The position numbers and the translations under genes were made by a program. Below, in pieces: positions 1 through 64,000 of a DNA stretch of 64,000 nucleotides. This DNA comes from Neorhizobium galegae bv. officinalis (lineage in GTDB: Bacteria > Pseudomonadota > Alphaproteobacteria > Rhizobiales > Rhizobiaceae): assembly GCA_000985875.1 (NCBI GenBank), contig CCRI01000009.1:62001-126000 (forward strand). Reading direction: 5' to 3'. Positions within the stretch are counted from its first letter, which is position 1; each line of letters starts with the position of its first letter. The notes under the pieces were generated by a model. That model saw nothing but the letters and a program-made list of their open reading frames with translations, did no database searches and was not told the origin of the DNA.

Positions 1-1
1 G

Positions 2-571
2 CTCGCCCTGCCCGCCCAGGCGCAGATGACGACCACCACCGCTTCGGACATCATCGTCCGCTCCGGTCCCGGCCAGAACTATCCCGAGATCGGGATGGCC
101 ACCCGCGGCAGCCCGGCCATGATGGACGGTTGCCTCCAGGGCAGCAAATGGTGCCGCATCGACGTCAACGGCATGCGCGGCTGGGTCTATGCGGAATACC
201 TGACCATCCGCCACAACGGCGCGGCGGTTGCGGTGGAAGAGTACCGCACCCAGTATGAAGTGCCGTCCGTCACCTATGAGACGACTGCGAGCGTCACCCC
301 GCCGGCCGCTGTTCCAGGCCCGGGCGATATCCTGCTCGGCCCGGTCGGCGCGGTCGAGGCCGTCGAACCGCCGGAAACCGTCATCAGCTACATAGAAGAG
401 CACCCGGTCCAGCCGGTCTATGTCCGCAATGACGTGGCAATCGGCGCGACGTTGCCCCCAGGAGTCGTGATCCAGCAAGTGCCGGATTACGAGTACGATT
501 ACGTCGTCGTCAACGACCGCCCGGTTCTTGTCGATCCCGGCACCCGCCGTATCGTCCACATCTACGATTGA
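2..571 (+). CDS. SH3-domain / DUF1236 exported protein (5' end missing)
   Basis: The frame is open from the first bases of the window, so the true start lies upstream. The first visible residues, LALPAQAQ, look like the end of a Sec signal peptide with an AQA cleavage site, so I extend the gene beyond the internal ATG at 26. Next comes a bacterial SH3-like fold (GPGQNYPEIG, then a WCRIDVNGMRGWVYAEYL core). The C-terminal third (ATLPPGVVIQQVPDYEYDYV, then VLVDPGTRRIVHIY) matches the DUF1236 pattern of small rhizobial periplasmic proteins. It probably binds envelope ligands; the exact role is unknown. Confidence 0.75.
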   Translation, partial: LALPAQAQMTTTTASDIIVRSGPGQNYPEIGMATRGSPAMMDGCLQGSKWCRIDVNGMRGWVYAEYLTIRHNGAAVAVEEYRTQYEVPSVTYETTASVTPPAAVPGPGDILLGPVGAVEAVEPPETVISYIEEHPVQPVYVRNDVAIGATLPPGVVIQQVPDYEYDYVVVNDRPVLVDPGTRRIVHIYD

Positions 572-583
572 GCTTCGCGGAAG

Positions 584-606
584 AGGGCGCTGTCCGGCAG
601 CGCCCT
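584..606 (+). terminator. Probable terminator hairpin after the SH3 gene
   Basis: A perfect 9-bp stem (AGGGCGCTG / CAGCGCCCT) with a 5-nt loop begins 12 nt after the stop codon at 571. The following TTCTCTG is only weakly U-rich, so termination may be inefficient. Confidence 0.6.
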
Positions 607-774
607 TCTCTGTGGCTCTCGCCCCCCGCCCTCCCCAACAAATGCTGTTGATTGTTCAGCCTGATCGCGCTTTATGACGTGCGTCGGGTTACAGTGCGAA
701 ATCGGCAATAAGAGCTTCGGCTCCGGGATCTTCGGACCCTGGGGCAAGCAGCCGCAAAGGGAAAGGAAACGCGA

Positions 775-1290
775 GTGTCGCGCGCATCGACGGGAAAAGC
801 CGTCAAGAAGGTCATGCCGACTATGCCGGCAGTCGACGAAGCCCAGATCGACTTCGAGACCATCGAACTGCTTTTCTTCGCCTACCGTGATTTCGTGTCC
901 GACCCGGATGCGATCCTCGCCAAGATCGGCATGGGCCGCGCCCACCACCGCGTCGTCTATTTCGTCAGCCGCCAGCCCGGTATGATGGTCACCGACCTTC
1001 TCGATACGCTGCAGATCACCAAGCAGAGCCTGGCGCGCGTCCTCAAGCAATTGATCGAATCGGGTTATATTCGCCAGATGGCCGGCGCCAAGGATCGCCG
1101 CCAGCGCAGGCTCTATCCGACCCTTGCAGGTCGTGAACTGGCTCTCGCCCTTTCCGAGCCGCAATCGCGCCGTATCGCTCGCGCCATGGAGGAATTGACC
1201 CCCGACACGCGGGCCTCGGTCAAGGAATTCCTGCGCCGCATGCGCGGTCGCGATGAAAGCCTCGAGCCTATCGACAGCGACTTGGACTAA
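775..1290 (+). CDS. MarR-family regulator, PetP-like
   Basis: 171 aa from a GTG start preceded by AAAGGAAA. The winged-helix core spans roughly residues 55-125, including the recognition-helix stretch ITKQSLARVLKQLIESGY and a wing motif DRRQRRLYPT. The opening region (FFAYRDFVSDPDAILAKIGM, then GRAHHRVVYFV) is typical of the alphaproteobacterial MarR subgroup that sits directly before a PetR-type response regulator. In Rhodobacter capsulatus these partners are PetP and PetR, encoded just upstream of the bc1 operon and needed for its function. Here the response regulator follows after 14 nt, so the two are almost certainly cotranscribed. Ligand and targets are not visible from sequence. Confidence 0.82.
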   Translation: MSRASTGKAVKKVMPTMPAVDEAQIDFETIELLFFAYRDFVSDPDAILAKIGMGRAHHRVVYFVSRQPGMMVTDLLDTLQITKQSLARVLKQLIESGYIRQMAGAKDRRQRRLYPTLAGRELALALSEPQSRRIARAMEELTPDTRASVKEFLRRMRGRDESLEPIDSDLD

Positions 1291-1304
1291 GTGGGACCTT
1301 TGAG

Positions 1305-2003
1305 ATGACGACACCGCCCCCTTCCGATGATGCGCCTCACCTTCTCGTCGTCGATGACGACACGCGTATCCGCGATCTTCTGAACCGCTACCTGGTGGAA
1401 CAGGGGTTTCGCATCACCGTCGCGGGCGACGCCGCCGAAGCCCGCCGCAAGCTCGAAGGCCTGCATTTCGATCTCATCATTCTCGACGTGATGATGCCAG
1501 GCGAATCCGGCATTTCGCTCACCCAGTCGCTCTACCAGAAGAAGACGGTTCCGGTGATCCTGCTGACCGCCCGCGCCGAATCGGAATCGCGTATTGCCGG
1601 TCTCGAAGCCGGCGCCGACGACTATCTGTCGAAACCTTTCGATCCGCGCGAACTGGTACTGCGCATCAACAATATCCTGCGCCGCAGCACCTCGGCCGAT
1701 ACGCCCAAGATCGAGCAGATCATGTTCGGCCCCTTCACCTTCTCGATCCCGCGCAAGGAGTTGCGCAAGGCCGCCGAAACCATAAGGCTGACCGATCGCG
1801 AACAGGAGATCATGCTGCTTTTCGCGCTGCGCGCCGGCGACACCATTCCCCGCCACGAGCTGATCGGCGACGATGCGGAGGTCGGCGAACGCACGATCGA
1901 CGTGCAGATCAATCGTTTGCGGCGTAAGATCGAGGAGGATCCGGCCAACCCCGTCTATCTCCAGACGGTGCGCGGCATCGGATACAGGCTGAGTATCGAT
2001 TAG
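1305..2003 (+). CDS. OmpR/PhoB-type response regulator, PetR-like
   Basis: 232 aa. The receiver domain (residues 12-125) has the acidic pocket Asp17/Asp18, phosphoacceptor Asp61 in LIILDVMMPG, and the conserved Lys in YLSKPFDPREL. The C-terminal winged helix (about 135-230) ends in VYLQTVRGIGYRLSID, typical of the Trans_reg_C family. It lies between the MarR gene and the histidine kinase, in one operon. In the PetPR pair of Rhodobacter the kinase was not reported as adjacent; here an EnvZ-like kinase follows 32 nt later and is the likely phosphodonor. Target genes are unknown. Confidence 0.9.
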   Translation: MTTPPPSDDAPHLLVVDDDTRIRDLLNRYLVEQGFRITVAGDAAEARRKLEGLHFDLIILDVMMPGESGISLTQSLYQKKTVPVILLTARAESESRIAGLEAGADDYLSKPFDPRELVLRINNILRRSTSADTPKIEQIMFGPFTFSIPRKELRKAAETIRLTDREQEIMLLFALRAGDTIPRHELIGDDAEVGERTIDVQINRLRRKIEEDPANPVYLQTVRGIGYRLSID

Positions 2004-2035
2004 CCGGGAAGAGACCGGCACAGGCTGAAGGCAGG

Positions 2036-3415
2036 ATGGCACTTTTCGACCCTCTGAAGCGCGACATGGACCGGCTCACCTTGCCGGGCTGGCGCCCGAT
2101 GACCCGCTGGCTGCGCCGCCGCCTGCCGACCGGCCTCTACACCCGTTCGCTTCTGATCGTCATCCTGCCGATGCTGCTGCTGCAGGGCATCGTTGCCTCC
2201 GTCTTCATGGAACGACACTGGCGAATGGTGACCGAACGCCTTTCGGAAAGTACGGTTCGCGATATCGCCGGCATCATCGAGGTGATCCAGGCCTATCCCC
2301 AGGACAGCAATTATGACGCCATCAGCCGCATCGCCAGCGACGCGCTGAACCTCACCATCGCAGTCGAGGAAAACGGCCAGCTGCCGCCGCCCCGTTCGCG
2401 CCCCTTCTTCGAGATCCTCGACGATATCCTCGCCGACCAGATCACCCGCCAGATCCAGATGCCCTTCTGGATCGACACGATCGGAGACAGCCGGCTTGTC
2501 GAGATCCGTATCAAGTTCGATACCAGGGTGCTGCGCGTCTTCGTCCGCCGGGGCTCAACTTACGCCTCCAACACCCATATCTTTCTCGTCTGGATGATCG
2601 GCGCCGCCGTCGTGCTGGTGATCATCTCCATCCTTTTCCTGCGCGGCCAGATCCGGCCGATCCTGACGCTCGCGCGTGCCGCCGAAAGCTTCGGCAAGGG
2701 GCAGAAGACCGATGGTTTCGCTCCCCGCGGCGCTGACGAAATCCGTCGCGCCGGCCTCGCCTTCATCCAGATGCGCGAGCGCATCGAGCGCCAGATGGAA
2801 CAGCGCACCGCCATGCTCGCCGGCATCAGCCACGATCTGAGGACCATCCTCACCCGCTTCAAGCTGCAGTTGGCGCTCGCCGGCAACAAGCCGGAACTGG
2901 CGGGCATGAGCCAGGATGTCGACGACATGCAGTCGATGCTGGAAGGGTATCTCGCCTTCGCCAAGGGCGAAGCGGAAGAAGATTTCGGCGAACTGCGGTT
3001 GAGCGAGCTGCTTGAAAAGCTCCGCGCGGAATTCGCGCTGCACGGCAAGACCATGACCTACGAGATCGACGGCGAGGACGAGATCGCGGTGCGGCCGAAT
3101 GCCTTCGCCCGGCTTGTCGGCAACCTCGTGTCCAACAGCGAGCGTTACGCCAAGACGCTCCATGTGGACGCACGGCACAGCGCCAAGTGGCTGACGCTGA
3201 CGCTCGACGACGACGGTCCGGGCATCCCCGCAGCATCCCGCGAGGACGTCTTCAAGCCGTTCTACCGCCTGGACGAGGCGCGCAACCTCAATGCATCCGG
3301 CACCGGCCTCGGCCTTGCGATCGCCCGCGACATCGCCCGCGCCCATGGCGGCAATGTCACGCTCGCCGACAGCCCTCGCGGCGGCTTGCGTGCCGTCGTG
3401 CGCGTGCCCGCCTGA
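2036..3415 (+). CDS. EnvZ-like sensor histidine kinase
   Basis: 459 aa inner-membrane kinase. A first membrane helix lies at about 38-57 (LLIVILPMLLLQGIVASVF) and a second at about 181-203. Between them is a periplasmic loop of about 120 residues. HAMP follows, then the H-box AGISHDLRTILTRFKLQLAL with the phosphorylated His near residue 265. The ATPase domain has NLVSNSERYAKT (N-box), DDDGPGIP (G1) and GTGLGLAIARD (G2). The H-box followed by D-L-R-T resembles EnvZ. It is cotranscribed with the response regulator upstream. The signal sensed cannot be inferred. Confidence 0.9.
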   Translation: MALFDPLKRDMDRLTLPGWRPMTRWLRRRLPTGLYTRSLLIVILPMLLLQGIVASVFMERHWRMVTERLSESTVRDIAGIIEVIQAYPQDSNYDAISRIASDALNLTIAVEENGQLPPPRSRPFFEILDDILADQITRQIQMPFWIDTIGDSRLVEIRIKFDTRVLRVFVRRGSTYASNTHIFLVWMIGAAVVLVIISILFLRGQIRPILTLARAAESFGKGQKTDGFAPRGADEIRRAGLAFIQMRERIERQMEQRTAMLAGISHDLRTILTRFKLQLALAGNKPELAGMSQDVDDMQSMLEGYLAFAKGEAEEDFGELRLSELLEKLRAEFALHGKTMTYEIDGEDEIAVRPNAFARLVGNLVSNSERYAKTLHVDARHSAKWLTLTLDDDGPGIPAASREDVFKPFYRLDEARNLNASGTGLGLAIARDIARAHGGNVTLADSPRGGLRAVVRVPA

Positions 3416-3434
3416 TCATTCTTTCGAGGAACCG

Positions 3435-4016
3435 ATGCCGATCGACCTGTCCCACATGACCTGGCTGAACCCGCCGCCAGAGAGCCGCGAGGAAAATGGC
3501 ACGTTGATCGCCCGCTCCGGCGCCGAAACCGACTTCTGGCAGGGCACCTATTACAACTTTCACCGCGACAGCGGCCACTTCCTCCACCGGACCCGAAACG
3601 GCGATTTCACCGCCGAAACCTCGTTTGTCGGGAGGTACGAGGCGCTCTACGACCAGGCCGGGCTGATGATCCGCCACGACGAAAAACACTGGATGAAATG
3701 CGGCATCGAATTCACCGACGGCGCCCGGCATTTCAGCGTGGTGGTGACCAACGGCCATTCCGACTGGTCCGCCTTCCGCCTCGCCGACGATTTCGAGGAA
3801 ATCTCCGTCCGCGTCACCCGCATGGGCGACGCCCTCTTCGTCCAGTACCGCACCGACACCCAACCCGACTGGCGCATGGCGCGGCTCGCTTTCTTTCCAC
3901 CGGAACTGACCGAACTCTCCGTTGGCATGACCTTCTGCTCGCCGCAGCGCGCCGGCTTCGAGGTGGAATTCCGGTCGTTCAGCATCGGCGACGTCGAGAG
4001 CCGCGATATCCACTGA
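3435..4016 (+). CDS. DUF1349 domain protein (concanavalin-like fold)
   Basis: 193 aa. The start at 3435 has GAGGA nine bases upstream; an open frame continues further 5' but lacks a ribosome site and overlaps the kinase. The fold is a beta-sandwich of the DUF1349/YesU type: features include FWQGTYYNFHRDSGHFLH, YDQAGLMIRHDEKHWMKCG, VVVTNGHSDWSAF and FCSPQRAGFEVEF. There is no signal peptide, so it is probably cytoplasmic. It follows the kinase after 19 nt and may be the last gene of that operon. Proteins of this family are thought to bind or act on small sugars, but no catalytic role can be assigned. Confidence 0.8.
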   Translation: MPIDLSHMTWLNPPPESREENGTLIARSGAETDFWQGTYYNFHRDSGHFLHRTRNGDFTAETSFVGRYEALYDQAGLMIRHDEKHWMKCGIEFTDGARHFSVVVTNGHSDWSAFRLADDFEEISVRVTRMGDALFVQYRTDTQPDWRMARLAFFPPELTELSVGMTFCSPQRAGFEVEFRSFSIGDVESRDIH

Positions 4017-4044
4017 CGATCCGCACAGCGCCTCAACGCTCGGG

Positions 4045-4386
4045 CTACATCAGCTTCCGGCCGTTCGGCACTGGCTGCTCGACGGCGGCCAGCACGATCG
4101 CGCCGTTCTCGTCCTCGAAACCGAGGGTCAGCACTTCCGAGCGGAACGGCCCGATCTGCCGCGGCGGGAAATTGACGACGCCGAGCACCTGCCGGCCGAC
4201 CAGCGTTTCCGGCGAATAATGCACGGTGATCTGCGCCGATGATTTCTTGATGCCGATTTCCGGGCCGAAATCGATCTTCAGCTTGAAGGCCGGCTTGCGG
4301 GCTTCCGGAAAAGCCTCGACCTCGACGATCGTGCCGACGCGGATATCGACTTTTTCAAAGTCGCCATAGGTGATGTCTTCAGCCAT
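4045..4386 (-). CDS. csaA: CsaA-type tRNA-binding domain protein
   Basis: 113 aa, a single EMAP-II/Trbp111 OB-fold. Recognisable stretches are [20 protein letters not shown] near the start and [20 protein letters not shown] near residue 70. CsaA proteins are homodimers that bind tRNA and have been described as export chaperones in Bacillus; stand-alone Trbp111 proteins bind tRNA elbows. It is the last gene of a minus-strand group YbjN-proC-csaA, 10 nt after proC. The precise physiological role in rhizobia is unknown. Confidence 0.88.
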
Positions 4387-4396
4387 TCGAACTCAC

Positions 4397-5215
4397 TCAG
4401 GCGCCGAGTTCTTCGGCTCTGTCGCGGGCGGCGGCGATCGCCTTGTCGAACAGCGGCTGCATGCCGTCCTCTGCCATCAGCACGGCAAGTGCCGCAGCGG
4501 TCGTGCCGTTCGGAGAGGTAACGTTCTGACGAAGCCTGGACGCGTCATCGGGGGACTGGTGAAGGAGTTCGCCAGCCCCCGAGACAGTTTCCCGCGCGAG
4601 CCGCATGGCGAGGTCCGCCGGCAGGCCTGCTTTCCGGCCCGCTTCCGCCATGCACTCCACGAGATAGAACACATAGGCCGGGCCGCTACCCGAAACGGCC
4701 GTCACCGCATCGATATCCGCTTCACTTGAAACCCACTCCACCGGTCCGCTGACCTTGAGCAGGGATTGCACCGCCTCGCGCTGCGCGTCGGTGACCTTGG
4801 GATTGGCATAGGCGCCGGTCACGCCACGGCCGATCATGGCAGGCGTGTTGGGCATGGCACGCACCATCGCCGCCTCGCCGAGATGCTTTTCGAGATAGGC
4901 GAGCGTCTTGCCGGCCGCGACCGACACGACCACGGTATTCGAACCGGCAACCGGCTTCAGCGGTGGCAGGACGGCATCCATGAGCTGCGGCTTCACCGCA
5001 AGGAACAGGATATCCGCGGCGGCACCGCTAGGCAGCGCGGTAAGGTGATGCGCACCGGCCTCGGAAATCATCGTTTTCATGGCATCGGAAGGCGACGGGT
5101 CGATGACCGTCACGGACGCGCCGGGCACGCCCTTTTTCAGCCAGCCGGACAGCATCGCACCGCCCATATTGCCGGCGCCGACCAGAATGATGGATCCCAA
5201 CTGACCCAAGGCCAT
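4397..5215 (-). CDS. proC: Pyrroline-5-carboxylate reductase
   Basis: 272 aa. Catalyses the NAD(P)H-dependent last step of proline synthesis. The N-terminal Rossmann motif is ILVGAGNMGGAML. The family signature around AVSGSGPAYVF lies near residue 165, followed by GLPADLAMRLARETVSGAG and the C-terminal helix with LRQNVTSPNGTTAAAL. I chose the ATG at 5215, which forms an ATGA overlap with the stop of the YbjN gene, suggesting translational coupling; an ATG two codons earlier (5221) is equally possible. The frame also runs open about 70 codons further 5', but that part is the shadow of the YbjN gene. Confidence 0.93.
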   Translation of the reverse strand: MALGQLGSIILVGAGNMGGAMLSGWLKKGVPGASVTVIDPSPSDAMKTMISEAGAHHLTALPSGAAADILFLAVKPQLMDAVLPPLKPVAGSNTVVVSVAAGKTLAYLEKHLGEAAMVRAMPNTPAMIGRGVTGAYANPKVTDAQREAVQSLLKVSGPVEWVSSEADIDAVTAVSGSGPAYVFYLVECMAEAGRKAGLPADLAMRLARETVSGAGELLHQSPDDASRLRQNVTSPNGTTAAALAVLMAEDGMQPLFDKAIAAARDRAEELGA

Positions 5216-5715
5216 CAGCATTCGCCCACGGTTTCGAACAGGACGGCTTCCATGGCGGCCTTTGCCTCCATGCCCGACCATACAACGAACTGGAACGCCT
5301 GGTAATAGGATTCGCAGGCTTCGAGCGCACTCGAAAGCAGCACCTCGACCTGCTGATTGTTCGGTTCGGCGCCGCCGGCCAGCAGCAGCGATTGCCGGAA
5401 GATGACCACGTCTTCCTGGCGCCACACGTCGAAATGGCCCATCAGCACCTGGCCGTTGACGTGGCTCAGCAGGCGGATGACCTCGTTGACCCGGGCGTCG
5501 GGAATCTTGATATCGAAAGCGCAGGCCAGATGCAGCGCCTCGAACTCCTCCATCCAGGAGAAGGAAACATGGTAGTCCGTCCAGCGGCCTTCCACGGTCA
5601 TGGCGATTTCATCTTCACCCGACCGTTCGAACGTCCAGTCGTTCGAGGCAGCAACGAATTCGATCATATCGACCGGATTCGACTGGCGTTCGATTTCCAT
5701 TTCCATAAGCGTCAT
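5215..5715 (-). CDS. YbjN domain protein (T3S chaperone-like fold)
   Basis: 166 aa, starting MTLMEMEIER after the ribosome site AGAAGGTGCCGC. It has the YbjN pattern: an acidic alpha/beta protein with DWTFERSGEDEIAMTVEGRW, a LHLACAFDIKIPDAR strand and LLSHVNGQVLMGHFDVW, then a helical tail (QQVEVLLSSALEACESYYQA). YbjN proteins have a fold like type III secretion chaperones and their role is poorly defined. In rhizobia the gene is commonly found directly before proC, as here with an ATGA overlap. Confidence 0.85.
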   Translation of the reverse strand: MTLMEMEIERQSNPVDMIEFVAASNDWTFERSGEDEIAMTVEGRWTDYHVSFSWMEEFEALHLACAFDIKIPDARVNEVIRLLSHVNGQVLMGHFDVWRQEDVVIFRQSLLLAGGAEPNNQQVEVLLSSALEACESYYQAFQFVVWSGMEAKAAMEAVLFETVGEC

Positions 5716-6234
5716 GCGGCACCTTCTTGACCGGAATGAATGCGAATTCGTGCGGTAAAACGCCAAAAACACGCGAACAGTAACCGGGAACAACACTGTC
5801 GATGATCGTCCGACGCTTCCAGAATAACGCAGTCACCCTGTCTGGAGCTTACCAAGCCGTTTCGAATCATCCTTTAAAATCAGTGTACCTAGACGGAGTC
5901 CGGCTGCCAGCCCCTCCCTCGGTTTTTACATGGGCAAAACTCCAAACATGTTCGCAGCGGAGATCAGAACGGAGTCATAAGCGACTCTGGACACTGGCTT
6001 TTTTGAATGTGTCCACAGGGCATGATTTTTTTGAAAGAACACGGGAACCCGGGCGAGTACCTTAACCCACGGCGACGGTTTTGGATGATGCGCGGAAAAA
6101 TAACTCGGCTAGATGTGCAAATTCTCAATCAGTTGCAAATGACACCAGAAACACCCGACCGAGCTTCGGTTCAGGCCGTTTGTCATTGCTTCTCCGCGTG
6201 TTAACGTTGCTCTGTCGAATTGGCGAGACTTCTG
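5716..6234. other. 519-base stretch with no convincing gene
   Basis: The stretch separates the YbjN gene from the nucleotidyltransferase module and is visibly richer in A/T than its flanks (T-runs around 6000 and 6025). Short open frames exist but have neither ribosome sites nor recognisable protein patterns. A perfect 7-bp inverted repeat, TGGACAC (5988-5994) and GTGTCCA (6009-6015), brackets a T-rich loop. It may hold the promoter of the module downstream and could be degenerate imported DNA. Confidence 0.5.
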
Positions 6235-6873
6235 ATGGCTGAACATGCGGCGGAACTTAAGGATATAGACCGCAAGGCGCTTCTTGACGCCTTCGACCGC
6301 CTCGGCGCAGCCGCAGCGGAACACGACACGATGATCGACATTACGGTTTACGGCGGATCCGCACTGATGTTCGCCAGCAATTTCCGTTTTGCGACCGGAG
6401 ACGTTGATATCGCCCCGCTGGGAGAGGCCAAACCCACCTGGTTCGACCGAGCGGTAGCACAGATCGCCGCGGACTTGGGCTTCAAGGAGAAAGAGAACTG
6501 GTTGAATGACGCGGTCGAATTCCATCTGAGCAGGCTGGCCACGAAGGACGACCATTGGGAGTATGGAACGTTTCCGCGGGCGGGCGAACAGGCAGGCCTC
6601 AGGGTGTACGTACCGACCGCCGAATACATGCTCGCACTTAAATTGAAGGCCATGCGTGTTCTCGATCCTTCCAAAGGCCCGCAGGAGAGAAACGACATTC
6701 AGAAACTGTTGCAGGTGAACGACGTTCGCGACATCGAATCGGCGATGGGCATTCTCGGCAAATACTTTCCGACGTCGGCAAAGCACGATGACAAGCGTTT
6801 CCTGCTCAGGGAGATGTTCAGCTTCGAGAGAAAGGACGACGATGCGCCCGTCTACCCTGCACGAAGTCTCTGA
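6235..6873 (+). CDS. Nucleotidyltransferase of the AbiEii/DUF6036 type (putative toxin)
   Basis: 212 aa from the ATG at 6235; a TTG at 6220 has no ribosome site. The minimal nucleotidyltransferase core is visible: ITVYGGSALMFASNF (GGSA helix), then FATGDVDIAPLG with the D-V-D metal pair. Further on come YMLALKLKAMR and QERNDIQKLL, the Lys and Asp positions conserved in AbiEii-like enzymes. Related enzymes block tRNA function by adding nucleotides; whether this one does is inference. The next gene overlaps by 32 nt, giving a two-gene module. No helicase, restriction or phage genes are nearby. Confidence 0.75.
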   Translation: MAEHAAELKDIDRKALLDAFDRLGAAAAEHDTMIDITVYGGSALMFASNFRFATGDVDIAPLGEAKPTWFDRAVAQIAADLGFKEKENWLNDAVEFHLSRLATKDDHWEYGTFPRAGEQAGLRVYVPTAEYMLALKLKAMRVLDPSKGPQERNDIQKLLQVNDVRDIESAMGILGKYFPTSAKHDDKRFLLREMFSFERKDDDAPVYPARSL

Positions 6874-7306
6874 GAGGCTCATGGATGGCGGTGATCCGGT
6901 AAAGGAACTCTCCGAGTTCCTGGACCACTTCTATGACCGAGCGACAGATATCCAGATGGTCGCCTGTTTCGCCGACGAACCAATCATTCTCAAGGACGAA
7001 AAATTGAACGCTCTCTACGGCGCCACGGCGGAGTACCTGTCCAAGAGGTACCGGCTGAGCATCGTTCCCGCCTGGGTCCGCGGACCGCATCGGTTCCTTC
7101 GGGAACCCTGGTTCACGCCATCCGACGACAACCTGCGTGAATATCTGACTTTCACATCCCCCGCCGAGTTCCGGTCGCGGAACATCTTCACCGAGGCGAC
7201 GCCGCTGCGGCGGGCGAGGACATGGCAGGCGGAGCAGCGGTTGGAACAACGCCTCACGACTCCTACGGAGCAGGAGATGCAGGTTTCAAAGCTCAAGTCC
7301 GCCTGA
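6842..7306 (+). CDS. Conserved partner protein of the nucleotidyltransferase (putative antitoxin)
   Basis: 154 aa. The start at 6842 has AAAGGA eight bases upstream and lies inside the end of the nucleotidyltransferase gene, so translation is probably coupled. No known DNA-binding or enzyme motif is seen. The features are an N-terminal helical part (LHEVSERLMDGG, ELSEFLDHFYD), a middle part with YRLSIVPAWVRGP and FLREPWFTP, and a C-terminal segment FRSRNIFTEATPLRRARTW. I recall similar small proteins next to this nucleotidyltransferase type in other bacteria, mostly annotated as hypothetical. A neutralising role is inferred only from the coupling. Confidence 0.65.
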   Translation: MRPSTLHEVSERLMDGGDPVKELSEFLDHFYDRATDIQMVACFADEPIILKDEKLNALYGATAEYLSKRYRLSIVPAWVRGPHRFLREPWFTPSDDNLREYLTFTSPAEFRSRNIFTEATPLRRARTWQAEQRLEQRLTTPTEQEMQVSKLKSA

Positions 7307-7322
7307 CGGGCTGCCCCAGAGT

Positions 7323-7406
7323 ATGGACGACTATGAAATTCTGGAAATCTTCTTGCCGAAGGCGAATCATCCCCTCCGGCGAGTGTCGGCGCTTATCCGC
7401 GATTAA
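7323..7406 (+). pseudogene. Short frame resembling a RadC N-terminal fragment
   Basis: A 27-residue frame begins MDDYEILEIFLPKANHPLRR. The DYE-x-LE-xx-L pattern resembles the start of RadC/UPF0758 proteins. No ribosome site precedes it and nothing RadC-like follows, since ubiK ends 6 nt later on the other strand. It may be a remnant brought in with the module upstream, or a chance resemblance. Confidence 0.2.
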
Positions 7407-7411
7407 ATCGC

Positions 7412-7666
7412 TTATTGCCCCGAAAGCTTCGCTTCCAGCGCCTCGATCCGCGCCTTCAGCGCCTCGTTTTCGTCGCGGGCGCGGGCGGCCATTTCGCGGA
7501 CGGCCTCGAATTCCTCGCGCTTGACGATATCCATGCTGTTGAGAAACCGCTCGGCCTGGGCGTGGAAGGCCGTTTCGACCTCCTTGCGCACGCCTTGCGC
7601 GGCGCCGGCGGCATCGGTCATCAGCCGCGCAAAATCGTCGAGAATGCGGTTCGTGCCGGTTGCCAT
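7412..7666 (-). CDS. ubiK: UbiK/BMFP-family ubiquinone accessory factor
   Basis: 84 aa. The start is the ATG of MATGTNRILDDFARLM; the frame is open further upstream but the family starts here. The N-terminal amphipathic half contains RILDDFARLMTDAAG and FLNSMDIVKREEFEAVREMA; the C-terminal half is a coiled coil (ENEALKARIEALEAKL). This is the BMFP/YqiC layout; UbiK assists aerobic ubiquinone synthesis as a scaffold in enterobacteria. It is transcribed away from lgt, which starts 191 nt to the right. The location beside lgt is common in rhizobia. Confidence 0.88.
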   Translation of the reverse strand: MATGTNRILDDFARLMTDAAGAAQGVRKEVETAFHAQAERFLNSMDIVKREEFEAVREMAARARDENEALKARIEALEAKLSGQ

Positions 7667-7857
7667 GGTTCTGAACTCCCATATCGTCTGGCCGGCGATC
7701 CGGGCCGGCGAATGTCCATAGGGATCAAGTAGGGCCTGGACGGTCCGCTTGCAAGCATCATCCACCGTTCGCATCAGCACTCGCTTAGATTCACCTTGAC
7801 CGCCGATGGCCGCAACGCCATGTTCCGCCCAATGCCGTTAGGTGGGAACCCTGTAAC

Positions 7858-8712
7858 TTGTACGAAGCGCTTCATCTTTTCGCTCTGATGCCGTTCCCGA
7901 ACATCGATCCGGTGGCCTTTTCCATCGGCCCGCTCGCCATCCATTGGTATGGGCTCGCCTATGTCGCCGGCATCATGCTCGGCTGGTTCTATGCGCGCCG
8001 GCTGGCGGCGAACGCTTCGCTGTGGAAAGACGGCCAGTCGCCGATCACGGCCGTCCAGCTCGACGACTTCCTCGTCTGGGTCGCAGCCGGCATCGTGCTC
8101 GGCGGCCGCATCGGCTATATCCTGTTCTACGATCTGGCGTCCGTGGTGCAGAACCCCATCCGCGCGGTCGAGATCTGGAATGGCGGCATGTCCTTCCACG
8201 GCGGCTTCATCGGCGCGACGATCGCGATGATCATCTTCGCCCGCCGCAACGCCATTCCCGTCTGGAGCATGTTCGATACGGTCGCCGCGGTCGTGCCCTT
8301 CGGCCTGTTTTTCGGCCGCATCGCCAATTTCATCAACGGCGAACTCTGGGGACGCCTCAGCAACGCGCCCTGGGCGGTCGTCTTCCCGACCGGCGGACCG
8401 TTCTCGCGCCATCCGAGCCAGCTCTACGAAGCCGGCCTCGAAGGCATCGTGCTTCTGCTGGTCCTTGCCCTGATGATCTTCCGGTTCAAGGCGCTGAATA
8501 TCCCGGGCACCATCGCCGGAACCTTCGTCATCGGCTACGGGCTCTGCCGCATCTTCGTGGAATTTTTTCGCGAACCGGATGCGCAGCTCGGCTACCTGCT
8601 CGGCACCAATTGGCTGACCATGGGCATGATCCTGTCGCTGCCGATGATCGCTGCCGGCCTCTGGGCCATTTTCCGTGCCCGCGCGGCGGTAACGTCCGCG
8701 GCGAAGGCTTGA
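7858..8712 (+). CDS. lgt: Prolipoprotein diacylglyceryl transferase
   Basis: 284 aa. An integral inner-membrane enzyme that moves diacylglycerol from phosphatidylglycerol to the lipobox cysteine of prolipoproteins. The family signature GRIANFINGELWGR is at about residues 153-166, SFHGGFIGA lies near 115, and seven hydrophobic segments can be traced. I took the TTG at 7858 because AGGTGGGA lies about nine bases upstream; the internal ATG at 7888 (MPFPNIDP) lacks a ribosome site but matches the conserved core start. The midA-like gene follows after 15 nt. At least two lipoproteins in this window would be its substrates. Confidence 0.94.
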   Translation: MYEALHLFALMPFPNIDPVAFSIGPLAIHWYGLAYVAGIMLGWFYARRLAANASLWKDGQSPITAVQLDDFLVWVAAGIVLGGRIGYILFYDLASVVQNPIRAVEIWNGGMSFHGGFIGATIAMIIFARRNAIPVWSMFDTVAAVVPFGLFFGRIANFINGELWGRLSNAPWAVVFPTGGPFSRHPSQLYEAGLEGIVLLLVLALMIFRFKALNIPGTIAGTFVIGYGLCRIFVEFFREPDAQLGYLLGTNWLTMGMILSLPMIAAGLWAIFRARAAVTSAAKA

Positions 8713-8727
8713 GGGGAGGCACGCCCG

Positions 8728-9828
8728 TTGACCACTCCCCTCACCGAAAAGATCAAGACGCTGATCCGCACCAACGGCCCGATCAGCGTGACCGACTATT
8801 TCGCGCTGTGCCTCGCCGATCCGGAATACGGTTATTATCGCACCCGCGAGCCTTTTGGCCGCCACGGTGACTTCATCACCGCGCCGGAGATCAGCCAGCT
8901 GTTCGGCGAGATGGTCGGCGTCTTCATGGTGCATGCATGGCAGCAGCATGGCACGCCGACCGGCGTCCGCCTGGTCGAGATCGGCCCCGGCCGCGGCACG
9001 ATGATGGCCGACATGCTGCGGGTGATCAAACGCATCGCACCGTCGCTCTTTGAAGACCTGCATGTTCACCTTGTCGAGACGAGCGAGCGCCTGCGCGGCG
9101 TCCAGCGCATCACGCTCGAGGCCTTCTCCACCAAGATTTCCTGGCACGACAGTTTCGAGGAAGTGCCTGACGGTTTCACGCTGATCGCCGCCAACGAACT
9201 GTTCGACGCGATCCCGATCCGCCAGTTCGTCAAGACACCGACCGGTTTTCGCGAACGCCTCGTCGGCCTGACCGCCGAGGACGAACTCGGTTTTGCTGTA
9301 GGCGTCGCCACGCTCGACCCGCAGCTGCTGCCCTCGCCCGTCGCCGGCATTCCCGACGGCACGATCTTCGAACTTTCCCCGGCCCGCCAGGCGGTGATGC
9401 TGACGCTGTGCGAACGCTTGCGGACCTTCGGCGGAACGGCTCTGATCATCGATTACGGCCATCTGGTCACCGGTTTCGGCGATACGCTGCAGGCGGTCCG
9501 CCACCATGACTACGATCCGCCGCTCCAGCATCCGGGCGAAGCGGATCTGACCAGTCATGTCGATTTCGAGGACCTCGCACGCATTGCCGTCTCCGCAGGC
9601 GTTCACCTGGACGGCGGCCTGCGCCAGGGCGATTTCCTGTTCGGCCTCGGCCTTGCCGAGCGGGCGACCGCGCTGGCCAAGGACAAGGAGCCTACCGAGC
9701 AGCGCCTGATCGCCGCCGCTGTCGACCGGCTGGCCGGCGAAGGTGCCGGCAAGATGGGCGAACTCTTCAAAGTCATCGCGGTATCGAGCCCGGTATTGAA
9801 GCTTATGCCGTTCCGCGCGGTGGAATAA
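8728..9828 (+). CDS. MidA/NDUFAF7-family SAM-dependent methyltransferase
   Basis: 366 aa from TTG 8728 with a strong GAGGGGAGG site. It matches the DUF185 family. PEYGYYRTREPFGRHGDFIT and APEISQLFGE are the family opening; VRLVEIGPGRGTMMADMLRV is the SAM-binding loop near residue 85; ANELFDAIPIRQ near 155 and LIIDYGH near 245 are conserved. The mitochondrial homologue methylates an arginine of the NDUFS2 subunit of complex I; the bacterial substrate is not established. It is cotranscribed with lgt, and pgeF follows after 133 nt. Confidence 0.9.
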   Translation: MTTPLTEKIKTLIRTNGPISVTDYFALCLADPEYGYYRTREPFGRHGDFITAPEISQLFGEMVGVFMVHAWQQHGTPTGVRLVEIGPGRGTMMADMLRVIKRIAPSLFEDLHVHLVETSERLRGVQRITLEAFSTKISWHDSFEEVPDGFTLIAANELFDAIPIRQFVKTPTGFRERLVGLTAEDELGFAVGVATLDPQLLPSPVAGIPDGTIFELSPARQAVMLTLCERLRTFGGTALIIDYGHLVTGFGDTLQAVRHHDYDPPLQHPGEADLTSHVDFEDLARIAVSAGVHLDGGLRQGDFLFGLGLAERATALAKDKEPTEQRLIAAAVDRLAGEGAGKMGELFKVIAVSSPVLKLMPFRAVE

Positions 9829-9961
9829 ACAGCGGCCGTCAATTCATCAACCGATTGACATCCGCCCTTTTCTTGCGCCACTCTCACCCTAGATCGAAGC
9901 AGCGGGCAGGCCCTGAGAGCGCGCCCAAAACCTCTTCAAATCAACGGGATAGATAACGCCG

Positions 9962-10756
9962 ATGCAGGACATACCCTTGCCGGAGCCGATCGAGAGCCCC
10001 CTGTTGAACGACAGGGCCGGCGCCCGTATCCGCCACGGTTTCTTCACCCGCAAGGGCGGCGTTTCGCAAGGCCTCTATGCCGGCCTCAACGTCGGCATCG
10101 GCTCCGATGACGACCGTGAAAAGGTCACCGAAAATCGTGCCCGCGTTGCCGCCTGGTTCGGCCTGCCGCTCGAAAAGCTCGCGACCGTGCACCAGGTCCA
10201 TTCGCCCGACGTCTTCGTCGTCGACGAGACCTATGCCGGCGAGCGGCCGAAGGTCGATGCGATGGTGACGAGCGTGCCGGGCGTGGCGCTCGGGGTGCTC
10301 GCGGCCGATTGCGGCCCGATCCTGTTTGCCGACGGCGAAAACGGCGTGATCGGCGCGGCCCATGCCGGCTGGAAGGGCGCGTTGACCGGCGTGCTCGAGA
10401 ACACCATCGAGGCGATGGTCTCGCTGGGTGCAGAGCGCGAAAACATCGCCGCTGTCCTTGGTCCCTCGATCGGTCCGGCAAGTTACGAGGTCGGACCGGA
10501 ATTTGTCGAACGGTTCCTGAACTACGATCCCTCCTACGAGGCATTCTTCACGCCGTCATCGAATCCGGGGCATTCCATGTTCGACCTTCCGTCGCTGACC
10601 ATCCAGCGGCTGACAGCATCAGGCGTGCGGGCGGAAAGCCTTGGTCTCGACACCTACCCTGATGCGGAACGGTTCTATTCCTACCGCCGCACCACCCATG
10701 CCAAAGAGCCGGACTACGGCCGCCAGATTTCAGCAATCGCACTTCGGGAGAATTGA
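9962..10756 (+). CDS. pgeF: PgeF/YfiH family (multicopper-like purine nucleoside/peptidoglycan editing factor)
   Basis: 264 aa. The YfiH/LACC1 fold carries the zinc ligands in VHQVHSPDV (His), LAADCGPILF (Cys) and GAAHAGWKGAL (His); the C-terminal signature FYSYRRTTHAKEPDYGRQ is also intact. Homologues phosphorylyse purine nucleosides and, in Escherichia coli, remove misincorporated residues from peptidoglycan precursors. The stop is two bases before the start of the M24 hydrolase gene, so these two form an operon. Confidence 0.9.
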   Translation: MQDIPLPEPIESPLLNDRAGARIRHGFFTRKGGVSQGLYAGLNVGIGSDDDREKVTENRARVAAWFGLPLEKLATVHQVHSPDVFVVDETYAGERPKVDAMVTSVPGVALGVLAADCGPILFADGENGVIGAAHAGWKGALTGVLENTIEAMVSLGAERENIAAVLGPSIGPASYEVGPEFVERFLNYDPSYEAFFTPSSNPGHSMFDLPSLTIQRLTASGVRAESLGLDTYPDAERFYSYRRTTHAKEPDYGRQISAIALREN

Positions 10757-10757
10757 T

Positions 10758-11909
10758 ATGGCACTGCATTTCGAGAGGAGCGAATACGCCGACCGGCTGA
10801 CGCGGCTGACGGAGAAGATGCGCGCCGAAAAGCTGGATGCGCTTTTGATCTTCGCGCAGGAAAGCATGTACTGGCTGACCGGCTACGACACCTTCGGCTA
10901 CTGCTTCTTCCAGACCCTGATCGTCAAGGCGGACGGGGCGATGACGCTGCTCACCCGCTCCGCCGACCTGCGCCAGGCGCGCCACACCTCGATCGTCGAG
11001 AACATCGTCGTCTGGGTGGACCGGGTGAATGCCGACCCCACGCTCGACCTCAAGAACCTGTTGAGCGACATGGACCTGCTCGGCGCCAGGATCGGCGTCG
11101 AATACGATACCCACGGCATGACCGGCCGCGTCGCCCGCCTGCTCGACAACCAGCTCGCCACCTTCGGCCAGATCAGCGACGCCTCCTATCTGGTCAGCAC
11201 GCTGCGCCTCGTCAAAAGCCCGGCGGAGATCGCCTATGCCAGGCGTGCCGCCGAACTTGCCGACGACGCGCTCGATGCGGCGCTGCCGCTGATCAAGGCC
11301 GGCGGCGACGAGGCGGAAATCCTCGCCGCCATGCAGGGCGCCGTCTTCCTTGGCGGCGGCGATTACCCCGCCAACGAATTCATCATCGGCTCCGGCGCCG
11401 ACGCACTGCTCTGCCGCTACAAGGCCGGTCGCCGCAAGCTCGACGCGACCGACCAGCTGACGCTCGAATGGGCCGGTGCGGCTGCGCATTACCACGCGGC
11501 GATGATGCGCACGGTCGTCGTCGGCGAACCGTTGCCTCGCCACCGCGAGCTCCACAAGGCCTGCCTCGAAACCATCACGGCGATCGAAGAGGTTCTGCGA
11601 CCCGGCCAGACTTTCGGCGACGTCTTCGACACCCATGCCCGCATTCTCGACGAGCGCGGCCTGTCGCGCCACCGCCTCAATGCCTGCGGTTATTCGCTCG
11701 GCGCACGGTTCTCGCCGTCCTGGATGGAGCACCAGATGTTCCATTTCGGCAATCCGCAGGAGATTCTGCCGGACATGACGCTGTTCGTGCACATGATCAT
11801 CATGGATTCCGACAGCGGCGCCGCCATGACCCTCGGTCACACCTACCTGACGACCGAAAGCGATCCGCAGCCACTTTCCCGCCACAGCCTGGATCTCATA
11901 CAGCGCTGA
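10758..11909 (+). CDS. M24-family (creatinase/Xaa-Pro peptidase fold) hydrolase with altered metal ligands
   Basis: 383 aa; ATG 10758 lies within the ribosome site region GGGAGAATTGAT. An N-terminal creatinase-like domain (to about 160) precedes a pita-bread domain. Where metallo-aminopeptidases have two Asp ligands, this protein reads LEWAGAAAHYHAAMMRTVVV: the first is Glu and the second is replaced. GYSLGARFSPSWMEHQMFHF is the region of the usual His ligand. The pattern is closer to creatinase or ectoine hydrolase (DoeA-like) than to PepP/PepQ, so it probably hydrolyses a C-N bond without two bound metals. The substrate is unknown. Confidence 0.8.
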   Translation: MALHFERSEYADRLTRLTEKMRAEKLDALLIFAQESMYWLTGYDTFGYCFFQTLIVKADGAMTLLTRSADLRQARHTSIVENIVVWVDRVNADPTLDLKNLLSDMDLLGARIGVEYDTHGMTGRVARLLDNQLATFGQISDASYLVSTLRLVKSPAEIAYARRAAELADDALDAALPLIKAGGDEAEILAAMQGAVFLGGGDYPANEFIIGSGADALLCRYKAGRRKLDATDQLTLEWAGAAAHYHAAMMRTVVVGEPLPRHRELHKACLETITAIEEVLRPGQTFGDVFDTHARILDERGLSRHRLNACGYSLGARFSPSWMEHQMFHFGNPQEILPDMTLFVHMIIMDSDSGAAMTLGHTYLTTESDPQPLSRHSLDLIQR

Positions 11910-11989
11910 AAGCTCGAAAAATCAGGCGATTGACAGTTCAGGAGCGAACTTTAAGCTTCAGCCTGAGGAATCTTTGGCAGGAGACGGGT

Positions 11990-12745
11990 ATGCGGCCTTT
12001 CGGAACACTGCTTTCCGCTGCCCTGCTGGCGGTAGTGCTTGCCTCCTGCAATACGACGGAAGCGCTGACGCCGCAGGCGAATGTCGGTGGAGGCGGCGCC
12101 AGGACTTCCTCGCCCGTGACCCAGGCCGAAACCGACCGCATGGCCCGCTCGCCACAGCCGGAAACCTATAACGGCAGCGGCGGCTATCAATCCGGTCCCC
12201 AGAACACGCTCGAAGCCCAGGCGCGGGCGCTGGAATCCGGCAACACCGTCTCGCCCGCCTCCTCCGGCCCGCCGCCGCAATGGCAGGGCCAGCAGCAGAC
12301 CATGCAGCAGCCCGAGACGACGGCCGCTCCACCCCAGCAACCGTCCCGCCAGCAGCAGAGCGCCTCGCTGCCGCCCGCATCCGGACCGACGGTCCGCTTC
12401 CTGCCGATCATCGGCGCGCCGGTCCAGGCGGTGACGCCGCTGTCCCGCCAGCTGGGTGCCCAGGCCCGCGCCAACGGGCTGACGATCCGGCCGTCGAGCG
12501 ACAACAGCACCGAGCATATCCTGAAAGGCTATTTCTCCGCCTTCTCCGACAGCGGCAAGGTCACCATCGTCTATGTCTGGGATATTCTCGACGGTTCCGG
12601 CGCCCGGCTGCACCGCATGCAGGGACAGGAAAGCGTGCCCGGCAGCGGCCAGGATCCCTGGACGTCGGTCCCCGCTTCGACCATGGAGACCATCGCCGCC
12701 AAGACGATCCAGGACTATGTGGCCTGGCGCCAATCCCAGGGCTGA
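11990..12745 (+). CDS. Proline/glutamine-rich lipoprotein
   Basis: 251 aa. The lipobox LASC with Cys20 follows a hydrophobic stretch (LLSAALLAVVLASC). Residues 25-125 are low-complexity, rich in Gln, Pro and Ser (QWQGQQQTMQQ, AAPPQQPSRQQQ). A folded C-terminal domain of about 120 residues contains TVRFLPIIGAPVQAVTPLS, ILKGYFSAFSDSGKVTIVYV and a Trp-containing YVAWRQSQG end. GGCAGGAGACGGGT precedes the start. I do not recognise a named family. The anchored, disordered linker with a C-terminal domain suggests an envelope role. prs follows after 151 nt. Confidence 0.75.
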   Translation: MRPFGTLLSAALLAVVLASCNTTEALTPQANVGGGGARTSSPVTQAETDRMARSPQPETYNGSGGYQSGPQNTLEAQARALESGNTVSPASSGPPPQWQGQQQTMQQPETTAAPPQQPSRQQQSASLPPASGPTVRFLPIIGAPVQAVTPLSRQLGAQARANGLTIRPSSDNSTEHILKGYFSAFSDSGKVTIVYVWDILDGSGARLHRMQGQESVPGSGQDPWTSVPASTMETIAAKTIQDYVAWRQSQG

Positions 12746-12896
12746 GCGGTCCGGCCGGGCCGATCCCGGACTGAACCTCAAAAGCCACGGGTCACAGTTT
12801 CTTCATAAAAAAGAGTGAGCGGGTGCGAAACGCACTTGCATTCGAAGGCCGCGGCGGTAAAAGGCCCGCATCCAGCTTCAAAACAGGCGGACCGCA

Positions 12897-13829
12897 ATGA
12901 AGGTTTTCGCAGGCAATTCGAACCGGCACCTCGCCGACGCGATCTGCAGCTATCTGAATGTTCCAGTCGGAAAAGCCAGTGTCAGGCGATTTGCAGACCA
13001 GGAAATCTTCGTTGAAATTCAGGAAAACGTGCGCGGCGAGGATGTCTTCATCATCCAGTCCACGTCATTCCCGACCAACGACCACCTGATGGAACTGCTG
13101 ATCATGATCGACGCGTTCCGTCGGTCGTCGGCCAAGCGCATCACCGCCGTTCTCCCCTATTTCGGTTACGCCCGCCAGGACCGCAAGGCCGGCCCCCGCA
13201 CCCCGATCTCGGCAAAGCTCGTCGCCAACCTGATCACCGAGGCCGGTGCCAACCGCGTGATGACGCTCGATCTTCACGCCGACCAGATCCAGGGCTTTTT
13301 CGACATCCCCACCGACAACCTCTACGCCGTGCCGATCCTCGCACGCGACGTCAAGGAACACTACAACCTCAACAACGTCATGGTCGTCTCGCCCGACGTT
13401 GGCGGCGTGGTGCGTGCCCGCGCGCTTGCCAAGCGTCTCGGCTGTCAGCTCGCGATCGTCGACAAGCGCCGCGAACGCGCCGGCGAATCCGAGGTGATGA
13501 ATGTTATCGGCGACGTGACCAGCAAGGATTGTCTGCTGATCGACGATATCGTCGATTCCGGCGGCACGCTCTGCAACGCGGCCGAGGCGCTCCTGAAAAA
13601 CGGCGCCACCAGCGTCACCGCCTACATCACCCATGGCGTACTCTCCGGCGGCGCGGTCGCCCGCATCGCCGCTTCCAAGCTCAAGGAACTGGTCATCACC
13701 GACTCGATCCAGCCGACCACGGCGGTCCAGTCGGCGCACAACATCCGGGTCATCACCACCGCCAACCTGCTCGGCGAGGCGATCAACCGCACGGCGATGG
13801 AATCCTCCGTCTCCAGCCTGTTCGACTGA
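12897..13829 (+). CDS. prs: Ribose-phosphate pyrophosphokinase (PRPP synthase)
   Basis: 310 aa, full family length. Makes PRPP from ribose 5-phosphate and ATP for purine, pyrimidine, histidine and tryptophan synthesis. The visible elements are [20 protein letters not shown], the ATP-region [11 protein letters not shown], the class signature [14 protein letters not shown] and the PRPP loop [17 protein letters not shown]. rplY, pth and ychF lie further right on the same strand, the usual alphaproteobacterial neighbourhood, although separated here by extra genes. Confidence 0.97.
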
Positions 13830-13892
13830 CCTTCTTCCGTCACAAGTATTTGGATAGACTCGCCTGCGAACGCAAACTCAGGGTGAGTCGAA

Positions 13893-14381
13893 ATGTCTTC
13901 CTTTATCGGCCTGTCGAAGAAACTGGCCATTTTCCTTCTCATTCCGCTGCTGTCGGCATGCGTCGATAGCAGCAGCCGGCCTGGCGGCTATTACCCGCCG
14001 GAACGGCCCCGGTCGGACTGGAACCGGCCCCAGAGGCCTGATCGCCCCGACTGGGATCGCCCGGGAACCCCGGATCGCCCCGGCCGGCCAGACCGTCCCG
14101 ACCGTCCGGATTGGGATCGCCAGCAAAGGCCGGATCGTCCCGACTGGAACCAACCCGGCAGACCCGATCGTCCGGACCGGCCGGATCGCCCGGACTGGAA
14201 CCAGCCTGGCCGTCCTGATCGGCCCGGCCGTCCCGGAAGGCCTGAGGAACCTCGCTTCTGCACCCGCGAATACCGTCCCGTCTGCGGCCAGCAGGGCGGA
14301 CGCACCCAGACCTTCCCGAATGCCTGCGAGGCGGCAAACGCCGGCTTCAGCGTCGTCGCCTCCGGCGAGTGCCGCCGCTAA
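13893..14381 (+). CDS. Lipoprotein with Pro/Asp/Trp repeats and a Kazal domain
   Basis: 162 aa. Signal peptide and lipobox LLSAC with Cys23. Residues 28-115 are a repeat region built on the unit RPDRPDW(D/N)xPG. The C-terminal 45 residues form a Kazal-type inhibitor module: CTREYRPVCG, TFPNACEAANAGF and GEC, with the Cys spacing of a short (non-classical) Kazal fold. The likely product is a surface or periplasmic protease inhibitor on a stiff spacer; target proteases are unknown. The DNA repeats are in frame and coding. A strong terminator follows at 14418. Confidence 0.82.
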   Translation: MSSFIGLSKKLAIFLLIPLLSACVDSSSRPGGYYPPERPRSDWNRPQRPDRPDWDRPGTPDRPGRPDRPDRPDWDRQQRPDRPDWNQPGRPDRPDRPDRPDWNQPGRPDRPGRPGRPEEPRFCTREYRPVCGQQGGRTQTFPNACEAANAGFSVVASGECRR

Positions 14382-14417
14382 AAGGCCAGCTTAAGGTCAC
14401 GACAGATCGTCGACGAA

Positions 14418-14447
14418 AAAACGCCGGAACCATGGTTCCGGCGTTTT
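14418..14447 (+). terminator. Strong palindromic terminator
   Basis: A perfect 30-base palindrome, with arms AAAACGCCGGAACCA and TGGTTCCGGCGTTTT. The hairpin ends in TTTT and is preceded by an A-run, so it could act in both directions. It lies 37 nt after the Kazal lipoprotein stop and 50 nt before the zinc-ribbon gene. Confidence 0.8.
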
Positions 14448-14497
14448 GCTTTGTGCCGGAGCTTCGGCTAGAAGGCCCTGCGAAGAAGGAGACTCGC

Positions 14498-14755
14498 ATG
14501 GCCGCACGCGACCGCTATTCCCGAAAACTCGAATGTTCCCAATGCGGCAATGTCGGTTTCGCCGAAGTTTCCGAGACCGATGACAGGCGTCAGGGCAATC
14601 GCGATTTCCGCATCGACGAACTGCCGAGAGGCTTCCTCACCGAATTCGCCTCGACCGATCCCCGCAAATACATGATCCGCTGCGGCCAGTGCGGCCACAA
14701 GTTCCGTTTCGAACAGAAGACAGTCTATGCCCCGGGGGGCGAACCCCGGCGCTGA
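14498..14755 (+). CDS. Small zinc-ribbon protein
   Basis: 85 aa; AAGAAGGAG lies seven bases before the ATG. Two CxxC pairs (CSQCGN near residue 13 and CGQCGH near 66) would bind one zinc. Between them is a charged stretch with RIDELPRGFLTEF. It is not a recognised enzyme; proteins like this may bind nucleic acid or act as small structural factors. It converges with the c-di-GMP gene, whose stop is 9 nt away. Confidence 0.7.
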   Translation: MAARDRYSRKLECSQCGNVGFAEVSETDDRRQGNRDFRIDELPRGFLTEFASTDPRKYMIRCGQCGHKFRFEQKTVYAPGGEPRR

Positions 14756-14764
14756 CCCGCGGGG

Positions 14765-16840
14765 TCAGGCGACCTTGGCGGCCGCCGGGGTGATTTGCTC
14801 CCCCGTCTCGCCCCAAGCTTCACCGTTGACGATATGCTCGATACCTGCCCGCGGACCGGGCTTGCCGAAAAGGTAGCCCTGGACCTGCATGCAGCCTTCC
14901 TTGCGCAGGAAGGCGATATGCGCGTCGGTCTCCACTCCTTCGGCAAGCACCGGGATGTGGAGGCTCGAGGCCAGGATCAGCGTCGAGCGCACGATCGCCG
15001 CGGACTGTTCATTGTTGGAAAGCCCGTCGACGAAGGTCCTGTCGATCTTGATCTTGTCGAACGGGAAGGACATCAGCGTCGAAAGCGACGAATAGCCGGT
15101 GCCATAGTCGTCCATGGCGATCTTGACGCCGAGGCTCTTCAGGTGGCGAACGGTTTGCAGCGCGCGCTGATGGTCGGCGATGATGCCGGATTCGGTGATT
15201 TCCAGTTCGAGCCGGCCGGCGCTGAGCCCCGTCTCCTTGAGGAGATCGCGAACCCTGGTGGGGAATTTCGGATCGGCAAGCTGCTGGGCGGCGACGTTGA
15301 CGGCGATGGCGAACGGATTTTTCCAGCCTGCCGCCTCGGCGCAGGCGCTCCGGAGCACCCAATCGCCGAGCTCGACGATGAAACCGGTGCGCTCCGCGAG
15401 CGGAATGAAGTCGTTCGGTGAGACCAGGCCCCGCACCGGATGGTTCCAGCGCAGCAGGACTTCGAAACCGACCACCTCTCCCGAAAACGTATCGTTCTGC
15501 AGCTGGTAATAAAGTTCGAACTGCCCTGCCACGAGCCCGGAGCGCATATCCATGGCAAGCGCGTTGCGTTCGCGGGCCGCCTGGTCCATCGAAGAGTCGT
15601 AGAAGCAGATCACGTTGCCGCCGGATTGCTTGGCGCGGTACATGGCGACATCCGCCTGTGCCAGGAGGTCGTCGACCGTCTTTGCTTCCCCGGGATAGAG
15701 CGCAATGCCGACACTCGAACCGACCGTCAGCGTATTCCCGTTCCACTCGATCGGCTTGCAGATTTCCGCAAGCAGCCGATTGGCAAGCACCATCGCGTCG
15801 GAGCGCTTGTAGTACATATGCTTCAGCGCGACGAATTCGTCGCCGCCGACCCGGGCGATGAACTCGCCCTCGCCGGCCGCCTCGGCAAGCCTGCCGCCGA
15901 TCACCCGCAGCACCTCGTCGCCCGCCGCATGGCCGTGGACGTCGTTGACCTCCTTGAAGCGATTGAGATCGAAGGAAAGCACCGCAAAGCGGTCGGTCAT
16001 GTCCACCGGACGCGCGGCGATATCGGCGAGCTGCTCGTTGAAGGCGGCACGATTGGCAAGGCCGGTCAGCGCGTCGTGCAGGGAAAGGTGGCGGTACTGC
16101 TCAACGGCGGCCTGCGTCGTGCGGGCGTCGATCAGGTAGGTGGCGGCCGTCAGTGCCAGCAGGATCAGCATCAGCGACAGCACGCCGAAGCCGAGCACGA
16201 CCGGCGGAACGACCTCGTTCTGCAGCACGGCGCGGGGGTCGAGGACAACCTCTAGCGCGCCCATGGCGGTAAAATGGGTCGAGGCGATTGCCACGATCAT
16301 CGCCAGCACGGAACCGTAGCTGCAGAAGCGCGTCACCGGACGTATGACGCGATTGGTCGCGAGTGCACCGAACAGAGCCGCGAAGATGAGCGAGGCGATC
16401 ACGTAGGAACGGTCCCACTCGATGGTGCCCGGCACCTCGTAAGCGGCCATGCCGGTGTAGTGCATCGCGGCGATACCGAGCCCCAGGACCATGCCGCCGG
16501 CTTCCGCAAGCACGGACCGCCCGCCATAACTCGCAATGCTGAGCCCGACCGTAGCGGTCGCGACCGCGATCACGAAAGACAGAAGCGTCTGGGCTGGTTC
16601 ATATCCCGCCTGCCCGCCCGGAAGATAACCGAGCATGGCCAGGAAATGGGTCGTCCAGATGGCCGATCCCCCCATGAAGCCCGCCAGGAAAAGCCAGATC
16701 ACCTTTTCGATCCCGCCACCACGCCGGGCTCTGGAAAAAAGCCGGATGGTCAGGAAGGATCCGATCACACAGATCAATACCGCGCAGGCGACATACCGAA
16801 GATCGTGCTCGACGAAGATGCAGGAGAAAACGCGGAACAT
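14765..16840 (-). CDS. MHYT-GGDEF-EAL c-di-GMP signalling protein
   Basis: 691 aa. The N-terminal membrane part (1-235) contains three MHYT-type motifs: THFLAM (64-69), MHYTGM (126-131) and THFTAM (188-193). These are thought to sense oxygen, CO or NO through copper. The GGDEF domain has an intact active site, RVGGDEFVAL (332-336). The EAL domain reads GFEVLLRW at 459-466, with Val in place of Ala of E-A-L; the metal-binding Glu is kept. Later EAL elements (VAINVAAQQL-like AVNVAAQQL, MDDYGTGYSSLS, FDKIKIDRTFV) are present. It could be a bifunctional cyclase/phosphodiesterase; net activity is uncertain. Confidence 0.92.
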   Translation of the reverse strand: MFRVFSCIFVEHDLRYVACAVLICVIGSFLTIRLFSRARRGGGIEKVIWLFLAGFMGGSAIWTTHFLAMLGYLPGGQAGYEPAQTLLSFVIAVATATVGLSIASYGGRSVLAEAGGMVLGLGIAAMHYTGMAAYEVPGTIEWDRSYVIASLIFAALFGALATNRVIRPVTRFCSYGSVLAMIVAIASTHFTAMGALEVVLDPRAVLQNEVVPPVVLGFGVLSLMLILLALTAATYLIDARTTQAAVEQYRHLSLHDALTGLANRAAFNEQLADIAARPVDMTDRFAVLSFDLNRFKEVNDVHGHAAGDEVLRVIGGRLAEAAGEGEFIARVGGDEFVALKHMYYKRSDAMVLANRLLAEICKPIEWNGNTLTVGSSVGIALYPGEAKTVDDLLAQADVAMYRAKQSGGNVICFYDSSMDQAARERNALAMDMRSGLVAGQFELYYQLQNDTFSGEVVGFEVLLRWNHPVRGLVSPNDFIPLAERTGFIVELGDWVLRSACAEAAGWKNPFAIAVNVAAQQLADPKFPTRVRDLLKETGLSAGRLELEITESGIIADHQRALQTVRHLKSLGVKIAMDDYGTGYSSLSTLMSFPFDKIKIDRTFVDGLSNNEQSAAIVRSTLILASSLHIPVLAEGVETDAHIAFLRKEGCMQVQGYLFGKPGPRAGIEHIVNGEAWGETGEQITPAAAKVA

Positions 16841-16978
16841 GAAAGCCTGTTACTTTTCAACTGGTTTGGTTGAGAAGCTTTAGCATTCAAACATGTGTGA
16901 AACGTTCCTTTGGATGGTAAATGGCGGCTGACTGGCAAAAGCGAAGCCAGCCTGAGAAGACATAGGCACGTCCTCAGA

Positions 16979-18424
16979 TCATTGGATCGGCTGTCCGTTG
17001 ACGCTGAAGTTCTTGCCGTCCTCGAACTTGATGTCCCAGCGCAGGCGGCCGTCCGGCTCGGTCTTGGCCATGCCCTTCGCCATCATCATCGCGAACGAAA
17101 CCTGGTTTAATTCGGGGTCGTTCTTGGCGGCGGCCTGGAAATACTGGATCAGCTTGTCGACGTCGCGGGCAAGGATCGAGGTTTCGAGCGTATAGCGCTC
17201 CTTCTCCTCCGGATACCCCTTGATCTTGCCGGATGCTTCGACGTCGTAGAGCGCGGATTTCGCGGCGACCCGCGGGAAGTCGATGGTCAGCTGACCATCG
17301 TCGAGGAATGCCTTGCCCAGACGCTCGCCCTCGGCCTCCGGCGCCGGAACGGGACTCGAAAAGTCCATCTCCATCAAGGTATCGACGAAACGCTGGAAGT
17401 TGAGGTCGGCGACCCCGACCTCCATCTCCGCCATGTCGGGCACCAGCTGGGCATAGAGCGGGGGGATGATGCCGTCCGGCGTCGAGATATTCTCGACGCG
17501 GGCACCGAATCCTATCCGGGTTGCCGCGGCGGGCTCGCTCATCGTGAACATGTAATCGAGCTTGTGGACGCCGAAATCGCCGATCGGGCTCGCCACAGTG
17601 AACTGGTTGAAGGTGATCTTTTCCGACAGCGCCGTGAAGAACGGCATCGCCCCGCGGACGAGATCCTTCAGTTTTGCGATCTCGGCCTGCGAGGGCTTTT
17701 CATCGTTGACGAGTTCCAGCACGAAAGCGACAAGATTGCGGAGCTTTTCGGCCACCACGCCCTGAACACTGACATCGAAATCGAGGCTTTCGGCGCGGAT
17801 CTGCACCAGCGGTGTTTCCGGCATCGCAATCCGTTCGTAGAAACGGGAGAAAGACCCCTTGCCGGTGAAATCCGTGCTCCCGGCAGCGGCACTCGGCGAG
17901 GATGCGAGTGAATAGTTCGTGCTCGCGAAACTCGCCTCGACCTCTTCCTTGCCGCTCTTCGAGACCATGCGGATCGGGCCTGACGTCACCTCGCCCGAGC
18001 GGAAGTAACTGATCGCCGGATCGAAAATGCCGGAAAACACCATGTCGGTGACGGAATAGTTGAGGTTCGTCGACTTGCCGTCGGGCATCTTGCCCTTGAC
18101 GGTGAAATTCATGTCGCTGTCGCTGTGGAACTTCCACTGGCCGTTGTCGAGGGGCGCGGCGAAGACCGAATACGGCTTCAGGCCGGAAACAGTGAAGTCT
18201 TTCTTGTTGATGGACTTGAGGAGTTTGGCGAAATCGTAGCTGATCTCGTAGCGTTCGCCGGCCGGCTTGACGGTCAGGAAGCCTGTGGACTTCGCCGTAT
18301 CCGGCAGGAAATAGCTGAGGTTTTCCTTGAGTGCGCGGGCACCCTTGTCGTTGATCTCAGCCGCCGCAACTGGATATACGCAGGACGCAGCCATTACGCT
18401 GGCCGCGATCAAAGTCCGTTTCAT
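16979..18424 (-). CDS. Exported protein of unknown function, 481 aa
   Basis: Signal peptide MKRTLIAASVMAASCVYPVAAAE (shown only in part here: cleavage after AAA near residue 22), then a long soluble beta-rich protein. Repeating strand/turn patterns include YEISYDFAKLLKSINKKDF, MNFTVKGKMPDGKSTNLNYS and FNQFTVASPIGDFGVHKLDY. The general look is of the YdgA/DUF945 or DUF2125 class of periplasmic beta proteins, but I cannot assign it to either. It stands alone, facing away from rplY, with 245 nt between them. Confidence 0.75.
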   Translation of the reverse strand: MKRTLIAASVMAASCVYPVAAAEINDKGARALKENLSYFLPDTAKSTGFLTVKPAGERYEISYDFAKLLKSINKKDFTVSGLKPYSVFAAPLDNGQWKFHSDSDMNFTVKGKMPDGKSTNLNYSVTDMVFSGIFDPAISYFRSGEVTSGPIRMVSKSGKEEVEASFASTNYSLASSPSAAAGSTDFTGKGSFSRFYERIAMPETPLVQIRAESLDFDVSVQGVVAEKLRNLVAFVLELVNDEKPSQAEIAKLKDLVRGAMPFFTALSEKITFNQFTVASPIGDFGVHKLDYMFTMSEPAAATRIGFGARVENISTPDGIIPPLYAQLVPDMAEMEVGVADLNFQRFVDTLMEMDFSSPVPAPEAEGERLGKAFLDDGQLTIDFPRVAAKSALYDVEASGKIKGYPEEKERYTLETSILARDVDKLIQYFQAAAKNDPELNQVSFAMMMAKGMAKTEPDGRLRWDIKFEDGKNFSVNGQPIQ

Positions 18425-18669
18425 GAATCAAGCCCTTCCCTCGTTCAACGGGCACCAATGTGGAAGACGAACCGGCGAAGTCAAGCGCAGGCCCTTTGTT
18501 TCCGGGCCGAAAAGCTTGCACATCCTTGCTCATTGTATTATAGCGCGCCGGTCCGCGTAGACACCCTTGGAGGCAACGCGGATGAAGCGCATCGGATGAT
18601 GCCCTTCAGTTTGACGCGAGCCTACAACGCTTGCGAAAAACTCTCCAAACAACCTCGAAAGGATATGCC

Positions 18670-19275
18670 ATGAGCCACGCATCATACGAGCTCAAGGCCG
18701 AGGCGCGCGAACGGGTAGGTAAGGGGTCCTCCCGTGAACTTCGCCGCAACGGTTTCATTCCTGCTGTCATCTATGGTGACAAGCAGTCCCCCCTCGCGAT
18801 CGCTCTGTCGACCAACGAAGTGACGAAGCGCATCCATGCCGGTGGTTTCATGACCACGGTTGCCACGATCGACGTCAACGGCGAGAAGATCCAGGTCCTG
18901 CCGAAGGACTACCAGCTCGATCCGGTCCGCGATTTCACCATGCACGTGGATTTCCTCCGCGTCTCGGGCAACACGGAAGTTTCCGTTGAGGTTCCCGTTC
19001 ACTTCGTCAACGAAGAGAAGTCCCCGGGCATCAAGATCGGCGGCGTTCTCAACATCGTCCGTCACGAAGTCGAGCTGCTTTGCCCGGCCAACGATATTCC
19101 GGAATTCCTGACCGTCGACCTGACGGGCGCGAAGATCGGCGACAGCCTCCACATCTCCGCCGTCAAGCTGCCGGCTGGCGTCCGTCCGGTCATCTCCGAC
19201 CGTGACTTCACCATCGCGACGATCGTCGCCCCGGCTGCAGGCGTTGCCGAGGAAGAACCGGCTTCTGCTGAATAA
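18670..19275 (+). CDS. rplY: 50S ribosomal protein L25 (Ctc form)
   Basis: 201 aa; GAAAGGAT precedes the ATG. The N-terminal 5S-rRNA-binding domain has [20 protein letters not shown] and GFIPAVIYG; the C-terminal TL5 domain has [20 protein letters not shown] and [20 protein letters not shown]. The two-domain form is the long Ctc type. It is usually followed by pth and ychF; here a GGDEF/EAL gene and a solute-binding protein gene lie between rplY and pth. A clear terminator follows the stop. Confidence 0.96.
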
Positions 19276-19300
19276 ACCAGCCTGAATTCTTGAAATGGGA

Positions 19301-19328
19301 CCCGCTTTCGCAAGGAAGCGGGTTTTTT
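19301..19328 (+). terminator. Rho-independent terminator of rplY
   Basis: The stem CCCGCTT / AAGCGGG (19301-19307 and 19316-19322) is followed by TTTTTTA. It starts 26 nt after the rplY stop, so rplY is transcribed separately from the genes downstream. Confidence 0.87.
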
Positions 19329-19390
19329 ATTGTCCGCTGAATACAGTTTAGTAACCCTGCCTCCGTAATTCGTTCGAATCTTGGCATCGT

Positions 19391-19423
19391 CGTTTCAGTG
19401 AAGTTTAATGAATAGGTGAAACG
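19391..19423. promoter_or_regulatory. Inverted repeat upstream of the GGDEF/EAL gene
   Basis: CGTTTCA (19391-19397) and TGAAACG (19417-19423) form a perfect 7-bp inverted repeat spaced 19 nt, about 70 nt before the coding start. It may be an operator; the protein that would bind it is unknown. Confidence 0.3.
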
Positions 19424-19491
19424 ATGCACGCTACTTCAGCATGACGGGAAATAGTCCGGCGATGGCCAGACGATGAATGCGGGGAAGACGG

Positions 19492-21870
19492 ATGACTCAT
19501 TCCGTTGAGAGTCGTTTTATTGCGATTATTTCAGGCGCCCTTCTGGTCGTCGTCGCTCCGCTGTTCACGCTGTTTCTGGCACTTTCCTCCCAGCAGGCCG
19601 CCGAGAACCTCAGCGAACATGTCAACCTCGTGCTGGTGACCAATTCCCAGGCCCTCGGCAAGCCGCTCTGGGATCTCGATACCGACAGCATCCACCAGGT
19701 CGCCACGATGCTGATCGCCGATCCCGCCATCAACGGCGTGCAGATCAGCGACAACACCGGCAAGCTGAATATCTCCGAAGTCGATGTCAATCCGGCCGAT
19801 TTCCGCGGCCTGGAAGCGATCTCCGAGCCGATCTTCTACAAGTCGCAGCAGGGCATGCGCAGTGTCGGCAGCATTACCGTCTACGTGCCGAAGCTCGGCT
19901 GGTTCTCCGCCCTGCACCAGATGGAAATGGCCTTCATCTCCATCTTCATCATCACCATCCTGACGGTCTTCGGCGCAGCGATTCTCGGCAATCGCGTCAT
20001 GGTCATCAAGCCGCTGATGCGCCTGACCGCTGCCATCGAGGCCACCCGCAGGCTCGGCTCGCGCCATCATGTCGACTGGCGCTCGAACGACGAGATGGGC
20101 AGGCTGGCCAAGAGCTTCAACGAAATGCAGACGCTGCTGGAGCGCGAGGAACGCGAACTGAAGCGCGCGCATCAGCAGACCACGGAAATCTACAACCTGA
20201 CGCCGGCCATGCTGTTCTCGCTGACCTCGGGCGACCAGATTGCCGCCGTCAGCGACTACTGGCTGCTGGCGACCGGCTATCGCCGCGAGGACGTCATCGG
20301 CCATCCCTTTTCCGAACTCGTCGCCCCTGCGGACCGCCAGATTTATGCAAGACGCAAGCAGCAGGCAAAATCGAGCGGCCCGGCAATCGAAGTCACGGTC
20401 CGGTTCCTGTGTGCCGACAGCCGCCTGATGGACGTGCTGATCGTCGAAACCGAGCTTGGCACGGCCGGCGGCAGCATTCCCGGCTCGCTGAGCGTCATGA
20501 CGGACGTTACGGAACTCAGGCAGTCGGAGCTGCGCAACCGCCAGCAGGCCATCTCCGACCATCTGACCGGGCTGCTGAACCGTCAGGGGTTCGAGGCGGC
20601 GCTCGACCAGAAGATCGCCGAGGCCGACAAGGCGCGCACCGAGGTCGCCTGCCTGTTCGTCGATCTCGACCGCTTCAAGGCGATCAACGACAATCTCGGC
20701 CATGCAGCCGGCGACACCGTGCTCTGTCAGTTCGTCGAGCGGACGAAGCCGATGCTCAACGACGGCGATACCGCCTCCCGTCTCGGCGGCGACGAATTCG
20801 CCATCCTGATTGCCGGGGACGGTGCCGAACGCCGCGCGGCCGAACTCAGCCAGAAGATCGTCGACATGTTCGAGGTTCCCTTCCGGATCCAGGGCACCGG
20901 CGTGCGGTTGAGCGCCAGTATCGGCCTTGCATTCTATCCGAGCCATGCCGCAAGCGCCGCCGAACTGCTGCAGAAGTCGGACATGGCCATGTACGCGCGC
21001 AAACGCGACGGCAAGAACGGCGCGCAGGTCTACGATCCTGCCATTCTCGACCAGACGCGGGAGCGGGCCGAGATCGAGAGCGACATCGAGGTCGCCATCG
21101 CCGCAAGCTGGTTCGAGGCGCATTTCCAGCCGATCGTCGACATCGAGACCGGCATTCCGTCAGGCTTCGAAGCCCTGATGCGCATGCGCCATCCGCGGAA
21201 AGGCCTGATGTCGCCGGCGGGCATCATCAGCGTTGCCGAGGAGACCGGTTCGATCGGCCAGATCGGCAACCTCATCCTGGAAGACGCGATGGCGAACCTC
21301 GCCCGCGTCTCCCGCCTGCCCGGCATGGGCGAGACCTATGTCGCGGTCAATTTCTCGCCGCTGCAATTCGAGCCCGGCCTGCCGGCACGCCTTGCCGGCC
21401 TGCTCGGCCGCTACGGCATCGATCCGTCGCGCCTGGTGGTGGAAATCACCGAAGCCGTGCTGATGCACGACAATCCGGAAATCCGCACCATTCTCAACGA
21501 GATCCATCGCTTCGGCTGCCGCATCGCGCTCGACGATTTCGGCACCGGTTATTCGTCGCTGAGCTATATGAGCCGTTTCCCGGTCGATATCGTCAAGATC
21601 GACCAGTCCTTCATCCGTTCGCTCACCGAACAGACGGGCGACATAGGCAGTAAAAACAGGATGCTGGTCGAAGGCATTAGTGCTATTTCTCATAAGATGA
21701 ATTGCAAGGTCGTCGCCGAAGGCGTCGAGACGGAAGAACAGCGCTCGTTGCTGCGGCAAATGGGTATTGACTATGCGCAGGGCTATCTCTTCTCGAAGCC
21801 CCGCGAAATCTCCGAATTGCTCTCGGCCCTATCCACCCGGCAGGCCGAAATCGAGTCCATGGCGAGCTGA
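19492..21870 (+). CDS. HAMP-PAS-GGDEF-EAL c-di-GMP signalling protein
   Basis: 792 aa from ATG 19492, chosen because GGGGAAG lies eight bases upstream; an in-frame ATG at 19477 would add five residues. A membrane helix at about 9-31, a periplasmic sensing loop of about 115 residues and a second helix at about 147-170 are followed by HAMP, a short coiled coil, and a PAS domain (about 232-340). GGDEF is intact (LGGDEFAIL, near 433) and so is EAL (FEALMRM, near 559), with DDFGTGYSSLSYM later. Both catalytic motifs look functional. It sits between rplY and pth. Confidence 0.93.
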   Translation: MTHSVESRFIAIISGALLVVVAPLFTLFLALSSQQAAENLSEHVNLVLVTNSQALGKPLWDLDTDSIHQVATMLIADPAINGVQISDNTGKLNISEVDVNPADFRGLEAISEPIFYKSQQGMRSVGSITVYVPKLGWFSALHQMEMAFISIFIITILTVFGAAILGNRVMVIKPLMRLTAAIEATRRLGSRHHVDWRSNDEMGRLAKSFNEMQTLLEREERELKRAHQQTTEIYNLTPAMLFSLTSGDQIAAVSDYWLLATGYRREDVIGHPFSELVAPADRQIYARRKQQAKSSGPAIEVTVRFLCADSRLMDVLIVETELGTAGGSIPGSLSVMTDVTELRQSELRNRQQAISDHLTGLLNRQGFEAALDQKIAEADKARTEVACLFVDLDRFKAINDNLGHAAGDTVLCQFVERTKPMLNDGDTASRLGGDEFAILIAGDGAERRAAELSQKIVDMFEVPFRIQGTGVRLSASIGLAFYPSHAASAAELLQKSDMAMYARKRDGKNGAQVYDPAILDQTRERAEIESDIEVAIAASWFEAHFQPIVDIETGIPSGFEALMRMRHPRKGLMSPAGIISVAEETGSIGQIGNLILEDAMANLARVSRLPGMGETYVAVNFSPLQFEPGLPARLAGLLGRYGIDPSRLVVEITEAVLMHDNPEIRTILNEIHRFGCRIALDDFGTGYSSLSYMSRFPVDIVKIDQSFIRSLTEQTGDIGSKNRMLVEGISAISHKMNCKVVAEGVETEEQRSLLRQMGIDYAQGYLFSKPREISELLSALSTRQAEIESMAS

Positions 21871-21937
21871 CAAGCCCTCACCTCCGGACCAGATGCTGGG
21901 TCAGAAATGACAACTTGTGCGTTTGGAAGAGGGACAG

Positions 21938-22663
21938 ATGAAAATCGCAGCGCCGCTTCTTGCCATACTCAGCCTCGCGTCTGGCGCCCATGCCCAGCAG
22001 GCCATCGTCTTTTCGACCGAGTCCTACCCGCCCTTCAGCTATCAGGAGCCCGGCGGCAACTATCGCGGCGCCGGCATCGACCAGGTAGACATGATCATGC
22101 AGGACGCCGGCACGCCTTACACGCTGGAAATCATGCCCTGGGCCCGGGCCATCGCCATGGCCGAGACGCAATCCATGCATTGCGTCTTCGCCGCCGCCCG
22201 CACGCCGGAACGCGAGCCGCGTTTCAAATGGGTCGTGCCTCTTTTCGTCGACCGCAACATTCTCGTGCGCCATGCAGGTTCCAAGGTCGCGGCGACCACG
22301 CTGGAGGAGGCCAAGCAGTATACGGTCGGCACCCATCGGGCCGACTATACCGAGGGGCTTCTGAAGAGTTCCGGTTTTCGGAAGATCGATCTCAGCGCCA
22401 ATGTCGACACGACGCTCAGAAAACTGCTGCAGGATCGCATCGACATGATGCCCATGTCGGAAGGCGTCTATCAGAAGCTGAAGGCGGACGGAACGCCGAT
22501 CGAAAAAGTCATCCTGTTCACCGAACAGCATCTCGGCATTGCGTGCCATCCGAATGTGCCCGACGACCTGATCGCCAGGATGCAGGCAGGCCTCGACCGC
22601 CTCATCAAGGACGGCATCCAGACTGCGATTCTGAAGCGCTACGGTATCGGCGAGCCTCAATAG
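21938..22663 (+). CDS. Periplasmic solute-binding protein, family 3 type
   Basis: 241 aa; the ribosome site GGAAGAGGGACAG precedes ATG 21938. Signal peptide to about residue 19 (LASGAHA-Q). The fold is of the amino-acid-binding SBP_bac_3 class: FSTESYPPFSYQEPGGNYRG at the start, MPWARAIAMAETQSMHCVFA, and FTEQHLGIACHPNVP late. No ABC permease or ATPase genes are adjacent, so it is an orphan. It may serve a distant transporter or act as a sensor for the preceding GGDEF/EAL protein; the latter is speculation. Confidence 0.85.
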   Translation: MKIAAPLLAILSLASGAHAQQAIVFSTESYPPFSYQEPGGNYRGAGIDQVDMIMQDAGTPYTLEIMPWARAIAMAETQSMHCVFAAARTPEREPRFKWVVPLFVDRNILVRHAGSKVAATTLEEAKQYTVGTHRADYTEGLLKSSGFRKIDLSANVDTTLRKLLQDRIDMMPMSEGVYQKLKADGTPIEKVILFTEQHLGIACHPNVPDDLIARMQAGLDRLIKDGIQTAILKRYGIGEPQ

Positions 22664-22741
22664 AAGCTCGGGCGTCGAAACCGGTTGACTTTGGCGGCGT
22701 TTCGCGGTGGTGAAAGCCAGCAGTCAAGGATGGATGTCTCC

Positions 22742-23470
22742 ATGCTCATCATCGCCGGCCTCGGCAATCCCGGTTCCCAATATGCGGGCAACCGCCACAA
22801 TATCGGCTTCATGGCGGTGGACGCGATCCAGCGCCGGCCCGGCTTTTCGCCCTGGTCGAAGAAGTTCAAGGCGCTGATCTCGGAAGGCGAACTCGCCGGC
22901 GAAAAAGTGCTGCTGATCAAGCCGCAGACCTTCATGAACCTCTCCGGCGAAGCGGTCGGCGAGGCCATGCGTTTTTACAAGCTCGGCCCGGAAAACATCA
23001 TCGCCATCTACGACGAACTTGATCTGCCTGCAGCCAAGGCCCGCATCAAGACCGGCGGCGGCCATGGCGGCCATAACGGCGTGAAGTCGCTCGACGCCCA
23101 TTGCGGCCGGGAATACCGAAGGCTTCGCCTCGGCATCGGCCATCCGGGATCGAAGGAGCTTGTCCACAACCACGTGCTCGGCGATTTCGCCAAGGTCGAC
23201 CAGACTTGGCTCTCCCCCCTCCTCGACGCGCTCGCCGACAATGCCGAAATGCTGGTGAAGGCCGAGGATTCGCAGCTGATGAACAAGCTGGCGCTCGCCG
23301 TCGGCGGCAAGCCTGACGAGGAGAAACCGAAGCCGGAAAAGAAGCCCGCCTCCAAGCCGGCCGGTCAATCGCATATCCACCAGGCCCGAGGCGGCGGAAA
23401 GCCGAACCTTCCGACATCAGGCCCGATGGCCGAGATGCTGAAGAAGATGTTCGGCGGCAAGGGCGAATAG
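22742..23470 (+). CDS. pth: Peptidyl-tRNA hydrolase
   Basis: 242 aa. Frees tRNA from peptidyl-tRNA dropped by ribosomes. The opening [20 protein letters not shown] carries the catalytic Asn/His pair; [16 protein letters not shown] (catalytic Asp) and GGGHGGHNG are intact. I start at 22742, with AAGGA eleven bases upstream; an in-frame ATG at 22730 overlaps that site. Residues after about 190 form a Lys/Pro-rich tail ([17 protein letters not shown]) seen in many rhizobial Pth proteins. The acetyltransferase gene overlaps the stop by one base. Confidence 0.95.
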
Positions 23471-23925
23471 TGTCGACGCCCGCTGCAGACTTCACGATCC
23501 GCCCGGCCCGCGACGGCGATCTTGCCGACCTGATCGAGCTCTATCACCACCTGAACCATGATCCGGACCCGGAGCCGGCACTGGCCCAGGAGCGTTTTGC
23601 CGCCATTCTCGCCCAACCCGGCATGACGGTGTTGATCGGCTTTGCAGACGGGCGCGCGGCAGCCTCGGTGACGTTGATCGTCGTGCCGAACCTCACCCGC
23701 AAGGGCGCGCCCTATGCGCTGGTCGAAAACGTCGTCACCCATGCGGACCACCGCAAGCGCGGTTATGCCGGCGCGCTCATCCGCAGGGCCATCGACCAGG
23801 CCTGGAATGACGGCTGCTACAAGGTGATGCTGCTGACCGGCTCTACGGACCCGGCAACGCTGCGTTTCTACGAAGGCTGCGGGTTTCTTCAAAACAAGAC
23901 CGGTTTCCAGATCCGCCGCGCTTAG
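23470..23925 (+). CDS. GNAT-family N-acetyltransferase
   Basis: 151 aa from GTG 23470, the G being shared with the pth stop TAG, so translation is probably coupled to pth. The GNAT core is clear: FTIRPARDGDLADLIELYHH at the start, the acetyl-CoA loop HRKRGYAGALIRRAI near 100, and FYEGCGFLQNKTGF at the end. The substrate is unknown. Association with pth is common in rhizobia. Confidence 0.87.
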   Translation: MSTPAADFTIRPARDGDLADLIELYHHLNHDPDPEPALAQERFAAILAQPGMTVLIGFADGRAAASVTLIVVPNLTRKGAPYALVENVVTHADHRKRGYAGALIRRAIDQAWNDGCYKVMLLTGSTDPATLRFYEGCGFLQNKTGFQIRRA

Positions 23926-24010
23926 ACAACCCGGTATCGCTCCGGTCAAAGGGGTGGCGCGCCGCTTTCGGAGCAGCTATGGGAGGCCGACCGAACAACG
24001 GAAGCACGAC

Positions 24011-24955
24011 ATGAACCAGGCCCCGAACATGGATGACATCACCGGCGAACTCGTCACCCTTCGCGACTACTGGCGTTATGCCATCTCCCGGTTCAGCGCC
24101 GCAAACCTCAGCTACGGCCACGGCACCACGACGGCAAGCGACGACGCCGCTTTCCTGATCCTGGACAGCCTCGACCTGCCGATCGACGTGCTTGATCCAT
24201 TCCTCGACGCACGCCTGCTGCCCGCCGAGCGCCGCCTGCTGGCCGAGCGGATCGACGCCCGCGTCACGACCCGCAAGCCGACGTCCTACCTGACCGGCCA
24301 CGCCTATATCCAGGGGGTCCGTTTCCTCGTCGACGAACGCGTCATCGTGCCCCGCTCGCATATCGGCGAAATCCTGTTCAGCGAATATCTCGGCGAAAGC
24401 GGCTCCACCTTCCTGCCGGATCCGCTGAGCGTCGAGAGCGCCGTTGATATCTGCACGGGATCGGGATGCCTTGCCATCCTCGCCGCCAAGTTCTTCCCGA
24501 ACGCTGCGGTCGATGCGGTCGATCTTTCGTCCGACGCACTGGAGGTTGCAAAGCTCAACGTCGCCGAGCACGGCGTGGAGGACCAGCTGGCACTTCATCA
24601 AGGCGATCTCTTCGCGCCGCTCGGCAAGCGGAAATACGATTTGATCATCACCAATCCGCCCTATGTCGACCACGAGGCGATGGACGGCTTTCCGGAAGAG
24701 TTCCGTTCCGAACCGGCCATGGCCTTCGACGGCGGCGTGGACGGGCTCGATATCGTCCGCCGTCTTCTGGCGGAGGCGCCGGCGCATCTGAACCCGGAAG
24801 GCGGCATGATCTGCGAGATCGGCTCGGGCCGCGAAATCCTGGAGGAGGAATTCCCCGATCTCGATTTCCTCTGGCTGGAAACGGCGGAATCGCAGGACGC
24901 GGTCTTCTGGATCAGCGCCGAGGCGCTCGGCGTGAAGGCCGGAAAGAAGAGATAA
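24011..24955 (+). CDS. prmB: PrmB-type protein (glutamine-N5) methyltransferase
   Basis: 314 aa. The PrmB/HemK family is shown by DICTGSGCLAILAAKFFPN (SAM site, near 150), VDAVDLSSDALEVAK and the catalytic TNPPYVD near 217. The N-terminal helical domain (YAISRFSAANLSYGHGTTTA) and the insertion-specific PRSHIGEILF point to PrmB, which methylates ribosomal protein L3, rather than PrmC, which acts on release factors. It ends 3 nt before the converging clpS stop. Confidence 0.88.
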   Translation: MNQAPNMDDITGELVTLRDYWRYAISRFSAANLSYGHGTTTASDDAAFLILDSLDLPIDVLDPFLDARLLPAERRLLAERIDARVTTRKPTSYLTGHAYIQGVRFLVDERVIVPRSHIGEILFSEYLGESGSTFLPDPLSVESAVDICTGSGCLAILAAKFFPNAAVDAVDLSSDALEVAKLNVAEHGVEDQLALHQGDLFAPLGKRKYDLIITNPPYVDHEAMDGFPEEFRSEPAMAFDGGVDGLDIVRRLLAEAPAHLNPEGGMICEIGSGREILEEEFPDLDFLWLETAESQDAVFWISAEALGVKAGKKR

Positions 24956-24958
24956 GTC

Positions 24959-25267
24959 TTACTCTTCCGGCTCGGTGATGAACATCAGCGGGAAACCCGC
25001 CTCCTTGGCAAGGTCCACCGCTTCCTTCGCCTTGGTCTCGGCAATGTCCTTGGTACAGACCACGACGACCGCCAGCCCCATCCTGTGCGCGGTCAGCATG
25101 ACGCGGTAGCCGGTCTCCTCGCTCATCCGGAACACGGCTTTCAGTACCATGGTCACGAATTCGCGCGGCGTATAGTCGTCATTGACCAGCAGCACCTTGT
25201 AGAGCTTCGGCCGCTCCAGCTTGGTCTTGGTTTTCGTCTTCGGTTTTACGGTGGTATTTTCGGCCAT
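24959..25267 (-). CDS. clpS: ClpS-family adaptor (ClpS2-like)
   Basis: 102 aa. An adaptor that delivers N-degron proteins to ClpAP. The core has YKVLLVNDDYTPREFVTMVL, with the Asn-Asp-Asp pocket, then AHRMGLAVVVVCTKDIAETK and FPLMFITEPEE. The Lys/Thr-rich N-terminus (KPKTKTKTKLERPK) and AVFRMSEETGYRVM resemble ClpS2 of alphaproteobacteria, the second adaptor that coexists with ClpS1. No clpA lies next to it, as expected for ClpS2. Start at 25267 follows GGAGAGG. Confidence 0.9.
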   Translation of the reverse strand: MAENTTVKPKTKTKTKLERPKLYKVLLVNDDYTPREFVTMVLKAVFRMSEETGYRVMLTAHRMGLAVVVVCTKDIAETKAKEAVDLAKEAGFPLMFITEPEE

Positions 25268-25363
25268 CGGCCTCTCCTGACGATGCAATCCTATCGGGAG
25301 AACATGCCGGCTATATCGCACCGCAACCGAGGTTTTTCAAGCAACCGGATGGTGAACGGCGAA

Positions 25364-25764
25364 TCAATCGGCGTCGAGTAACAGGCATTCGCGGCCCTTT
25401 GCACGCACGATAGAGGCGGCCCGCTTGTCGAAGGTCGCGAACGTGTCGCCGCCGAGCTTGCGTCCCTCGAATTCGATCACTCCATCGGCGAAGTCGCCGC
25501 CGGCTTCCAGGAATGTCAGGCCGGCTTCCACGGCAGCGCGATCAAGCGCGACTGTCTTGACACTCATCCAGGTCTGGATTGCCGCGACGAGGTCGCTCTG
25601 GCTTCTTTTGTAGAGCCGACGAAGAACCCATACCATTTCACACAGGGTCTGATTCGAAATGGTCCCTCGTTCGAGGCCAATAGAGCCTGGGCTTTCGGAC
25701 TTTCGACTTCATGATCGAAGATCATTGCCCTCAAGAGGATATTGGTATCGACGATCAGGCTCAT
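25364..25764 (-). pseudogene. vapC: VapC-type PIN-domain toxin, frameshifted
   Basis: The reading frame is split. The 5' part from ATG 25764 reads MSLIVDTNILLRAMIFDHEV and stays PIN-like to NEGP. The rest (SNQTLCEMVWVLRRLYKRSQ through FADGVIEFEGRK and DTFATFDKRAASIV) is in the -1 frame and runs to 25364. The switch is at about 25650-25661 and fits loss of one base (modulo three). All four expected acidic residues (Asp6, Glu of CEMVW, Asp of FADG, Asp of TFDK) survive across the two frames, so the break looks recent, or could be a sequencing error. No slippery heptamer for programmed shifting is seen. Confidence 0.8.
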
Positions 25765-26018
25765 TGCTCCGCCTCACCTGCATAGCTTGCTGCAATCGCC
25801 TCGTTGATCTCATCGATCGAATAGCTTTTGCCTGTCGTATTCTTGAACATTCCGAAGACGCTTTCGATCGGCAGTTTGCCGGAAATCGGGTGGAGCATAG
25901 CCTGCCGCTTCGGCTGGAGATCGACATCGATCTCGTCGCCGGGCTTGATGCCGAGGTGATCAAGAACTTCCTTTTTCAAGGTAACCTGTCCTTTCGCGGT
26001 GACTTTCAATCTAACCAT
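25761..26018 (-). CDS. vapB: AbrB/MazE-type antitoxin (VapB)
   Basis: 85 aa. The SpoVT/AbrB swapped-hairpin DNA-binding domain is RLKVTAKGQVTLKKEVLDHL, then GIKPGDEIDVDLQPKRQ. The C-terminal half (SIDEINEAIAASYAGEAEQ) is the toxin-binding tail. The start at 26018 has GGAGA seven bases upstream; an ATG at 26024 is too close to it. The stop overlaps the toxin ATG (ATGA). A perfect palindrome lies in its promoter, so autoregulation is likely. The antitoxin is intact although its toxin is frameshifted. Confidence 0.87.
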   Translation of the reverse strand: MVRLKVTAKGQVTLKKEVLDHLGIKPGDEIDVDLQPKRQAMLHPISGKLPIESVFGMFKNTTGKSYSIDEINEAIAASYAGEAEQ

Positions 26019-26037
26019 CGCCATTCTCCATTGATTT

Positions 26038-26066
26038 AAAGTAAGGCAAATATGCCTTACGCGCAA
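26038..26066 (-). promoter_or_regulatory. vapBC promoter with palindromic operator
   Basis: On the minus strand TTGCGC (26061-26066) and TACTTT (26038-26043) are spaced by 17 bases. The palindrome GTAAGGCATATTTGCCTTAC (26041-26060), with 8-bp perfect arms, occupies the spacer and touches the -10. VapB binding here would block RNA polymerase. The distance to the start codon is 20 nt. Confidence 0.65.
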
Positions 26067-26155
26067 GGATCGCCTGACAGCAGAGCCTTGACCGCTCCGG
26101 CACTTTCCCCCATAGCCACAACAACGAAATTTCTTCAGATACAGGGTCCGGACCC

Positions 26156-27259
26156 ATGGGTTTCAAATGCGGTATCGTGGGCCTGCCGAATGTCGGCAAG
26201 TCCACTCTCTTCAATGCGCTCACCAAGACGGCTGCCGCCCAGGCGGCCAACTATCCTTTCTGCACGATCGAGCCGAACACCGGCGAAGTGGCGGTTCCCG
26301 ATCCGCGCATGCAGAAGCTGGCGGCGATCGCCGGCTCCAAGGAAATCATCCCGACCCGCATCTCCTTCGTGGATATCGCCGGCCTCGTGCGCGGCGCATC
26401 GAAGGGTGAAGGCCTCGGCAACAAGTTCCTCGCCAATATCCGCGAAGTGGACGCAGTGGTGCACGTTCTGCGCTGCTTCGAGGATGACGACATCACCCAT
26501 GTCGAGGGACGCATCAACCCGGTCGGCGACGCCGACACGATCGAGACCGAGCTGATGCTCGCCGACCTCGAGAGCCTGGAGCGCCGCGTCGAGCAGACCC
26601 GCAAGCGCGCCGCCAGCAAGGACAAGGATTCCGTGGCGCAGCTGCCGGTCATGGATGCGGTTATCAAGCTCCTGAACGACGGCAAGCCGGCACGTCTGCT
26701 GCTGAAGACGCTGGCGCCCGAAGAGATCGAGATCCTCAAGGGCCTCAACCTTCTGACTTCCCACCCGGTCCTCTATGTCTGCAACGTCGCGGAAGCCGAT
26801 GCCTCGACCGGCAACCAGCACACTGAGGCCGTCGCCGCCATGGCGAAGGAACAGGGCGCCGAATGCGTGATCATCTCGGCCGCGATCGAGTCCGAAGTGG
26901 CCCAGCTTCCGGAAGAGGAAGCGAAGGAATTTCTGTCAGCCCTCGGGCTTGAGGAAGCCGGCCTCGACCGGCTGATCCGCGCCGGTTACCACCTGCTCGA
27001 CCTGATCACCTATTTCACCGTCGGCCCGAAGGAGACCCGCGCCTGGACGATCGTGCGCGGCACCAAGGCACCGGCAGCCGCAGGCGTCATCCATACCGAC
27101 TTCGAGCGCGGCTTCATCCGCGCCTTCACCATCGCCTATGACGACTACATCACCTTCAAGGGCGAAGTCGGCGCCAAGGAAGCCGGCAAGGGCCGCGACG
27201 AAGGCAAGGAATATGTCGTCCAGGACGGCGACGTGATCCACTTCCGCTTCAACACCTGA
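26156..27259 (+). CDS. ychF: YchF/OLA1-family redox-sensitive ATPase
   Basis: 367 aa. Obg-related P-loop protein that prefers ATP and associates with ribosomes. The P-loop is GLPNVGKSTLFNALT; FVDIAGLVRGASKGEGLGN is the G3 region; the G4-equivalent is NVAE, which departs from NKxD and explains ATP preference. The C-terminal TGS domain ends KEYVVQDGDVIHFRFNT. The neighbours rplY and pth are its usual partners. The vapBC operon is transcribed divergently; the shared gap is 137 nt. Confidence 0.96.
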   Translation: MGFKCGIVGLPNVGKSTLFNALTKTAAAQAANYPFCTIEPNTGEVAVPDPRMQKLAAIAGSKEIIPTRISFVDIAGLVRGASKGEGLGNKFLANIREVDAVVHVLRCFEDDDITHVEGRINPVGDADTIETELMLADLESLERRVEQTRKRAASKDKDSVAQLPVMDAVIKLLNDGKPARLLLKTLAPEEIEILKGLNLLTSHPVLYVCNVAEADASTGNQHTEAVAAMAKEQGAECVIISAAIESEVAQLPEEEAKEFLSALGLEEAGLDRLIRAGYHLLDLITYFTVGPKETRAWTIVRGTKAPAAAGVIHTDFERGFIRAFTIAYDDYITFKGEVGAKEAGKGRDEGKEYVVQDGDVIHFRFNT

Positions 27260-27280
27260 GACCGTGGGCGGGAGGGCCAC

Positions 27281-27751
27281 ATGACGGAAGCCGCATATTA
27301 TTTCGAGGATTTTTCGATCGGGCGGGTTTTCCCGCTCGCATCCAAATCGGTGACGGCAGACGAGATGGTTGAATTCGCAGCCGAATTCGATCCGCAGCCC
27401 ATGCATCTCGACGAGGCGGCCGGCAGAGCGAGCATCCTTGGCGGACTGTCGGCATCAGGCTGGCATACGGCAAGCATGTTCATGCGCATGATGTTCGACG
27501 GCTGGCTGTCCAGCTCGTCCTCCGAAGGATCGCCGGGCATCGAGTTCATGGAATGGAAAAAGCCGGTTCTGGCCGGCGATACGCTGTCCGGCCGCTCGAC
27601 CGTGCTCGAATCCCGCACGCTTCGCTCCCGCCCGGGCATCGGCATCGTCAAGTTCCTGCACGAGGTGGAAAACCAGCGCGGCGAGATCGTCATGCGCGGC
27701 GAGAACCCGATCATGATGCGGCTGCGCGACGCCCGGGAGGACGCTGCATGA
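27281..27751 (+). CDS. MaoC-family dehydratase (first of two)
   Basis: 156 aa hot-dog fold. The hydratase motif is YFEDFSIGRVFPLASKSVTA followed by FDPQPMHLDEAAG (Asp and His catalytic positions) and ILGGLSASGWHTASMFMR. MaoC proteins hydrate enoyl-CoA-type substrates, but the stand-alone rhizobial members have no assigned substrate. It follows ychF after 21 nt and overlaps the next, similar gene by ATGA. Confidence 0.88.
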   Translation: MTEAAYYFEDFSIGRVFPLASKSVTADEMVEFAAEFDPQPMHLDEAAGRASILGGLSASGWHTASMFMRMMFDGWLSSSSSEGSPGIEFMEWKKPVLAGDTLSGRSTVLESRTLRSRPGIGIVKFLHEVENQRGEIVMRGENPIMMRLRDAREDAA

Positions 27752-28215
27752 GGCTGATCGAGCTTTCCCCGCCCGGCCAGAAGATCATCACCGGTACGCT
27801 TCTCTTCACCGCCGAGGACATCGTCCGCTACGCGAAGAAATTCGACCCCCAGCCCTTCCATGTGGATGCCGAAGCGGCGAAGAACTACGTTTTCGGCGCT
27901 CTCTGCGCCTCCGGCTGGCATACCTGCGCCGGCTGGATGAAGACCTATATCGCCTATTGGAAAACCGAGGTGGCGCGGCTCGAAAGCGAGGGCATCACAG
28001 CCCCGAAGCTCGGGCCTTCGGCGGGCTTCAGGAAGCTGCAATGGCTGAAACCGGTCTATGCCGGCGACAGCGTCACCTATTCCGTCACGCTGACCGAGAA
28101 CCGCTCGCTTGCCTCGCGTCCCGGCACCTGGATCAACATGACCGTCTGTGACGGCGTGAACCAGCATGGCGAGGTGGTGATGCGCTACGAAGGCACAGTG
28201 CTGGAATTCGCTTGA
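27748..28215 (+). CDS. MaoC-family dehydratase (second of two)
   Basis: 155 aa. Starts at the ATGA overlap with the first MaoC gene. It shares the pattern FTAEDIVRYAKKFDPQPFHV, DAEAAKNYVFGALCASGWHT and FRKLQWLKPVYAGDSVTYSV, so the pair probably arose by duplication and may form a heterodimer, as many MaoC hydratases work as two-domain units. The substrate is unknown. It ends 48 nt before the converging apt gene. Confidence 0.88.
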   Translation: MRLIELSPPGQKIITGTLLFTAEDIVRYAKKFDPQPFHVDAEAAKNYVFGALCASGWHTCAGWMKTYIAYWKTEVARLESEGITAPKLGPSAGFRKLQWLKPVYAGDSVTYSVTLTENRSLASRPGTWINMTVCDGVNQHGEVVMRYEGTVLEFA

Positions 28216-28263
28216 AGCTTCCCGTGCGAGCCCCCTCGCCCGACCCGCCCTCGTGGCCGGGGC

Positions 28264-28803
28264 TCAGTGACCTGAAAATTCGACCAGCGTTCTGACTTCC
28301 ACGCCGAGCGCTTCGAGCTTCCTGCGGCCGCCGAGATCCGGCAGGTCGATGACGAAGCAGGCGGAGACGATCTCGGCGCCAAGCTGACGCAGCAGCTTTA
28401 CCGCACCTTCCGCCGTGCCGCCGGTCGCAATCAGGTCGTCGGTGAGGATCACCTTCTCGCCGGCCTTTACCGCGTCCACATGGATCTCCATCTCGTCGGT
28501 GCCGTATTCGAGGCTATAGGCCATCCGCACGGTCTGGTGCGGCAGCTTGCCCTTCTTGCGGATCGGCACGAAACCGGCCCTCAACTGATGCGCCAACGCG
28601 CCGCCGAGGATGAAGCCACGCGCCTCGATGCCGGCGATCTTGTCGACGCCAAGACCCGCATAGGGCGCCACCAGCTCATCCACCGCCCGGCCGAAGGCAA
28701 CGGCGTCGCCGAGCAGCGTGGTGATGTCCCGGAAGACGATGCCCGGCTTTGGATAATCCGGGATCGAACGGATGGCGGCGGAGAGAGCGTTTTTGGAAGA
28801 CAT
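28264..28803 (-). CDS. apt: Adenine phosphoribosyltransferase
   Basis: 179 aa, family length. Makes AMP from adenine and PRPP. The PRPP loop is [20 protein letters not shown] (near 120); [20 protein letters not shown] is the N-terminal signature and [12 protein letters not shown] the flexible loop region. The start is MSSKNALS at 28803; an open frame upstream lacks these features. It lies downstream of petC on the same strand, but a terminator separates them. Confidence 0.94.
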
Positions 28804-28867
28804 GTGACCCACATATTTGGCGGCAGGAAAGAGGCCGAGCCTAGCAACTGATGGCTCCCCTCCCAAC

Positions 28868-28894
28868 AAAAAAGGCGACCCGCAGGCCGCCTTT
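28868..28894 (-). terminator. Terminator of the bc1 operon
   Basis: On the minus strand a 10-bp stem with one G-U pair (AAAGGCGGCC / GGTCGCCTTT, loop TGCG) is followed by a U-run of about six. It begins 22 nt after the petC stop and precedes apt. Confidence 0.85.
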
Positions 28895-28915
28895 TCGCAA
28901 TCACGAGGTAAAACC

Positions 28916-29791
28916 TCAGTGTTCCTTGCTGGCGTAGACCGACTTCTTGGTGAGGTAGATCAGGCCGGTGAAGATCACCAGGAAGATCATCACCATGAAA
29001 CCGGTGCGCTTGCGATCTTCGAGGTGCGGCTCGGCAGCCCACATCAGGAAGGCCGAGACATCCTTGGCATACTGATCAACCGTCTGCGGCGCGCCGTCGT
29101 CATAGGTCACCTGGTCGGCGCTGAGCGGAGGAGCCATGGCAAGCGCGGCGGCGCTGGCGAAATACGGATTGTAGTGGGTGCCCGGAGCAACCTCGACGCC
29201 GGCCGGCGGCTGCTCGTAGCCGGTCAGCAGCGAATGGATGTAATCCGGTCCGCCTTCCTGGTACTGGGTGAAAATGTCGATGACGAACTGCGGGAAGCCG
29301 CGCGTCACGCCGCGGGCCTTGGCGATCAGCGACATGTCCGGCGGTGCTGCGCCGTTGTTGGCCGCAGCGGCAGCCTGGGTGTTCGGGAAGGGCGAAGGGA
29401 AGTGGTCGGACGGAACGGCCGTGCGCTCGAACATCTCGCCGTCGTCGTTCGGGCCGTCCTGAACCTTGTAGTTGGCCGCGAACGCCTTCACCTGGGCTTC
29501 CGAATAACCGAGGTCTTCCAGGGTACGGAAGGAGACCAGACGCATCGAGTGGCAGGCGGAACAGACTTCCGTATACACCTTCAGGCCGCGCTGGAGCTGG
29601 CCCTTGTCATAATGGCCGAACGGACCGGCGAAGCTCCAGTCGGTTTCCTTCGGATGGTGGATCGGAAAATGCGGCGTTTCCGCATGTTCTGCGGCCGGGG
29701 CCGCAGCATGATTTTCCTGCGCCACGGCCGAGGCAACGCCCATTCCCGCCAGAAAGGCCAGCGAGACGAGGCTTGTAACAAGCTTGTTCAT
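28916..29791 (-). CDS. petC: Cytochrome c1 of the bc1 complex
   Basis: 291 aa (also called fbcC). A signal peptide ends near residue 25 (ASAVAQ-E). The haem site is CSACH at 77-81; [12 protein letters not shown] supplies the axial Met. A C-terminal membrane anchor ([20 protein letters not shown]) fixes it in the inner membrane. It passes electrons from the Rieske protein to periplasmic cytochrome c. In some alphaproteobacteria petB and petC are fused as fbcH; here they are separate genes, 27 nt apart. Confidence 0.96.
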
Positions 29792-29818
29792 AATTCTAAT
29801 CCCTCTCGGTCGCAGGCG

Positions 29819-31090
29819 TCAGGCGCGGGCTTCGGCGGATTTGCCGTTCTTTTTCTCAAGAACCGCTTCCGTGATGGAGTTCGGAATGCGCCTCGGCGTT
29901 TCGAACAGGCCGAGAAGCGGCATGATCACCAGGAAGAAGCCGAAGTAGTACAGCGTGCCGATCTGCGACAGCGCCGTGAAGATGCCTTCCGCGGGCTGGG
30001 AACCGAGCCAGCCGAGCATGATGGCATTGGCGACGAACAGCCAGAAGAACAGCTTGTACCAAGGACGGTAGACGGCGGAGCGGACCTTCGACGTGTCGAG
30101 CCAGGGCAGGAAGAACAGGATGATGATCGAACCGAACATCACCAGAACGCCGCCAAGCTTGGAGTCGATGAAGAGGACGTTGAACGTGATCGCGCGCAGC
30201 ATGGCGTAGAACGGCAGGTAATACCATTCCGGAACGATGTGAGCGGGGGTCTTCAGGGCGTCGGCCGGGATGTAGTTGTCCGGGTGGCCGAGGTAGTTCG
30301 GCATGTAGAAGATGAACCAGGCATAGACGATCAGGAAGACGGAGACGCCGAGCGCATCCTTCATCGTCGCATAGGGCGTGAAGGGCACGGTGTCGGTCTT
30401 GGTCTTCACCTCGACGCCGGTCGGGTTGGTCTGGCCGGTGACATGCAGGGCCCAGATGTGCAGGATGACGACGCCTGCGATCATGAAGGGCAGCAGGTAG
30501 TGCAGCGAGAAGAAGCGGTTCAGCGTCGGCTGGTCGACGGCAAAGCCGCCGAGCAGGAACTGCTGGATCCATTCGCCGACCAGCGGGAAGGCCGAGAAGA
30601 AACCGGTGATGACGGTCGCGCCCCAGAAGGACATCTGACCCCAGGGCAGAACGTAGCCCATGAAGCCGGTCGCCATCATCAGGAGGTAGATGACCACGCC
30701 GAGGATCCAGAGAATTTCGCGGGGTGCCTTGTAGGAGCCGTAATAGAGGCCACGGGCGATATGCAGGTAGACAGCGACGAAGAAGAACGAGGCGCCGTTG
30801 GCATGCATGTAGCGCAGCAGCCAGCCATGGTTCACGTCGCGCATGATCTTTTCGACCGAGTCGAAGGCGATGCCGGTCGAAGCGGTGTAATGCATGGCGA
30901 GCACCACACCGGTGATGATCTGCACGATCAGCATCACCGACAGCATGGCGCCGAACGTGTAGGCATAGTTCAGATTGCGGGGAACGGGGTAGGAAATGAA
31001 GCTGTCATGGATCATGCGCGGCAGCGGAAGCCGCGAATCGATCCACTTTTCGATGCCGGTCGATGGCTGGTATGTGGAATGACCGCTCAT
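29819..31090 (-). CDS. petB: Cytochrome b of the bc1 complex
   Basis: 423 aa, eight membrane helices. Haem-ligating His pairs lie in [10 protein letters not shown] / [20 protein letters not shown] and [20 protein letters not shown]. The quinol-oxidation motif is PEWY ([18 protein letters not shown]), and the [17 protein letters not shown] loop is intact. It is the middle gene of petABC, 13 nt after petA. Confidence 0.97.
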
Positions 31091-31103
31091 AAATATTATC
31101 CCC

Positions 31104-31682
31104 TCACCCGATCCTGATCACTGTGTCGGACGCAAATGCAAAAGTCGGAATGGCGAGGTTCTGCGGCGCCGGGCCCTTACGGATACGGCCCGCCGTATCG
31201 TAGTGAGAGCCGTGGCACGGACAGAACCATCCGCCGAAATCGCCGGACTGGCCGAGCGGAACGCAGCCGAGATGGGTGCAGGAACCGATCATCACGATCC
31301 AGTTCTCCTTGCCCTGGCCGGCGGAACGATCGAGATCGCTTGCCTGTGCGTCGGCCGGCAGGTTGGCGTTGCGGGCGACCGGATCCTTGAGATCCGCCAG
31401 CGCCACGGCATTCGCCTCTTCCACTTCCTTCGGCGTGCGGTTGCGAATGAAGACAGGCTTGCCGCGCCACTTGACGGTCAGCGACATGCCCGGCTGGAGG
31501 GCGCCGACATTCACTTCGATGGACGCGAGCGCCAGCGTCGAGGCGTCCGGGCGCATCTGATCGATGAAGGGCCAGGCAACCGATACAGCGCCGACAGCGC
31601 CGGCCATGCCGGTGGTCAGATAAAGGAAATCACGGCGAGTGGGCTCGCCCAGTGTTTCGCTATGTGTGTCGTGCTCGCTCAC
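31104..31682 (-). CDS. petA: Rieske iron-sulfur subunit of the bc1 complex
   Basis: 192 aa (fbcF). A twin-arginine signal-anchor ([20 protein letters not shown]) directs folded export. The [2Fe-2S] ligands are in CTHLGC (135-140) and CPCHGSHYD (154 onward), the two boxes of a bc1-type Rieske protein. It is the first gene of the operon. The neighbours upstream are a 392-base gap and a divergent gene. Confidence 0.97.
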
Positions 31683-32074
31683 GGCTCAATCATCCTTCTC
31701 ACGCAATTTGCGGAAACCGCCCTGCCCCCGTCCCGGCGAATCTCGGTTGAACACAATTCGACCATAGATTCCCCGGCAATCCGGCGCGTTCTATGCTTGA
31801 TCGCAAAATATGTCCAGTCTTGGCAAGGGGTGCCGCCCAGTTTGTCGCCGGAAAACCCGGAGGGTTCCAGAGCAGCGTGACAGGCAGAGCACAGGCCTGC
31901 GAAACAGGGCCTGCACCGGCCTGTCCGGCCAGGGAAAATCTGGCATTCTTCAAGCAAAATGGCGAGGATGGCGCGCTTCCCGTTAACTGCCTCGCCGGGC
32001 ACCGCATTGCAACAAATCGGGCCTCATGTTAGGCCAAGCCCACGACAGAAGGCGGCCGTCCCGGACATACCCGA
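31683..32074. other. 392-base divergent gap between petA and the exonuclease-fold gene
   Basis: No gene is supported here. It must hold the petABC promoter, the best candidate being 31788-31816 on the minus strand. A GC-rich region at about 31890-31925 contains ACAGGCC and GGCCTGT arms of an inverted repeat and related AGGCCTG copies; its role is unknown. A short ATG-rich frame near 31793 lacks a ribosome site. Confidence 0.55.
31788..31816 (-). promoter_or_regulatory. petA: Candidate petABC promoter
   Basis: On the minus strand TGGACA (31811-31816) and TAGAAC (31788-31793) are spaced 17 bases. The -10 is an imperfect match. The leader to the petA start would be about 100 nt. Confidence 0.4.
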
Positions 32075-33013
32075 ATGAGACAAACACTATCGGTTGCCAT
32101 CTGCGTCATCGTGTCGCTTGTACTGATGGCGATCGGGACGCGTTACATACACCCGCACTGGCTCTTGGGTACGCTTTACAGCCTGCAGCTGCACGCGGCA
32201 CTCGGCTGCGTGGCCGCCATGGCCGCAGCACTTCTGGTCAGGCGCCACTTCCTGGTCTGGCTGCTGTTTGCCGCCTCGCTTCTCTTTGTCGGCCATGCGG
32301 TGCTGATGAGCCGCGAGTTCGCCGCGCCGCCGACAGCGGCGGATGCCGGTGCACCGACCATCAAGCTGATGTCCTTCAACATCCTCAACGACAATTTCGC
32401 CAACGCGGAAGACATCGTCGAAACGATCCGGTCGTCCGGCGCCGACCTAGTCAACGTCATGGAAGCCGCCCCGCTCAGGGTCTATATGGACGAGCTGGCG
32501 AAAAACTATCCCTACCGGGTGGGCTGCGGCCTGCTGATCGAGGGTTGCGACCAGCTCATGCTGTCGAAGGTGCCGATCGAAGCGCCGACGGTACAGTCGC
32601 TCAGCGAGATCTTTCCGGATCGCTTTATCCTCGCCAAGGTGACCGTCCGCGGCCAAACGATCAATTTCGTCGGCATGCATACGACCAAGCCTTATTTCGA
32701 CAATTTCCACTCCATGGAACTGACCCGCGCCGCTCTCGCAATCAGCGAGACGAGCGGTCCCCTGCTGCTGTCGGGCGATTTCAACGCGTCGAGCCTGGCG
32801 CCGAACATGCGCCGGTTCCTCCGCAATGCGGACCTGACGACTGCCGGATTCGAGCCCGCCACCTGGCCGATCCGGGCGGGGGCGTTCGGCGTGCCGATCG
32901 ACCATGTCTATGCGCGGGCACCGCTCAAGATAAAGTCGCTGACCCGCATTCCCCAAGCGCACGGCTCGAACCACTTCGGGCTGATCGCCGAGATCGCCGT
33001 TACCGGTCAGTGA
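32075..33013 (+). CDS. Endonuclease/exonuclease/phosphatase-fold membrane protein
   Basis: 312 aa. Three N-terminal membrane helices (residues 5-90, for example VAICVIVSLVLMAIG and FLVWLLFAASLLFVGHAVLM) precede an EEP domain. Its motifs are LMSFNILNDNFANAEDIVET, VMEAAP (Glu), FVGMHTTKPYF, LLSGDFNAS (Asp/Asn) and GSNHFGLIAEI (His). This layout is common in rhizobia. The substrate could be phosphodiester or sphingolipid-like; none is shown. It converges on the first ABC exporter gene, 10 nt away. Confidence 0.86.
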   Translation: MRQTLSVAICVIVSLVLMAIGTRYIHPHWLLGTLYSLQLHAALGCVAAMAAALLVRRHFLVWLLFAASLLFVGHAVLMSREFAAPPTAADAGAPTIKLMSFNILNDNFANAEDIVETIRSSGADLVNVMEAAPLRVYMDELAKNYPYRVGCGLLIEGCDQLMLSKVPIEAPTVQSLSEIFPDRFILAKVTVRGQTINFVGMHTTKPYFDNFHSMELTRAALAISETSGPLLLSGDFNASSLAPNMRRFLRNADLTTAGFEPATWPIRAGAFGVPIDHVYARAPLKIKSLTRIPQAHGSNHFGLIAEIAVTGQ

Positions 33014-33023
33014 GCCGGCGACG

Positions 33024-34886
33024 CTATTGGGCGGCGTCCGCGGCGAGGAAGCCGCCGGACTGCCTTGCCCAGAGCTCCGAATAGAGCCCTCCCCGCGCAA
33101 TCAGTTCGTTATGCGTGCCGTCCTCGATGATCCGGCCCTTGTCCATGACGATCAGGCGGTCCAGAGCCGCAATGGTCGAGAGCCGGTGGGCGATGGCGAG
33201 CACGGTCTTGCCCTGCATCAGCCTTTCCAGGTTCGACTGGATCGCCGCTTCCACCTCCGAGTCGAGTGCCGAGGTGGCCTCGTCGAGCACCAGGATCGGC
33301 GCATCCTTGATCATCACGCGGGCGATCGCCACGCGTTGGCGCTGCCCGCCGGAAAGCTTGACGCCGCGCTCGCCCACATGCGCGTCGAACCCCTTGCGGC
33401 CGCGCTGGTCTTCGAGAGCAGCGATGAACGTGTCGGCTTCCGCCTTGCGCGCCGCCTCGACGAGCTGCGCTTCCGTCGCATCCGGCCGACCGAACAGAAT
33501 ATTGTCGCGAATCGACCGGTGCAGCAGCGAAGTATCCTGCGTCACCATGCCGATCTGGGCGCGCAGCGATTCCTGCGTCGCCCCGGCGATATCCTGCCCG
33601 TCGATCAGGATGCGGCCGCCTTCGAGATCGTAGAACCGCAGGAGCAGGTTGACGAGGGTCGACTTGCCGGCGCCGGAACGCCCGACGATGCCAAGCTTCT
33701 CGCCCGGCCGGATGGTGAGCGACAGATTGTCGATGACGCCCTTCGCCTTGCCGTAGTGAAAGCTGACGTTCTCGAAGCGGATTTCCGGGCGCTTCACCAC
33801 CAGCTGGGTGGCATCAGGCGCATCCACCAGCCCGATCGGCTGCGAGATCAGTTCGGCAGAATTCTGGATCGTGCCGATATTGCGCATGATGCCGTTGAGC
33901 TGCGTCATCAGCCGGCCGAGCAGGAAATTGAGCCTCAGCATCAGCGCCATGGTGAAGGCGACCGCGCCCGAGGAGATCAGGCCGGAGAGCCACAGATGCA
34001 CGCTCATCGCGGCCATGGTGACGATCATCGTGCCGGAAAGGAAAGCCATGGAGGCGCGCACGCTGGTCAGCAGCCGGGTGAACGCGATGATCGTGTCCTG
34101 AAAGCTCTCGAAACCGGAGAGCATATAGCGGTCGTTGGCCTCGTCGCGGCCGAACAGCCGAAGCGTCTGGATGTTCGAATAGGCGTCGACCATGCGGCCG
34201 CTGATCATCGAGCCGGCCTCGGCCGAGGCCTTGGAGTGCTCGCGAATACGCGGCACGTAATATCTGGCGAGCACCGCAAAGATCGAAAGCCATGCGACGA
34301 CGACCACGGCCAACCGCCAGTCGAGCCCGGCGACCAGAGCGATGGTCGAAACGGAATAGATGCCGACGAACCAGACGCTTTCCATGAAGGAGGTCAGAAC
34401 GTCGCCGGTCGCCTGGCCGGCCGACCAGACTTTCGTGACGATGCGGCCGGAGAAATCGTTCTGGAAGAAGGAGAGCGACTGGCGTGACACGTGGATGTAG
34501 GATTGCCAGCGCACCAGGTTGTAGAAACCGGGCGTGATGATCTGCTGGTCGACCAGAGCGGTCATAAGTCCGATCAGGAAGCGGCCGATGCCGACCACCA
34601 GCGCCATGACGACCAGTTCGGTCCCGTGGTTGGCAAGCAGTCCCGACCATCCGTCCGAGGGTTGGGTCGTGTCGAGAATGTCGACCAGCCGGCCGACATA
34701 CCAGAACATCGCCGCCTCGACGCCGGCGGCAAGCCCGCCGAGCACCAGCATGGCGAAGAAGGGAAGCTTTGCCTGGCGGACATAGAACCAGATGAAGCCA
34801 ATGAGACCCACGGGCGGCTTCAGGTCGTCCCGCCTCGCAAACGGCTTGATAAAGCTCTCGAAGGTGCGGAAGACCGATTTCAGCAT
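33024..34886 (-). CDS. ABC exporter, fused permease-ATPase (copy A)
   Basis: 620 aa, one type-I exporter half. Six membrane helices to about residue 330 are followed by an ATPase domain with GRSGAGKST (Walker A), LSGGQRQRVAIARV (signature) and ILVLDEATSALD (Walker B). I start at the MLKSVFRTF methionine, the family start; a longer frame has no ribosome site. It is clearly similar to the other exporter (35637-37493). A ParDE-like pair lies between them. Substrate unknown; lipid or drug export is plausible. The two proteins could form a heterodimer. Confidence 0.9.
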   Translation of the reverse strand: MLKSVFRTFESFIKPFARRDDLKPPVGLIGFIWFYVRQAKLPFFAMLVLGGLAAGVEAAMFWYVGRLVDILDTTQPSDGWSGLLANHGTELVVMALVVGIGRFLIGLMTALVDQQIITPGFYNLVRWQSYIHVSRQSLSFFQNDFSGRIVTKVWSAGQATGDVLTSFMESVWFVGIYSVSTIALVAGLDWRLAVVVVAWLSIFAVLARYYVPRIREHSKASAEAGSMISGRMVDAYSNIQTLRLFGRDEANDRYMLSGFESFQDTIIAFTRLLTSVRASMAFLSGTMIVTMAAMSVHLWLSGLISSGAVAFTMALMLRLNFLLGRLMTQLNGIMRNIGTIQNSAELISQPIGLVDAPDATQLVVKRPEIRFENVSFHYGKAKGVIDNLSLTIRPGEKLGIVGRSGAGKSTLVNLLLRFYDLEGGRILIDGQDIAGATQESLRAQIGMVTQDTSLLHRSIRDNILFGRPDATEAQLVEAARKAEADTFIAALEDQRGRKGFDAHVGERGVKLSGGQRQRVAIARVMIKDAPILVLDEATSALDSEVEAAIQSNLERLMQGKTVLAIAHRLSTIAALDRLIVMDKGRIIEDGTHNELIARGGLYSELWARQSGGFLAADAAQ

Positions 34887-34943
34887 GGACCGGATATAGG
34901 CGGATTCTGATCGTGGGCAAAGCAAAAGCGGCCGGGCGTCGGC

Positions 34944-34962
34944 TTACATTTTCTTAATGTAA
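34944..34962. promoter_or_regulatory. Inverted repeat upstream of exporter A
   Basis: TTACATT (34944-34950) and AATGTAA (34956-34962) form a perfect 7-bp inverted repeat with a 5-nt centre. It lies 58 nt before the exporter start and 31 nt from the divergent antitoxin promoter. It could be an operator or a weak terminator. Confidence 0.35.
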
Positions 34963-34992
34963 AACCCCAGCCATATGGGCTTTCGTGCCGGT

Positions 34993-35022
34993 TGGACATA
35001 ATCATGATCAATCACTATGATT
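34993..35022 (+). promoter_or_regulatory. Antitoxin promoter with palindromic operator
   Basis: TGGACA (34993-34998) and TATGAT (35016-35021) are spaced 17 bases. AATCAT (35000-35005) and ATGATT (35017-35022) form an inverted repeat that overlaps the spacer and -10, a good site for the ribbon-helix-helix antitoxin. The start codon is 18 nt downstream. Confidence 0.65.
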
Positions 35023-35039
35023 GCCCAAAAGGAGTTCCC

Positions 35040-35300
35040 ATGGAAACCCGTGTTCTGACTGCACATGTGCCGGTTCAGCTGGCCGAGAAAGTGGACGAAC
35101 TGGCAAACCGCCTCGAACGCTCGAGAGGATGGGTGGTCAAGCAGGCACTCGCGAACTGGGTCGAACTGGAAGAGGAACGGCGGCGGCTGACATTGGAAGC
35201 AATGGCGGACGTGGATGAGGGAAATCTGGTCGATCAGGAAAAGGTCGAAAGATGGGTTTCCAGCCTGGGAACTGACAAGCCTCTGCCCCGTCCCCTCTGA
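35040..35300 (+). CDS. Ribbon-helix-helix antitoxin (ParD/CopG-like)
   Basis: 86 aa; AAAAGGAG lies six bases before the ATG. The N-terminal half is a ribbon-helix-helix fold: RVLTAHVPVQLAEKVDELAN, then RLERSRGWVVKQALANWVEL. The C-terminal part (EEGNLVDQEKVERWVSSLGT-like tail) would wrap the toxin. The stop codon and toxin ATG share a base (TGATG). It likely represses its own promoter through the inverted repeat upstream. Confidence 0.87.
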   Translation: METRVLTAHVPVQLAEKVDELANRLERSRGWVVKQALANWVELEEERRRLTLEAMADVDEGNLVDQEKVERWVSSLGTDKPLPRPL

Positions 35301-35578
35301 TGGATTTGAAGTGGTCGTCAAAGGCGGTATCCGACCTCGACCGCCTTCATGATTTTCTGGCTGCGGTGAATGCACCCGCGGCGGCGCGCACGGTTCAAAA
35401 CCTGGCTGCAGCACCCAAGAAACTCATCCAGCATCCGCGGCTTGGTGAAAGGCTGGATGAGTTTGCACCGCGTGAAATTCGACGCCTTTTGATCGGTGAT
35501 TACGAGTTGCGATACGAGATACAGGGCGAGACGATTTTTCTTCTTCGTATCTGGCACACCCGCGAAAACCGAATCTGA
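35300..35578 (+). CDS. RelE/ParE-family toxin
   Basis: 92 aa from ATG 35300. The ParE/RelE fold is shown by LKWSSKAVSDLDRLHDFLAA, QHPRLGERLDEFAPREIRRL, GDYELRYEIQGETIFLLRIW and HTREN at the end. The C-terminal RIWHTRENRI is typical of ParE, which poisons gyrase, or of RelE-like mRNA interferases; sequence alone does not decide. It sits between two related ABC exporter genes; its stop is 58 nt from the end of exporter B. Confidence 0.88.
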   Translation: MDLKWSSKAVSDLDRLHDFLAAVNAPAAARTVQNLAAAPKKLIQHPRLGERLDEFAPREIRRLLIGDYELRYEIQGETIFLLRIWHTRENRI

Positions 35579-35636
35579 ATTCCGCGAAAGCATCCCTTAG
35601 AATATTTACCTTAGCGAGAAATGGCAGGGCGGCGGA

Positions 35637-37493
35637 TTACTCCGCCGCCTCTTCGTCGATCACATCCTCATGGCCGATGAAGCCACCCGACTGGCGGTTC
35701 CACAGGTCGGCATAGATGCCGCCGGTCGCAACCAGCTCGCGGTGCGTGCCGGCCTCGATGATCCGGCCGCGATCGAGCACGATCAGCCGGTCCATTTCGG
35801 TCAGCGTCGACAGCCGGTGGGCAATGGCGATCACCGTCTTGCCCTCCATCAGCGCGAACAGGTTCTCCTGGATCGCCGCTTCGACTTCGCTATCAAGCGC
35901 CGAGGTCGCCTCGTCGAGCACCAGGATCGGCGCGTCCTTCAGGAAGACGCGGGCAATCGCGATGCGCTGCCGCTGCCCGCCGGAAAGCTTCACGCCGCGT
36001 TCGCCCACATGCGCATCGAGCCCTTTTCGTCCCTGCATGTCGGCAAGTCCATCGATGAACTCCCAGGCGTTTGCCCGCTTGGCCGCTTCGATGATGTCCG
36101 CGTCGGTCGCATCCGGCTTGCCGTAGGCGATGTTGTCGCGGATCGAGCGGTGCAGCAGCGAGGTATCCTGGGTGACCACGCCGATCAGCGAACGCAGGCT
36201 GTCCTGCGTCACCGTCGATATGTCCTGGCCATCGATGGTGATGCGGCCGCCTTCCAGATCGTAGAAGCGCAGCAGCAGGTTCATCAGCGTCGTCTTGCCG
36301 GCGCCGGAGCGGCCGACCAGACCGACCTTCTGGCCGGCCGGAATATCGAGCGTCATGCCCTCGATGACGCCCTTGCCCTTGCCATAGTGGAAGTGGACGT
36401 TGTCGTAGCGGATATGGCCCTTTTTCGCGGTGAGCGTCGAAGCGCCCTTCTGGTCCACCACGTCATGCGCCTTGGTCATCATCGACATGCCGTCATAGAC
36501 GGTGCCGATGTTTTCGAAGAGCGCCGAGACTTCCCACATCACCCATTGCGACATGCCGTTGATGCGCATCGCAAGGCCGATGGCGATGGCGATCGCACCG
36601 ATCGAGATGGCGCCGTCCAGCCAGAACCAGATCGACAACGCGCCGACGGTAAACAGGGCAGCACAGTTGTAGAAGTAGACCAGCGCCTGGAAACCAGTCA
36701 CCTTGCGCATCTGCGCATGAACTGTTTTCAGGAATACGTCCATCGCGTCTTGCGCATAGGCCTCTTCCCTTCCCGCATGCGAGAAGAGCTTGACGGTCGC
36801 GATGTTCGTATAGCTGTCCACGACGCGACCAGTCATCATCGAGCGCGCATCCGCCTGTTCCGCGGAAATCTTCCTCAGACGCGGCACGTAATAGGCGACC
36901 GTGATCGAGTAGAAGACGATCCAGAGAACGAGCGGCACCGCAAGGCGCAGGTCGGCGGCCGCCACGATCGCGATCATCGAGACGAAATAGGTGAAGACGT
37001 AGACGAATACGTCGAGCACCTTCATCACCGTTTCGCGGATGGCGAGCGAGGTCTGCATCACCTTGGTCGAAACCCGGCCGGCAAACTCGTTGGCGAAGAA
37101 GGTCATCGAGTGCCTGAGCAGGAACCGGTGCATCTGCCAGCGGGCGATCATCGGGAAATTGCCCATCAGGATCTGATGCATGATCAGCGAATTGAGGGTC
37201 GCGATCGCCGGCAATCCGATCAGCACCACGAAGGCCATGAAGAACAGTTTAGGCCCTTCGCTTTCAAGGAAGGTCGCCCGATCGGCATTGGTCAGCCAGT
37301 CGACGATATCGCCGAGGAACTGGAACAGCGCCACTTCGCCGATCGCGATCAGCATCGTACAGGTCGACATGATGGCGACCCACGGCCATACCGGCTTGGT
37401 ATAGTGCCAAAGGAAGGCCGCAAGGCCGGCGGGCGGTAGTGAGGGCGCTTCGTCCGGATAGGGATCAACGCGCCGTTCGAACCACGAGAACAT
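35637..37493 (-). CDS. ABC exporter, fused permease-ATPase (copy B)
   Basis: 618 aa. Six membrane helices followed by an ATPase domain with GRSGAGKTT, LSGGQRQRIAIARV and ILVLDEATSALD. It closely resembles exporter A in the ATPase half (for example VTQDTSLLHRSIRDNI and KGLDAHVGERGVKLSGGQ). Transcription comes from the left-reading strand, preceded by a 378-base gap that holds an 18-residue reading frame with a very strong ribosome site. A product such as lipid or drug is plausible but unproven. Confidence 0.91.
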   Translation of the reverse strand: MFSWFERRVDPYPDEAPSLPPAGLAAFLWHYTKPVWPWVAIMSTCTMLIAIGEVALFQFLGDIVDWLTNADRATFLESEGPKLFFMAFVVLIGLPAIATLNSLIMHQILMGNFPMIARWQMHRFLLRHSMTFFANEFAGRVSTKVMQTSLAIRETVMKVLDVFVYVFTYFVSMIAIVAAADLRLAVPLVLWIVFYSITVAYYVPRLRKISAEQADARSMMTGRVVDSYTNIATVKLFSHAGREEAYAQDAMDVFLKTVHAQMRKVTGFQALVYFYNCAALFTVGALSIWFWLDGAISIGAIAIAIGLAMRINGMSQWVMWEVSALFENIGTVYDGMSMMTKAHDVVDQKGASTLTAKKGHIRYDNVHFHYGKGKGVIEGMTLDIPAGQKVGLVGRSGAGKTTLMNLLLRFYDLEGGRITIDGQDISTVTQDSLRSLIGVVTQDTSLLHRSIRDNIAYGKPDATDADIIEAAKRANAWEFIDGLADMQGRKGLDAHVGERGVKLSGGQRQRIAIARVFLKDAPILVLDEATSALDSEVEAAIQENLFALMEGKTVIAIAHRLSTLTEMDRLIVLDRGRIIEAGTHRELVATGGIYADLWNRQSGGFIGHEDVIDEEAAE

Positions 37494-37871
37494 GAAAAAG
37501 CTCCGTAAGTCGGATGCCGCACCGCTTCAGCACGCAAGGCGGCCGGAATCGGACGACGTAAACCTGGATAGCGAGGCCGGATGTCGGCCACGTAACGAGT
37601 CAGACGAGGAAAAGTTTGCGAGAAACCGCGAAACGCCTAGGCCAGAAAGCGAGTAATCTGGCGGCGGAGGCGCGAAAGCACGGTCATATCCATGTGGGCC
37701 TCCTTGAGTGGGCGTTGAGTTGCGCGCTTCTTGTAGCTTCTCGGGCATCGATTGAAAAGGGCAAATCGTTGCAGCTCGCCACCCAGGGCTTTTCTGTTGC
37801 CCGATCGTCACAGCCATGCCGCGCATCGAAAGGGCTTGAGCCGCAGCCTCGGTTTCCCGTAAGGACGGGGC
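37494..37871. other. 378-base divergent gap between exporter B and trmL
   Basis: It contains the 18-residue leader frame at 37637-37693 (minus strand) and the trmL ribosome site (AAGGACGGGGC, just before 37872). I found no full-size gene. A TTG-initiated plus-strand frame from 37616 has no ribosome site and is discounted. No canonical promoter is obvious. Confidence 0.6.
37637..37693 (-). CDS. 18-residue leader peptide upstream of exporter B
   Basis: ATG 37693 is preceded by AAGGAGG, five bases away, the strongest ribosome site in the window. The frame encodes MDMTVLSRLRRQITRFLA and stops at 37637, about 140 nt before the exporter start. Arg-Leu-Arg (residues 8-10) is the motif known from macrolide-arrested leaders such as ErmDL. 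An upstream leader that stalls the ribosome and controls the exporter fits the layout, but this is inference. It could instead be a stand-alone small protein. Confidence 0.5.
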   Translation of the reverse strand: MDMTVLSRLRRQITRFLA

Positions 37872-38351
37872 ATGAGTGACATCTCCTGCGGGCTCCGCAT
37901 CGCCCTTTACCAGCCGGATATTCCCGGCAATACCGGCACGATCCTTCGGCTCGCCGCGTGTCTCGGCCTGTCGGTCGATATCATCGAGCCGGCCGGCTTC
38001 GACATTTCCGACCGGAACCTGAAGCGCTCCGGCATGGACTATCTCGACAGCGTCACGCTCACCCGCCACGTCAACTGGCAGCGCTTCGACGAATGGCGCA
38101 AGGCGACCGGCCGGCGCGTCGTGCTTGCCTCCACCAAGGCCGCCCTGCCCTATACCCGCTTCGAATTCCAGCCGGACGATATCCTGCTCTTCGGCCGCGA
38201 AAGCGCCGGCGTGCCTGACCATGTCCATGAGGCGGCCGATGCCCGCATCCTCATCCCCATGGTCGAAGGCCAGCGGTCCATCAACGTCGCCATGTCGGCG
38301 GCCATGATCGCCGGCGAGGCGCTGCGGCAGAACGATTTTCATCTTCACTGA
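37872..38351 (+). CDS. trmL: tRNA (cytidine/uridine-2'-O)-methyltransferase TrmL
   Basis: 159 aa, a short SPOUT enzyme that methylates the wobble nucleotide of leucine tRNAs. The knot region is shown by [35 protein letters not shown] and [31 protein letters not shown] precedes the start. A hairpin after the stop may be its terminator. Confidence 0.94.
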
Positions 38352-38355
38352 GCCG

Positions 38356-38380
38356 GGCTCCGGTTCTCTTTCTCGGAGCC
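38356..38380 (+). terminator. Hairpin after trmL
   Basis: GGCTCCG (38356-38362) and CGGAGCC (38374-38380) pair perfectly around a 11-nt loop, five bases after the stop of trmL. There is no U-run, so it is a weak candidate. Confidence 0.4.
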
Positions 38381-38392
38381 TCTGCTATAAAA

Positions 38393-38410
38393 CCTCAAGT
38401 AATATTGAGG
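38393..38410 (+). promoter_or_regulatory. soxR: soxbox: SoxR operator
   Basis: CCTCAAGTAATATTGAGG is an 18-base dyad with 6-bp arms and closely matches the classic soxbox CCTCAAGTTAACTTGAGG. It ends 9 bases before the soxR start, and its right arm (TTGAGG) would also serve as the ribosome site. A TATAAA lies at 38386-38391 just upstream, so SoxR bound here would sit over the transcript start. Autoregulation by SoxR is inferred. Confidence 0.8.
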
Positions 38411-38419
38411 TCAACAGCG

Positions 38420-38902
38420 ATGATGAAGAAAAATCCGGGCGGGCGGCCGGAGCTTGAACTGACGGTCGGGGAAGTCGCGACACGCAGCGGCGTGGCGGTG
38501 TCCACCCTGCATTTCTACGAGACCAAGGGACTGATCCAGAGCCGCCGCAACCGCGGCAACCAGCGCCGTTATCCGCGCGTCGTGCTGCGCCGGGTCGCGG
38601 TCATCAAGGTTGCACAGAAGACCGGCATACCGCTTGCCGACATTGCCGAGGCGCTTTCTGTTCTGCCGCACGACCGGCCGCTGACGGCAAAGGACTGGCA
38701 GCGCCTTTCGGAAACCTGGAAACGCCAGCTCGACGCACGCATCGCCAGCCTCACGGCACTCCGCGACCACCTGACCGGCTGCATCGGCTGCGGCTGCCTG
38801 TCGATGGAAGACTGCCCGCTCAGGAACCCGCTCGACGTGCTCGGCGAAAAGGGTGCGGGGCCGATCTTGCTGGAAGCGGAAGAGCAGGTGGATGCGGATT
38901 GA
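38420..38902 (+). CDS. soxR: SoxR redox-sensing transcription regulator
   Basis: 160 aa, MerR family. The DNA-binding part has [20 protein letters not shown] and [15 protein letters not shown]; a coiled-coil dimer helix follows. The [2Fe-2S] site is [12 protein letters not shown] (Cys121, 124, 126, 132), the CX2CXCX5C SoxR signature. It senses redox-cycling compounds. I start at ATG 38420; 38423 is the next ATG. No soxS is adjacent, as usual outside enterobacteria, so SoxR probably acts directly on transport or reductase genes elsewhere. Confidence 0.95.
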
Positions 38903-39058
38903 TTGCACGGATAGGCTCAATCCCATCTCCCGCCTGTTTAGCATCTTTCGAAAAACACATGCCAAACCGATCGAAGCCCATGGGCCAAATATCGGGGATC
39001 GCATATGTTTCAGCAATCGAGCCTCCAACTTCCCAGCCCCAAGCCCTCAAGGACAAAG

Positions 39059-39487
39059 ATGCGCAATCTGCTTTGCTATCCCATGACTGTTGCGGCCCTT
39101 GCCCTGATGGCTTCATCCGTCCACGCCCAGGAGGCCGAGCACTACGTCGCGGTCAGCAAGACGGCGATGAGCGTCACCGGCGACATCTGGCTGGACGATT
39201 TCAGCATCACCTTCGAGAATGAGGAAACGCTCGAATTCTCCGACCTCGTCGCCGATAATTTCCGAGTGGACGGCAGGCGGGTGCCGGGATCGGTCTATCG
39301 CGTCGCGGAACCGGCCGATCCGGAACTCGAAAACGGCAACCAGCTCTGCGGATCGGGCGACGTGACCTATGTCGCGAACTGGGCGTCGGGCAAGGGCATG
39401 TCGGCGATCGCCGTGTTTACGGGCAGAAATCCGCCGAAGAGCAGCGACGAGATGTGCGCTCTCTACACCTATGAGGATCCGCAGTGA
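39059..39487 (+). CDS. Small exported protein, 142 aa
   Basis: ATG 39059 has AAGGAC upstream. Signal peptide (MTVAALALMASSVHAQ) then about 117 residues. Two cysteines, in ENGNQLCGSGDV and SSDEMCALYTYED, could form a disulfide. Beta-strand content looks high (VTYVANWASGKGMSAIAVFT). I do not recognise the family. The location beside soxR and a converging small gene gives no functional clue. Confidence 0.7.
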   Translation: MRNLLCYPMTVAALALMASSVHAQEAEHYVAVSKTAMSVTGDIWLDDFSITFENEETLEFSDLVADNFRVDGRRVPGSVYRVAEPADPELENGNQLCGSGDVTYVANWASGKGMSAIAVFTGRNPPKSSDEMCALYTYEDPQ

Positions 39488-39496
39488 CGGATCGGG

Positions 39497-39754
39497 TCAA
39501 TCCGCCGTCGGCAACCTGCGCATGGTGAATTCGATCTGGTCGCCTTCGAGCTGGCGCCAGCTTTCCACTTCGGTCCAGTAGGCTGCCTTCGGAAATTCGT
39601 GAAACCACTCGCGCGCCTTTTCCCGCGCTTCTTCCCGCGAGAGCTGGAAGGTCTGCCGCACGAACATGCCCTGGCGCTCGCCGGCTTTTTCCTGCCGGTG
39701 GCGATCGATCCTGCGTTTCAGCCCGTCGAGCGGCGGGGGTGTGAACTTTGCCAT
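39497..39754 (-). CDS. Small conserved hypothetical protein, 85 aa
   Basis: A charged, helix-rich cytoplasmic protein: MAKFTPPPLDGLKRRIDRHR, QTFQLSREEAREKAREWFHE and FPKAAYWTEVESWRQLEGDQ. There is no DNA-binding or catalytic motif. It is transcribed away from hemF, 176 nt apart. The family is unrecognised. Confidence 0.65.
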   Translation of the reverse strand: MAKFTPPPLDGLKRRIDRHRQEKAGERQGMFVRQTFQLSREEAREKAREWFHEFPKAAYWTEVESWRQLEGDQIEFTMRRLPTAD

Positions 39755-39930
39755 GAAAGCCTCTGATCAGCACCTGATTATGCGGTAAAGATAATGCCGG
39801 CCGACACGCTTTGCGAGTCTCATTTTCCACCTGCGACAACCGATGGAATGGCTCGCGAAAGCCAGAAATGCTAATCCCCGATCGGAAAAATGCGAATCGC
39901 GCCAAGGGGATGGCGAGAGGAAATAGAGAC

Positions 39931-40845
39931 ATGGAACGGCCGGTACTGCCCAAGGGACTGCCTGAGGACATCGAAGACAAGAAGGCGACGGCGCGCGCCT
40001 GGTTCGAGAGCCTGCGCGACACGATCTGCGCCTCGCTCGAAGGCCTCGAGGACGAGTTGAGCGGCCCCCTCTCCGATCAGGAGCCCGGCCGCTTCAAACC
40101 CAAGGACTGGCTACGCGAAGGCGGGGCCGGCGGTGGCGGCCGGATGTCGATGATGGAAGGCCGCGTCTTCGAGAAGGTCGGCGTCCACACCTCGACCGTC
40201 CATGGCGAGTTTTCAGCCGATTTCCGCAGCCAGATGCCGGGTGCGGAGGAAGACCCGCGTTTCTGGGCGTCGGGCATCTCGCTGATCGCCCACCCGGTCA
40301 ATCCCAACGTGCCGACCGTCCACATGAACACCCGCATGGTGGTGACGTCGAGCCAGTGGTTCGGCGGCGGCGCCGACCTCACTCCGGTGCTCGACCGGCG
40401 CCGCACCCAGACGGACCCCGACAGCACGCTCTTCCACCGGGTCATGGAAATCACCTGCAAGCGCCACGAGGCGGTCGCCGACTACGACCGCTACAAGGCC
40501 TGGTGCGACGACTATTTCTTCCTGAAGCACCGCAATGAAGCGCGCGGCATCGGCGGCATTTTCTTCGACTGGCTGCATCCGGTCGAGGAAAAGGGCGGCT
40601 GGGATGCGGACTTCGCCTTCGTCCAGGATGTCGGCCGCGCCTTCAACCTCGTCTATCCGAAGATCGTCCGGGCCAATTTCAACAGGCCCTGGACGGAGTA
40701 TGATCGGGACGAACAACTGATCCGCCGCGGCCGCTATGTCGAGTTCAACCTGCTCTACGACCGGGGCACGATTTTCGGTTTGAAGACGGGCGGCAACGTC
40801 GAGTCCATCCTGTCGTCACTGCCTCCGGTTGTAAGGTGGCCTTAG
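39931..40845 (+). CDS. hemF: Oxygen-dependent coproporphyrinogen III oxidase
   Basis: 304 aa, full length. It oxidatively decarboxylates coproporphyrinogen III to protoporphyrinogen IX in haem synthesis. Signatures are [65 protein letters not shown] and [20 protein letters not shown]. The start follows GAGAGGAAATAGAG. There is no apparent FNR-type box upstream. Confidence 0.96.
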
Positions 40846-40971
40846 ATCTGAATCACGAAATTAACGATTTTGGGTATAAACCGCCCCCAATATCTCGCCC
40901 TTAACAAATGCGATATCGGAATCGATGCGATGATGATAGCGTCCCCTTGGTTGTACCGGAGGAGGATCGCC

Positions 40972-41238
40972 ATGATGGCACCGAATAGCATGCCTATGCT
41001 CGATGCGTCTGAGGACAAGGACGCCCGTTCCCTTGATACTGCTGACATCATCGACCGCCTCGCGACGGAAATGCGCGCGAGAACCGGCGGTGAGCTCCCC
41101 CATTCCTTTTATGTGGACCAGGTAAGGCGTCAGCTTGCCGGCAAGTCGGTTGCCATGTCGGCCGCCAATGACGAGACGGCACGCAATAAGGATCAGGAAC
41201 AGGCTTCCGTTTTCCACGCCTGGGCGCTTTCCGAATAA
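40972..41238 (+). CDS. Small hypothetical protein, 88 aa
   Basis: ATG 40972 is preceded by GGAGGAGG. The protein is hydrophilic: MLDASEDKDARSLDTADIID, RLATEMRARTGGELPHSFYV and DQVRRQLAGKSVAMSAANDE. It may have two or three helices. I know of no function. The following gene is DUF1059, 102 nt away; they may be cotranscribed. Confidence 0.65.
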   Translation: MMAPNSMPMLDASEDKDARSLDTADIIDRLATEMRARTGGELPHSFYVDQVRRQLAGKSVAMSAANDETARNKDQEQASVFHAWALSE

Positions 41239-41340
41239 GGATCGGGAACGGTCCTTGCAGTTTCCGAGTTATCGGGGTTGGCGCCGGCGGATATGAGGAG
41301 ATATCCGCCGCTCCAGTCCAACGTTAACAGGAGAAATGTC

Positions 41341-41532
41341 ATGCGACTGTTCGAATGCGGGACGCTCGTGCCCGGCTGCCAGTGGCATACCCGTTCCGAT
41401 GAGGACGCCGAAGTGGTCCGCCGCGCCGTGGAGCATCTGCGCACGGTGCACGGGGAAGAGATTATTCGCGAAAACATGGTCGAGAACATCAAGGCGCGCA
41501 TCCGCGACGAAAACGGCGCGGCCGCGGCCTGA
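41341..41532 (+). CDS. DUF1059 protein
   Basis: 63 aa; AGGAG lies nine bases before ATG 41341. The family pattern is MRLFECGTLVPGCQWHTRSD with AVEHLRTVHGEE, in which the cysteines and histidines could bind zinc. DUF1059 proteins are small and of unknown role. Confidence 0.85.
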   Translation: MRLFECGTLVPGCQWHTRSDEDAEVVRRAVEHLRTVHGEEIIRENMVENIKARIRDENGAAAA

Positions 41533-41620
41533 CACCATAGGCGCAGGGGCCCAGCCATTCGGCCCCAGACCGCTCGTCGCCTCACATCGAAGCGATGTCA
41601 GGGCAGGAAGCTGCCTGTCA

Positions 41621-42883
41621 TCAGAGCGAACTTCGGATCATATCCTCCAGCCGGGCGGTCAGCGCCGCCCGGTCTGGGGTGAAATTGCGCTCCACCCAGA
41701 AGTCTTCCAGTTCCTTCAGAATTTCCCCCACCCGCTTTCCGGCGGGCACACCGGCTGCGACGATATCGGCGCCGCTGAGCGGAAAGACCGGCTTCTCGTA
41801 GTTCTCCGCCCTCTTCAGCAATACCGACAGCCGCGCGGACTTGCGCATCGCCGCCGGATCGCCCTCGGCCGCGGTTCGCGCAGAGGCAAGAGCGAGTTTC
41901 AGCCGCATGACCAGCCCCTCCGCGCCTTGCCGGTAGAGCAGCCGGTCAAAACCGACATCCGTCACCTCGTCCGGCGGCACCGGTGCATTCGCCCAGGTAG
42001 CGAGTTGCGCGGCCTCCGCATTCGACATCTTGAGCCGCTTCGCGAGTGCATCCAGCCGCTCGGCATCCGGCGGCACGATCGCCGCCAGCCGCAATATCGG
42101 ATCGGGCGTCCAGCCGAGCGACTTCTCGGCCGCCACGAGGCCGTGAATGCCGTCGATACCCCACTTTTCCGTCTCGGGCAGGATTTCGGTGAGCACGCCC
42201 GCCTGCCGCATCCACAGCAGCGCGCGGGAAGGATCAGCGGCGGACAGCAGCTTCTTGGTTTCCGCCCAGACCCGCTCGGCCGACAGCGTCGAAAGCTTGT
42301 CCTTGGCGCGGGCGCAGGCCCTCAGGCCATCCGCATCCGGCCGGCCGGAACCGTAATGCGCAAAGAAGCGGAAGAAGCGCAGGATGCGCAGGTAGTCCTC
42401 GGCGATCCGTTCAGCCGCCTCGCCGATGAAGCGGACAGTGCGCGTCTCGATATCCGGCAGCCCGTTCACGAGGTCGATCACATTGCCTTCAGCGTCGGCA
42501 TAAAGCGCGTTGATCGTCAGGTCCCGCCGTTCGGCGTCCGCCTGCCAGTCGGTGCCGAAGGCAACCTTGGCACGCCGCCCGTCCGTCTCGACATCGCGCC
42601 TGAGCGTCGTCACCTCGAAACCGTGGCCGTCGATGACAAGCGTCACCGTGCCGTGCTCGATTCCCGTCGGCACGGCCCTGATACCGCCCGCAACCGCGCG
42701 CTCGACGACCTTTTCCGGACGAAGCGTGGTGGCGACGTCGACATCGGCGACGGGAAGCCCCATCAGCGCATTGCGCACCGCGCCCCCGGCCACCCGCGCC
42801 TCGCCGCCGTCGGCATTGAGCAGGGTCAGGATGCGCTGCAGCGCCGGGTCTTGGAACCAGGCCTCGTCGGCTACACTGGTCAT
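41621..42883 (-). CDS. cca: CCA tRNA nucleotidyltransferase (class II fold)
   Basis: 420 aa. It adds or repairs the 3'-CCA of tRNA or acts as a poly(A) polymerase of the same fold. Key parts are VAGGAVRNALMGLPVADVDV with the catalytic DVD, FGTDWQADAERRDLTINALY and DYLRILRFFRFFAHYG (ATP/CTP template). GGAVRN departs from the usual RD motif in the last position. It is the last gene of DUF1285-NUDIX-cca and overlaps the NUDIX gene by ATGA. Confidence 0.92.
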   Translation of the reverse strand: MTSVADEAWFQDPALQRILTLLNADGGEARVAGGAVRNALMGLPVADVDVATTLRPEKVVERAVAGGIRAVPTGIEHGTVTLVIDGHGFEVTTLRRDVETDGRRAKVAFGTDWQADAERRDLTINALYADAEGNVIDLVNGLPDIETRTVRFIGEAAERIAEDYLRILRFFRFFAHYGSGRPDADGLRACARAKDKLSTLSAERVWAETKKLLSAADPSRALLWMRQAGVLTEILPETEKWGIDGIHGLVAAEKSLGWTPDPILRLAAIVPPDAERLDALAKRLKMSNAEAAQLATWANAPVPPDEVTDVGFDRLLYRQGAEGLVMRLKLALASARTAAEGDPAAMRKSARLSVLLKRAENYEKPVFPLSGADIVAAGVPAGKRVGEILKELEDFWVERNFTPDRAALTARLEDMIRSSL

Positions 42884-43515
42884 GCATAAAGCCTTTCATA
42901 GAGCGTACGCAGAATGCCCGCCGTGATGCCCCAGATGTTTCGTTCCTGGTAGGGCATCACATAGAAGTGCCGCTCCTTGCCGTCCCATTCGCGGCTTCCG
43001 CGCTGGTGGTTCGCTTCGTTCATCAGGAAGGACAGCGGCACCTCGAAGACGTCGTCCACCTCGGCCGGATTGGGCGTGATCTCGAAGCCGCGCCTGACCA
43101 CCGAAAGGACCGGCGTAATGCGAAAACCGGTCGCCGCATAGTAGGTCGGCAGGCGCGACAGCGTTTCGACGAAGGATGGGTCGAGGCCGATCTCCTCTTC
43201 CGCCTCGCGCAAGGCCGCCTGTTCCGGCGATCGATCCTGCGGATCGATCCCACCGCCGGGAAAGGCGATCTGGCCGGAATGCTTGCGCATCGTCGACGTC
43301 CGCTGCGTCAGGATCACCTTCGCCTCGTCGCCGTCGTCGACGACAGGCACCAGCACCGCCGCGTCCTTCAGCTTCAGCCCCGCGGCGAAATCCACCAGAG
43401 TCGGGTTGAGCAGATGGTCGCCGTGATCGCGCCAGGCGTGATCGATCGGCCCGCCATTCTGGTTCAGCGCCCGGCGGCGGAAATCGCCGGCCGAAAAGAG
43501 GGGAAAGTCACTCAT
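42880..43515 (-). CDS. NUDIX hydrolase, CoA pyrophosphatase type
   Basis: 211 aa. The Nudix box is GGGIDPQDRSPEQAALREAE followed by EEIGLD, matching GX5EX7REUXEEXGU. QRTSTMRKHSGQIAFPGG just before it is the CoA pyrophosphatase (NudL/PCD1) signature. It would cleave CoA and oxidised CoA. It overlaps both neighbours by ATGA, so the three genes are translated together. Confidence 0.9.
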   Translation of the reverse strand: MSDFPLFSAGDFRRRALNQNGGPIDHAWRDHGDHLLNPTLVDFAAGLKLKDAAVLVPVVDDGDEAKVILTQRTSTMRKHSGQIAFPGGGIDPQDRSPEQAALREAEEEIGLDPSFVETLSRLPTYYAATGFRITPVLSVVRRGFEITPNPAEVDDVFEVPLSFLMNEANHQRGSREWDGKERHFYVMPYQERNIWGITAGILRTLYERLYA

Positions 43516-44135
43516 TGCGATAAGGCGTCCAATTCGGCCTTGGGCATCACGGGAAAGACCTCCGTTCCGGAGCGGACGGAGAACATCGGCACTCCGTCTA
43601 TCACGATCGCCTCGCCCAGTTCCACGAGATCGTACATGACCGCGCGGGAAACGAGCGCCTCCAGCCGGCCGCGCACGGTGAGATAGGGTTTCAGCTCGCG
43701 GTTCTCGCCCGAGATTTCGAAGCGCAGGGGATGTTCTGCGCCTGCCTCGACCACATCACCGACATTTGTCCTGAACGTGAGCACCTGCCGGCCTTGACGC
43801 TGCGTCACCTGCATCTCGACCGCGAGGAAGGGCGCGTCCACGACCCGGATGCCGACTTTTTCCACAGGTGTTACGAGGTAGGTCCTGCCATCCTCGTCCC
43901 TGCGCAACACCGTTGAAAACAGCCGCACCAGCGGTGCGCGGCCGATCGGCGTGCCCATGTAGAACCAGGTGCCGTCGGCACGGATTTCCATGTCGATATC
44001 GCCGCAGAAGGGTGGATTCCACTTGTCGACGGGCGGCAAACCACGCTTTCCGTCGCCGGTTTGCTCGGAAGCACGCGAAATAAGAGCGGCAAGCCCTGCG
44101 GCATCGGATGCCGAATTTATCGTTTGCGCCGCCAT
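43512..44135 (-). CDS. DUF1285 protein
   Basis: 207 aa. The family pattern includes PPFCGDIDMEIRADGTWFYM, GTPIGRAPLVRLFSTVLRRD and the C-terminal FRTNVGDVVEAGAEHPLRFE. The structure is reported to be a beta-roll of unknown function. It is the first gene of the operon with NUDIX and cca, and its promoter must lie in the 248-base gap toward moxR. Confidence 0.9.
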   Translation of the reverse strand: MAAQTINSASDAAGLAALISRASEQTGDGKRGLPPVDKWNPPFCGDIDMEIRADGTWFYMGTPIGRAPLVRLFSTVLRRDEDGRTYLVTPVEKVGIRVVDAPFLAVEMQVTQRQGRQVLTFRTNVGDVVEAGAEHPLRFEISGENRELKPYLTVRGRLEALVSRAVMYDLVELGEAIVIDGVPMFSVRSGTEVFPVMPKAELDALSQ

Positions 44136-44328
44136 CTTTCAGTCCCGGTTCGTCCGTAAGCATTCGCCAAAGCAATTGTTCCTCACGAGATAGTCATTCA
44201 ATACGTGCTTGTCAGCCATGTTTCGGGGAATAAGTTTGATCGGATAAGCCGGATGCTGCGATGCAGCGATTCGACGCCGGGATATGAAGAGCCCGGCCTT
44301 GGAAAGCCAATCGGTTTCTGAGTGCCTG

Positions 44329-44371
44329 CCGGTTCTGGATGCCAGCCAGTTTTGGATGCCAGTTTTCGATG
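44329..44371. repeat. Three imperfect 13-base tandem units upstream of moxR
   Basis: CCGGTTCTGGATG (44329-44341), CCAGTTTTGGATG (44346-44358) and CCAGTTTTCGATG (44359-44371) are three related units, the last two directly adjacent. They end 13 nt before the moxR start. They may be protein-binding sites or replication slippage. Confidence 0.5.
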
Positions 44372-44383
44372 ATGGAGAGCGAC

Positions 44384-45397
44384 ATGGGCCTGATGAATTC
44401 CACCGATACCGTCCTCGATGAAAAAGCCATCATCGCCGCCGCAGAAATGGCCCTTTCCGACATCGCCGCCATTCGCACCGAAGTCGCCAAGGTGATCTTC
44501 GGTCAGGAAAAGGTGGTCGAGAACACGCTGCTGGCGGTGCTGTCCGGTGGCCATGCGCTGCTCGTCGGCGTCCCCGGCCTTGCCAAGACCAAGCTCGTCA
44601 CCACGCTCGGCACCGTGCTCGGTCTCGGCGCAAACCGCATCCAGTTCACCCCCGACCTGATGCCGTCCGACATTCTCGGCTCGGAAGTCATGGATACGGA
44701 CGATGCCGGCCGCCGCTCCTTCCGCTTCATCAAGGGCCCGGTCTTCGCCCAGCTCCTGATGGCCGACGAAATCAACCGCGCCTCGCCGCGCACCCAGTCG
44801 GCACTGCTGCAGTCCATGCAGGAATACCATATCACGGTCGCCGGCCAGCGTTACGATCTGCCCGCCCCCTTCCACGTCCTCGCAACCCAGAACCCGCTGG
44901 AGCAGGAAGGCACCTACCCGCTGCCGGAAGCGCAGCTCGACCGCTTCCTGCTGCAGGTCGACGTGCTTTATCCGGAACTCGCCGCCGAGCGGCAGATCCT
45001 GCTCGAAACCACCGGCCTTTCGGAATCCAAGTCCCGCGGCGTCATCGATGCGGCCCGTCTCCAGGAAATCCAGATGCTGATCCGCCAGATGCCGGTCAGC
45101 GACAAGGTGGTCGATGCGATCCTGTCGCTGGTGCGCTCCGCCCGCCCCGGCCATGGCAATGCCCATACCGACAAGCATGTCGCCTGGGGTCCCGGTCCGC
45201 GCGCCGGCCAGTCGCTGATGCTGACCGCCCGTGCTCGCGCCCTCTACGAAGGCCGCCTGGCCCCATCGCTCGACGACGTCTATGCGCTTGCCGAGCCGGT
45301 GCTGGAACACCGCATGGCGCTGACGTTTGCGGCACGCGCCGAAGGCATGTCGGTCCGCGACGTCATCGCCGGTCTGGTGAAGCAGGCCCGCGGCTAA
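44384..45397 (+). CDS. MoxR-family AAA+ ATPase
   Basis: 337 aa; GGAGAGCGAC precedes ATG 44384. Walker A-like GVPGLAKTKL, Walker B LLMADEINRASPRTQSALLQ, sensor 1 ATQNPLEQEGTYPLPEAQ and the arginine finger in LDRFLLQVD are MoxR hallmarks. MoxR ATPases act as chaperones that assemble metal-containing or VWA-domain complexes. Three downstream genes (DUF58, DUF4159, VWA-like) complete the usual operon. Confidence 0.92.
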   Translation: MGLMNSTDTVLDEKAIIAAAEMALSDIAAIRTEVAKVIFGQEKVVENTLLAVLSGGHALLVGVPGLAKTKLVTTLGTVLGLGANRIQFTPDLMPSDILGSEVMDTDDAGRRSFRFIKGPVFAQLLMADEINRASPRTQSALLQSMQEYHITVAGQRYDLPAPFHVLATQNPLEQEGTYPLPEAQLDRFLLQVDVLYPELAAERQILLETTGLSESKSRGVIDAARLQEIQMLIRQMPVSDKVVDAILSLVRSARPGHGNAHTDKHVAWGPGPRAGQSLMLTARARALYEGRLAPSLDDVYALAEPVLEHRMALTFAARAEGMSVRDVIAGLVKQARG

Positions 45398-45422
45398 GTC
45401 CGCCGGCTAGAAAGGATAGTGC

Positions 45423-46346
45423 GTGGCATCCACCATTGGCCAGATCGTAGAGCAGACACCGAGTAGCGAACTCCTCTCCCGAGCCCAGGCCCGCGCGACG
45501 CTTGTGCCGGACTGCATGGTGGAAGCCAAGCGTATCGCCAACACGGTGATCGCCGGCTGGCACGGCCGCCGCAAGCGCGGCATCGGCGAAAACTTCTGGC
45601 AGTTCCGGCCTTATGCCGAGGGTGAAAGCCTGTCCCGCATCGACTGGCGCCGCTCCGCCCGCGACGACCATACCTATGTCCGCGAACGCGAATGGGAAGC
45701 CGCCCACACCGTCTGGCTCTGGGCCGACATGTCGCCGTCGATGATGTACAAGTCGACGCTCGCGATTGCCTCGAAGGAAAGCAGGGCTCTGGTGCTGATG
45801 CTGGCTTTGGCCGAAATCCTTGCCCGGTCCGGCGAGCGGATCGGCTGCCCCGGCATCATGGAGCCGGTATCGGCCCGCAACGCCGCCGAACGGCTCGCCG
45901 CCTCGATCATGCACGCGCCGCTGACGACCGGCCTGCCGGACACCGCGATGATCCGCGGTCACAGCGACATCGTGCTGATCGGCGATTTCCTCGATGACGC
46001 CGACCGGGTGATGGAGCGCATCTCGCCGCTCGGCCGCCGCGGCCTGCGCGGCCACGTGGTCGAGATCGCCGATCCGGCAGAGGAGACCTTCCCGTATAGC
46101 GGCCGCACCGAATTCACCGATCCCGAAACCGGCGAGAAGCTTGTCTCCGGCCGTGCCGAGATGATCCGCGAGGATTACCAGCGCGCCTATTTCGCCCGCC
46201 GCGATGCGCTGGGTGAAGCGCTGCGCCGCCTCGGCTGGAGTTTTGTCTTCCACCGCACCGACCATCTCGCCTCCGAGGCGCTGGTCGCCGTGCATGGTTA
46301 CCTGTCCGGCTTGCCGGCGCAAAAACCGGGCGGAGGCAGGTCATGA
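45423..46346 (+). CDS. DUF58 domain protein
   Basis: 307 aa from GTG 45423. The DUF58 pattern is KRGIGENFWQFRPYAEGESL, SRIDWRRSARDDHTYVRERE and TVWLWADMSPSMMYKSTLAI; the last has a DxSxS-like MIDAS. DUF58/VWA proteins are substrates or partners of MoxR. The start is 25 nt after moxR; the following gene overlaps by ATGA. Confidence 0.9.
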   Translation: MASTIGQIVEQTPSSELLSRAQARATLVPDCMVEAKRIANTVIAGWHGRRKRGIGENFWQFRPYAEGESLSRIDWRRSARDDHTYVREREWEAAHTVWLWADMSPSMMYKSTLAIASKESRALVLMLALAEILARSGERIGCPGIMEPVSARNAAERLAASIMHAPLTTGLPDTAMIRGHSDIVLIGDFLDDADRVMERISPLGRRGLRGHVVEIADPAEETFPYSGRTEFTDPETGEKLVSGRAEMIREDYQRAYFARRDALGEALRRLGWSFVFHRTDHLASEALVAVHGYLSGLPAQKPGGGRS

Positions 46347-49183
46347 GCGCGCTCATCTTTGCAAATCCCGCCATTCTTTTCGGCCTGATCGCGCTGCCGG
46401 TCATCTGGTGGCTGCTGCGCCTCACCCCGCCGCGCCCCAAGGCGGAAGTCTTCCCGCCGCTGAGAATTCTCGCAACCGTGCTGAAGCGTGAGGAAACGCC
46501 GTCGAAAAGCCCCTGGTGGCTGACGCTGCTGCGCATGGCTCTGGCCGCAGCCGTGATCCTGGCGATCGCCGATCCGGTGATGAATCCGCGTGCCAATTCC
46601 CTGAATGCCGGCGGTCCGCTAGTTGTCGTCATCGACAATGGCTGGGCAACCGCGGCCGATTGGGAGCGCCGCGTGCAGACCGCCAACCTGCTGATCGACG
46701 ACGCCGAAAGCGCCGACGTGCCGGTGTCGATCACCTTTACCGCCGATGCCAGCCATGAGGCCGTGCCCGGCACGGCAGCCGCTGCCCGCGACAAGCTGAC
46801 GGCCGCCAGCCCCAAGCCGCTGGTTCCGGATCGCGCCCGCGCCGCCCAGGCGGTAAGCGAAGCCATGAACGGCGCCCGGCCGGGCACGCTCGCCATCCTT
46901 TCGGACGGCATGGCGGCCGCCGGCGACAACCAAGCCATGTCGACGCTTGCAGCCCTCTCCCCCGCCGAAATGCGCCTGATCGAGGGCGATGGCCATAGCG
47001 CCGTGGCGCTGACCGACGCGGTCAACAATGCGGCCGCGATGTCGGTGACGGCGACCCGTCTTTCGACCGCATCGGCGCAGCAATTGAACGTCAACGCGCT
47101 CGATGCGCAGGGCCGTGCCCTCGCCTCCGGCACGCTGCAATTTGCCGCCGGCTCGGGAACCGCCACCGCCGAGATCGCCTCGCCGTTCGAACTGCGCAAC
47201 GATTTTGCGCGGCTGAGCATCGACGGCCTCGCGACTGCCGGCGCAGCACACCTCCTCGACGACGGCTTCAAGCGCCGCCGCGTCGCGCTTCTTGCCGGCG
47301 AAAGCAGCAGCGACTTCCAGCCGCTCCTGCAGCCCCTCTATTACATCAGCCGCGCGCTCCTGCCTTACGCGGACGTCATCCAGCCGAACACGGCCGATCT
47401 TTCGGTGGCCATCCCCCAGATCCTGCAGGGAAATCCGTCCGCCATCATCCTCGCCGATGTCGGCCGCCTGCCCTCCGAAGCCTATGCGCCGCTGCAACGA
47501 TGGATCGCTCAAGGGGGCACGCTGATCCGCTTTGCCGGCCCGCGCCTTGCCGCAGCCCCCGCCGACGATCCGCTGGTGCCGGTCATCCTGCGCCAGGGCG
47601 AACGCGCGCTCGGCGGTGCCATGTCCTGGTCCGAGCCGCAGTCGCTCGCCGATTTCCCGGGCTTCGGCCCCTTCGCCGGCTTGCCGCGCGCCACCGATAT
47701 CACCGTCACCCGCCAGGTCCTCGCCGAACCGACGCCCGACCTTGCCGAACGCACCTGGGCAAGCCTTGCCGACGGCACGCCGCTCGTCACCGAAAAGGAA
47801 GTCGAGGCCGGCCGTATCGTACTCTTCCACACAAGCGCCGAGGCGACCTGGTCCAACCTGCCGCTGTCGGGCAATTTCGTCGAAATGCTCCGCCGTCTCG
47901 TCCAGCTCGCCCGCGCCGGCGGTGCCGCTTCGTCCGGTTCCGTCGCCGAGGGAGCCGCCGCAACGCTTGCTCCCTACCGGCTGCTCACAGCAGACGGCAT
48001 CCTGACCACCGAAACCGGAACTGCCCGTCCGATCGCGATTGCAGCCAACCAGGTGCCGGTCGCAAGCTTCGACCACCCGCCTGGTCTTTACGGCACCGAG
48101 GACGGCTTCACGGCCGTCAACCTGCTGGCGCCGAAGACCGTCATTGCCCGCTTCGATCCGACGACAGCCGGTCGGCCGCTGGTGCGCGAAGGCCTTGCAG
48201 GCGGCGAAGCCGTCTCGCTCCGCCCGGCCCTTTTCGCAGCCGCCTTCGCCCTCCTGATCCTCGACAGCCTCGTGGTGCTCTTCATGAACGGCGCCTTCTC
48301 CCGCGTGCCGACCCGCAGCCGCACAGTCGGCAGTGCCGCGGCGATGATCGCCGCCCTCGCTTTCAGCCTCTTCGCCCTGATGCCCGGCCAGTCGCAAGCA
48401 CAGGAAATGGCGCCCGGCGCCGGCGCCAAGCCCGGCGACGAGCAGATCCTCGAACGCCTCGACACGACCCACCTCGCCTATGTCGTGACTGGAGAGCGCG
48501 ACGTAGACGGTATTTCCGAACAGGGTCTCGAGGGCTTGAGCCAATTCCTGACATACCGCACGACGCTGGAACCCGGCGCGCCGGTCGGCCTCGACATCAC
48601 CAAGGATGATCTCTCCTTCTACCCGATCATCTACTGGCCGATTTCCGCCACCGCGCCGATGCCGAGCCAAGCGGCGATCTCCCGCATCGACGCTTACATG
48701 CGCAATGGCGGCACGGTGCTCTTCGATACCCGTGACCAGTATTCGTCGCTCGACGGCGGCGGCACCACGCCGAACGGCGAACGCCTGCAGGCGATCCTCG
48801 CCAATATCGACATCCCGCCGCTGGAGCCGACGCCTGCCGACCACGTGCTGACCCGCTCCTTCTACCTGCTCACCAATTTCCCCGGCCGCTATACCGGCAG
48901 CCCTCTCTGGGTCGAGGCGCGGCAGGAAGCAAAGAACACCGGCGCCCAGCTCTCCTCCAGCGGCGACGGCGTCACCCCGCTCCTGATCACCGGCAACGAC
49001 TTTGCCGGCGCCTGGGCCGTGGACAGTCAGGGTGGACCCGTTCTGCCGACCGTCCCCCCGGACGAGATGCAGCGCGAATATGCCTATCGCTCCGGCGTCA
49101 ACATCATGATGTACATGCTGACCGGCAATTACAAAGCCGACCAGGTGCATGTCCCGGCGCTTCTCGAACGGCTTGGGCAGTGA
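46343..49183 (+). CDS. BatA-like/DUF4159 membrane protein, 946 aa
   Basis: An N-terminal pair of membrane helices in the BatA style (ANPAILFGLIALPVIWWLLR, then LLRMALAAAVILAIADPVMN) is followed by a VWA-like domain starting LVVVIDNGWATAADWERRVQ. A long middle part precedes two further helices (FAAAFALLILDSLVVLFMNG and MIAALAFSLFALMPGQ). The last 230 residues are a DUF4159 domain (THLAYVVTGERDVDGISEQG, FDTRDQYSSLDGGGTTPNGE). The likely role is a periplasmic complex assembled by MoxR. It shares an ATGA overlap with the DUF58 gene. Confidence 0.9.
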   Translation: MSALIFANPAILFGLIALPVIWWLLRLTPPRPKAEVFPPLRILATVLKREETPSKSPWWLTLLRMALAAAVILAIADPVMNPRANSLNAGGPLVVVIDNGWATAADWERRVQTANLLIDDAESADVPVSITFTADASHEAVPGTAAAARDKLTAASPKPLVPDRARAAQAVSEAMNGARPGTLAILSDGMAAAGDNQAMSTLAALSPAEMRLIEGDGHSAVALTDAVNNAAAMSVTATRLSTASAQQLNVNALDAQGRALASGTLQFAAGSGTATAEIASPFELRNDFARLSIDGLATAGAAHLLDDGFKRRRVALLAGESSSDFQPLLQPLYYISRALLPYADVIQPNTADLSVAIPQILQGNPSAIILADVGRLPSEAYAPLQRWIAQGGTLIRFAGPRLAAAPADDPLVPVILRQGERALGGAMSWSEPQSLADFPGFGPFAGLPRATDITVTRQVLAEPTPDLAERTWASLADGTPLVTEKEVEAGRIVLFHTSAEATWSNLPLSGNFVEMLRRLVQLARAGGAASSGSVAEGAAATLAPYRLLTADGILTTETGTARPIAIAANQVPVASFDHPPGLYGTEDGFTAVNLLAPKTVIARFDPTTAGRPLVREGLAGGEAVSLRPALFAAAFALLILDSLVVLFMNGAFSRVPTRSRTVGSAAAMIAALAFSLFALMPGQSQAQEMAPGAGAKPGDEQILERLDTTHLAYVVTGERDVDGISEQGLEGLSQFLTYRTTLEPGAPVGLDITKDDLSFYPIIYWPISATAPMPSQAAISRIDAYMRNGGTVLFDTRDQYSSLDGGGTTPNGERLQAILANIDIPPLEPTPADHVLTRSFYLLTNFPGRYTGSPLWVEARQEAKNTGAQLSSSGDGVTPLLITGNDFAGAWAVDSQGGPVLPTVPPDEMQREYAYRSGVNIMMYMLTGNYKADQVHVPALLERLGQ

Positions 49184-49385
49184 GGGAACCGACGCACATG
49201 GTCCATTGCCCCTCATCCGCCATCGTCCTTCGGTCGCTTCTATCGGCAAACTCCATTCCGATGGCGCTTGTGTGCGAAGACAGTGCCACACGCCGATCTC
49301 CCCCCTTGAGGGGGAGATCGTTGGGAGTTTGCCGCACCGTCACCTCACCATATGCGGCGTCCCTGGCCCATGAAGGGAAAACCTC
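49184..49385. repeat. Intergenic repeat element in the MoxR operon (perfect palindrome at 49295-49319)
   Basis: GATCTCCCCC (49295-49304) and GGGGGAGATC (49310-49319) form a 10-bp stem around CTTGA. This resembles the dispersed intergenic palindromes of rhizobial chromosomes. The CCCCTCATCCGCCATC near 49208 resembles the second unit seen in such mosaics. The element separates two genes of one functional cluster. It may act as an mRNA processing or attenuation site. No gene is present. Confidence 0.7.
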
Positions 49386-51452
49386 ATGACCATCGAATTC
49401 GCACCATTCCTCTCCTGGCCGATCCTGGCCGCCCTCGGCGTCTTCGCGCTGATCCTTGCGGGCCTTTCCTTCTGGCGCGGCATCCGCGGCGCGACCTTGC
49501 GCACGCTGGCGCTCGCCGCCCTGCTTCTGGCGCTCGCCAACCCGACGCTGTTGCAGGAGGATCGCGACCAGCTTTCGACCGTGGTGCCGATCATCGTCGA
49601 TCGGTCGCAGAGCCAGGATACCGCCCAGCGCAAGGAACAGACCGACGAGGCGCTCGCGGGCCTCCAGGACCGTTTCTCCCGCTACCCGCGCGTCGAGACC
49701 CGCGTTGTCGAGGTCGATGATGACGGCGATTCCGATACCCCGTCCACCAAGCTTTTCACCGCCCTGCGCTCGGCGATTTCCGATGTGCCGCCGGCCCGTA
49801 TCGGCGGTGCGGTCTTCCTCACCGACGGCCAGATCCACGACCTGCCCGGCATCAACCAGGATCTCGGCTTCAACGCCCCCGTCCACGGCCTGATCACCGG
49901 CAAGCCGGACGAATTCGACCGCCGTGTCGAGGTGGTCCGCGCGCCCCGCTTCGGCATCGTCGGCGAGGAACAGGAACTGACGCTGCGGGTCTTCGACGAC
50001 GGCCGCACCGGAGGCGGACCGGCGCAGGTCACCGTGCGCATGAATGGCCAGCAGACCGCGACGCTGCGCGCCACGCCGGGCCAGGAGACGCCCTTCTCCT
50101 TCACCGTTCCGCGCGGTGGCAACAACGTCATGGAGTTTTCGGTCGCCGAGCTTCCGGGTGAAGTGACCATCGCCAATAACCGCGCCGTGCATGTCATCGA
50201 CGGCATCCGCCAGAACCTGCGCGTGCTGCTCGTCTCCGGCGAACCGCATGCCGGCGAGCGCGCCTGGCGCAACCTCTTGAAGTCCGATGCCTCGGTCGAC
50301 CTCGTCCACTTCACCATCCTGCGTCCGCCGGAAAAACAGGACGGCACGCCGATCAACGAACTGTCGCTGATTGCCTTCCCGACCCGCGAACTGTTCGTCG
50401 AGAAGATCAAGGATTTCGACCTGATCATCTTCGACCGCTACAAACACCGCGGCGTGCTGCCCATCCTCTATTACGATTACATCGCCCAGTACGTGAACAA
50501 TGGCGGCGCGCTGCTTATCGCCGCCGGCCCCGAACATGCCGGCGAGGATTCGATCGCCTCGACCCCGCTCGAACAGGTCCTGCCGGCCGCCCCGACCGGC
50601 GAAGTGCACAGCGCCGCCTTCTATCCGCACCTGTCGCCGGAGGGCGAAAAGCACCCCGTGACCCGCGGGCTCGACGGCTCCAACGCCAATCCGCCCGCCT
50701 GGGGCCGCTGGTTCCGCACCATCGACGTCGACACGCCGCAAGGCCAAACCGTCATGGAAGGCGACGGCGACCGACCGCTCCTCGTCCTCAACCGCCAGGG
50801 CGAAGGCCGCGTCGCCATGCTGCTCTCCGACCAGGGCTGGCTCTGGGCCCGCGGTTTCGAAGGCGGCGGACCGCATGTGTCACTCTATCGCCGCATCGCC
50901 CACTGGCTGATGAAGGAACCGGAACTCGAGGAAGAGGCGCTGACCGCCCGCGCCGTCGGCCGCACGCTCGAAGCGACCCGCCAGACGATCGGCGACGATC
51001 CAGGCCCCGCGACGATCAAATACCCCTCGGGCCGCACCGAGACCGTGCCGATGACGGCGGCCGGCCCCGGCCAGTACCGGCTGGAACGCCGCATGGAAGA
51101 GACCGGCCTGTTCGAGGTCACCAACGGCCAGTTCTCGACGCTCGTGCATGTCGGCACCGTCGATGCACCGGAATTCAAGGCGATGATCTCCACCGAGGCG
51201 ACGCTGAAACCCTATGCCGACAAGACCCGCGGCCTCGTGACCCGCGTCGCGTCCGGAGACAGCATCTCGCTGCCAGACATCCTGCCGGTGCGCGGCGAAG
51301 TGCGCGTCAACGATCCCGACCGCATGGTCATCCGCCTGACCGACGAGACTGTGCTGCGCGGCATCAATACGCTGCCGCTGTTTGCCGGTTTCGCCGGCCT
51401 CTCCGCCCTGCTCTTCGCGGTCGCGGCCATGTGGTGGCGCGAGGGTCGCTAA
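49386..51452 (+). CDS. VWA-like membrane protein, partner of MoxR operon, 688 aa
   Basis: Two N-terminal membrane helices (ILAALGVFALILAGLSFW and LRTLALAALLLALANPTLLQ) and one at the C-terminus (FAGFAGLSALLFAVAAMWW). Between them a VWA-like domain begins VVPIIVDRSQSQDTAQRKEQ, with DRSQS matching a MIDAS DxSxS. The middle part contains a glutamine-amidotransferase-like fold (LLVSGEPHAGERAWRNLL, ILYYDYIAQYVNNGGALLIA). It is a typical fourth member of MoxR-DUF58-DUF4159 clusters. Start at 49386 has AAGGGAAAACCTC upstream. Confidence 0.85.
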   Translation: MTIEFAPFLSWPILAALGVFALILAGLSFWRGIRGATLRTLALAALLLALANPTLLQEDRDQLSTVVPIIVDRSQSQDTAQRKEQTDEALAGLQDRFSRYPRVETRVVEVDDDGDSDTPSTKLFTALRSAISDVPPARIGGAVFLTDGQIHDLPGINQDLGFNAPVHGLITGKPDEFDRRVEVVRAPRFGIVGEEQELTLRVFDDGRTGGGPAQVTVRMNGQQTATLRATPGQETPFSFTVPRGGNNVMEFSVAELPGEVTIANNRAVHVIDGIRQNLRVLLVSGEPHAGERAWRNLLKSDASVDLVHFTILRPPEKQDGTPINELSLIAFPTRELFVEKIKDFDLIIFDRYKHRGVLPILYYDYIAQYVNNGGALLIAAGPEHAGEDSIASTPLEQVLPAAPTGEVHSAAFYPHLSPEGEKHPVTRGLDGSNANPPAWGRWFRTIDVDTPQGQTVMEGDGDRPLLVLNRQGEGRVAMLLSDQGWLWARGFEGGGPHVSLYRRIAHWLMKEPELEEEALTARAVGRTLEATRQTIGDDPGPATIKYPSGRTETVPMTAAGPGQYRLERRMEETGLFEVTNGQFSTLVHVGTVDAPEFKAMISTEATLKPYADKTRGLVTRVASGDSISLPDILPVRGEVRVNDPDRMVIRLTDETVLRGINTLPLFAGFAGLSALLFAVAAMWWREGR

Positions 51453-51456
51453 AGGC

Positions 51457-51873
51457 ATGACGCAGCTTGACGTGACCGCCTCGCCCTCCCCCGAGGAACT
51501 GGCCGTGATCGGCGAAGGACTGACCGCCTTCAACGACACGGATGTCGGCCCGTCCGAGCGTAAAGCTCTGGCCGTCCTGATCCGCGATGTCGAGGACAAG
51601 GTGATCGGCGGGCTTTCCGGTTACACCGCCTGGGGATGGCTGTTCACCCAGTGGCTGTTCATTCCCGACGCGTTGCGGGGTGAAGGCATGGCCGGCAAAC
51701 TGCTCAGCCAAGCCGAGGAGGAAGCCCGCGCCCGCGGCTGCCACGGCGCCTGGATCGACACGTTCAGCCCGGTCGCCCGCAAGGCCTATATGCGCCAGGG
51801 CTACGAGATTTTCGGCGAGCTGCCGGAATTTCCGAAGGGCCGAACCCGCACATTCCTCAGGAAAGCTCTGTAG
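51457..51873 (+). CDS. GNAT-family N-acetyltransferase (tandem copy 1)
   Basis: 138 aa. The GNAT core is GGLSGYTAWGWLFTQWLFIP, DALRGEGMAGKLLSQAEEEA and GAWIDTFSPVARKAYMRQGY. It starts 4 nt after the VWA gene stop (AAGGC before ATG), so it is probably cotranscribed. The next gene is a close paralogue. Substrate unknown. Confidence 0.87.
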   Translation: MTQLDVTASPSPEELAVIGEGLTAFNDTDVGPSERKALAVLIRDVEDKVIGGLSGYTAWGWLFTQWLFIPDALRGEGMAGKLLSQAEEEARARGCHGAWIDTFSPVARKAYMRQGYEIFGELPEFPKGRTRTFLRKAL

Positions 51874-51913
51874 TCTATCCATTCGCTCCGAAAATGGGAC
51901 GAAGAAGCGCCGC

Positions 51914-52333
51914 ATGGATATCGACCTGAAACTCACCGAAGGCATGAACGCGGACGAGGAGGATTTCATCCTCGAACGGCTGATGACCCACAATGCTGTA
52001 ACGTTCGGCCCCAGCAACCGTCGGGAACTGGCGGTGCCGCTGCATGGCGAGGACGGCGACCTGATCGGCGGATTGACCGGCTATACCGGCCGCGGCTGGC
52101 TCTATATCTCGATGCTCTATGTGCCGGACGAGTTGCGCGGCCAGGGCCTCGCCGGCCGCATGCTCGACATGGCGGAGGCCGAGGCCCGCGCCCGGGGCGC
52201 AATCGGGGCCTATATCGACACCATGAACCCGGCAGCGCTCAAGCTCTATCTCAAGCAGGGTTACACCGAGATCGGCACGCTGAAGGGCCTCGAAGGAGGC
52301 CATTCGGTGACGTGGCTGGAAAAGCGCTTCTGA
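51914..52333 (+). CDS. GNAT-family N-acetyltransferase (tandem copy 2)
   Basis: 139 aa, similar to the preceding gene: GGLTGYTGRGWLYISMLYVP, DELRGQGLAGRMLDMAEAEA and GAYIDTMNPAALKLYLKQGY. The start at 51914 is 40 nt after copy 1 and lies after a weak site. A tandem duplication with diverged ends is the simplest explanation. Substrate unknown. Confidence 0.87.
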   Translation: MDIDLKLTEGMNADEEDFILERLMTHNAVTFGPSNRRELAVPLHGEDGDLIGGLTGYTGRGWLYISMLYVPDELRGQGLAGRMLDMAEAEARARGAIGAYIDTMNPAALKLYLKQGYTEIGTLKGLEGGHSVTWLEKRF

Positions 52334-52340
52334 CCGGCGC

Positions 52341-53654
52341 TTAGGCCAGGGAGACCTGGCGCGTTTCCGCGTTGATCATCGTGGCGGCAATCGCTGCGAT
52401 CACCAGCAGGCCGGCGAAAATGCCGATCGTCAGGCCGAGACCCTGGACCACGACATAACCGACCAGCGACGGCGCCAGCAGCCCGCCGAGACGTGCCATG
52501 GCGCCGGCCGCGCCCATGCCGGTCGCCCGCGACGCGGTCGGATAGAGTTCCGGCGTATAGGCGTAAAGCGCACCCCAGGTGCCGAGCAGCGCAAAGCTCA
52601 TGATCAGCAGCGCCGCCCCGATCAGGAGGGCGCTGGGGGCTAGGACGAACATCAGGCAGCCGAGCGCCGACAGCAGGCAGAAGCCGATCAGCGTCGGCTT
52701 GCGACCCCATTTTTCGACCCCGTAGGCCGCAAGCGCGTAACCCGGGATCTGGGCAAGCGCGACCAGAACCAGAAAACCGTAACCGCGCACGAAACCGAAA
52801 CCCTCGCCGGCGAGCCTGGCGGGCATCCAGGTGAAGACGCCGTAATAGGACACCGAAACCAGGAACCAGATCGCCAGGATCATGATGCTGCGCTGGCGCA
52901 GTTCGCCGGAAAAGATGCCGGTCCCCTTCACGGGCGGGGGCGAAATCAGGCTGGTTCCGGCACCGAGCGGCGGATGGCCGTTGACCACGAGCATCCGCTC
53001 GACGATCGCCTTGGCCTCCTCGTTGCGGCCGGAGCGCAGCAGGTAGAGCGGCGATTCCGGCACCAGGAAACGCAGGCCGATGCCGGCGATCGCCGGAATG
53101 GCGGTGACCGCGAAGATATAGCGCCAGGCATCCGCGACGCCGGCAAGGCTTGCGGCCCAGGCGGCGAGCGCGACGATCAGCGTTCCGATCGCCCAAAAAC
53201 CTTCCAGCAGGACCAGCCAGCGGCCGCGGTTCCTGGCGGGCAGGAATTCCGCCATCATCGCATAATCGACCGGCAGCGTGCCGCCGACGGCAGCCCCGGT
53301 CAGGAAGCGCAGGAAAAGCAGGATGGTGAAATCCGGCGCGAAGATGGAGAGCGTGCCGAAAACCGCGTCGCAGGCAACCGTGACGATCAGCACCCGGCGG
53401 CGGCCGATCCGGTCGGCGAGCCTGCCGAATCCAAGCGCACCCAGCAGCATGCCGAGGAAAAAGGCGGTGCCGGTCTGCAGCGCCTGCGGCACCGTCAACC
53501 CGAATGTTGCCGCGATCGAGGCGGCGGTAAAGCCGACCGCCAGCACCTGCATCGCATCCGCCGTCCAGACGAGACCGAAAACGCCCATCAGCCGCCGCTG
53601 GTAGGTCCCCGCCCCGGCGCGGTCGAGCGCCTCGTCCATGGTGATCGCAGCCAT
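52341..53654 (-). CDS. MFS transporter, NiaP/metabolite-H+ symporter type
   Basis: 437 aa, twelve membrane helices. GFGRLADRIGRRRVLIVTVA is the loop 2-3 motif; FLTGAAVGGTLPVDYAMMAE and ALYAYTPELYPTASRATGMG mark the family that includes niacin and aromatic acid carriers. I start at MAAITMDEAL (53654), with GAGGGACAG upstream, and not at the longer frame from 53690. Substrate not determined. Confidence 0.87.
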   Translation of the reverse strand: MAAITMDEALDRAGAGTYQRRLMGVFGLVWTADAMQVLAVGFTAASIAATFGLTVPQALQTGTAFFLGMLLGALGFGRLADRIGRRRVLIVTVACDAVFGTLSIFAPDFTILLFLRFLTGAAVGGTLPVDYAMMAEFLPARNRGRWLVLLEGFWAIGTLIVALAAWAASLAGVADAWRYIFAVTAIPAIAGIGLRFLVPESPLYLLRSGRNEEAKAIVERMLVVNGHPPLGAGTSLISPPPVKGTGIFSGELRQRSIMILAIWFLVSVSYYGVFTWMPARLAGEGFGFVRGYGFLVLVALAQIPGYALAAYGVEKWGRKPTLIGFCLLSALGCLMFVLAPSALLIGAALLIMSFALLGTWGALYAYTPELYPTASRATGMGAAGAMARLGGLLAPSLVGYVVVQGLGLTIGIFAGLLVIAAIAATMINAETRQVSLA

Positions 53655-53726
53655 CTGTCCCTCGCGCGTTTCGAATCGTGCCGCCGGCATGGCCGACCGA
53701 TCCCCGAAAGGCTTAAAGGAATTGGC

Positions 53727-54245
53727 TTATCCGCGCCAGCCGATGACGCCCTTGAGCCGCGCATGTACGTCGGCTGCGAGCGGCACGACCAGAACCCGGC
53801 CGGGATCGACGGGGCCTGGGAATTCCAGCGCGCCATAGGCGACCTTCTCGAAACCGAGCGGGCCGTAATAGGGCGGGTCGCCGACCAGGATCACCGCTTC
53901 CGAACCCTTGCGTTTCGCCGCCTCGATGGCGATCCGCACCAGTTCGCGGCCGATGCCCTGGTTCTTGTGCGACGGCCGAACCGCGAGCGGCCCGAGCAGA
54001 TGGCCTTTCACCGGGCCGGCAAGAACCGGCGTCATCCTGACCGAAGCGATCGTTTCGCCATCGTCGGCGCAGACGAAGGAGAGTGTGCGGTCATGCGGAC
54101 CCTGCTCGCGGATACGGGCGGCGGCACGGGTGTGCCGGCCGGGGCCGAAGGCTTCCGCGTTGATGAGTTCGATGACCTCGTCATGGGACGAGTCTTCCGT
54201 GAGATAAACGAGGTCGTGCTTGTAGAGAACGTTGTGCTGAGACAT
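53727..54245 (-). CDS. GNAT-family N-acetyltransferase, YhbS-like
   Basis: 172 aa starting MSQHNVLYKHDLVYL. The core is GPVKGHLLGPLAVRPSHKNQ, GIGRELVRIAIEAAKRKGSE and VGDPPYYGPLGFEKVAYGAL, as in YhbS. It is the first gene of the minus-strand pair before the MFS gene, but a 72-base gap separates them. Substrate unknown. Confidence 0.86.
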   Translation of the reverse strand: MSQHNVLYKHDLVYLTEDSSHDEVIELINAEAFGPGRHTRAAARIREQGPHDRTLSFVCADDGETIASVRMTPVLAGPVKGHLLGPLAVRPSHKNQGIGRELVRIAIEAAKRKGSEAVILVGDPPYYGPLGFEKVAYGALEFPGPVDPGRVLVVPLAADVHARLKGVIGWRG

Positions 54246-54521
54246 GGGGGACCGAAGCCGTAGGATAGAGAGCGGACAGGACAAGGGATATCGATGACGC
54301 CGTGTGGCGTCTTGGTCGATAATCAGCGTCGTCGCAGTTCCCGCACTTCGGTCATGATTCCTACTTCGGCAATAGAGGAGTTTTCCTCAAAATCCGGAAA
54401 GCGCATTAGCAGGAAAAATTTCTTGCGTCCAACGCAAAAACACAGCGTTCATAAAATCTTGCCTCGTATTCGGCGGACAGTGCCGTATCTATGGCCTCAA
54501 GGAAACGCCAAGGAGATCGCC

Positions 54522-55511
54522 ATGGGCAGGCTCGTCGAAGGAAAATGGCAGGACGTCTGGTACGACACCAAGGAAAACAAGGGCCATTTCAAGCGGGCCG
54601 AATCGCAGTTCCGCAACTGGGTGACCGCGGATGGCTCGGCCGGTCCCTCCGGCAGAGGAGGTTTCAAGGCCGAGGCCGGACGCTATCACCTCTACGTTTC
54701 CTATGCCTGCCCCTGGGCGCACCGCACGCTGATCTTCCGCAAGCTGAAGAAGCTCGAGGACCTCGTCTCGGTCTCCGTCGTCGACTACCTGATGCTGGAG
54801 AACGGCTGGGAGTTCAAGAAACGCGACGGCGCCACCGGCGACCACCTGTTCGGCTCGGACTACCTCTACCAGGTCTATCTGAAAGCCGATCCCAACTATT
54901 CCGGCCGCGTGACCGTACCGGTGCTGTGGGACAAGCTTGAGAACACCATCGTCTCGAACGAGAGTTCCGAAATCATCCGCATGTTCAACAGCGCCTTCGA
55001 CGGACTGACCGGCTCGACGGCGGATTTTTATCCGCAAGCGCTGCGCGGCGAGATCGATGCGCTCAACGCCGTCGTCTACGACACCGTCAACAACGGTGTC
55101 TACAAGGCCGGTTTCGCCACAGCCCAGGACGCCTATGAGGGCGCCGTCACCCGCCTGTTCGAAACGCTCGACACGCTGGAAAAGCGCCTCTCAGGCAGCC
55201 GCTACCTGTTCGGCGACACGACGACGGAAGCCGATTGGCGCCTGTTCACCACGCTCTTACGCTTCGATCCGGTCTATGTCGGCCACTTCAAGTGCAACAT
55301 CCGCCGCATCGCGGACTACCCGAACCTGTCCGGCTATCTCGCTGATCTCTATCAGCAACCGGGCGTCGCCGAGACCTGCAACCTCTTCCACATCAAGCAC
55401 CACTATTATCAGAGCCACCTGACCATCAACCCGACCGGCATCGTCCCGGTTGGACCGGTCGTGGATCTCGATGCGCCGCATGGGCGGGAGAAGGCGAAGC
55501 AGGCGGCTTGA
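54522..55511 (+). CDS. Glutathionyl-hydroquinone reductase (ECM4/YqjG-type)
   Basis: 329 aa; CCAAGGAGATCGCC precedes ATG 54522. The thioredoxin part has YVSYACPWAHRTLIFRKLKK, with the catalytic Cys of CPWAH. The C-terminal helical domain has RYLFGDTTTEADWRLFTTLL and FDPVYVGHFKCNIRRI. These enzymes remove glutathione from glutathionyl-hydroquinones. The 276-base gap upstream contains a small hairpin, GACGCC-GTGT-GGCGTC (54297-54312), and no gene. Confidence 0.93.
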   Translation: MGRLVEGKWQDVWYDTKENKGHFKRAESQFRNWVTADGSAGPSGRGGFKAEAGRYHLYVSYACPWAHRTLIFRKLKKLEDLVSVSVVDYLMLENGWEFKKRDGATGDHLFGSDYLYQVYLKADPNYSGRVTVPVLWDKLENTIVSNESSEIIRMFNSAFDGLTGSTADFYPQALRGEIDALNAVVYDTVNNGVYKAGFATAQDAYEGAVTRLFETLDTLEKRLSGSRYLFGDTTTEADWRLFTTLLRFDPVYVGHFKCNIRRIADYPNLSGYLADLYQQPGVAETCNLFHIKHHYYQSHLTINPTGIVPVGPVVDLDAPHGREKAKQAA

Positions 55512-55512
55512 T

Positions 55513-55552
55513 TTGACGCAAACCTGCGGATGGCCTATGTTTGTATTACAAA
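55513..55552 (+). promoter_or_regulatory. RelBE-like promoter with palindromic operator
   Basis: TTGACG (55513-55518) and TATGTT (55536-55541) are spaced 17 bases and start right after the reductase stop. TTTGTATTACAAA (55540-55552), a perfect palindrome around one T, overlaps the -10 and the initiation region. The antitoxin probably binds it. Confidence 0.7.
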
Positions 55553-55566
55553 TGGAGGCAAAAACG

Positions 55567-55827
55567 ATGGCAGATCGCGAACTTTCAGACCCGATCACGA
55601 TGCGCTTGCCCTTGGACGTCCTGTCAGAAATCGAAGAAATTGCAAAGATTTGCAACCGCAGCAGAAGCTGGGTCTTCGTAAGGGCCCTGAAGTCCTACCT
55701 GGCAGCAGAAGGTCGAGAGATCATCGACATAGACAGGGCTCGACAGGATATCGATGCGGGGCTTGGGCATGATCTTGACGACGTCATCGATGAGATTGAC
55801 GCGATCGTCAAGGGAGCGGCTGCGTGA
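55567..55827 (+). CDS. Ribbon-helix-helix antitoxin (RelB/ParD-like)
   Basis: 86 aa; GGAGG lies eight bases before ATG 55567. The N-terminal ribbon-helix-helix domain is DPITMRLPLDVLSEIEEIAK with CNRSRSWVFVRALKSYLAAE. The acidic C-terminal tail (GLGHDLDDVIDEIDAIVKGA) would cap the toxin. It overlaps the toxin start (GTGA). Confidence 0.87.
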   Translation: MADRELSDPITMRLPLDVLSEIEEIAKICNRSRSWVFVRALKSYLAAEGREIIDIDRARQDIDAGLGHDLDDVIDEIDAIVKGAAA

Positions 55828-56159
55828 AGGTCATCCTCTCACCGGAGGCCAGAGAGACCGTCACATCGGAGGCGAAGTATCTAAAATCGAAGAGCCCTAA
55901 AGCCGCACAGCAATTCTCCGATGACATCAAGCGACTAAGACAGGGTCTTAGTCGGTTTCCTGAAATGGGAAGAATGACCGAAGAGATACCCATTCCGGGC
56001 GTCCTTCGATTCGTCATGGGTCCTTATCTGGTCGACTATGAGATCCGAGAGGACGAGGTCGTTATTTTCGCGATCCGCCATGGTCGTGAACGACCGCCAG
56101 GCGTCGAACTTGACGATGATTTTGACCTTGAGGAGCCCGACGGCGGCCCTCACCAATAA
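55824..56159 (+). CDS. RelE/ParE-family toxin
   Basis: 111 aa from GTG 55824. The fold has MKVILSPEARETVTSEAKYL, KSPKAAQQFSDDIKRLRQGL, GRMTEEIPIPGVLRFVMGPY and EVVIFAIRHGRERPPG. The C-terminal acidic tail (ELDDDFDLEEPDGG) is longer than usual. The last 10 bases overlap the converging NUDIX gene. It may be a gyrase or ribosome-targeting toxin; not decidable from sequence. Confidence 0.87.
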   Translation: MKVILSPEARETVTSEAKYLKSKSPKAAQQFSDDIKRLRQGLSRFPEMGRMTEEIPIPGVLRFVMGPYLVDYEIREDEVVIFAIRHGRERPPGVELDDDFDLEEPDGGPHQ

Positions 56160-56638
56160 TCCGCCCTCTCCGTCTCGCCGCTCAACTCCCGCAACCGCCG
56201 CAGCGTCGCCCCGGTCGTATCCTCCGGAAGCGCATCGAGCGCAAAGAACCCGCTCTCGGCAATCTCCCGATCCGGCGCACGTGGCGCGGTCTGCTCCACC
56301 TTCACCCGGTAGAACAGGACGTGGTCACGCCTGCTGGCATTGCGGTTGTAGTAGGCCTGAAAGAGCGCAATCTCCCCGCGGATTTCCAGATTGCCCTCCT
56401 CGCGCAACTCCTTGCGCAGCGCGTCCAGCGCCGTCTCCCCACGCTCGACGCCGCCGCCCGGCATGTACCAGCCGGGCACGTAGGTATGGCGGACGAGGAA
56501 GATGCGGCCTTGCTCGTCGAAGCAGGCGGCCCGCACCCCGAGCGTCATGCCGCGCGTCATCATGAAGGCACGGTGCAGCAGCCAGACGACGATCCGGGTG
56601 CGCAAACCGCGGATTTCCGGCACGCCTTCGCCGCTCAT
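56150..56638 (-). CDS. NUDIX hydrolase
   Basis: 162 aa. The Nudix box is GGGVERGETALDALRKELRE followed by EGNL, close to consensus. LVRHTYVPGWYMPG precedes it, a pattern seen in ADP-ribose or nucleoside-diphosphate hydrolases. The C-terminus overlaps the RelE-like toxin gene on the other strand by 10 bp. Substrate unknown. Confidence 0.88.
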   Translation of the reverse strand: MSGEGVPEIRGLRTRIVVWLLHRAFMMTRGMTLGVRAACFDEQGRIFLVRHTYVPGWYMPGGGVERGETALDALRKELREEGNLEIRGEIALFQAYYNRNASRRDHVLFYRVKVEQTAPRAPDREIAESGFFALDALPEDTTGATLRRLRELSGETERADYW

Positions 56639-56703
56639 TCATAACTCCGGGAGCGCCCAGAAAATCGATAACGATTTCTGCCCTCATGCGTTATGTGTGC
56701 GCC

Positions 56704-57657
56704 ATGTTCAAATTCGCGCATATTTCCGACATCCATCTGGGGCCGCTTCCAAAACTCACGCTTCGCGAGCTGTTCTCGAAGCGGATCACCGGGTTTGTGA
56801 ACTGGCACCGCAATCGGCGCAAGCACCTTTTCGTCAATACGCTCGACCTGCTTTTGAGCGATTTGAAGACGCGCGAACCGGATCAGCTGGTCATCACCGG
56901 CGATCTCGTCAACCTGGCGACCAAGATCGAGACGCGGCTTGCCGGCGAGTGGCTGCGCACCATCGGTGAGCCCTATGACACGACGGTCGTGCCCGGCAAT
57001 CACGATGCCTATGTGCCAGGCGCGCACGACAAGTCGGTCAACGAATGGTACCCGTTCATCAAGAGCGACGACGATCCGGCCGAATGGCCCGAGGACGACC
57101 ATATCTTCCCGACCCTGCGCCGGCGCGGTCCGCTCGCCATCATCGGCTGCTCGACCTCCAATGCCACCCTGCCCTTTTCGGCGTCGGGTTATTACGGCTC
57201 GCGGCAGGCGCGCGAGACGGTCAACCTGTTGAAGAGAGCGGGAGACGAAGGCCTCTTCCGGGTGGTGCTGATCCACCATCCGCCAATCCGCGGGGCCGCC
57301 TCCTCGCACAAGCGCATGCTTGGCATCCGGCGTTTTGCAGCCGCGATCTCCACCGGCGGCGCGGAACTGGTGCTGCACGGGCATACGCATCTCAACACGC
57401 TCTATTGGCTGCGCAGCCATACCGGCAACGTGCCGGTGGTCGGCATCGCGTCGGCGTCCCAGGGACCTGGCGGGCACAAGCCGCGCGCCGCCTACAACCT
57501 CTTCACGCTCTCCGGTGAGCCCGGTGCCTGGAACCTTCTTTGCGACCGCTATGGCCTCACGGAGCGGGGCGACGGCGTAGCGCTCGACAACAGCCGGCTT
57601 CTCTACGGTGAGGAACCGCCCACGATGTCGATTCCGCAAGTCGCGAGAATGTTGTAG
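56704..57657 (+). CDS. Metallophosphoesterase
   Basis: 317 aa. Metal-binding motifs are FAHISDIHLG, VITGDLVN, VVPGNHDAY, LIHHPPIRG and LHGHTHLN, the five blocks of the calcineurin-like fold. It resembles CpdA/Icc-type phosphodiesterases. I start at the MFKFAHIS methionine (56704); an ATG at 56686 is also possible and neither has a clear ribosome site. Substrate unknown. Confidence 0.88.
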   Translation: MFKFAHISDIHLGPLPKLTLRELFSKRITGFVNWHRNRRKHLFVNTLDLLLSDLKTREPDQLVITGDLVNLATKIETRLAGEWLRTIGEPYDTTVVPGNHDAYVPGAHDKSVNEWYPFIKSDDDPAEWPEDDHIFPTLRRRGPLAIIGCSTSNATLPFSASGYYGSRQARETVNLLKRAGDEGLFRVVLIHHPPIRGAASSHKRMLGIRRFAAAISTGGAELVLHGHTHLNTLYWLRSHTGNVPVVGIASASQGPGGHKPRAAYNLFTLSGEPGAWNLLCDRYGLTERGDGVALDNSRLLYGEEPPTMSIPQVARML

Positions 57658-57669
57658 AATCAATGGTGC

Positions 57670-57693
57670 GATTGTTGCGGAATCGCCACAATC
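57670..57693. promoter_or_regulatory. Inverted repeat upstream of the sigma factor
   Basis: GATTGT (57670-57675) and ACAATC (57688-57693) form an inverted repeat 12 nt after the phosphoesterase stop. It could be an operator or a weak terminator. A GGAAT-type ECF promoter with proper spacing was looked for nearby and not found. Confidence 0.3.
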
Positions 57694-57755
57694 CCGTCAT
57701 AGCTATGAGTTCGTTCCGGTTATTGAAGTAGATCACAGGTAAGCCGCTCCTATAC

Positions 57756-58238
57756 ATGACCCAGCCGAGCCCATCGACCGACATCCGGCGCGATCTTGTA
57801 GCGCTCCTGCCGCGCCTGCGCCGTTTTGCGCTGACGCTGACGGGAAGTGCTGCCGAGGCCGATGATCTGGTTCGTGAAGCAGCCGGCCGGGCGATCCAGA
57901 AAAGCCATCACTGGAAGGGCGAAGGACGTCTGGAAAGCTGGCTTTTCAGCATGATCCGCAGCACGTTCGTGGACGAAGCCAAGAAGCGCCGTCGTTCTGA
58001 GGGCAATGCCGCCGACGATGCTTCCACGGCGGGAAGTCGTCCGCCAAAGAAGGACGCCCTCGCTTGCCTGCCGGACGGGCTGGCGAGCGTTTTCCTGCTC
58101 GCCGACGTGGAAGGTTTCGCCTATGCGGAGGCGGCAGCCATTCTCGGCATCCAGCCGGATCTCTTTGCCGCCCGCCTTTGCACCGCACGTCTCAGCCTGG
58201 CGGCGGCCGCCGCCGAAACGAGCGAGCGGAGAGCGTGA
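57756..58238 (+). CDS. ECF-type RNA polymerase sigma factor
   Basis: 160 aa. Sigma-2 is seen in LLPRLRRFALTLTGSAAEAD, AADDLVREAAGRAIQ-like DDLVREAAGRAIQ and GRLESWLFSMIRSTFVDEAK. Sigma-4 is short and divergent: LADVEGFAYAEAAAILGIQP, then DLFAARLCTARLSLAAAAAE. The Cys in RLCTAR replaces a usual Arg/His. The next gene, 2 nt later, encodes a membrane protein with an anti-sigma-like N-terminus. The stimulus is unknown. Confidence 0.85.
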   Translation: MTQPSPSTDIRRDLVALLPRLRRFALTLTGSAAEADDLVREAAGRAIQKSHHWKGEGRLESWLFSMIRSTFVDEAKKRRRSEGNAADDASTAGSRPPKKDALACLPDGLASVFLLADVEGFAYAEAAAILGIQPDLFAARLCTARLSLAAAAAETSERRA

Positions 58239-58240
58239 GG

Positions 58241-59086
58241 ATGACCAGTCTCCAACCCTCGCCGCTCGAACTGCAGCTTTCCGCCTATATCGATGGCCGG
58301 GCCAGCGACGATCAGAGACATGACGTCGAGGAACTGCTGGTCAACGACCCGCAGGCCCGTTCCCTGCACGACGCGCTGAAGCGCGGTGCCGATCTCGGAA
58401 GGCGCGCGTTTGACGACATGCTGAAGGAGCCGGTGCCGCTCGATCTGGTGCGCACCATCAAGAACGCGCCGCTGCCGCGACGGGCCGTACGCCTGCCGCA
58501 TGGGCCGCGCCCGACGCTTTCCTTCAAGCCGTCCGGCCTGCAGGCAATGGCCGCCTGCACCCTGTTTTTCGTGCTCGGCGGAGGCATCGGTTATATGATC
58601 GGCGGCAACCCCGCTGTGCCGCAGTTTTCGATGATTTCCATGCCCGGCACCAGCAGCCGCGACTGGCTTGACGATATCATCGCCCACTACCGGCTCTATG
58701 CGCGCCAGACCAATCACCTTGCCGAAATCCCGGCCGACAGGCCTGCCGATATACTCGAATGGCTGACCACCAATACCGGCGTCGGTTTTCGGATCCCCGA
58801 TCTCAGTGACAGCGGCCTGACCTTCCAGGGCGCCCGCCTGTTTGCCGCCGGCGGCGGGCCGGTCGGCCAGCTTCTCTACCGCCGGACCGACGGCGAAGGA
58901 GACGGCGACGTGATCGCCATTTCCTTCACCAAGACCCGGCCGGAGGGCAACCGCTCGATCGAGGAAATCCGCAACGACACTGGCCTCGTCTCCTGGGTCA
59001 CGCCGCTCGCCACCTACATGGTCGTCGGCCCATCGTCTGCGGCCGATCTCGACGATATCGCGGCCAAGGCTGCGGGGCTGATTTAG
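58241..59086 (+). CDS. Membrane-anchored anti-sigma factor
   Basis: 281 aa; the ribosome site GTGAGG is within the sigma-factor stop region. The N-terminal domain LELQLSAYIDGRASDDQRHD, then VEELLVNDPQARSLHDALKR matches anti-sigma N-termini but lacks the zinc-binding HxxxCxxC. A single membrane helix (AMAACTLFFVLGGGIGYMI) is near residue 105, followed by a periplasmic domain of about 160 residues. It probably holds the sigma factor at the membrane. Its stop overlaps the converging quinone reductase gene by 4 bp. Confidence 0.85.
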   Translation: MTSLQPSPLELQLSAYIDGRASDDQRHDVEELLVNDPQARSLHDALKRGADLGRRAFDDMLKEPVPLDLVRTIKNAPLPRRAVRLPHGPRPTLSFKPSGLQAMAACTLFFVLGGGIGYMIGGNPAVPQFSMISMPGTSSRDWLDDIIAHYRLYARQTNHLAEIPADRPADILEWLTTNTGVGFRIPDLSDSGLTFQGARLFAAGGGPVGQLLYRRTDGEGDGDVIAISFTKTRPEGNRSIEEIRNDTGLVSWVTPLATYMVVGPSSAADLDDIAAKAAGLI

Positions 59087-60042
59087 GGCAGCAGAACCAC
59101 CTTGCCGGCCGTGTCGCGGTTCTCGATCGCCCGATGCGCATCGGCGGCTGCGGCGAGCGGAAACGCGCCTCCCCTCAGGACCTTCAACTCACCTCTTTCC
59201 GCAAGCCGGAAAAGGGAGGTCAGATCGCTGCGGAGTGTCTCCCCATCCAGCAAAGGCAGGAGCGAAAACCCCTGCAGCGACTGGTTCGCCGCAAGCATCG
59301 CCTCGATATCGGAGCCTCCCAGCGAAAATCGGCCCATGGCGGCGAGCACCAGCCGGCCTCCGGGTCGCAATGCCGCCACGCATGCTTTGGACATATCGCC
59401 GCCAACGAGATCGAAGACGGTGTCGACGCCCGCCTGCTCCGCCCAGCCGGGCTGCGTGTAGTCGACCGCGATATTCGCCCCGAGCGACAGCGCAAGAGAC
59501 CGCTTGCTGCCACTCCCCGCCGCCGCGACGATCGTCTCGGCTCCCTCACGCCGCGCAAGTTGGATCAGCAGCGATCCAACACCACCGGCCGCTGCCGTCA
59601 CCAGCACAGGCTTGGCCGCAACCGGGTTCTGGCGGAGGAGGTGAAGCGCCGTCAGTCCCTGCACCATCAGTGCCACGGCATCCTCGAAAGCGAGCCCGTC
59701 GGGCACCAGCGCCAACCCATCCGCCTCGACGGCGATATATTCCGCATAACCGCCAGCCCCTCGCCCGATCGCAAACAGCGGGACCGCGACACGCGCGCCG
59801 AGCCATCGTGTATCGACATCTGCGCCGACCGCCTCAACCACGCCCGCCACCTCGACGCCGGGCACCATCGGCAGGCTCGGCGTTACCGCATAGCTGTCGG
59901 CGCGCATCAGCACCTCGAAGAAGTTGATACCCGCGGCCTTCACCCGGATCAGCACCTCGCCCGCTGCCGGCTCGGGCACCGGCATATCGACAAGTTCGAA
60001 AACCTCGGGCGAACCGAAGCGGGAGAACTGGACGGCTTTCAT
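59083..60042 (-). CDS. Zinc-independent quinone oxidoreductase (MDR family)
   Basis: 319 aa starting MKAVQFSRFGSPEVFELVDM with GAGGTTTCCG upstream. The MDR fold has VKAAGINFFEVLMRADSYAV, VTAAAGGVGSLLIQLARREG (NADPH loop) and DTVFDLVGGDMSKACVAALR. There are no zinc-binding Cys residues, so it is a quinone reductase/zeta-crystallin type. A HxlR gene is divergent and may control it. Confidence 0.9.
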   Translation of the reverse strand: MKAVQFSRFGSPEVFELVDMPVPEPAAGEVLIRVKAAGINFFEVLMRADSYAVTPSLPMVPGVEVAGVVEAVGADVDTRWLGARVAVPLFAIGRGAGGYAEYIAVEADGLALVPDGLAFEDAVALMVQGLTALHLLRQNPVAAKPVLVTAAAGGVGSLLIQLARREGAETIVAAAGSGSKRSLALSLGANIAVDYTQPGWAEQAGVDTVFDLVGGDMSKACVAALRPGGRLVLAAMGRFSLGGSDIEAMLAANQSLQGFSLLPLLDGETLRSDLTSLFRLAERGELKVLRGGAFPLAAAADAHRAIENRDTAGKVVLLP

Positions 60043-60048
60043 CGGAAA

Positions 60049-60071
60049 CCTCATCTATAGGAAACATGAGG
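60049..60071. promoter_or_regulatory. Inverted repeat between quinone reductase and HxlR genes
   Basis: CCTCAT (60049-60054) and ATGAGG (60066-60071) form an inverted repeat just upstream of the reductase start, overlapping its ribosome site. It is a candidate HxlR operator in the 97-base divergent gap. Confidence 0.35.
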
Positions 60072-60139
60072 CGGGCTTAGCAGCGCGAAGGCCGGCCCGA
60101 ATACACACTCTTTCGTGCCGTACCCACCAGGAGGTGACC

Positions 60140-60529
60140 ATGGCGGATCCGTTGAAAAACCTGCCGAAACTACCGGTCGAACGCGCCCTGAAGGTGATTT
60201 CCGGCCGCTGGAAACCGGTCATTCTCTACCATGTCTTTTCAGGTCCGAAGCGGCTTTCGGAACTCAAGCGGATGATGCCGGACATCACCCAGAAGGTTCT
60301 GATCCAGCAGTTGCGGGAGATGGAGGAGCACGGCCTCGTGTCTCGCGAAATCTTCGCGGAAGTGCCGGCGCGGGTCGAATATACGGCGACCGAACTCGGC
60401 CTCGGCCTGGAGCCGATTCTTTACGCACTGTGCCGGTGGGGCCAGCGCCACGCGGAGGCGCGGGGAGAAAACCACGCGCTTCTCGATTGCATCGTCAGGC
60501 CGCGCGGCGTGGAAGCCGCCGCGGCCTGA
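60140..60529 (+). CDS. HxlR-family transcription regulator
   Basis: 129 aa; GGAGGTG lies six bases before ATG 60140. The HxlR winged helix is ALKVISGRWKPVILYHVFSG, PKRLSELKRMMPDITQKVLI and QQLREMEEHGLVSREIFAEV. It lacks the N-terminal Cys of YodB-type sensors. It lies back to back with the quinone reductase, a common arrangement for quinone or aldehyde response. Confidence 0.91.
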   Translation: MADPLKNLPKLPVERALKVISGRWKPVILYHVFSGPKRLSELKRMMPDITQKVLIQQLREMEEHGLVSREIFAEVPARVEYTATELGLGLEPILYALCRWGQRHAEARGENHALLDCIVRPRGVEAAAA

Positions 60530-60541
60530 TCTCGATCGCTC

Positions 60542-62251
60542 TTACCCCTTCGTCGCCAGTACCCTGTTCGCCGCCGAGACGATTGCCTCGAGCGATGCTG
60601 CGACGATGTTCTTGTTGATACCGGCGCCGAACAGTTTTCCGTTCGGGTGCTCCATCTCCACATAGGCGATGGCGGACGCGTTCGAGCCGTGTTGCAGCGA
60701 ATGTTCGGAATAGTCGGCGACCGAGAGCTCTATGCCGAGATAGGTCGAGAGCGCGTTGATGAAGCCGTCGATCGGCCCCGTGCCCTTGCCTTCGATCCGC
60801 TTCACCTCGCCGCCGTCGGTGATCTCCGCTGCGACGACGCGAACGCCCTTGTGATCGACCCCGGCCGGAAAGGTGTGGTGATCAACGAATTTCAGCCGTG
60901 CGCCGGGTTGCTCCACGTAACGTTCGATGAAGCTGTCATAGATGCGCTTGGCGGGAAGCTCCACGCCCTCTTCGTCGGTGATCCGCTGGATCTCCTCGCG
61001 GAACTCGACCTGCAGATTGCGAGGCAGGTTCAAGCCGTAATCCTCTGCCAGGATATAGGCAATGCCGCCCTTGCCCGACTGCGAGTTGATGCGGATGATC
61101 GCCTCGTAGGAGCGCCCGACGTCGCGCGGATCGATCGGCAGGTAGGGCACTTCCCAGACCGGATGGTTGGCGACCTTTATCGCTTTCATGCCCTTGTTGA
61201 TCGCGTCCTGGTGCGAGCCGGAAAAGGCCGTATAGACCAGTTCGCCGACATAAGGATGGCGCTCGGGAATGACCATCTGGTTGGAATATTCGTAGACGGC
61301 CTTGATCCGCTCGATATCGGAGCAATCCAGTTCCGGATCGACCCCTTGCGTGTACATGTTGAGCGCCAGCGTCACCACGTCGACATTGCCGGTGCGCTCG
61401 CCATTACCGAACAGCGTGCCTTCGACACGGTCCGCGCCCGCCATCAGGCCGAGTTCGGTGGCAGCGATGCCCGTGCCGCGGTCGTTATGCGGATGCAGCG
61501 AGATGATGATGTTCTCGCGGTTGTCGAGATTGCGGCACATCCATTCGATCTGGTCCGCATAGATGTTCGGGGTCGCCATCTCGACCGTCGAGGGCAGGTT
61601 GAGGATCAGCTTGTCCTCGGCAGTCGGCCCGATCACCTCGGTGACCGCATTGCAGATTTCCAGCGCCACTTCCAGTTCGGTGCCGGTAAAGCTCTCCGGC
61701 GAGTATTGGAAGCGAAAACCGCCGCCGGCCTTCGCCGCCATGTCGGTGATCATCTTCGCCGCATCGACAGCGATCTGCTTGATGCCGGCGACGTCCTTGG
61801 CGAACACCACGCGGCGCTGCAGCTCGGAGGTCGAATTGTAGAAATGGATGATCGGCTTGTGGGCGCCTTGCAGCGATTCGAAGGTGCGGGTGATCAGCTC
61901 CGGCCGGCACTGCACCAGGACCTGCAGCGACACGTCTTCCGGCACGCCGCCCTCCTCCACGCACCAGCGAGCGAAGTCGAAATCGGTCTGCGAGGCGGAC
62001 GGAAAACCGATCTCGATTTCCTTGAAGCCCATATCGAGCAGCAGCTTGAACATGCGGGCCTTGCGGTCGTGGCCCATCGGATTGACCAGAGACTGGTTGC
62101 CGTCACGCAGGTCGACCGAACACCAGATCGGCGCCTTGTCGATGACCTTCGAAGGCCAGGTGCGGTCGGGAATGTTGATGGGGGGATAGGAACGGTATTT
62201 CACCGCCGCGTCGGGCATGCCGGATTTCGGGGAATGGGTCTTGGCGTCCAT
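60542..62251 (-). CDS. leuA: 2-isopropylmalate synthase
   Basis: 569 aa; the long (type 2) form. It condenses acetyl-CoA and 2-oxoisovalerate, the first step of leucine synthesis. The catalytic domain has CSVDLRDGNQSLVNPMGHDR, the metal site LHPHNDRGTGIAATELGLMA and GTLFGNGERTGNVDVV. The C-terminal regulatory domain for leucine feedback is present (residues from about 440). I start at ATG 62251 (MDAKTHSPKS), with AGAAGAGACG upstream; a GTG at 62275 is another option. A leucine-rich leader and promoter lie 150-320 nt upstream. Confidence 0.95.
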   Translation of the reverse strand: MDAKTHSPKSGMPDAAVKYRSYPPINIPDRTWPSKVIDKAPIWCSVDLRDGNQSLVNPMGHDRKARMFKLLLDMGFKEIEIGFPSASQTDFDFARWCVEEGGVPEDVSLQVLVQCRPELITRTFESLQGAHKPIIHFYNSTSELQRRVVFAKDVAGIKQIAVDAAKMITDMAAKAGGGFRFQYSPESFTGTELEVALEICNAVTEVIGPTAEDKLILNLPSTVEMATPNIYADQIEWMCRNLDNRENIIISLHPHNDRGTGIAATELGLMAGADRVEGTLFGNGERTGNVDVVTLALNMYTQGVDPELDCSDIERIKAVYEYSNQMVIPERHPYVGELVYTAFSGSHQDAINKGMKAIKVANHPVWEVPYLPIDPRDVGRSYEAIIRINSQSGKGGIAYILAEDYGLNLPRNLQVEFREEIQRITDEEGVELPAKRIYDSFIERYVEQPGARLKFVDHHTFPAGVDHKGVRVVAAEITDGGEVKRIEGKGTGPIDGFINALSTYLGIELSVADYSEHSLQHGSNASAIAYVEMEHPNGKLFGAGINKNIVAASLEAIVSAANRVLATKG

Positions 62252-62362
62252 GGTCGTCGTCTCTTCTCGCTTCACGCGTCGCTCGGCACCCGCCTGGGGA
62301 TTTGGCCGTCGTCGATGCGGACCTTTAGCGGTCTTTTGTGGCTTGGTCTTGAATGTTCGTGA

Positions 62363-62408
62363 GAGGAGCTCTTATGCCGGGCGGGCTTTCGGCCGCCGGG
62401 CGCTCCTC
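62363..62408 (-). promoter_or_regulatory. leuA: Candidate leuA attenuator region
   Basis: On the minus strand GAGGAGC (62402-62408) and GCTCCTC (62363-62369) pair across the end of the leader peptide. Competing GCCGGG/CCCGGC and GGCGG/CCGCC pairings are possible in between, which would allow alternative folds. There is no clear U-run after the hairpin, so the exact mode of attenuation is inferred. Confidence 0.4.
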
Positions 62409-62511
62409 AACGGACCCGGCAACCGCGCGTAAGGTCGAGGCTAAGAAGCGAGGAAAGCGCAAAGACCATCGTCCCGGCCGCGGTGCGGCGGGTAGACGAA
62501 CGGTCGGACAT
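62407..62511 (-). CDS. Leucine-rich leader peptide of leuA
   Basis: 34 aa from ATG 62511, stop at 62407-62409. Residues 15-27 read MVFALSSLLSLDL, five Leu in nine codons, all CTT or CTC. In-frame ATGs at 62532, 62526 and 62469 are other possible starts; I prefer 62511 because AGGCG lies upstream and it is inside the predicted transcript. The promoter at 62541-62569 would start transcription at about 62533-62536. This matches the design of amino-acid attenuator leaders. The leuA coding start is 156 nt downstream. Confidence 0.7.
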   Translation of the reverse strand: MSDRSSTRRTAAGTMVFALSSLLSLDLTRGCRVR

Positions 62512-62540
62512 GATTGCGCCTGTCATGGTCATGGGCGAAG

Positions 62541-62569
62541 TGTATAACCACAGAGTAGAAGAGAGGCAA
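62541..62569 (-). promoter_or_regulatory. leuA: leuA promoter
   Basis: On the minus strand TTGCCT (62564-62569) and TATACA (62541-62546) are spaced exactly 17 bases. It lies 8 nt after the brnA stop, so leuA has its own promoter beside the brnTA operon. Confidence 0.65.
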
Positions 62570-62577
62570 GTGGGCTT

Positions 62578-62820
62578 TCACTTGCCCTGGCGGCTTGCTT
62601 CCAACCGTTCGGCGATCCAGAGTTTCACCAGCGACTGCCGCGTAACGCCAAGGCGTCGCGCCTCCTGATCCAGTCCGTTCACGACCCAGGTCGGAAAATC
62701 GATATTGACGCGTTTGGGTTCGAGACCCGGGCGCGTGGCTTTAGACCAGTCCACATATTCGCTGATGTCCTCGCCATCGTCGAATTTCTTGTCGAACTCT
62801 TCAGCGGTTATTGTCTTCAT
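62578..62820 (-). CDS. brnA: BrnA-type antitoxin
   Basis: 80 aa. The pattern MKTITAEEFDKKFDDGEDIS, EYVDWSKATRPGLEPKRVNI and DFPTWVVNGLDQEARRLGVT matches BrnA/CopG-type antitoxins, with a ribbon-helix-helix near the C-terminus. Its start lies inside the end of brnT (20-nt overlap), the normal brnT-brnA order. It likely represses the operon through the AT-rich dyad at 63077. Confidence 0.85.
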   Translation of the reverse strand: MKTITAEEFDKKFDDGEDISEYVDWSKATRPGLEPKRVNIDFPTWVVNGLDQEARRLGVTRQSLVKLWIAERLEASRQGK

Positions 62821-63070
62821 AGATCTGCTTCTCTTTATCACGTGCGCGCCTGACCGATATAATTCGCAACCGATCTCCTCGCCATGTATAGACCGCGGTC
62901 CAATGCTTCTCCGCAATCTTCCCCGTAAGGATATATCGCAACTCCGTATCTGACCGGACCGGAGCGACGGTCCGCCCCTCATCAGTCCACAACGCCTGCG
63001 CTTCCACGAAATCGATTCCGTGCTTATCCTTGTTCGCAGCGCTTTTGTCAGGATCGAATTCGAACTGCAT
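62801..63070 (-). CDS. brnT: BrnT-type toxin
   Basis: 89 aa. The BrnT core is MQFEFDPDKSAANKDKHGID, FVEAQALWTDEGRTVAPVRS, TELRYILTGKIAEKHWTAVY and TWRGDRLRIISVRRARDKEK. BrnT is a RelE-like ribonuclease fold that arrests translation. It starts 38 nt after the stop of benE on the same strand. The start has only a weak ribosome site. Confidence 0.9.
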   Translation of the reverse strand: MQFEFDPDKSAANKDKHGIDFVEAQALWTDEGRTVAPVRSDTELRYILTGKIAEKHWTAVYTWRGDRLRIISVRRARDKEKQIYEDNNR

Positions 63071-63076
63071 GTCCAA

Positions 63077-63094
63077 TATAATATAGAAATTATA
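63077..63094. promoter_or_regulatory. AT-rich dyad upstream of brnTA
   Basis: TATAAT (63077-63082) and ATTATA (63089-63094) form a perfect 6-bp inverted repeat seven bases before the brnT start. On the minus strand TATAAT can serve as a -10. It is a likely BrnA operator; no convincing -35 was seen. Confidence 0.5.
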
Positions 63095-63108
63095 CCATTT
63101 CCAGCAAT

Positions 63109-64000
63109 TCAAGCACGTCTGATAAACCGCTGCAATCCCATCATCACGCCACCCGCGACGAGTCCCCAGAAGGCTCCGGAAATCCCCGCGAACGACATGC
63201 CCGACGCCGTCACCAGGAAGGTGATCGCCGCAGCTTCGCGTGTTTCCGGGTCGCGATAGGCGGCAAAGGCCGCGTTGGCAAAGGCGCCGATCAGGCCGAG
63301 ACCTGCCACCGCCTGCAGAAGGATCGGGGGCGCCAGCGACACGAAGGCGATGATGCCGCCGGCGATCAGGCCGAACACGATGTAACCGAAGCCAGCGACA
63401 ATCGCGGCCCAGTAGCGTTTGCCGGGATCGGGGTGGGCATCCTCGCTGGCGCACATCGCCGCCGTGATCGCCGCCATGTTGACCGGAACGCCGCCGACCA
63501 GCCCGCCGAGGATCGAGAAGATGCCGGTGCCGGCAAACATCACGCCCGGCGGCGGCTCGTAATGATGCACCTTCAGGATCGCGATGCCGGGAATGTTCTG
63601 CGAGGCCATGGTGACGATGAACAGCGGCAGCGCCACGGAGATCGCCCCGTGCAGGGTGAAGACCGGCGTGACGAAGGTGAGATCCGGGTGGATCGCCGCG
63701 CCGATCTGCGCCATCGCGTCCGGAGGAAGGTCGACGCCGAAGATCAGCACCAGGATCAGCGCACCGAGCGATGCCGGCACCGCCCACAGCCGCCAGCGCG
63801 AAACCACCACCATCCAGGTCAATACGATCGGCAGGCCGAGCGCTGCGTTAAAGGCGACGGCCTTCACCGGCGCGAGGCACAGCGTGAGCAGGATGCCGGC
63901 CAGCATGGCATTGGCAAGCGGTGCCGGGATCAGCCGGATCGCCCGGCTGAGCGGCCGGAACAGGCCGGAGAGGATGATCAGCACGCCGCAGACCACGAAG
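63109..64000 (-). CDS. benE: BenE-family benzoate/H+ symporter (5' end missing)
   Basis: At least 296 aa; the reading frame continues past the right edge, so the N-terminus is missing. Many membrane helices are present, with SVALPLFIVTMASQNIPGIA, ILKVHHYEPPPGVMFAGTGI and SILGGLVGGVPVNMAAITAA, the BenE core. The C-terminal end lies at 63109, followed by brnTA. No benABCD genes are in view. Substrate could be benzoate or a related acid. Confidence 0.9.
   Translation of the reverse strand, partial: FVVCGVLIILSGLFRPLSRAIRLIPAPLANAMLAGILLTLCLAPVKAVAFNAALGLPIVLTWMVVVSRWRLWAVPASLGALILVLIFGVDLPPDAMAQIGAAIHPDLTFVTPVFTLHGAISVALPLFIVTMASQNIPGIAILKVHHYEPPPGVMFAGTGIFSILGGLVGGVPVNMAAITAAMCASEDAHPDPGKRYWAAIVAGFGYIVFGLIAGGIIAFVSLAPPILLQAVAGLGLIGAFANAAFAAYRDPETREAAAITFLVTASGMSFAGISGAFWGLVAGGVMMGLQRFIRRA

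What the first reader, a model, noticed from the sequence alone, without database searches (positions are those of the whole stretch)
62407..62569. Leucine-rich leader peptide and promoter upstream of leuA: probable translation-coupled attenuator
A consensus-like promoter (TTGCCT, 17 bases, TATACA) is followed by a short frame with five leucine codons in nine, all CTT/CTC, ending about 155 nt before leuA. This is the classic layout of leucine attenuation. Alternative stem pairings overlap the end of the leader. No strong U-run follows, so the mechanism may differ from enterobacterial leu attenuation, for instance Rho or hairpin-dependent pausing.
Basis: partly seen in the sequence, partly recalled or inferred. 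Interest (0 to 1): 0.75.

Follow-up and report, generated by a model that had tools for sequence, protein, structure and literature searches.

The report
Leucine-sensing pseudoknot leader before leuA
A short leucine-rich reading frame and a conserved knot-forming RNA sit before the leucine-synthesis gene leuA in this rhizobial genome, and the same layout occurs before leuA in actinobacteria, so the ribosome probably reads leucine supply here in a way that differs from the textbook attenuator.

Summary
On the minus strand a promoter (62569-62541) stands 8 nt before the ATG of a 41-codon frame (62532-62407). The frame has five CTT/CTC codons in nine and ends 155 nt before leuA (62251-60542).

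It is not chance: it is in 57 of 57 genomes of the genus (own included) and 234 of 297 sampled of the family. A frame-neutral search found promoter plus ATG at 135 of 136 loci, all 135 in frame with the Leu run; the transcript is probably leaderless.

Two covarying helices follow. S1 has its 5' strand in the last leader codons. S2 has its 5' strand in the S1 loop, at the stop codon, abutting the S1 3' strand. Together they can form an H-type pseudoknot (136 of 136 loci). There is no U-run.

The same anatomy precedes leuA in 80 of 83 actinobacterial leaders (the LEU element, published in 2005 and left unexplained), in three Cupriavidus records and, in part, in three other alphaproteobacterial loci.

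Best explanation: ribosome position on the Leu codons decides whether S1 and the pseudoknot form, and so whether leuA is expressed. The output step (Rho-type termination or translation) is not shown; no expression data were available. New variant of a known kind.

The parts
62564..62569 (-). -35 element TTGCCT (CTTGCC in context)
   Evidence: TTG, 16-18 nt, TA-box at this place in 130 of 136 loci
62541..62546 (-). -10 element TATACA, 17 nt from the -35 element, 8 nt before the leader ATG
62407..62532 (-). leader ORF, 41 codons plus TGA, probably translated from a leaderless transcript
62431..62457 (-). Leu run CTT TCC TCG CTT CTT AGC CTC GAC CTT
   Evidence: conserved as SLLSLDL, LLLLGL and variants
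62415..62425 (-). S1 5' strand CGGTTGCCGGG (last leader codons)
   Evidence: covariation in A2; position
62402..62408 (-). S2 5' strand GAGGAGC; its first two bases are the last two of the stop codon TGA
62390..62400 (-). S1 3' strand CCCGGCGGCCG, next to the S2 5' strand
62370..62400 (-). stretch that can instead fold as an inner hairpin (S1 3' strand with the spacer), extending S2 into one long nested hairpin
62363..62369 (-). S2 3' strand GCTCCTC, not followed by a U-run
62320..62333 (-). small third hairpin GACC-GCTAAA-GGTC; sequence differs but pairing recurs at this place in the genus
   Evidence: better than shuffles at p<=0.05 in 16 of 58 genus loci
62258..62268 (-). purine-rich leuA ribosome-binding region GAGAAGAGACG
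60542..62251 (-). leuA, 2-isopropylmalate synthase of the leuA_yeast (TIGR00970) type
   Evidence: (756 bits, cut-off 697)

Best explanation
It is a ribosome-read leucine switch in the leuA transcript. Transcription starts at or next to the leader AUG, and ribosomes translate the leader at once. When leucyl-tRNA is short the ribosome halts on the CTT/CTC codons. From the codon positions and the usual footprint (recalled), a halt on any of the first four leaves the S1 and S2 5' strands free, so S1 forms as it is transcribed and S2 can lock it into an H-type pseudoknot; leuA is expressed. When leucine is plentiful the ribosome runs to the stop codon and covers both 5' strands. With no U-run, the turn-down is most likely premature termination with help from Rho, and less likely a block of leuA translation. 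Shown here by comparison: promoter position, frame, Leu run, S1, S2, their adjacency, the stop codon at the loop, absence of a U-run. Inferred: the ribosome effect, which state is ON, and the output step.
For: The leader is present in 57 of 57 genus genomes (in about a dozen only some 90-110 bases align) and 234 of 297 family genomes. Peptide ends are conserved as ...SLLSLDLTRGCRVR*...LLLLGLIGDRRAR* and variants. Promoter and ATG are in frame at 135 of 135 loci found. CTT is strongly enriched over CTG. S1 and S2 are paired in 99.5% of cells over 90 distinct sequences, 6 of 18 pairs with changes on both sides; no shuffle of 500 reached the percentage paired, the double changes or the covariation score, though 72 reached the number of pair types. 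A pseudoknot beats all 20 shuffles at 136 of 136 loci; the S2-S1 junction is 0-1 nt in 135; the stop codon lies in or at the edge of the S1-S2 loop in 136. Among shuffles that form any pseudoknot the junction is 0-1 nt in 70 of 437. The same anatomy is seen in 80 of 83 actinobacterial leaders.
Against: No expression, TSS or ribosome data were available. Minimum-energy folding of the window never forms S1, even with Leu codons masked, so S1 needs co-transcriptional folding or the pseudoknot, which this program cannot score. The competing inner hairpin also has support (40 of 91 sequences at p<=0.05), so the pseudoknot is a capacity, not a demonstrated structure. One 121-nt stretch around it folds little better than shuffles (z -0.8). 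Many double changes in S1 are one inherited-looking G-C to A-U difference (41 of 90 sequences). Pairing of the Leu run with the S2 5' strand shows no covariation. The first half of the leader shows no codon-position bias (variable sites 12, 13 and 14 of 29). For the actinobacterial element, Seliverstov 2005 cites an experiment in which Leu-codon mutations did not change regulation (section 9 read). 63 of 297 family genomes gave no match. In L178 the pseudoknot is there but no frame stops in its loop.
Confidence: 0.68

Rival explanations
1. Classical transcription attenuator: S1 is the antiterminator, the long nested hairpin (S2 plus inner stem) is an intrinsic terminator, and the pseudoknot geometry is incidental.
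For: The nested hairpin is stable (-27.8 kcal/mol, z -3.3). The inner stem is better than shuffles on average (mean z -1.6). In three Cupriavidus records the S2 3' strand is followed by T-runs.
Against: Mean T count in the 9 nt after S2 is 1.8, and 1 of 90 Rhizobiaceae loci has a T-run of 4 or more. The 0-1 nt junction between S2 and S1 in 135 of 136 Rhizobiaceae and 80 of 82 actinobacterial loci (16% in shuffles) is not needed for a plain switch.
Confidence: 0.2
2. Translational switch: the pyrimidine-rich Leu run, or the S2 3' strand, pairs with the leuA ribosome-binding site; a halted ribosome frees it. This is the base stem proposed for the actinobacterial LEU element.
For: The Leu run pairs with the own ribosome-binding region at mean -13.0 kcal/mol against -12.3 after permutation, and the S2 3' strand at -8.4 against -7.9; 0 of 200 permutations reached either.
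Against: Related sequences inflate that test; 105 of 135 loci passed its filters, and leuA starts were assigned by a script that took some doubtful ATGs. Both partners are expected to be complementary simply because one is CTT/CTC and the other purine-rich. The leuA ribosome-binding sequence varies (GAAGAGA, CGGGAGA, ACGAGA) without matching S2.
Confidence: 0.22
3. Protein- or metabolite-binding RNA element, as proposed in 2005 for the actinobacterial LEU element; the Leu codons are secondary.
For: A 35-nt core is almost invariant across the genus. The 2005 paper favoured a regulatory protein and cited Leu-codon mutations without effect.
Against: Leu codons, frame, promoter spacing and the stop position are all conserved although the first half of the peptide is free to change. 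S1 and S2 vary compensatorily across the family. The helper protein proposed in 2005 was reported there as absent outside Actinobacteria; I did not search for it.
Confidence: 0.08

Closest known systems
LEU element of Actinobacteria (Seliverstov et al. 2005, PMC1262725; abstract, sections 7 and 9 and passages read)
   Same: Upstream of leuA of the same protein type. Short frame with a run of Leu codons. Pseudoknot. No obvious terminator. Re-derived here in 83 of 84 fetched actinobacterial loci (found by a Leu-run pattern), with S1 10-12 bp, S2 5-9 bp, junction 0-3 nt (0-1 in 80 of 82), stop codon at the loop.
   Different: The helix sequences differ. The rhizobial leader peptide is 25-49 residues (127 of 136 at 38-41) against a commonest form of 13 (46 of 83). 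That paper describes it in Actinobacteria only. The pairing of the Leu run with the leuA ribosome-binding site is inconclusive here.
Enterobacterial leu operon attenuator (Rfam Leu_leader; name recalled)
   Same: Leu-codon leader peptide before a leucine gene; alternative pairings near the leader end.
   Different: No U-run terminator; not among the four Rfam matches at E up to 10, none of which fits; probably leaderless. That the enterobacterial leuA is of another protein type is recalled.
trpL leader of Sinorhizobium meliloti (PMC7298713 and PMC10117765, passages read)
   Same: Leaderless leader peptide in the same family of bacteria, controlling an amino-acid gene.
   Different: trpL works with a terminator that releases a small RNA (rnTrpL); none is evident here. 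leuA does not occur in the main text of PMC10117765.
Attenuators predicted in proteobacteria (Vitreschak et al. 2004; Lopatovskaya et al. 2010)
   Same: Surveys of amino-acid leaders; either may already list rhizobial leuA leaders.
   Different: Neither paper is held, so their content on leuA is unknown to me. A later screen of alphaproteobacterial RNA elements (PMC1273637, passages) mentions an ilvB leader from the 2004 paper and has no occurrence of leucine.

Membership tests
Actinobacterial LEU element | Lies upstream of leuA | tested here: met
Actinobacterial LEU element | Leader frame with a run of Leu codons | tested here: met
Actinobacterial LEU element | Pseudoknot of two helices after the Leu run | tested here: met
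   pairing, covariation and geometry only; no structure probing
Actinobacterial LEU element | Base stem between the Leu run and the leuA ribosome-binding site | tested here: inconclusive
   confounded by relatedness and composition
Actinobacterial LEU element | Common descent (detectable by one profile) | tested here: inconclusive
   Model R2 from Rhizobiaceae: 15 hits at E<=2 in 52 of the 84 actinobacterial loci, 8 of them at the LEU element starting 3-6 nt before the Leu run, E 0.07-1.5. Among 32 other leuA loci, 12 hits at E<=1, 6 of them at the leader (L178, L181, L080, L169, L172, L168; E 2e-6 to 0.53); L173, L170, L171 missed
Actinobacterial LEU element | Occurs in Actinobacteria (as published) | tested here: not met
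   Nearest named records are Rhizobiaceae; this is the extension claimed
Classical ribosome-mediated transcription attenuator (enterobacterial leu type) | Leader peptide rich in the regulated amino acid | tested here: met
Classical ribosome-mediated transcription attenuator (enterobacterial leu type) | Mutually exclusive helices | tested here: inconclusive
   S1 and the inner stem compete for one strand, but S1 and S2 can coexist
Classical ribosome-mediated transcription attenuator (enterobacterial leu type) | Intrinsic terminator with U-run | tested here: not met
   1 of 90 loci with a T-run of 4 or more
Classical ribosome-mediated transcription attenuator (enterobacterial leu type) | Expression responds to leucine through the leader codons | not testable with these tools
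   needs reporter experiments
Leaderless leader of trpL type | Transcript starts at the leader AUG | tested here: inconclusive
   Promoter 6-9 nt before the AUG in 130 of 136 loci; no 5'-end data

The most novel reading that the evidence does not exclude
One ancient, ribosome-gated pseudoknot controls leuA of the leuA_yeast type in Actinobacteria, Rhizobiaceae, some other Alphaproteobacteria and Cupriavidus. The stop codon sits at the pseudoknot loop, so a halted ribosome permits the knot and a terminating ribosome forbids it. This would be a leucine switch that needs no U-run terminator, and it would explain the LEU element, which its discoverers left unexplained in 2005.
Probability: 0.42. 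Interest if true: 0.75.

Novelty: new variant of a known kind. Interest (0 to 1): 0.6.

Why it matters
The LEU element was left as an enigma in 2005, with a protein-binding site as the favoured reading and a transposase gene as a possible origin. Finding the same anatomy (Leu run, S1 at the end of the frame, stop codon at the loop, S2 abutting S1) in rhizobia and Cupriavidus makes an actinobacterial helper protein less likely and points to the ribosome itself. It also moves the question into Sinorhizobium meliloti, where leader peptides have been tested directly. If right, it adds a pseudoknot to the ways in which a ribosome position is turned into gene control, and gives a searchable RNA family that Rfam did not match here.

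Tried and rejected
Rfam: four chance-level matches up to E 10, none fitting. The strict sigma-70 scan listed no promoter; comparison replaced it. Coding periodicity of the first half of the leader: none, so peptide function of that half is not supported. Leu run or S2 3' strand against the leuA ribosome-binding site: weak and confounded. Masked folding did not produce S1. In the actinobacterial alignment covariation is weaker than in rhizobia: most double changes are in S1, 122 of 500 shuffles reached the pair types and 5 the covariation score, and a slide of -3 columns scored slightly higher on covariation (0.112 against 0.105) though it pairs only 58% of cells. Weak order-level hits L075 and L076 (E 2.5e-4 and 8.7e-4) do not look like the leader and were left out, as was L080 from the family set. 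Of 97 strong matches, 78 were used with the 58 same-genus loci L002-L059 (136 in all, window included as L002); 19 close relatives were left out. Alignment A2 holds 91 loci, 90 of these 136 plus L063; one search used 90 of the 91. L257 had no leader by my pattern and L290 no pseudoknot by my search. A class-wide search with R2 found one genome besides the window's own among 289 (G1076; leader end ILLLGLIGARRA* and a pseudoknot, not shuffled). Other alpha- and betaproteobacterial leuA genes have leaders of their own kinds, not analysed further. Paper searches for a rhizobial leuA leader or pseudoknot listed none that I recognised; I opened passages of seven papers, and two likely papers are not held.

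Full report
What is there. On the minus strand of the window, between an antitoxin gene ending at 62578 and leuA starting at 62251, lie a promoter (TTGCCT 62569-62564, 17 bases, TATACA 62546-62541), an ATG 8 nt further on, and a 41-codon frame ending in TGA at 62409-62407. The last third of the frame reads CTT TCC TCG CTT CTT AGC CTC GAC CTT, followed by codons that form the 5' strand of a GC-rich helix. leuA is a 2-isopropylmalate synthase of the leuA_yeast type (TIGR00970, 756 bits; Pfam domains HMGL-like, IPMS_D2 and LeuA_dimer).

It is conserved. A DNA search found the region in 57 of 57 genomes of the genus, the window's own included; in about a dozen only some 90-110 bases align. A sequence-only profile built from 34 of those loci found it in 234 of 297 sampled genomes of the family and in 15 of 249 of the order (two of the 15 are weak and were discarded). 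Named carriers are Rhizobium leguminosarum, Sinorhizobium meliloti and Shinella records. The leader ends in SLLSLDLTRGCRVR, SLLLLGLIRGCRVR, LLLLGLIGDRRAR or a variant of these.

It is translated by inference. At 136 loci (58 of the genus, 78 of the 97 strong matches) a promoter-like pair stands 6-9 nt before a leader ATG in 130, against 37 of 2720 shuffles. When promoter plus ATG was sought without regard to frame it was found in 135, and all 135 ATGs are in frame with the Leu run. This spacing leaves no room for a ribosome-binding site, so the leader mRNA is probably leaderless, as trpL of S. meliloti is (PMC7298713 and PMC10117765, passages read). In the Leu window CTT makes up 460 of 709 Leu codons, against 12% in 32 long window ORFs; CTG makes up 28 of 709, against 49%. 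Relatedness inflates all of these counts. The first half of the leader shows no codon-position bias in 44 genus loci, as expected if only the frame matters there.

The RNA. Two helices covary in an alignment of 91 sequences made with the sequence-only profile. S1 (62425-62415 with 62400-62390) keeps pairing through a G-C to A-U change in 41 of 90 distinct sequences, which may be one inherited event. S2 (62408-62402 with 62369-62363) keeps it through changes such as GAGGAGC:GCTCCTC, AAGAAGC:GCTTCTT and AAAGAGC:GCTCTTT (L113 and L153). Over both helices 99.5% of cells pair; sliding the partners by 1-3 columns gives 34-58%. Pairing of the Leu run with the S2 strand, by contrast, shows no covariation. 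The S2 5' strand lies in the S1 loop, overlaps the stop codon in the window, and abuts the S1 3' strand: the junction is 0-1 nt in 135 of 136 loci, and the stop codon lies in or at the edge of the loop in 136 of 136. Among shuffled sequences that can form any such knot the junction is 0-1 nt in 70 of 437. That is the geometry of an H-type pseudoknot; it beats all 20 shuffles at every one of 136 loci. The S1 3' strand can instead pair with the spacer, extending S2 into one long hairpin; this is better than shuffles at p<=0.05 in 40 of 91 sequences. The two folds compete for one strand, which is what a switch needs. Thermodynamic folding of the window gives the long hairpin and not S1 in every case tried except the ribosome at the stop codon, where S2 is covered too. 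Pseudoknots cannot be scored by that program.

No terminator of the usual kind. Mean T count in the 9 nt after S2 is 1.8, and 1 of 90 loci has a T-run of 4 or more in 12 nt. The first 20 nt after S2 are poor in G (13-15%). A third small hairpin follows about 30 nt downstream; its sequence changes but hairpins recur there in the genus, better than shuffles at p<=0.05 in 16 of 58 loci and in 10 of 77 of the rest of the family.

Relatives outside the family. Actinobacterial leuA genes have a short frame such as MQRALLLGRRDGV* followed by S1 CCGCGACGGG:CCCGTCGCGG and S2 GACCGGC:GCCGGTC. In 54 aligned sequences 98.8% of cells pair, with fewer double changes than in rhizobia. The pseudoknot beats all 20 shuffles in 80 of 83 loci, with a 0-1 nt junction in 80 of 82 (57 of 363 in shuffles) and the stop codon at the loop in 82 of 82. 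These loci are the best 80 of a capped search seeded with a Nocardia protein, plus four plasmid-collection records, so they represent mainly Mycobacteriales and Pseudonocardiales. This is the LEU element of Seliverstov et al. 2005 (PMC1262725; abstract, sections 7 and 9 and passages read), described there for Actinobacteria, with a pseudoknot and a Leu run pairing with the leuA ribosome-binding site, and left unexplained. Three Cupriavidus records (frame ends SLLLDLPTGCRA, SLLLALPIGCRA or SLLLSLPIGCRA; S2 GTGGC:GCCAC followed by T-runs) show the same arrangement. So do, in part, a Rhizobium sp. leuA paralogue (L181, frame ends LRLSRGRRA* in the loop), an Ochrobactrum paralogue (L178, knot present but no frame stops in the loop) and one genome outside the order (L294, ILLLGLIGARRA*, S2 AACGGC:GCCGTT). 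A structure profile from Rhizobiaceae gives 12 hits at E<=1 in 32 other leuA loci, 6 of them at the leader, including the best five (E 2e-6 to 0.11). In 52 of the 84 actinobacterial loci it gives 15 hits at E<=2, of which 8 lie at the LEU element in the same register. Each actinobacterial hit is marginal; together they are unlikely by chance, but convergence under the same constraints is not excluded.

How it most likely works. From codon positions and the usual ribosome footprint (recalled), a ribosome halted on any of the first four Leu positions leaves S1 and S2 free, whereas a ribosome at the stop codon covers both 5' strands. Hence low leucine favours S1 and the pseudoknot, and high leucine favours the spacer hairpin. 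Since leuA should be on when leucine is low, the pseudoknot is proposed as the ON state. The OFF output is proposed to be Rho-assisted termination before leuA, because there is no U-run; a translational block is the main alternative, and the pairing tests for it were confounded. The 2005 paper cites an experiment in which Leu-codon mutations did not change regulation in an actinobacterium; this counts against the ribosome model there and the test must be made in rhizobia.

What is new. In the papers searched I found no description of this leader in rhizobia, nor of the LEU-type pseudoknot outside Actinobacteria. These searches give listings; I opened passages or sections of PMC1262725, PMC10117765, PMC7298713, PMC1273637, PMC4833913, PMC2965389 and PMC2659441. 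Two likely sources, Vitreschak 2004 and Lopatovskaya 2010, are not held, so a prior listing of a rhizobial leuA attenuator is possible. I therefore file it as a new variant of a known kind.

Noticed in passing
window 62578-63070 (-): A BrnT-type toxin gene (62801-63070) and a CopG-type antitoxin gene (62578-62820) lie just upstream; the antitoxin stop codon is 8 nt before the -35 element. In a Rhizobium leguminosarum plasmid record an annotated benE transporter gene is the next listed gene before leuA; the window ORF at 63109-63996 resembles such a transporter by eye only.
   Followed up: partly
window 62320-62333 (-): A third small hairpin about 30 nt after S2 recurs in the genus with changed sequences (gacc:ggtc, gatctcg:cgagatc, gcctc:gaggc, ggacc:ggtcc); function unknown.
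   Followed up: partly
L202, L208, L212, L175 upstream of leuA: Other alphaproteobacteria (Sphingomonas is the named one) have a different short leader ending LRLIRP* or LRLTRP*, with long complementary stretches around the stop codon.
   Followed up: no
L211 upstream of leuA: A leuA leader (ending MQNLSLALLLMSNGQRK*) followed by what looks like an ordinary terminator with a U-run, suggesting that textbook attenuation also occurs before this leuA type.
   Followed up: no
genomes G044, G371, G586, G527: A second match to the leader model in one genome, perhaps a second leuA or another gene under the same control.
   Followed up: no
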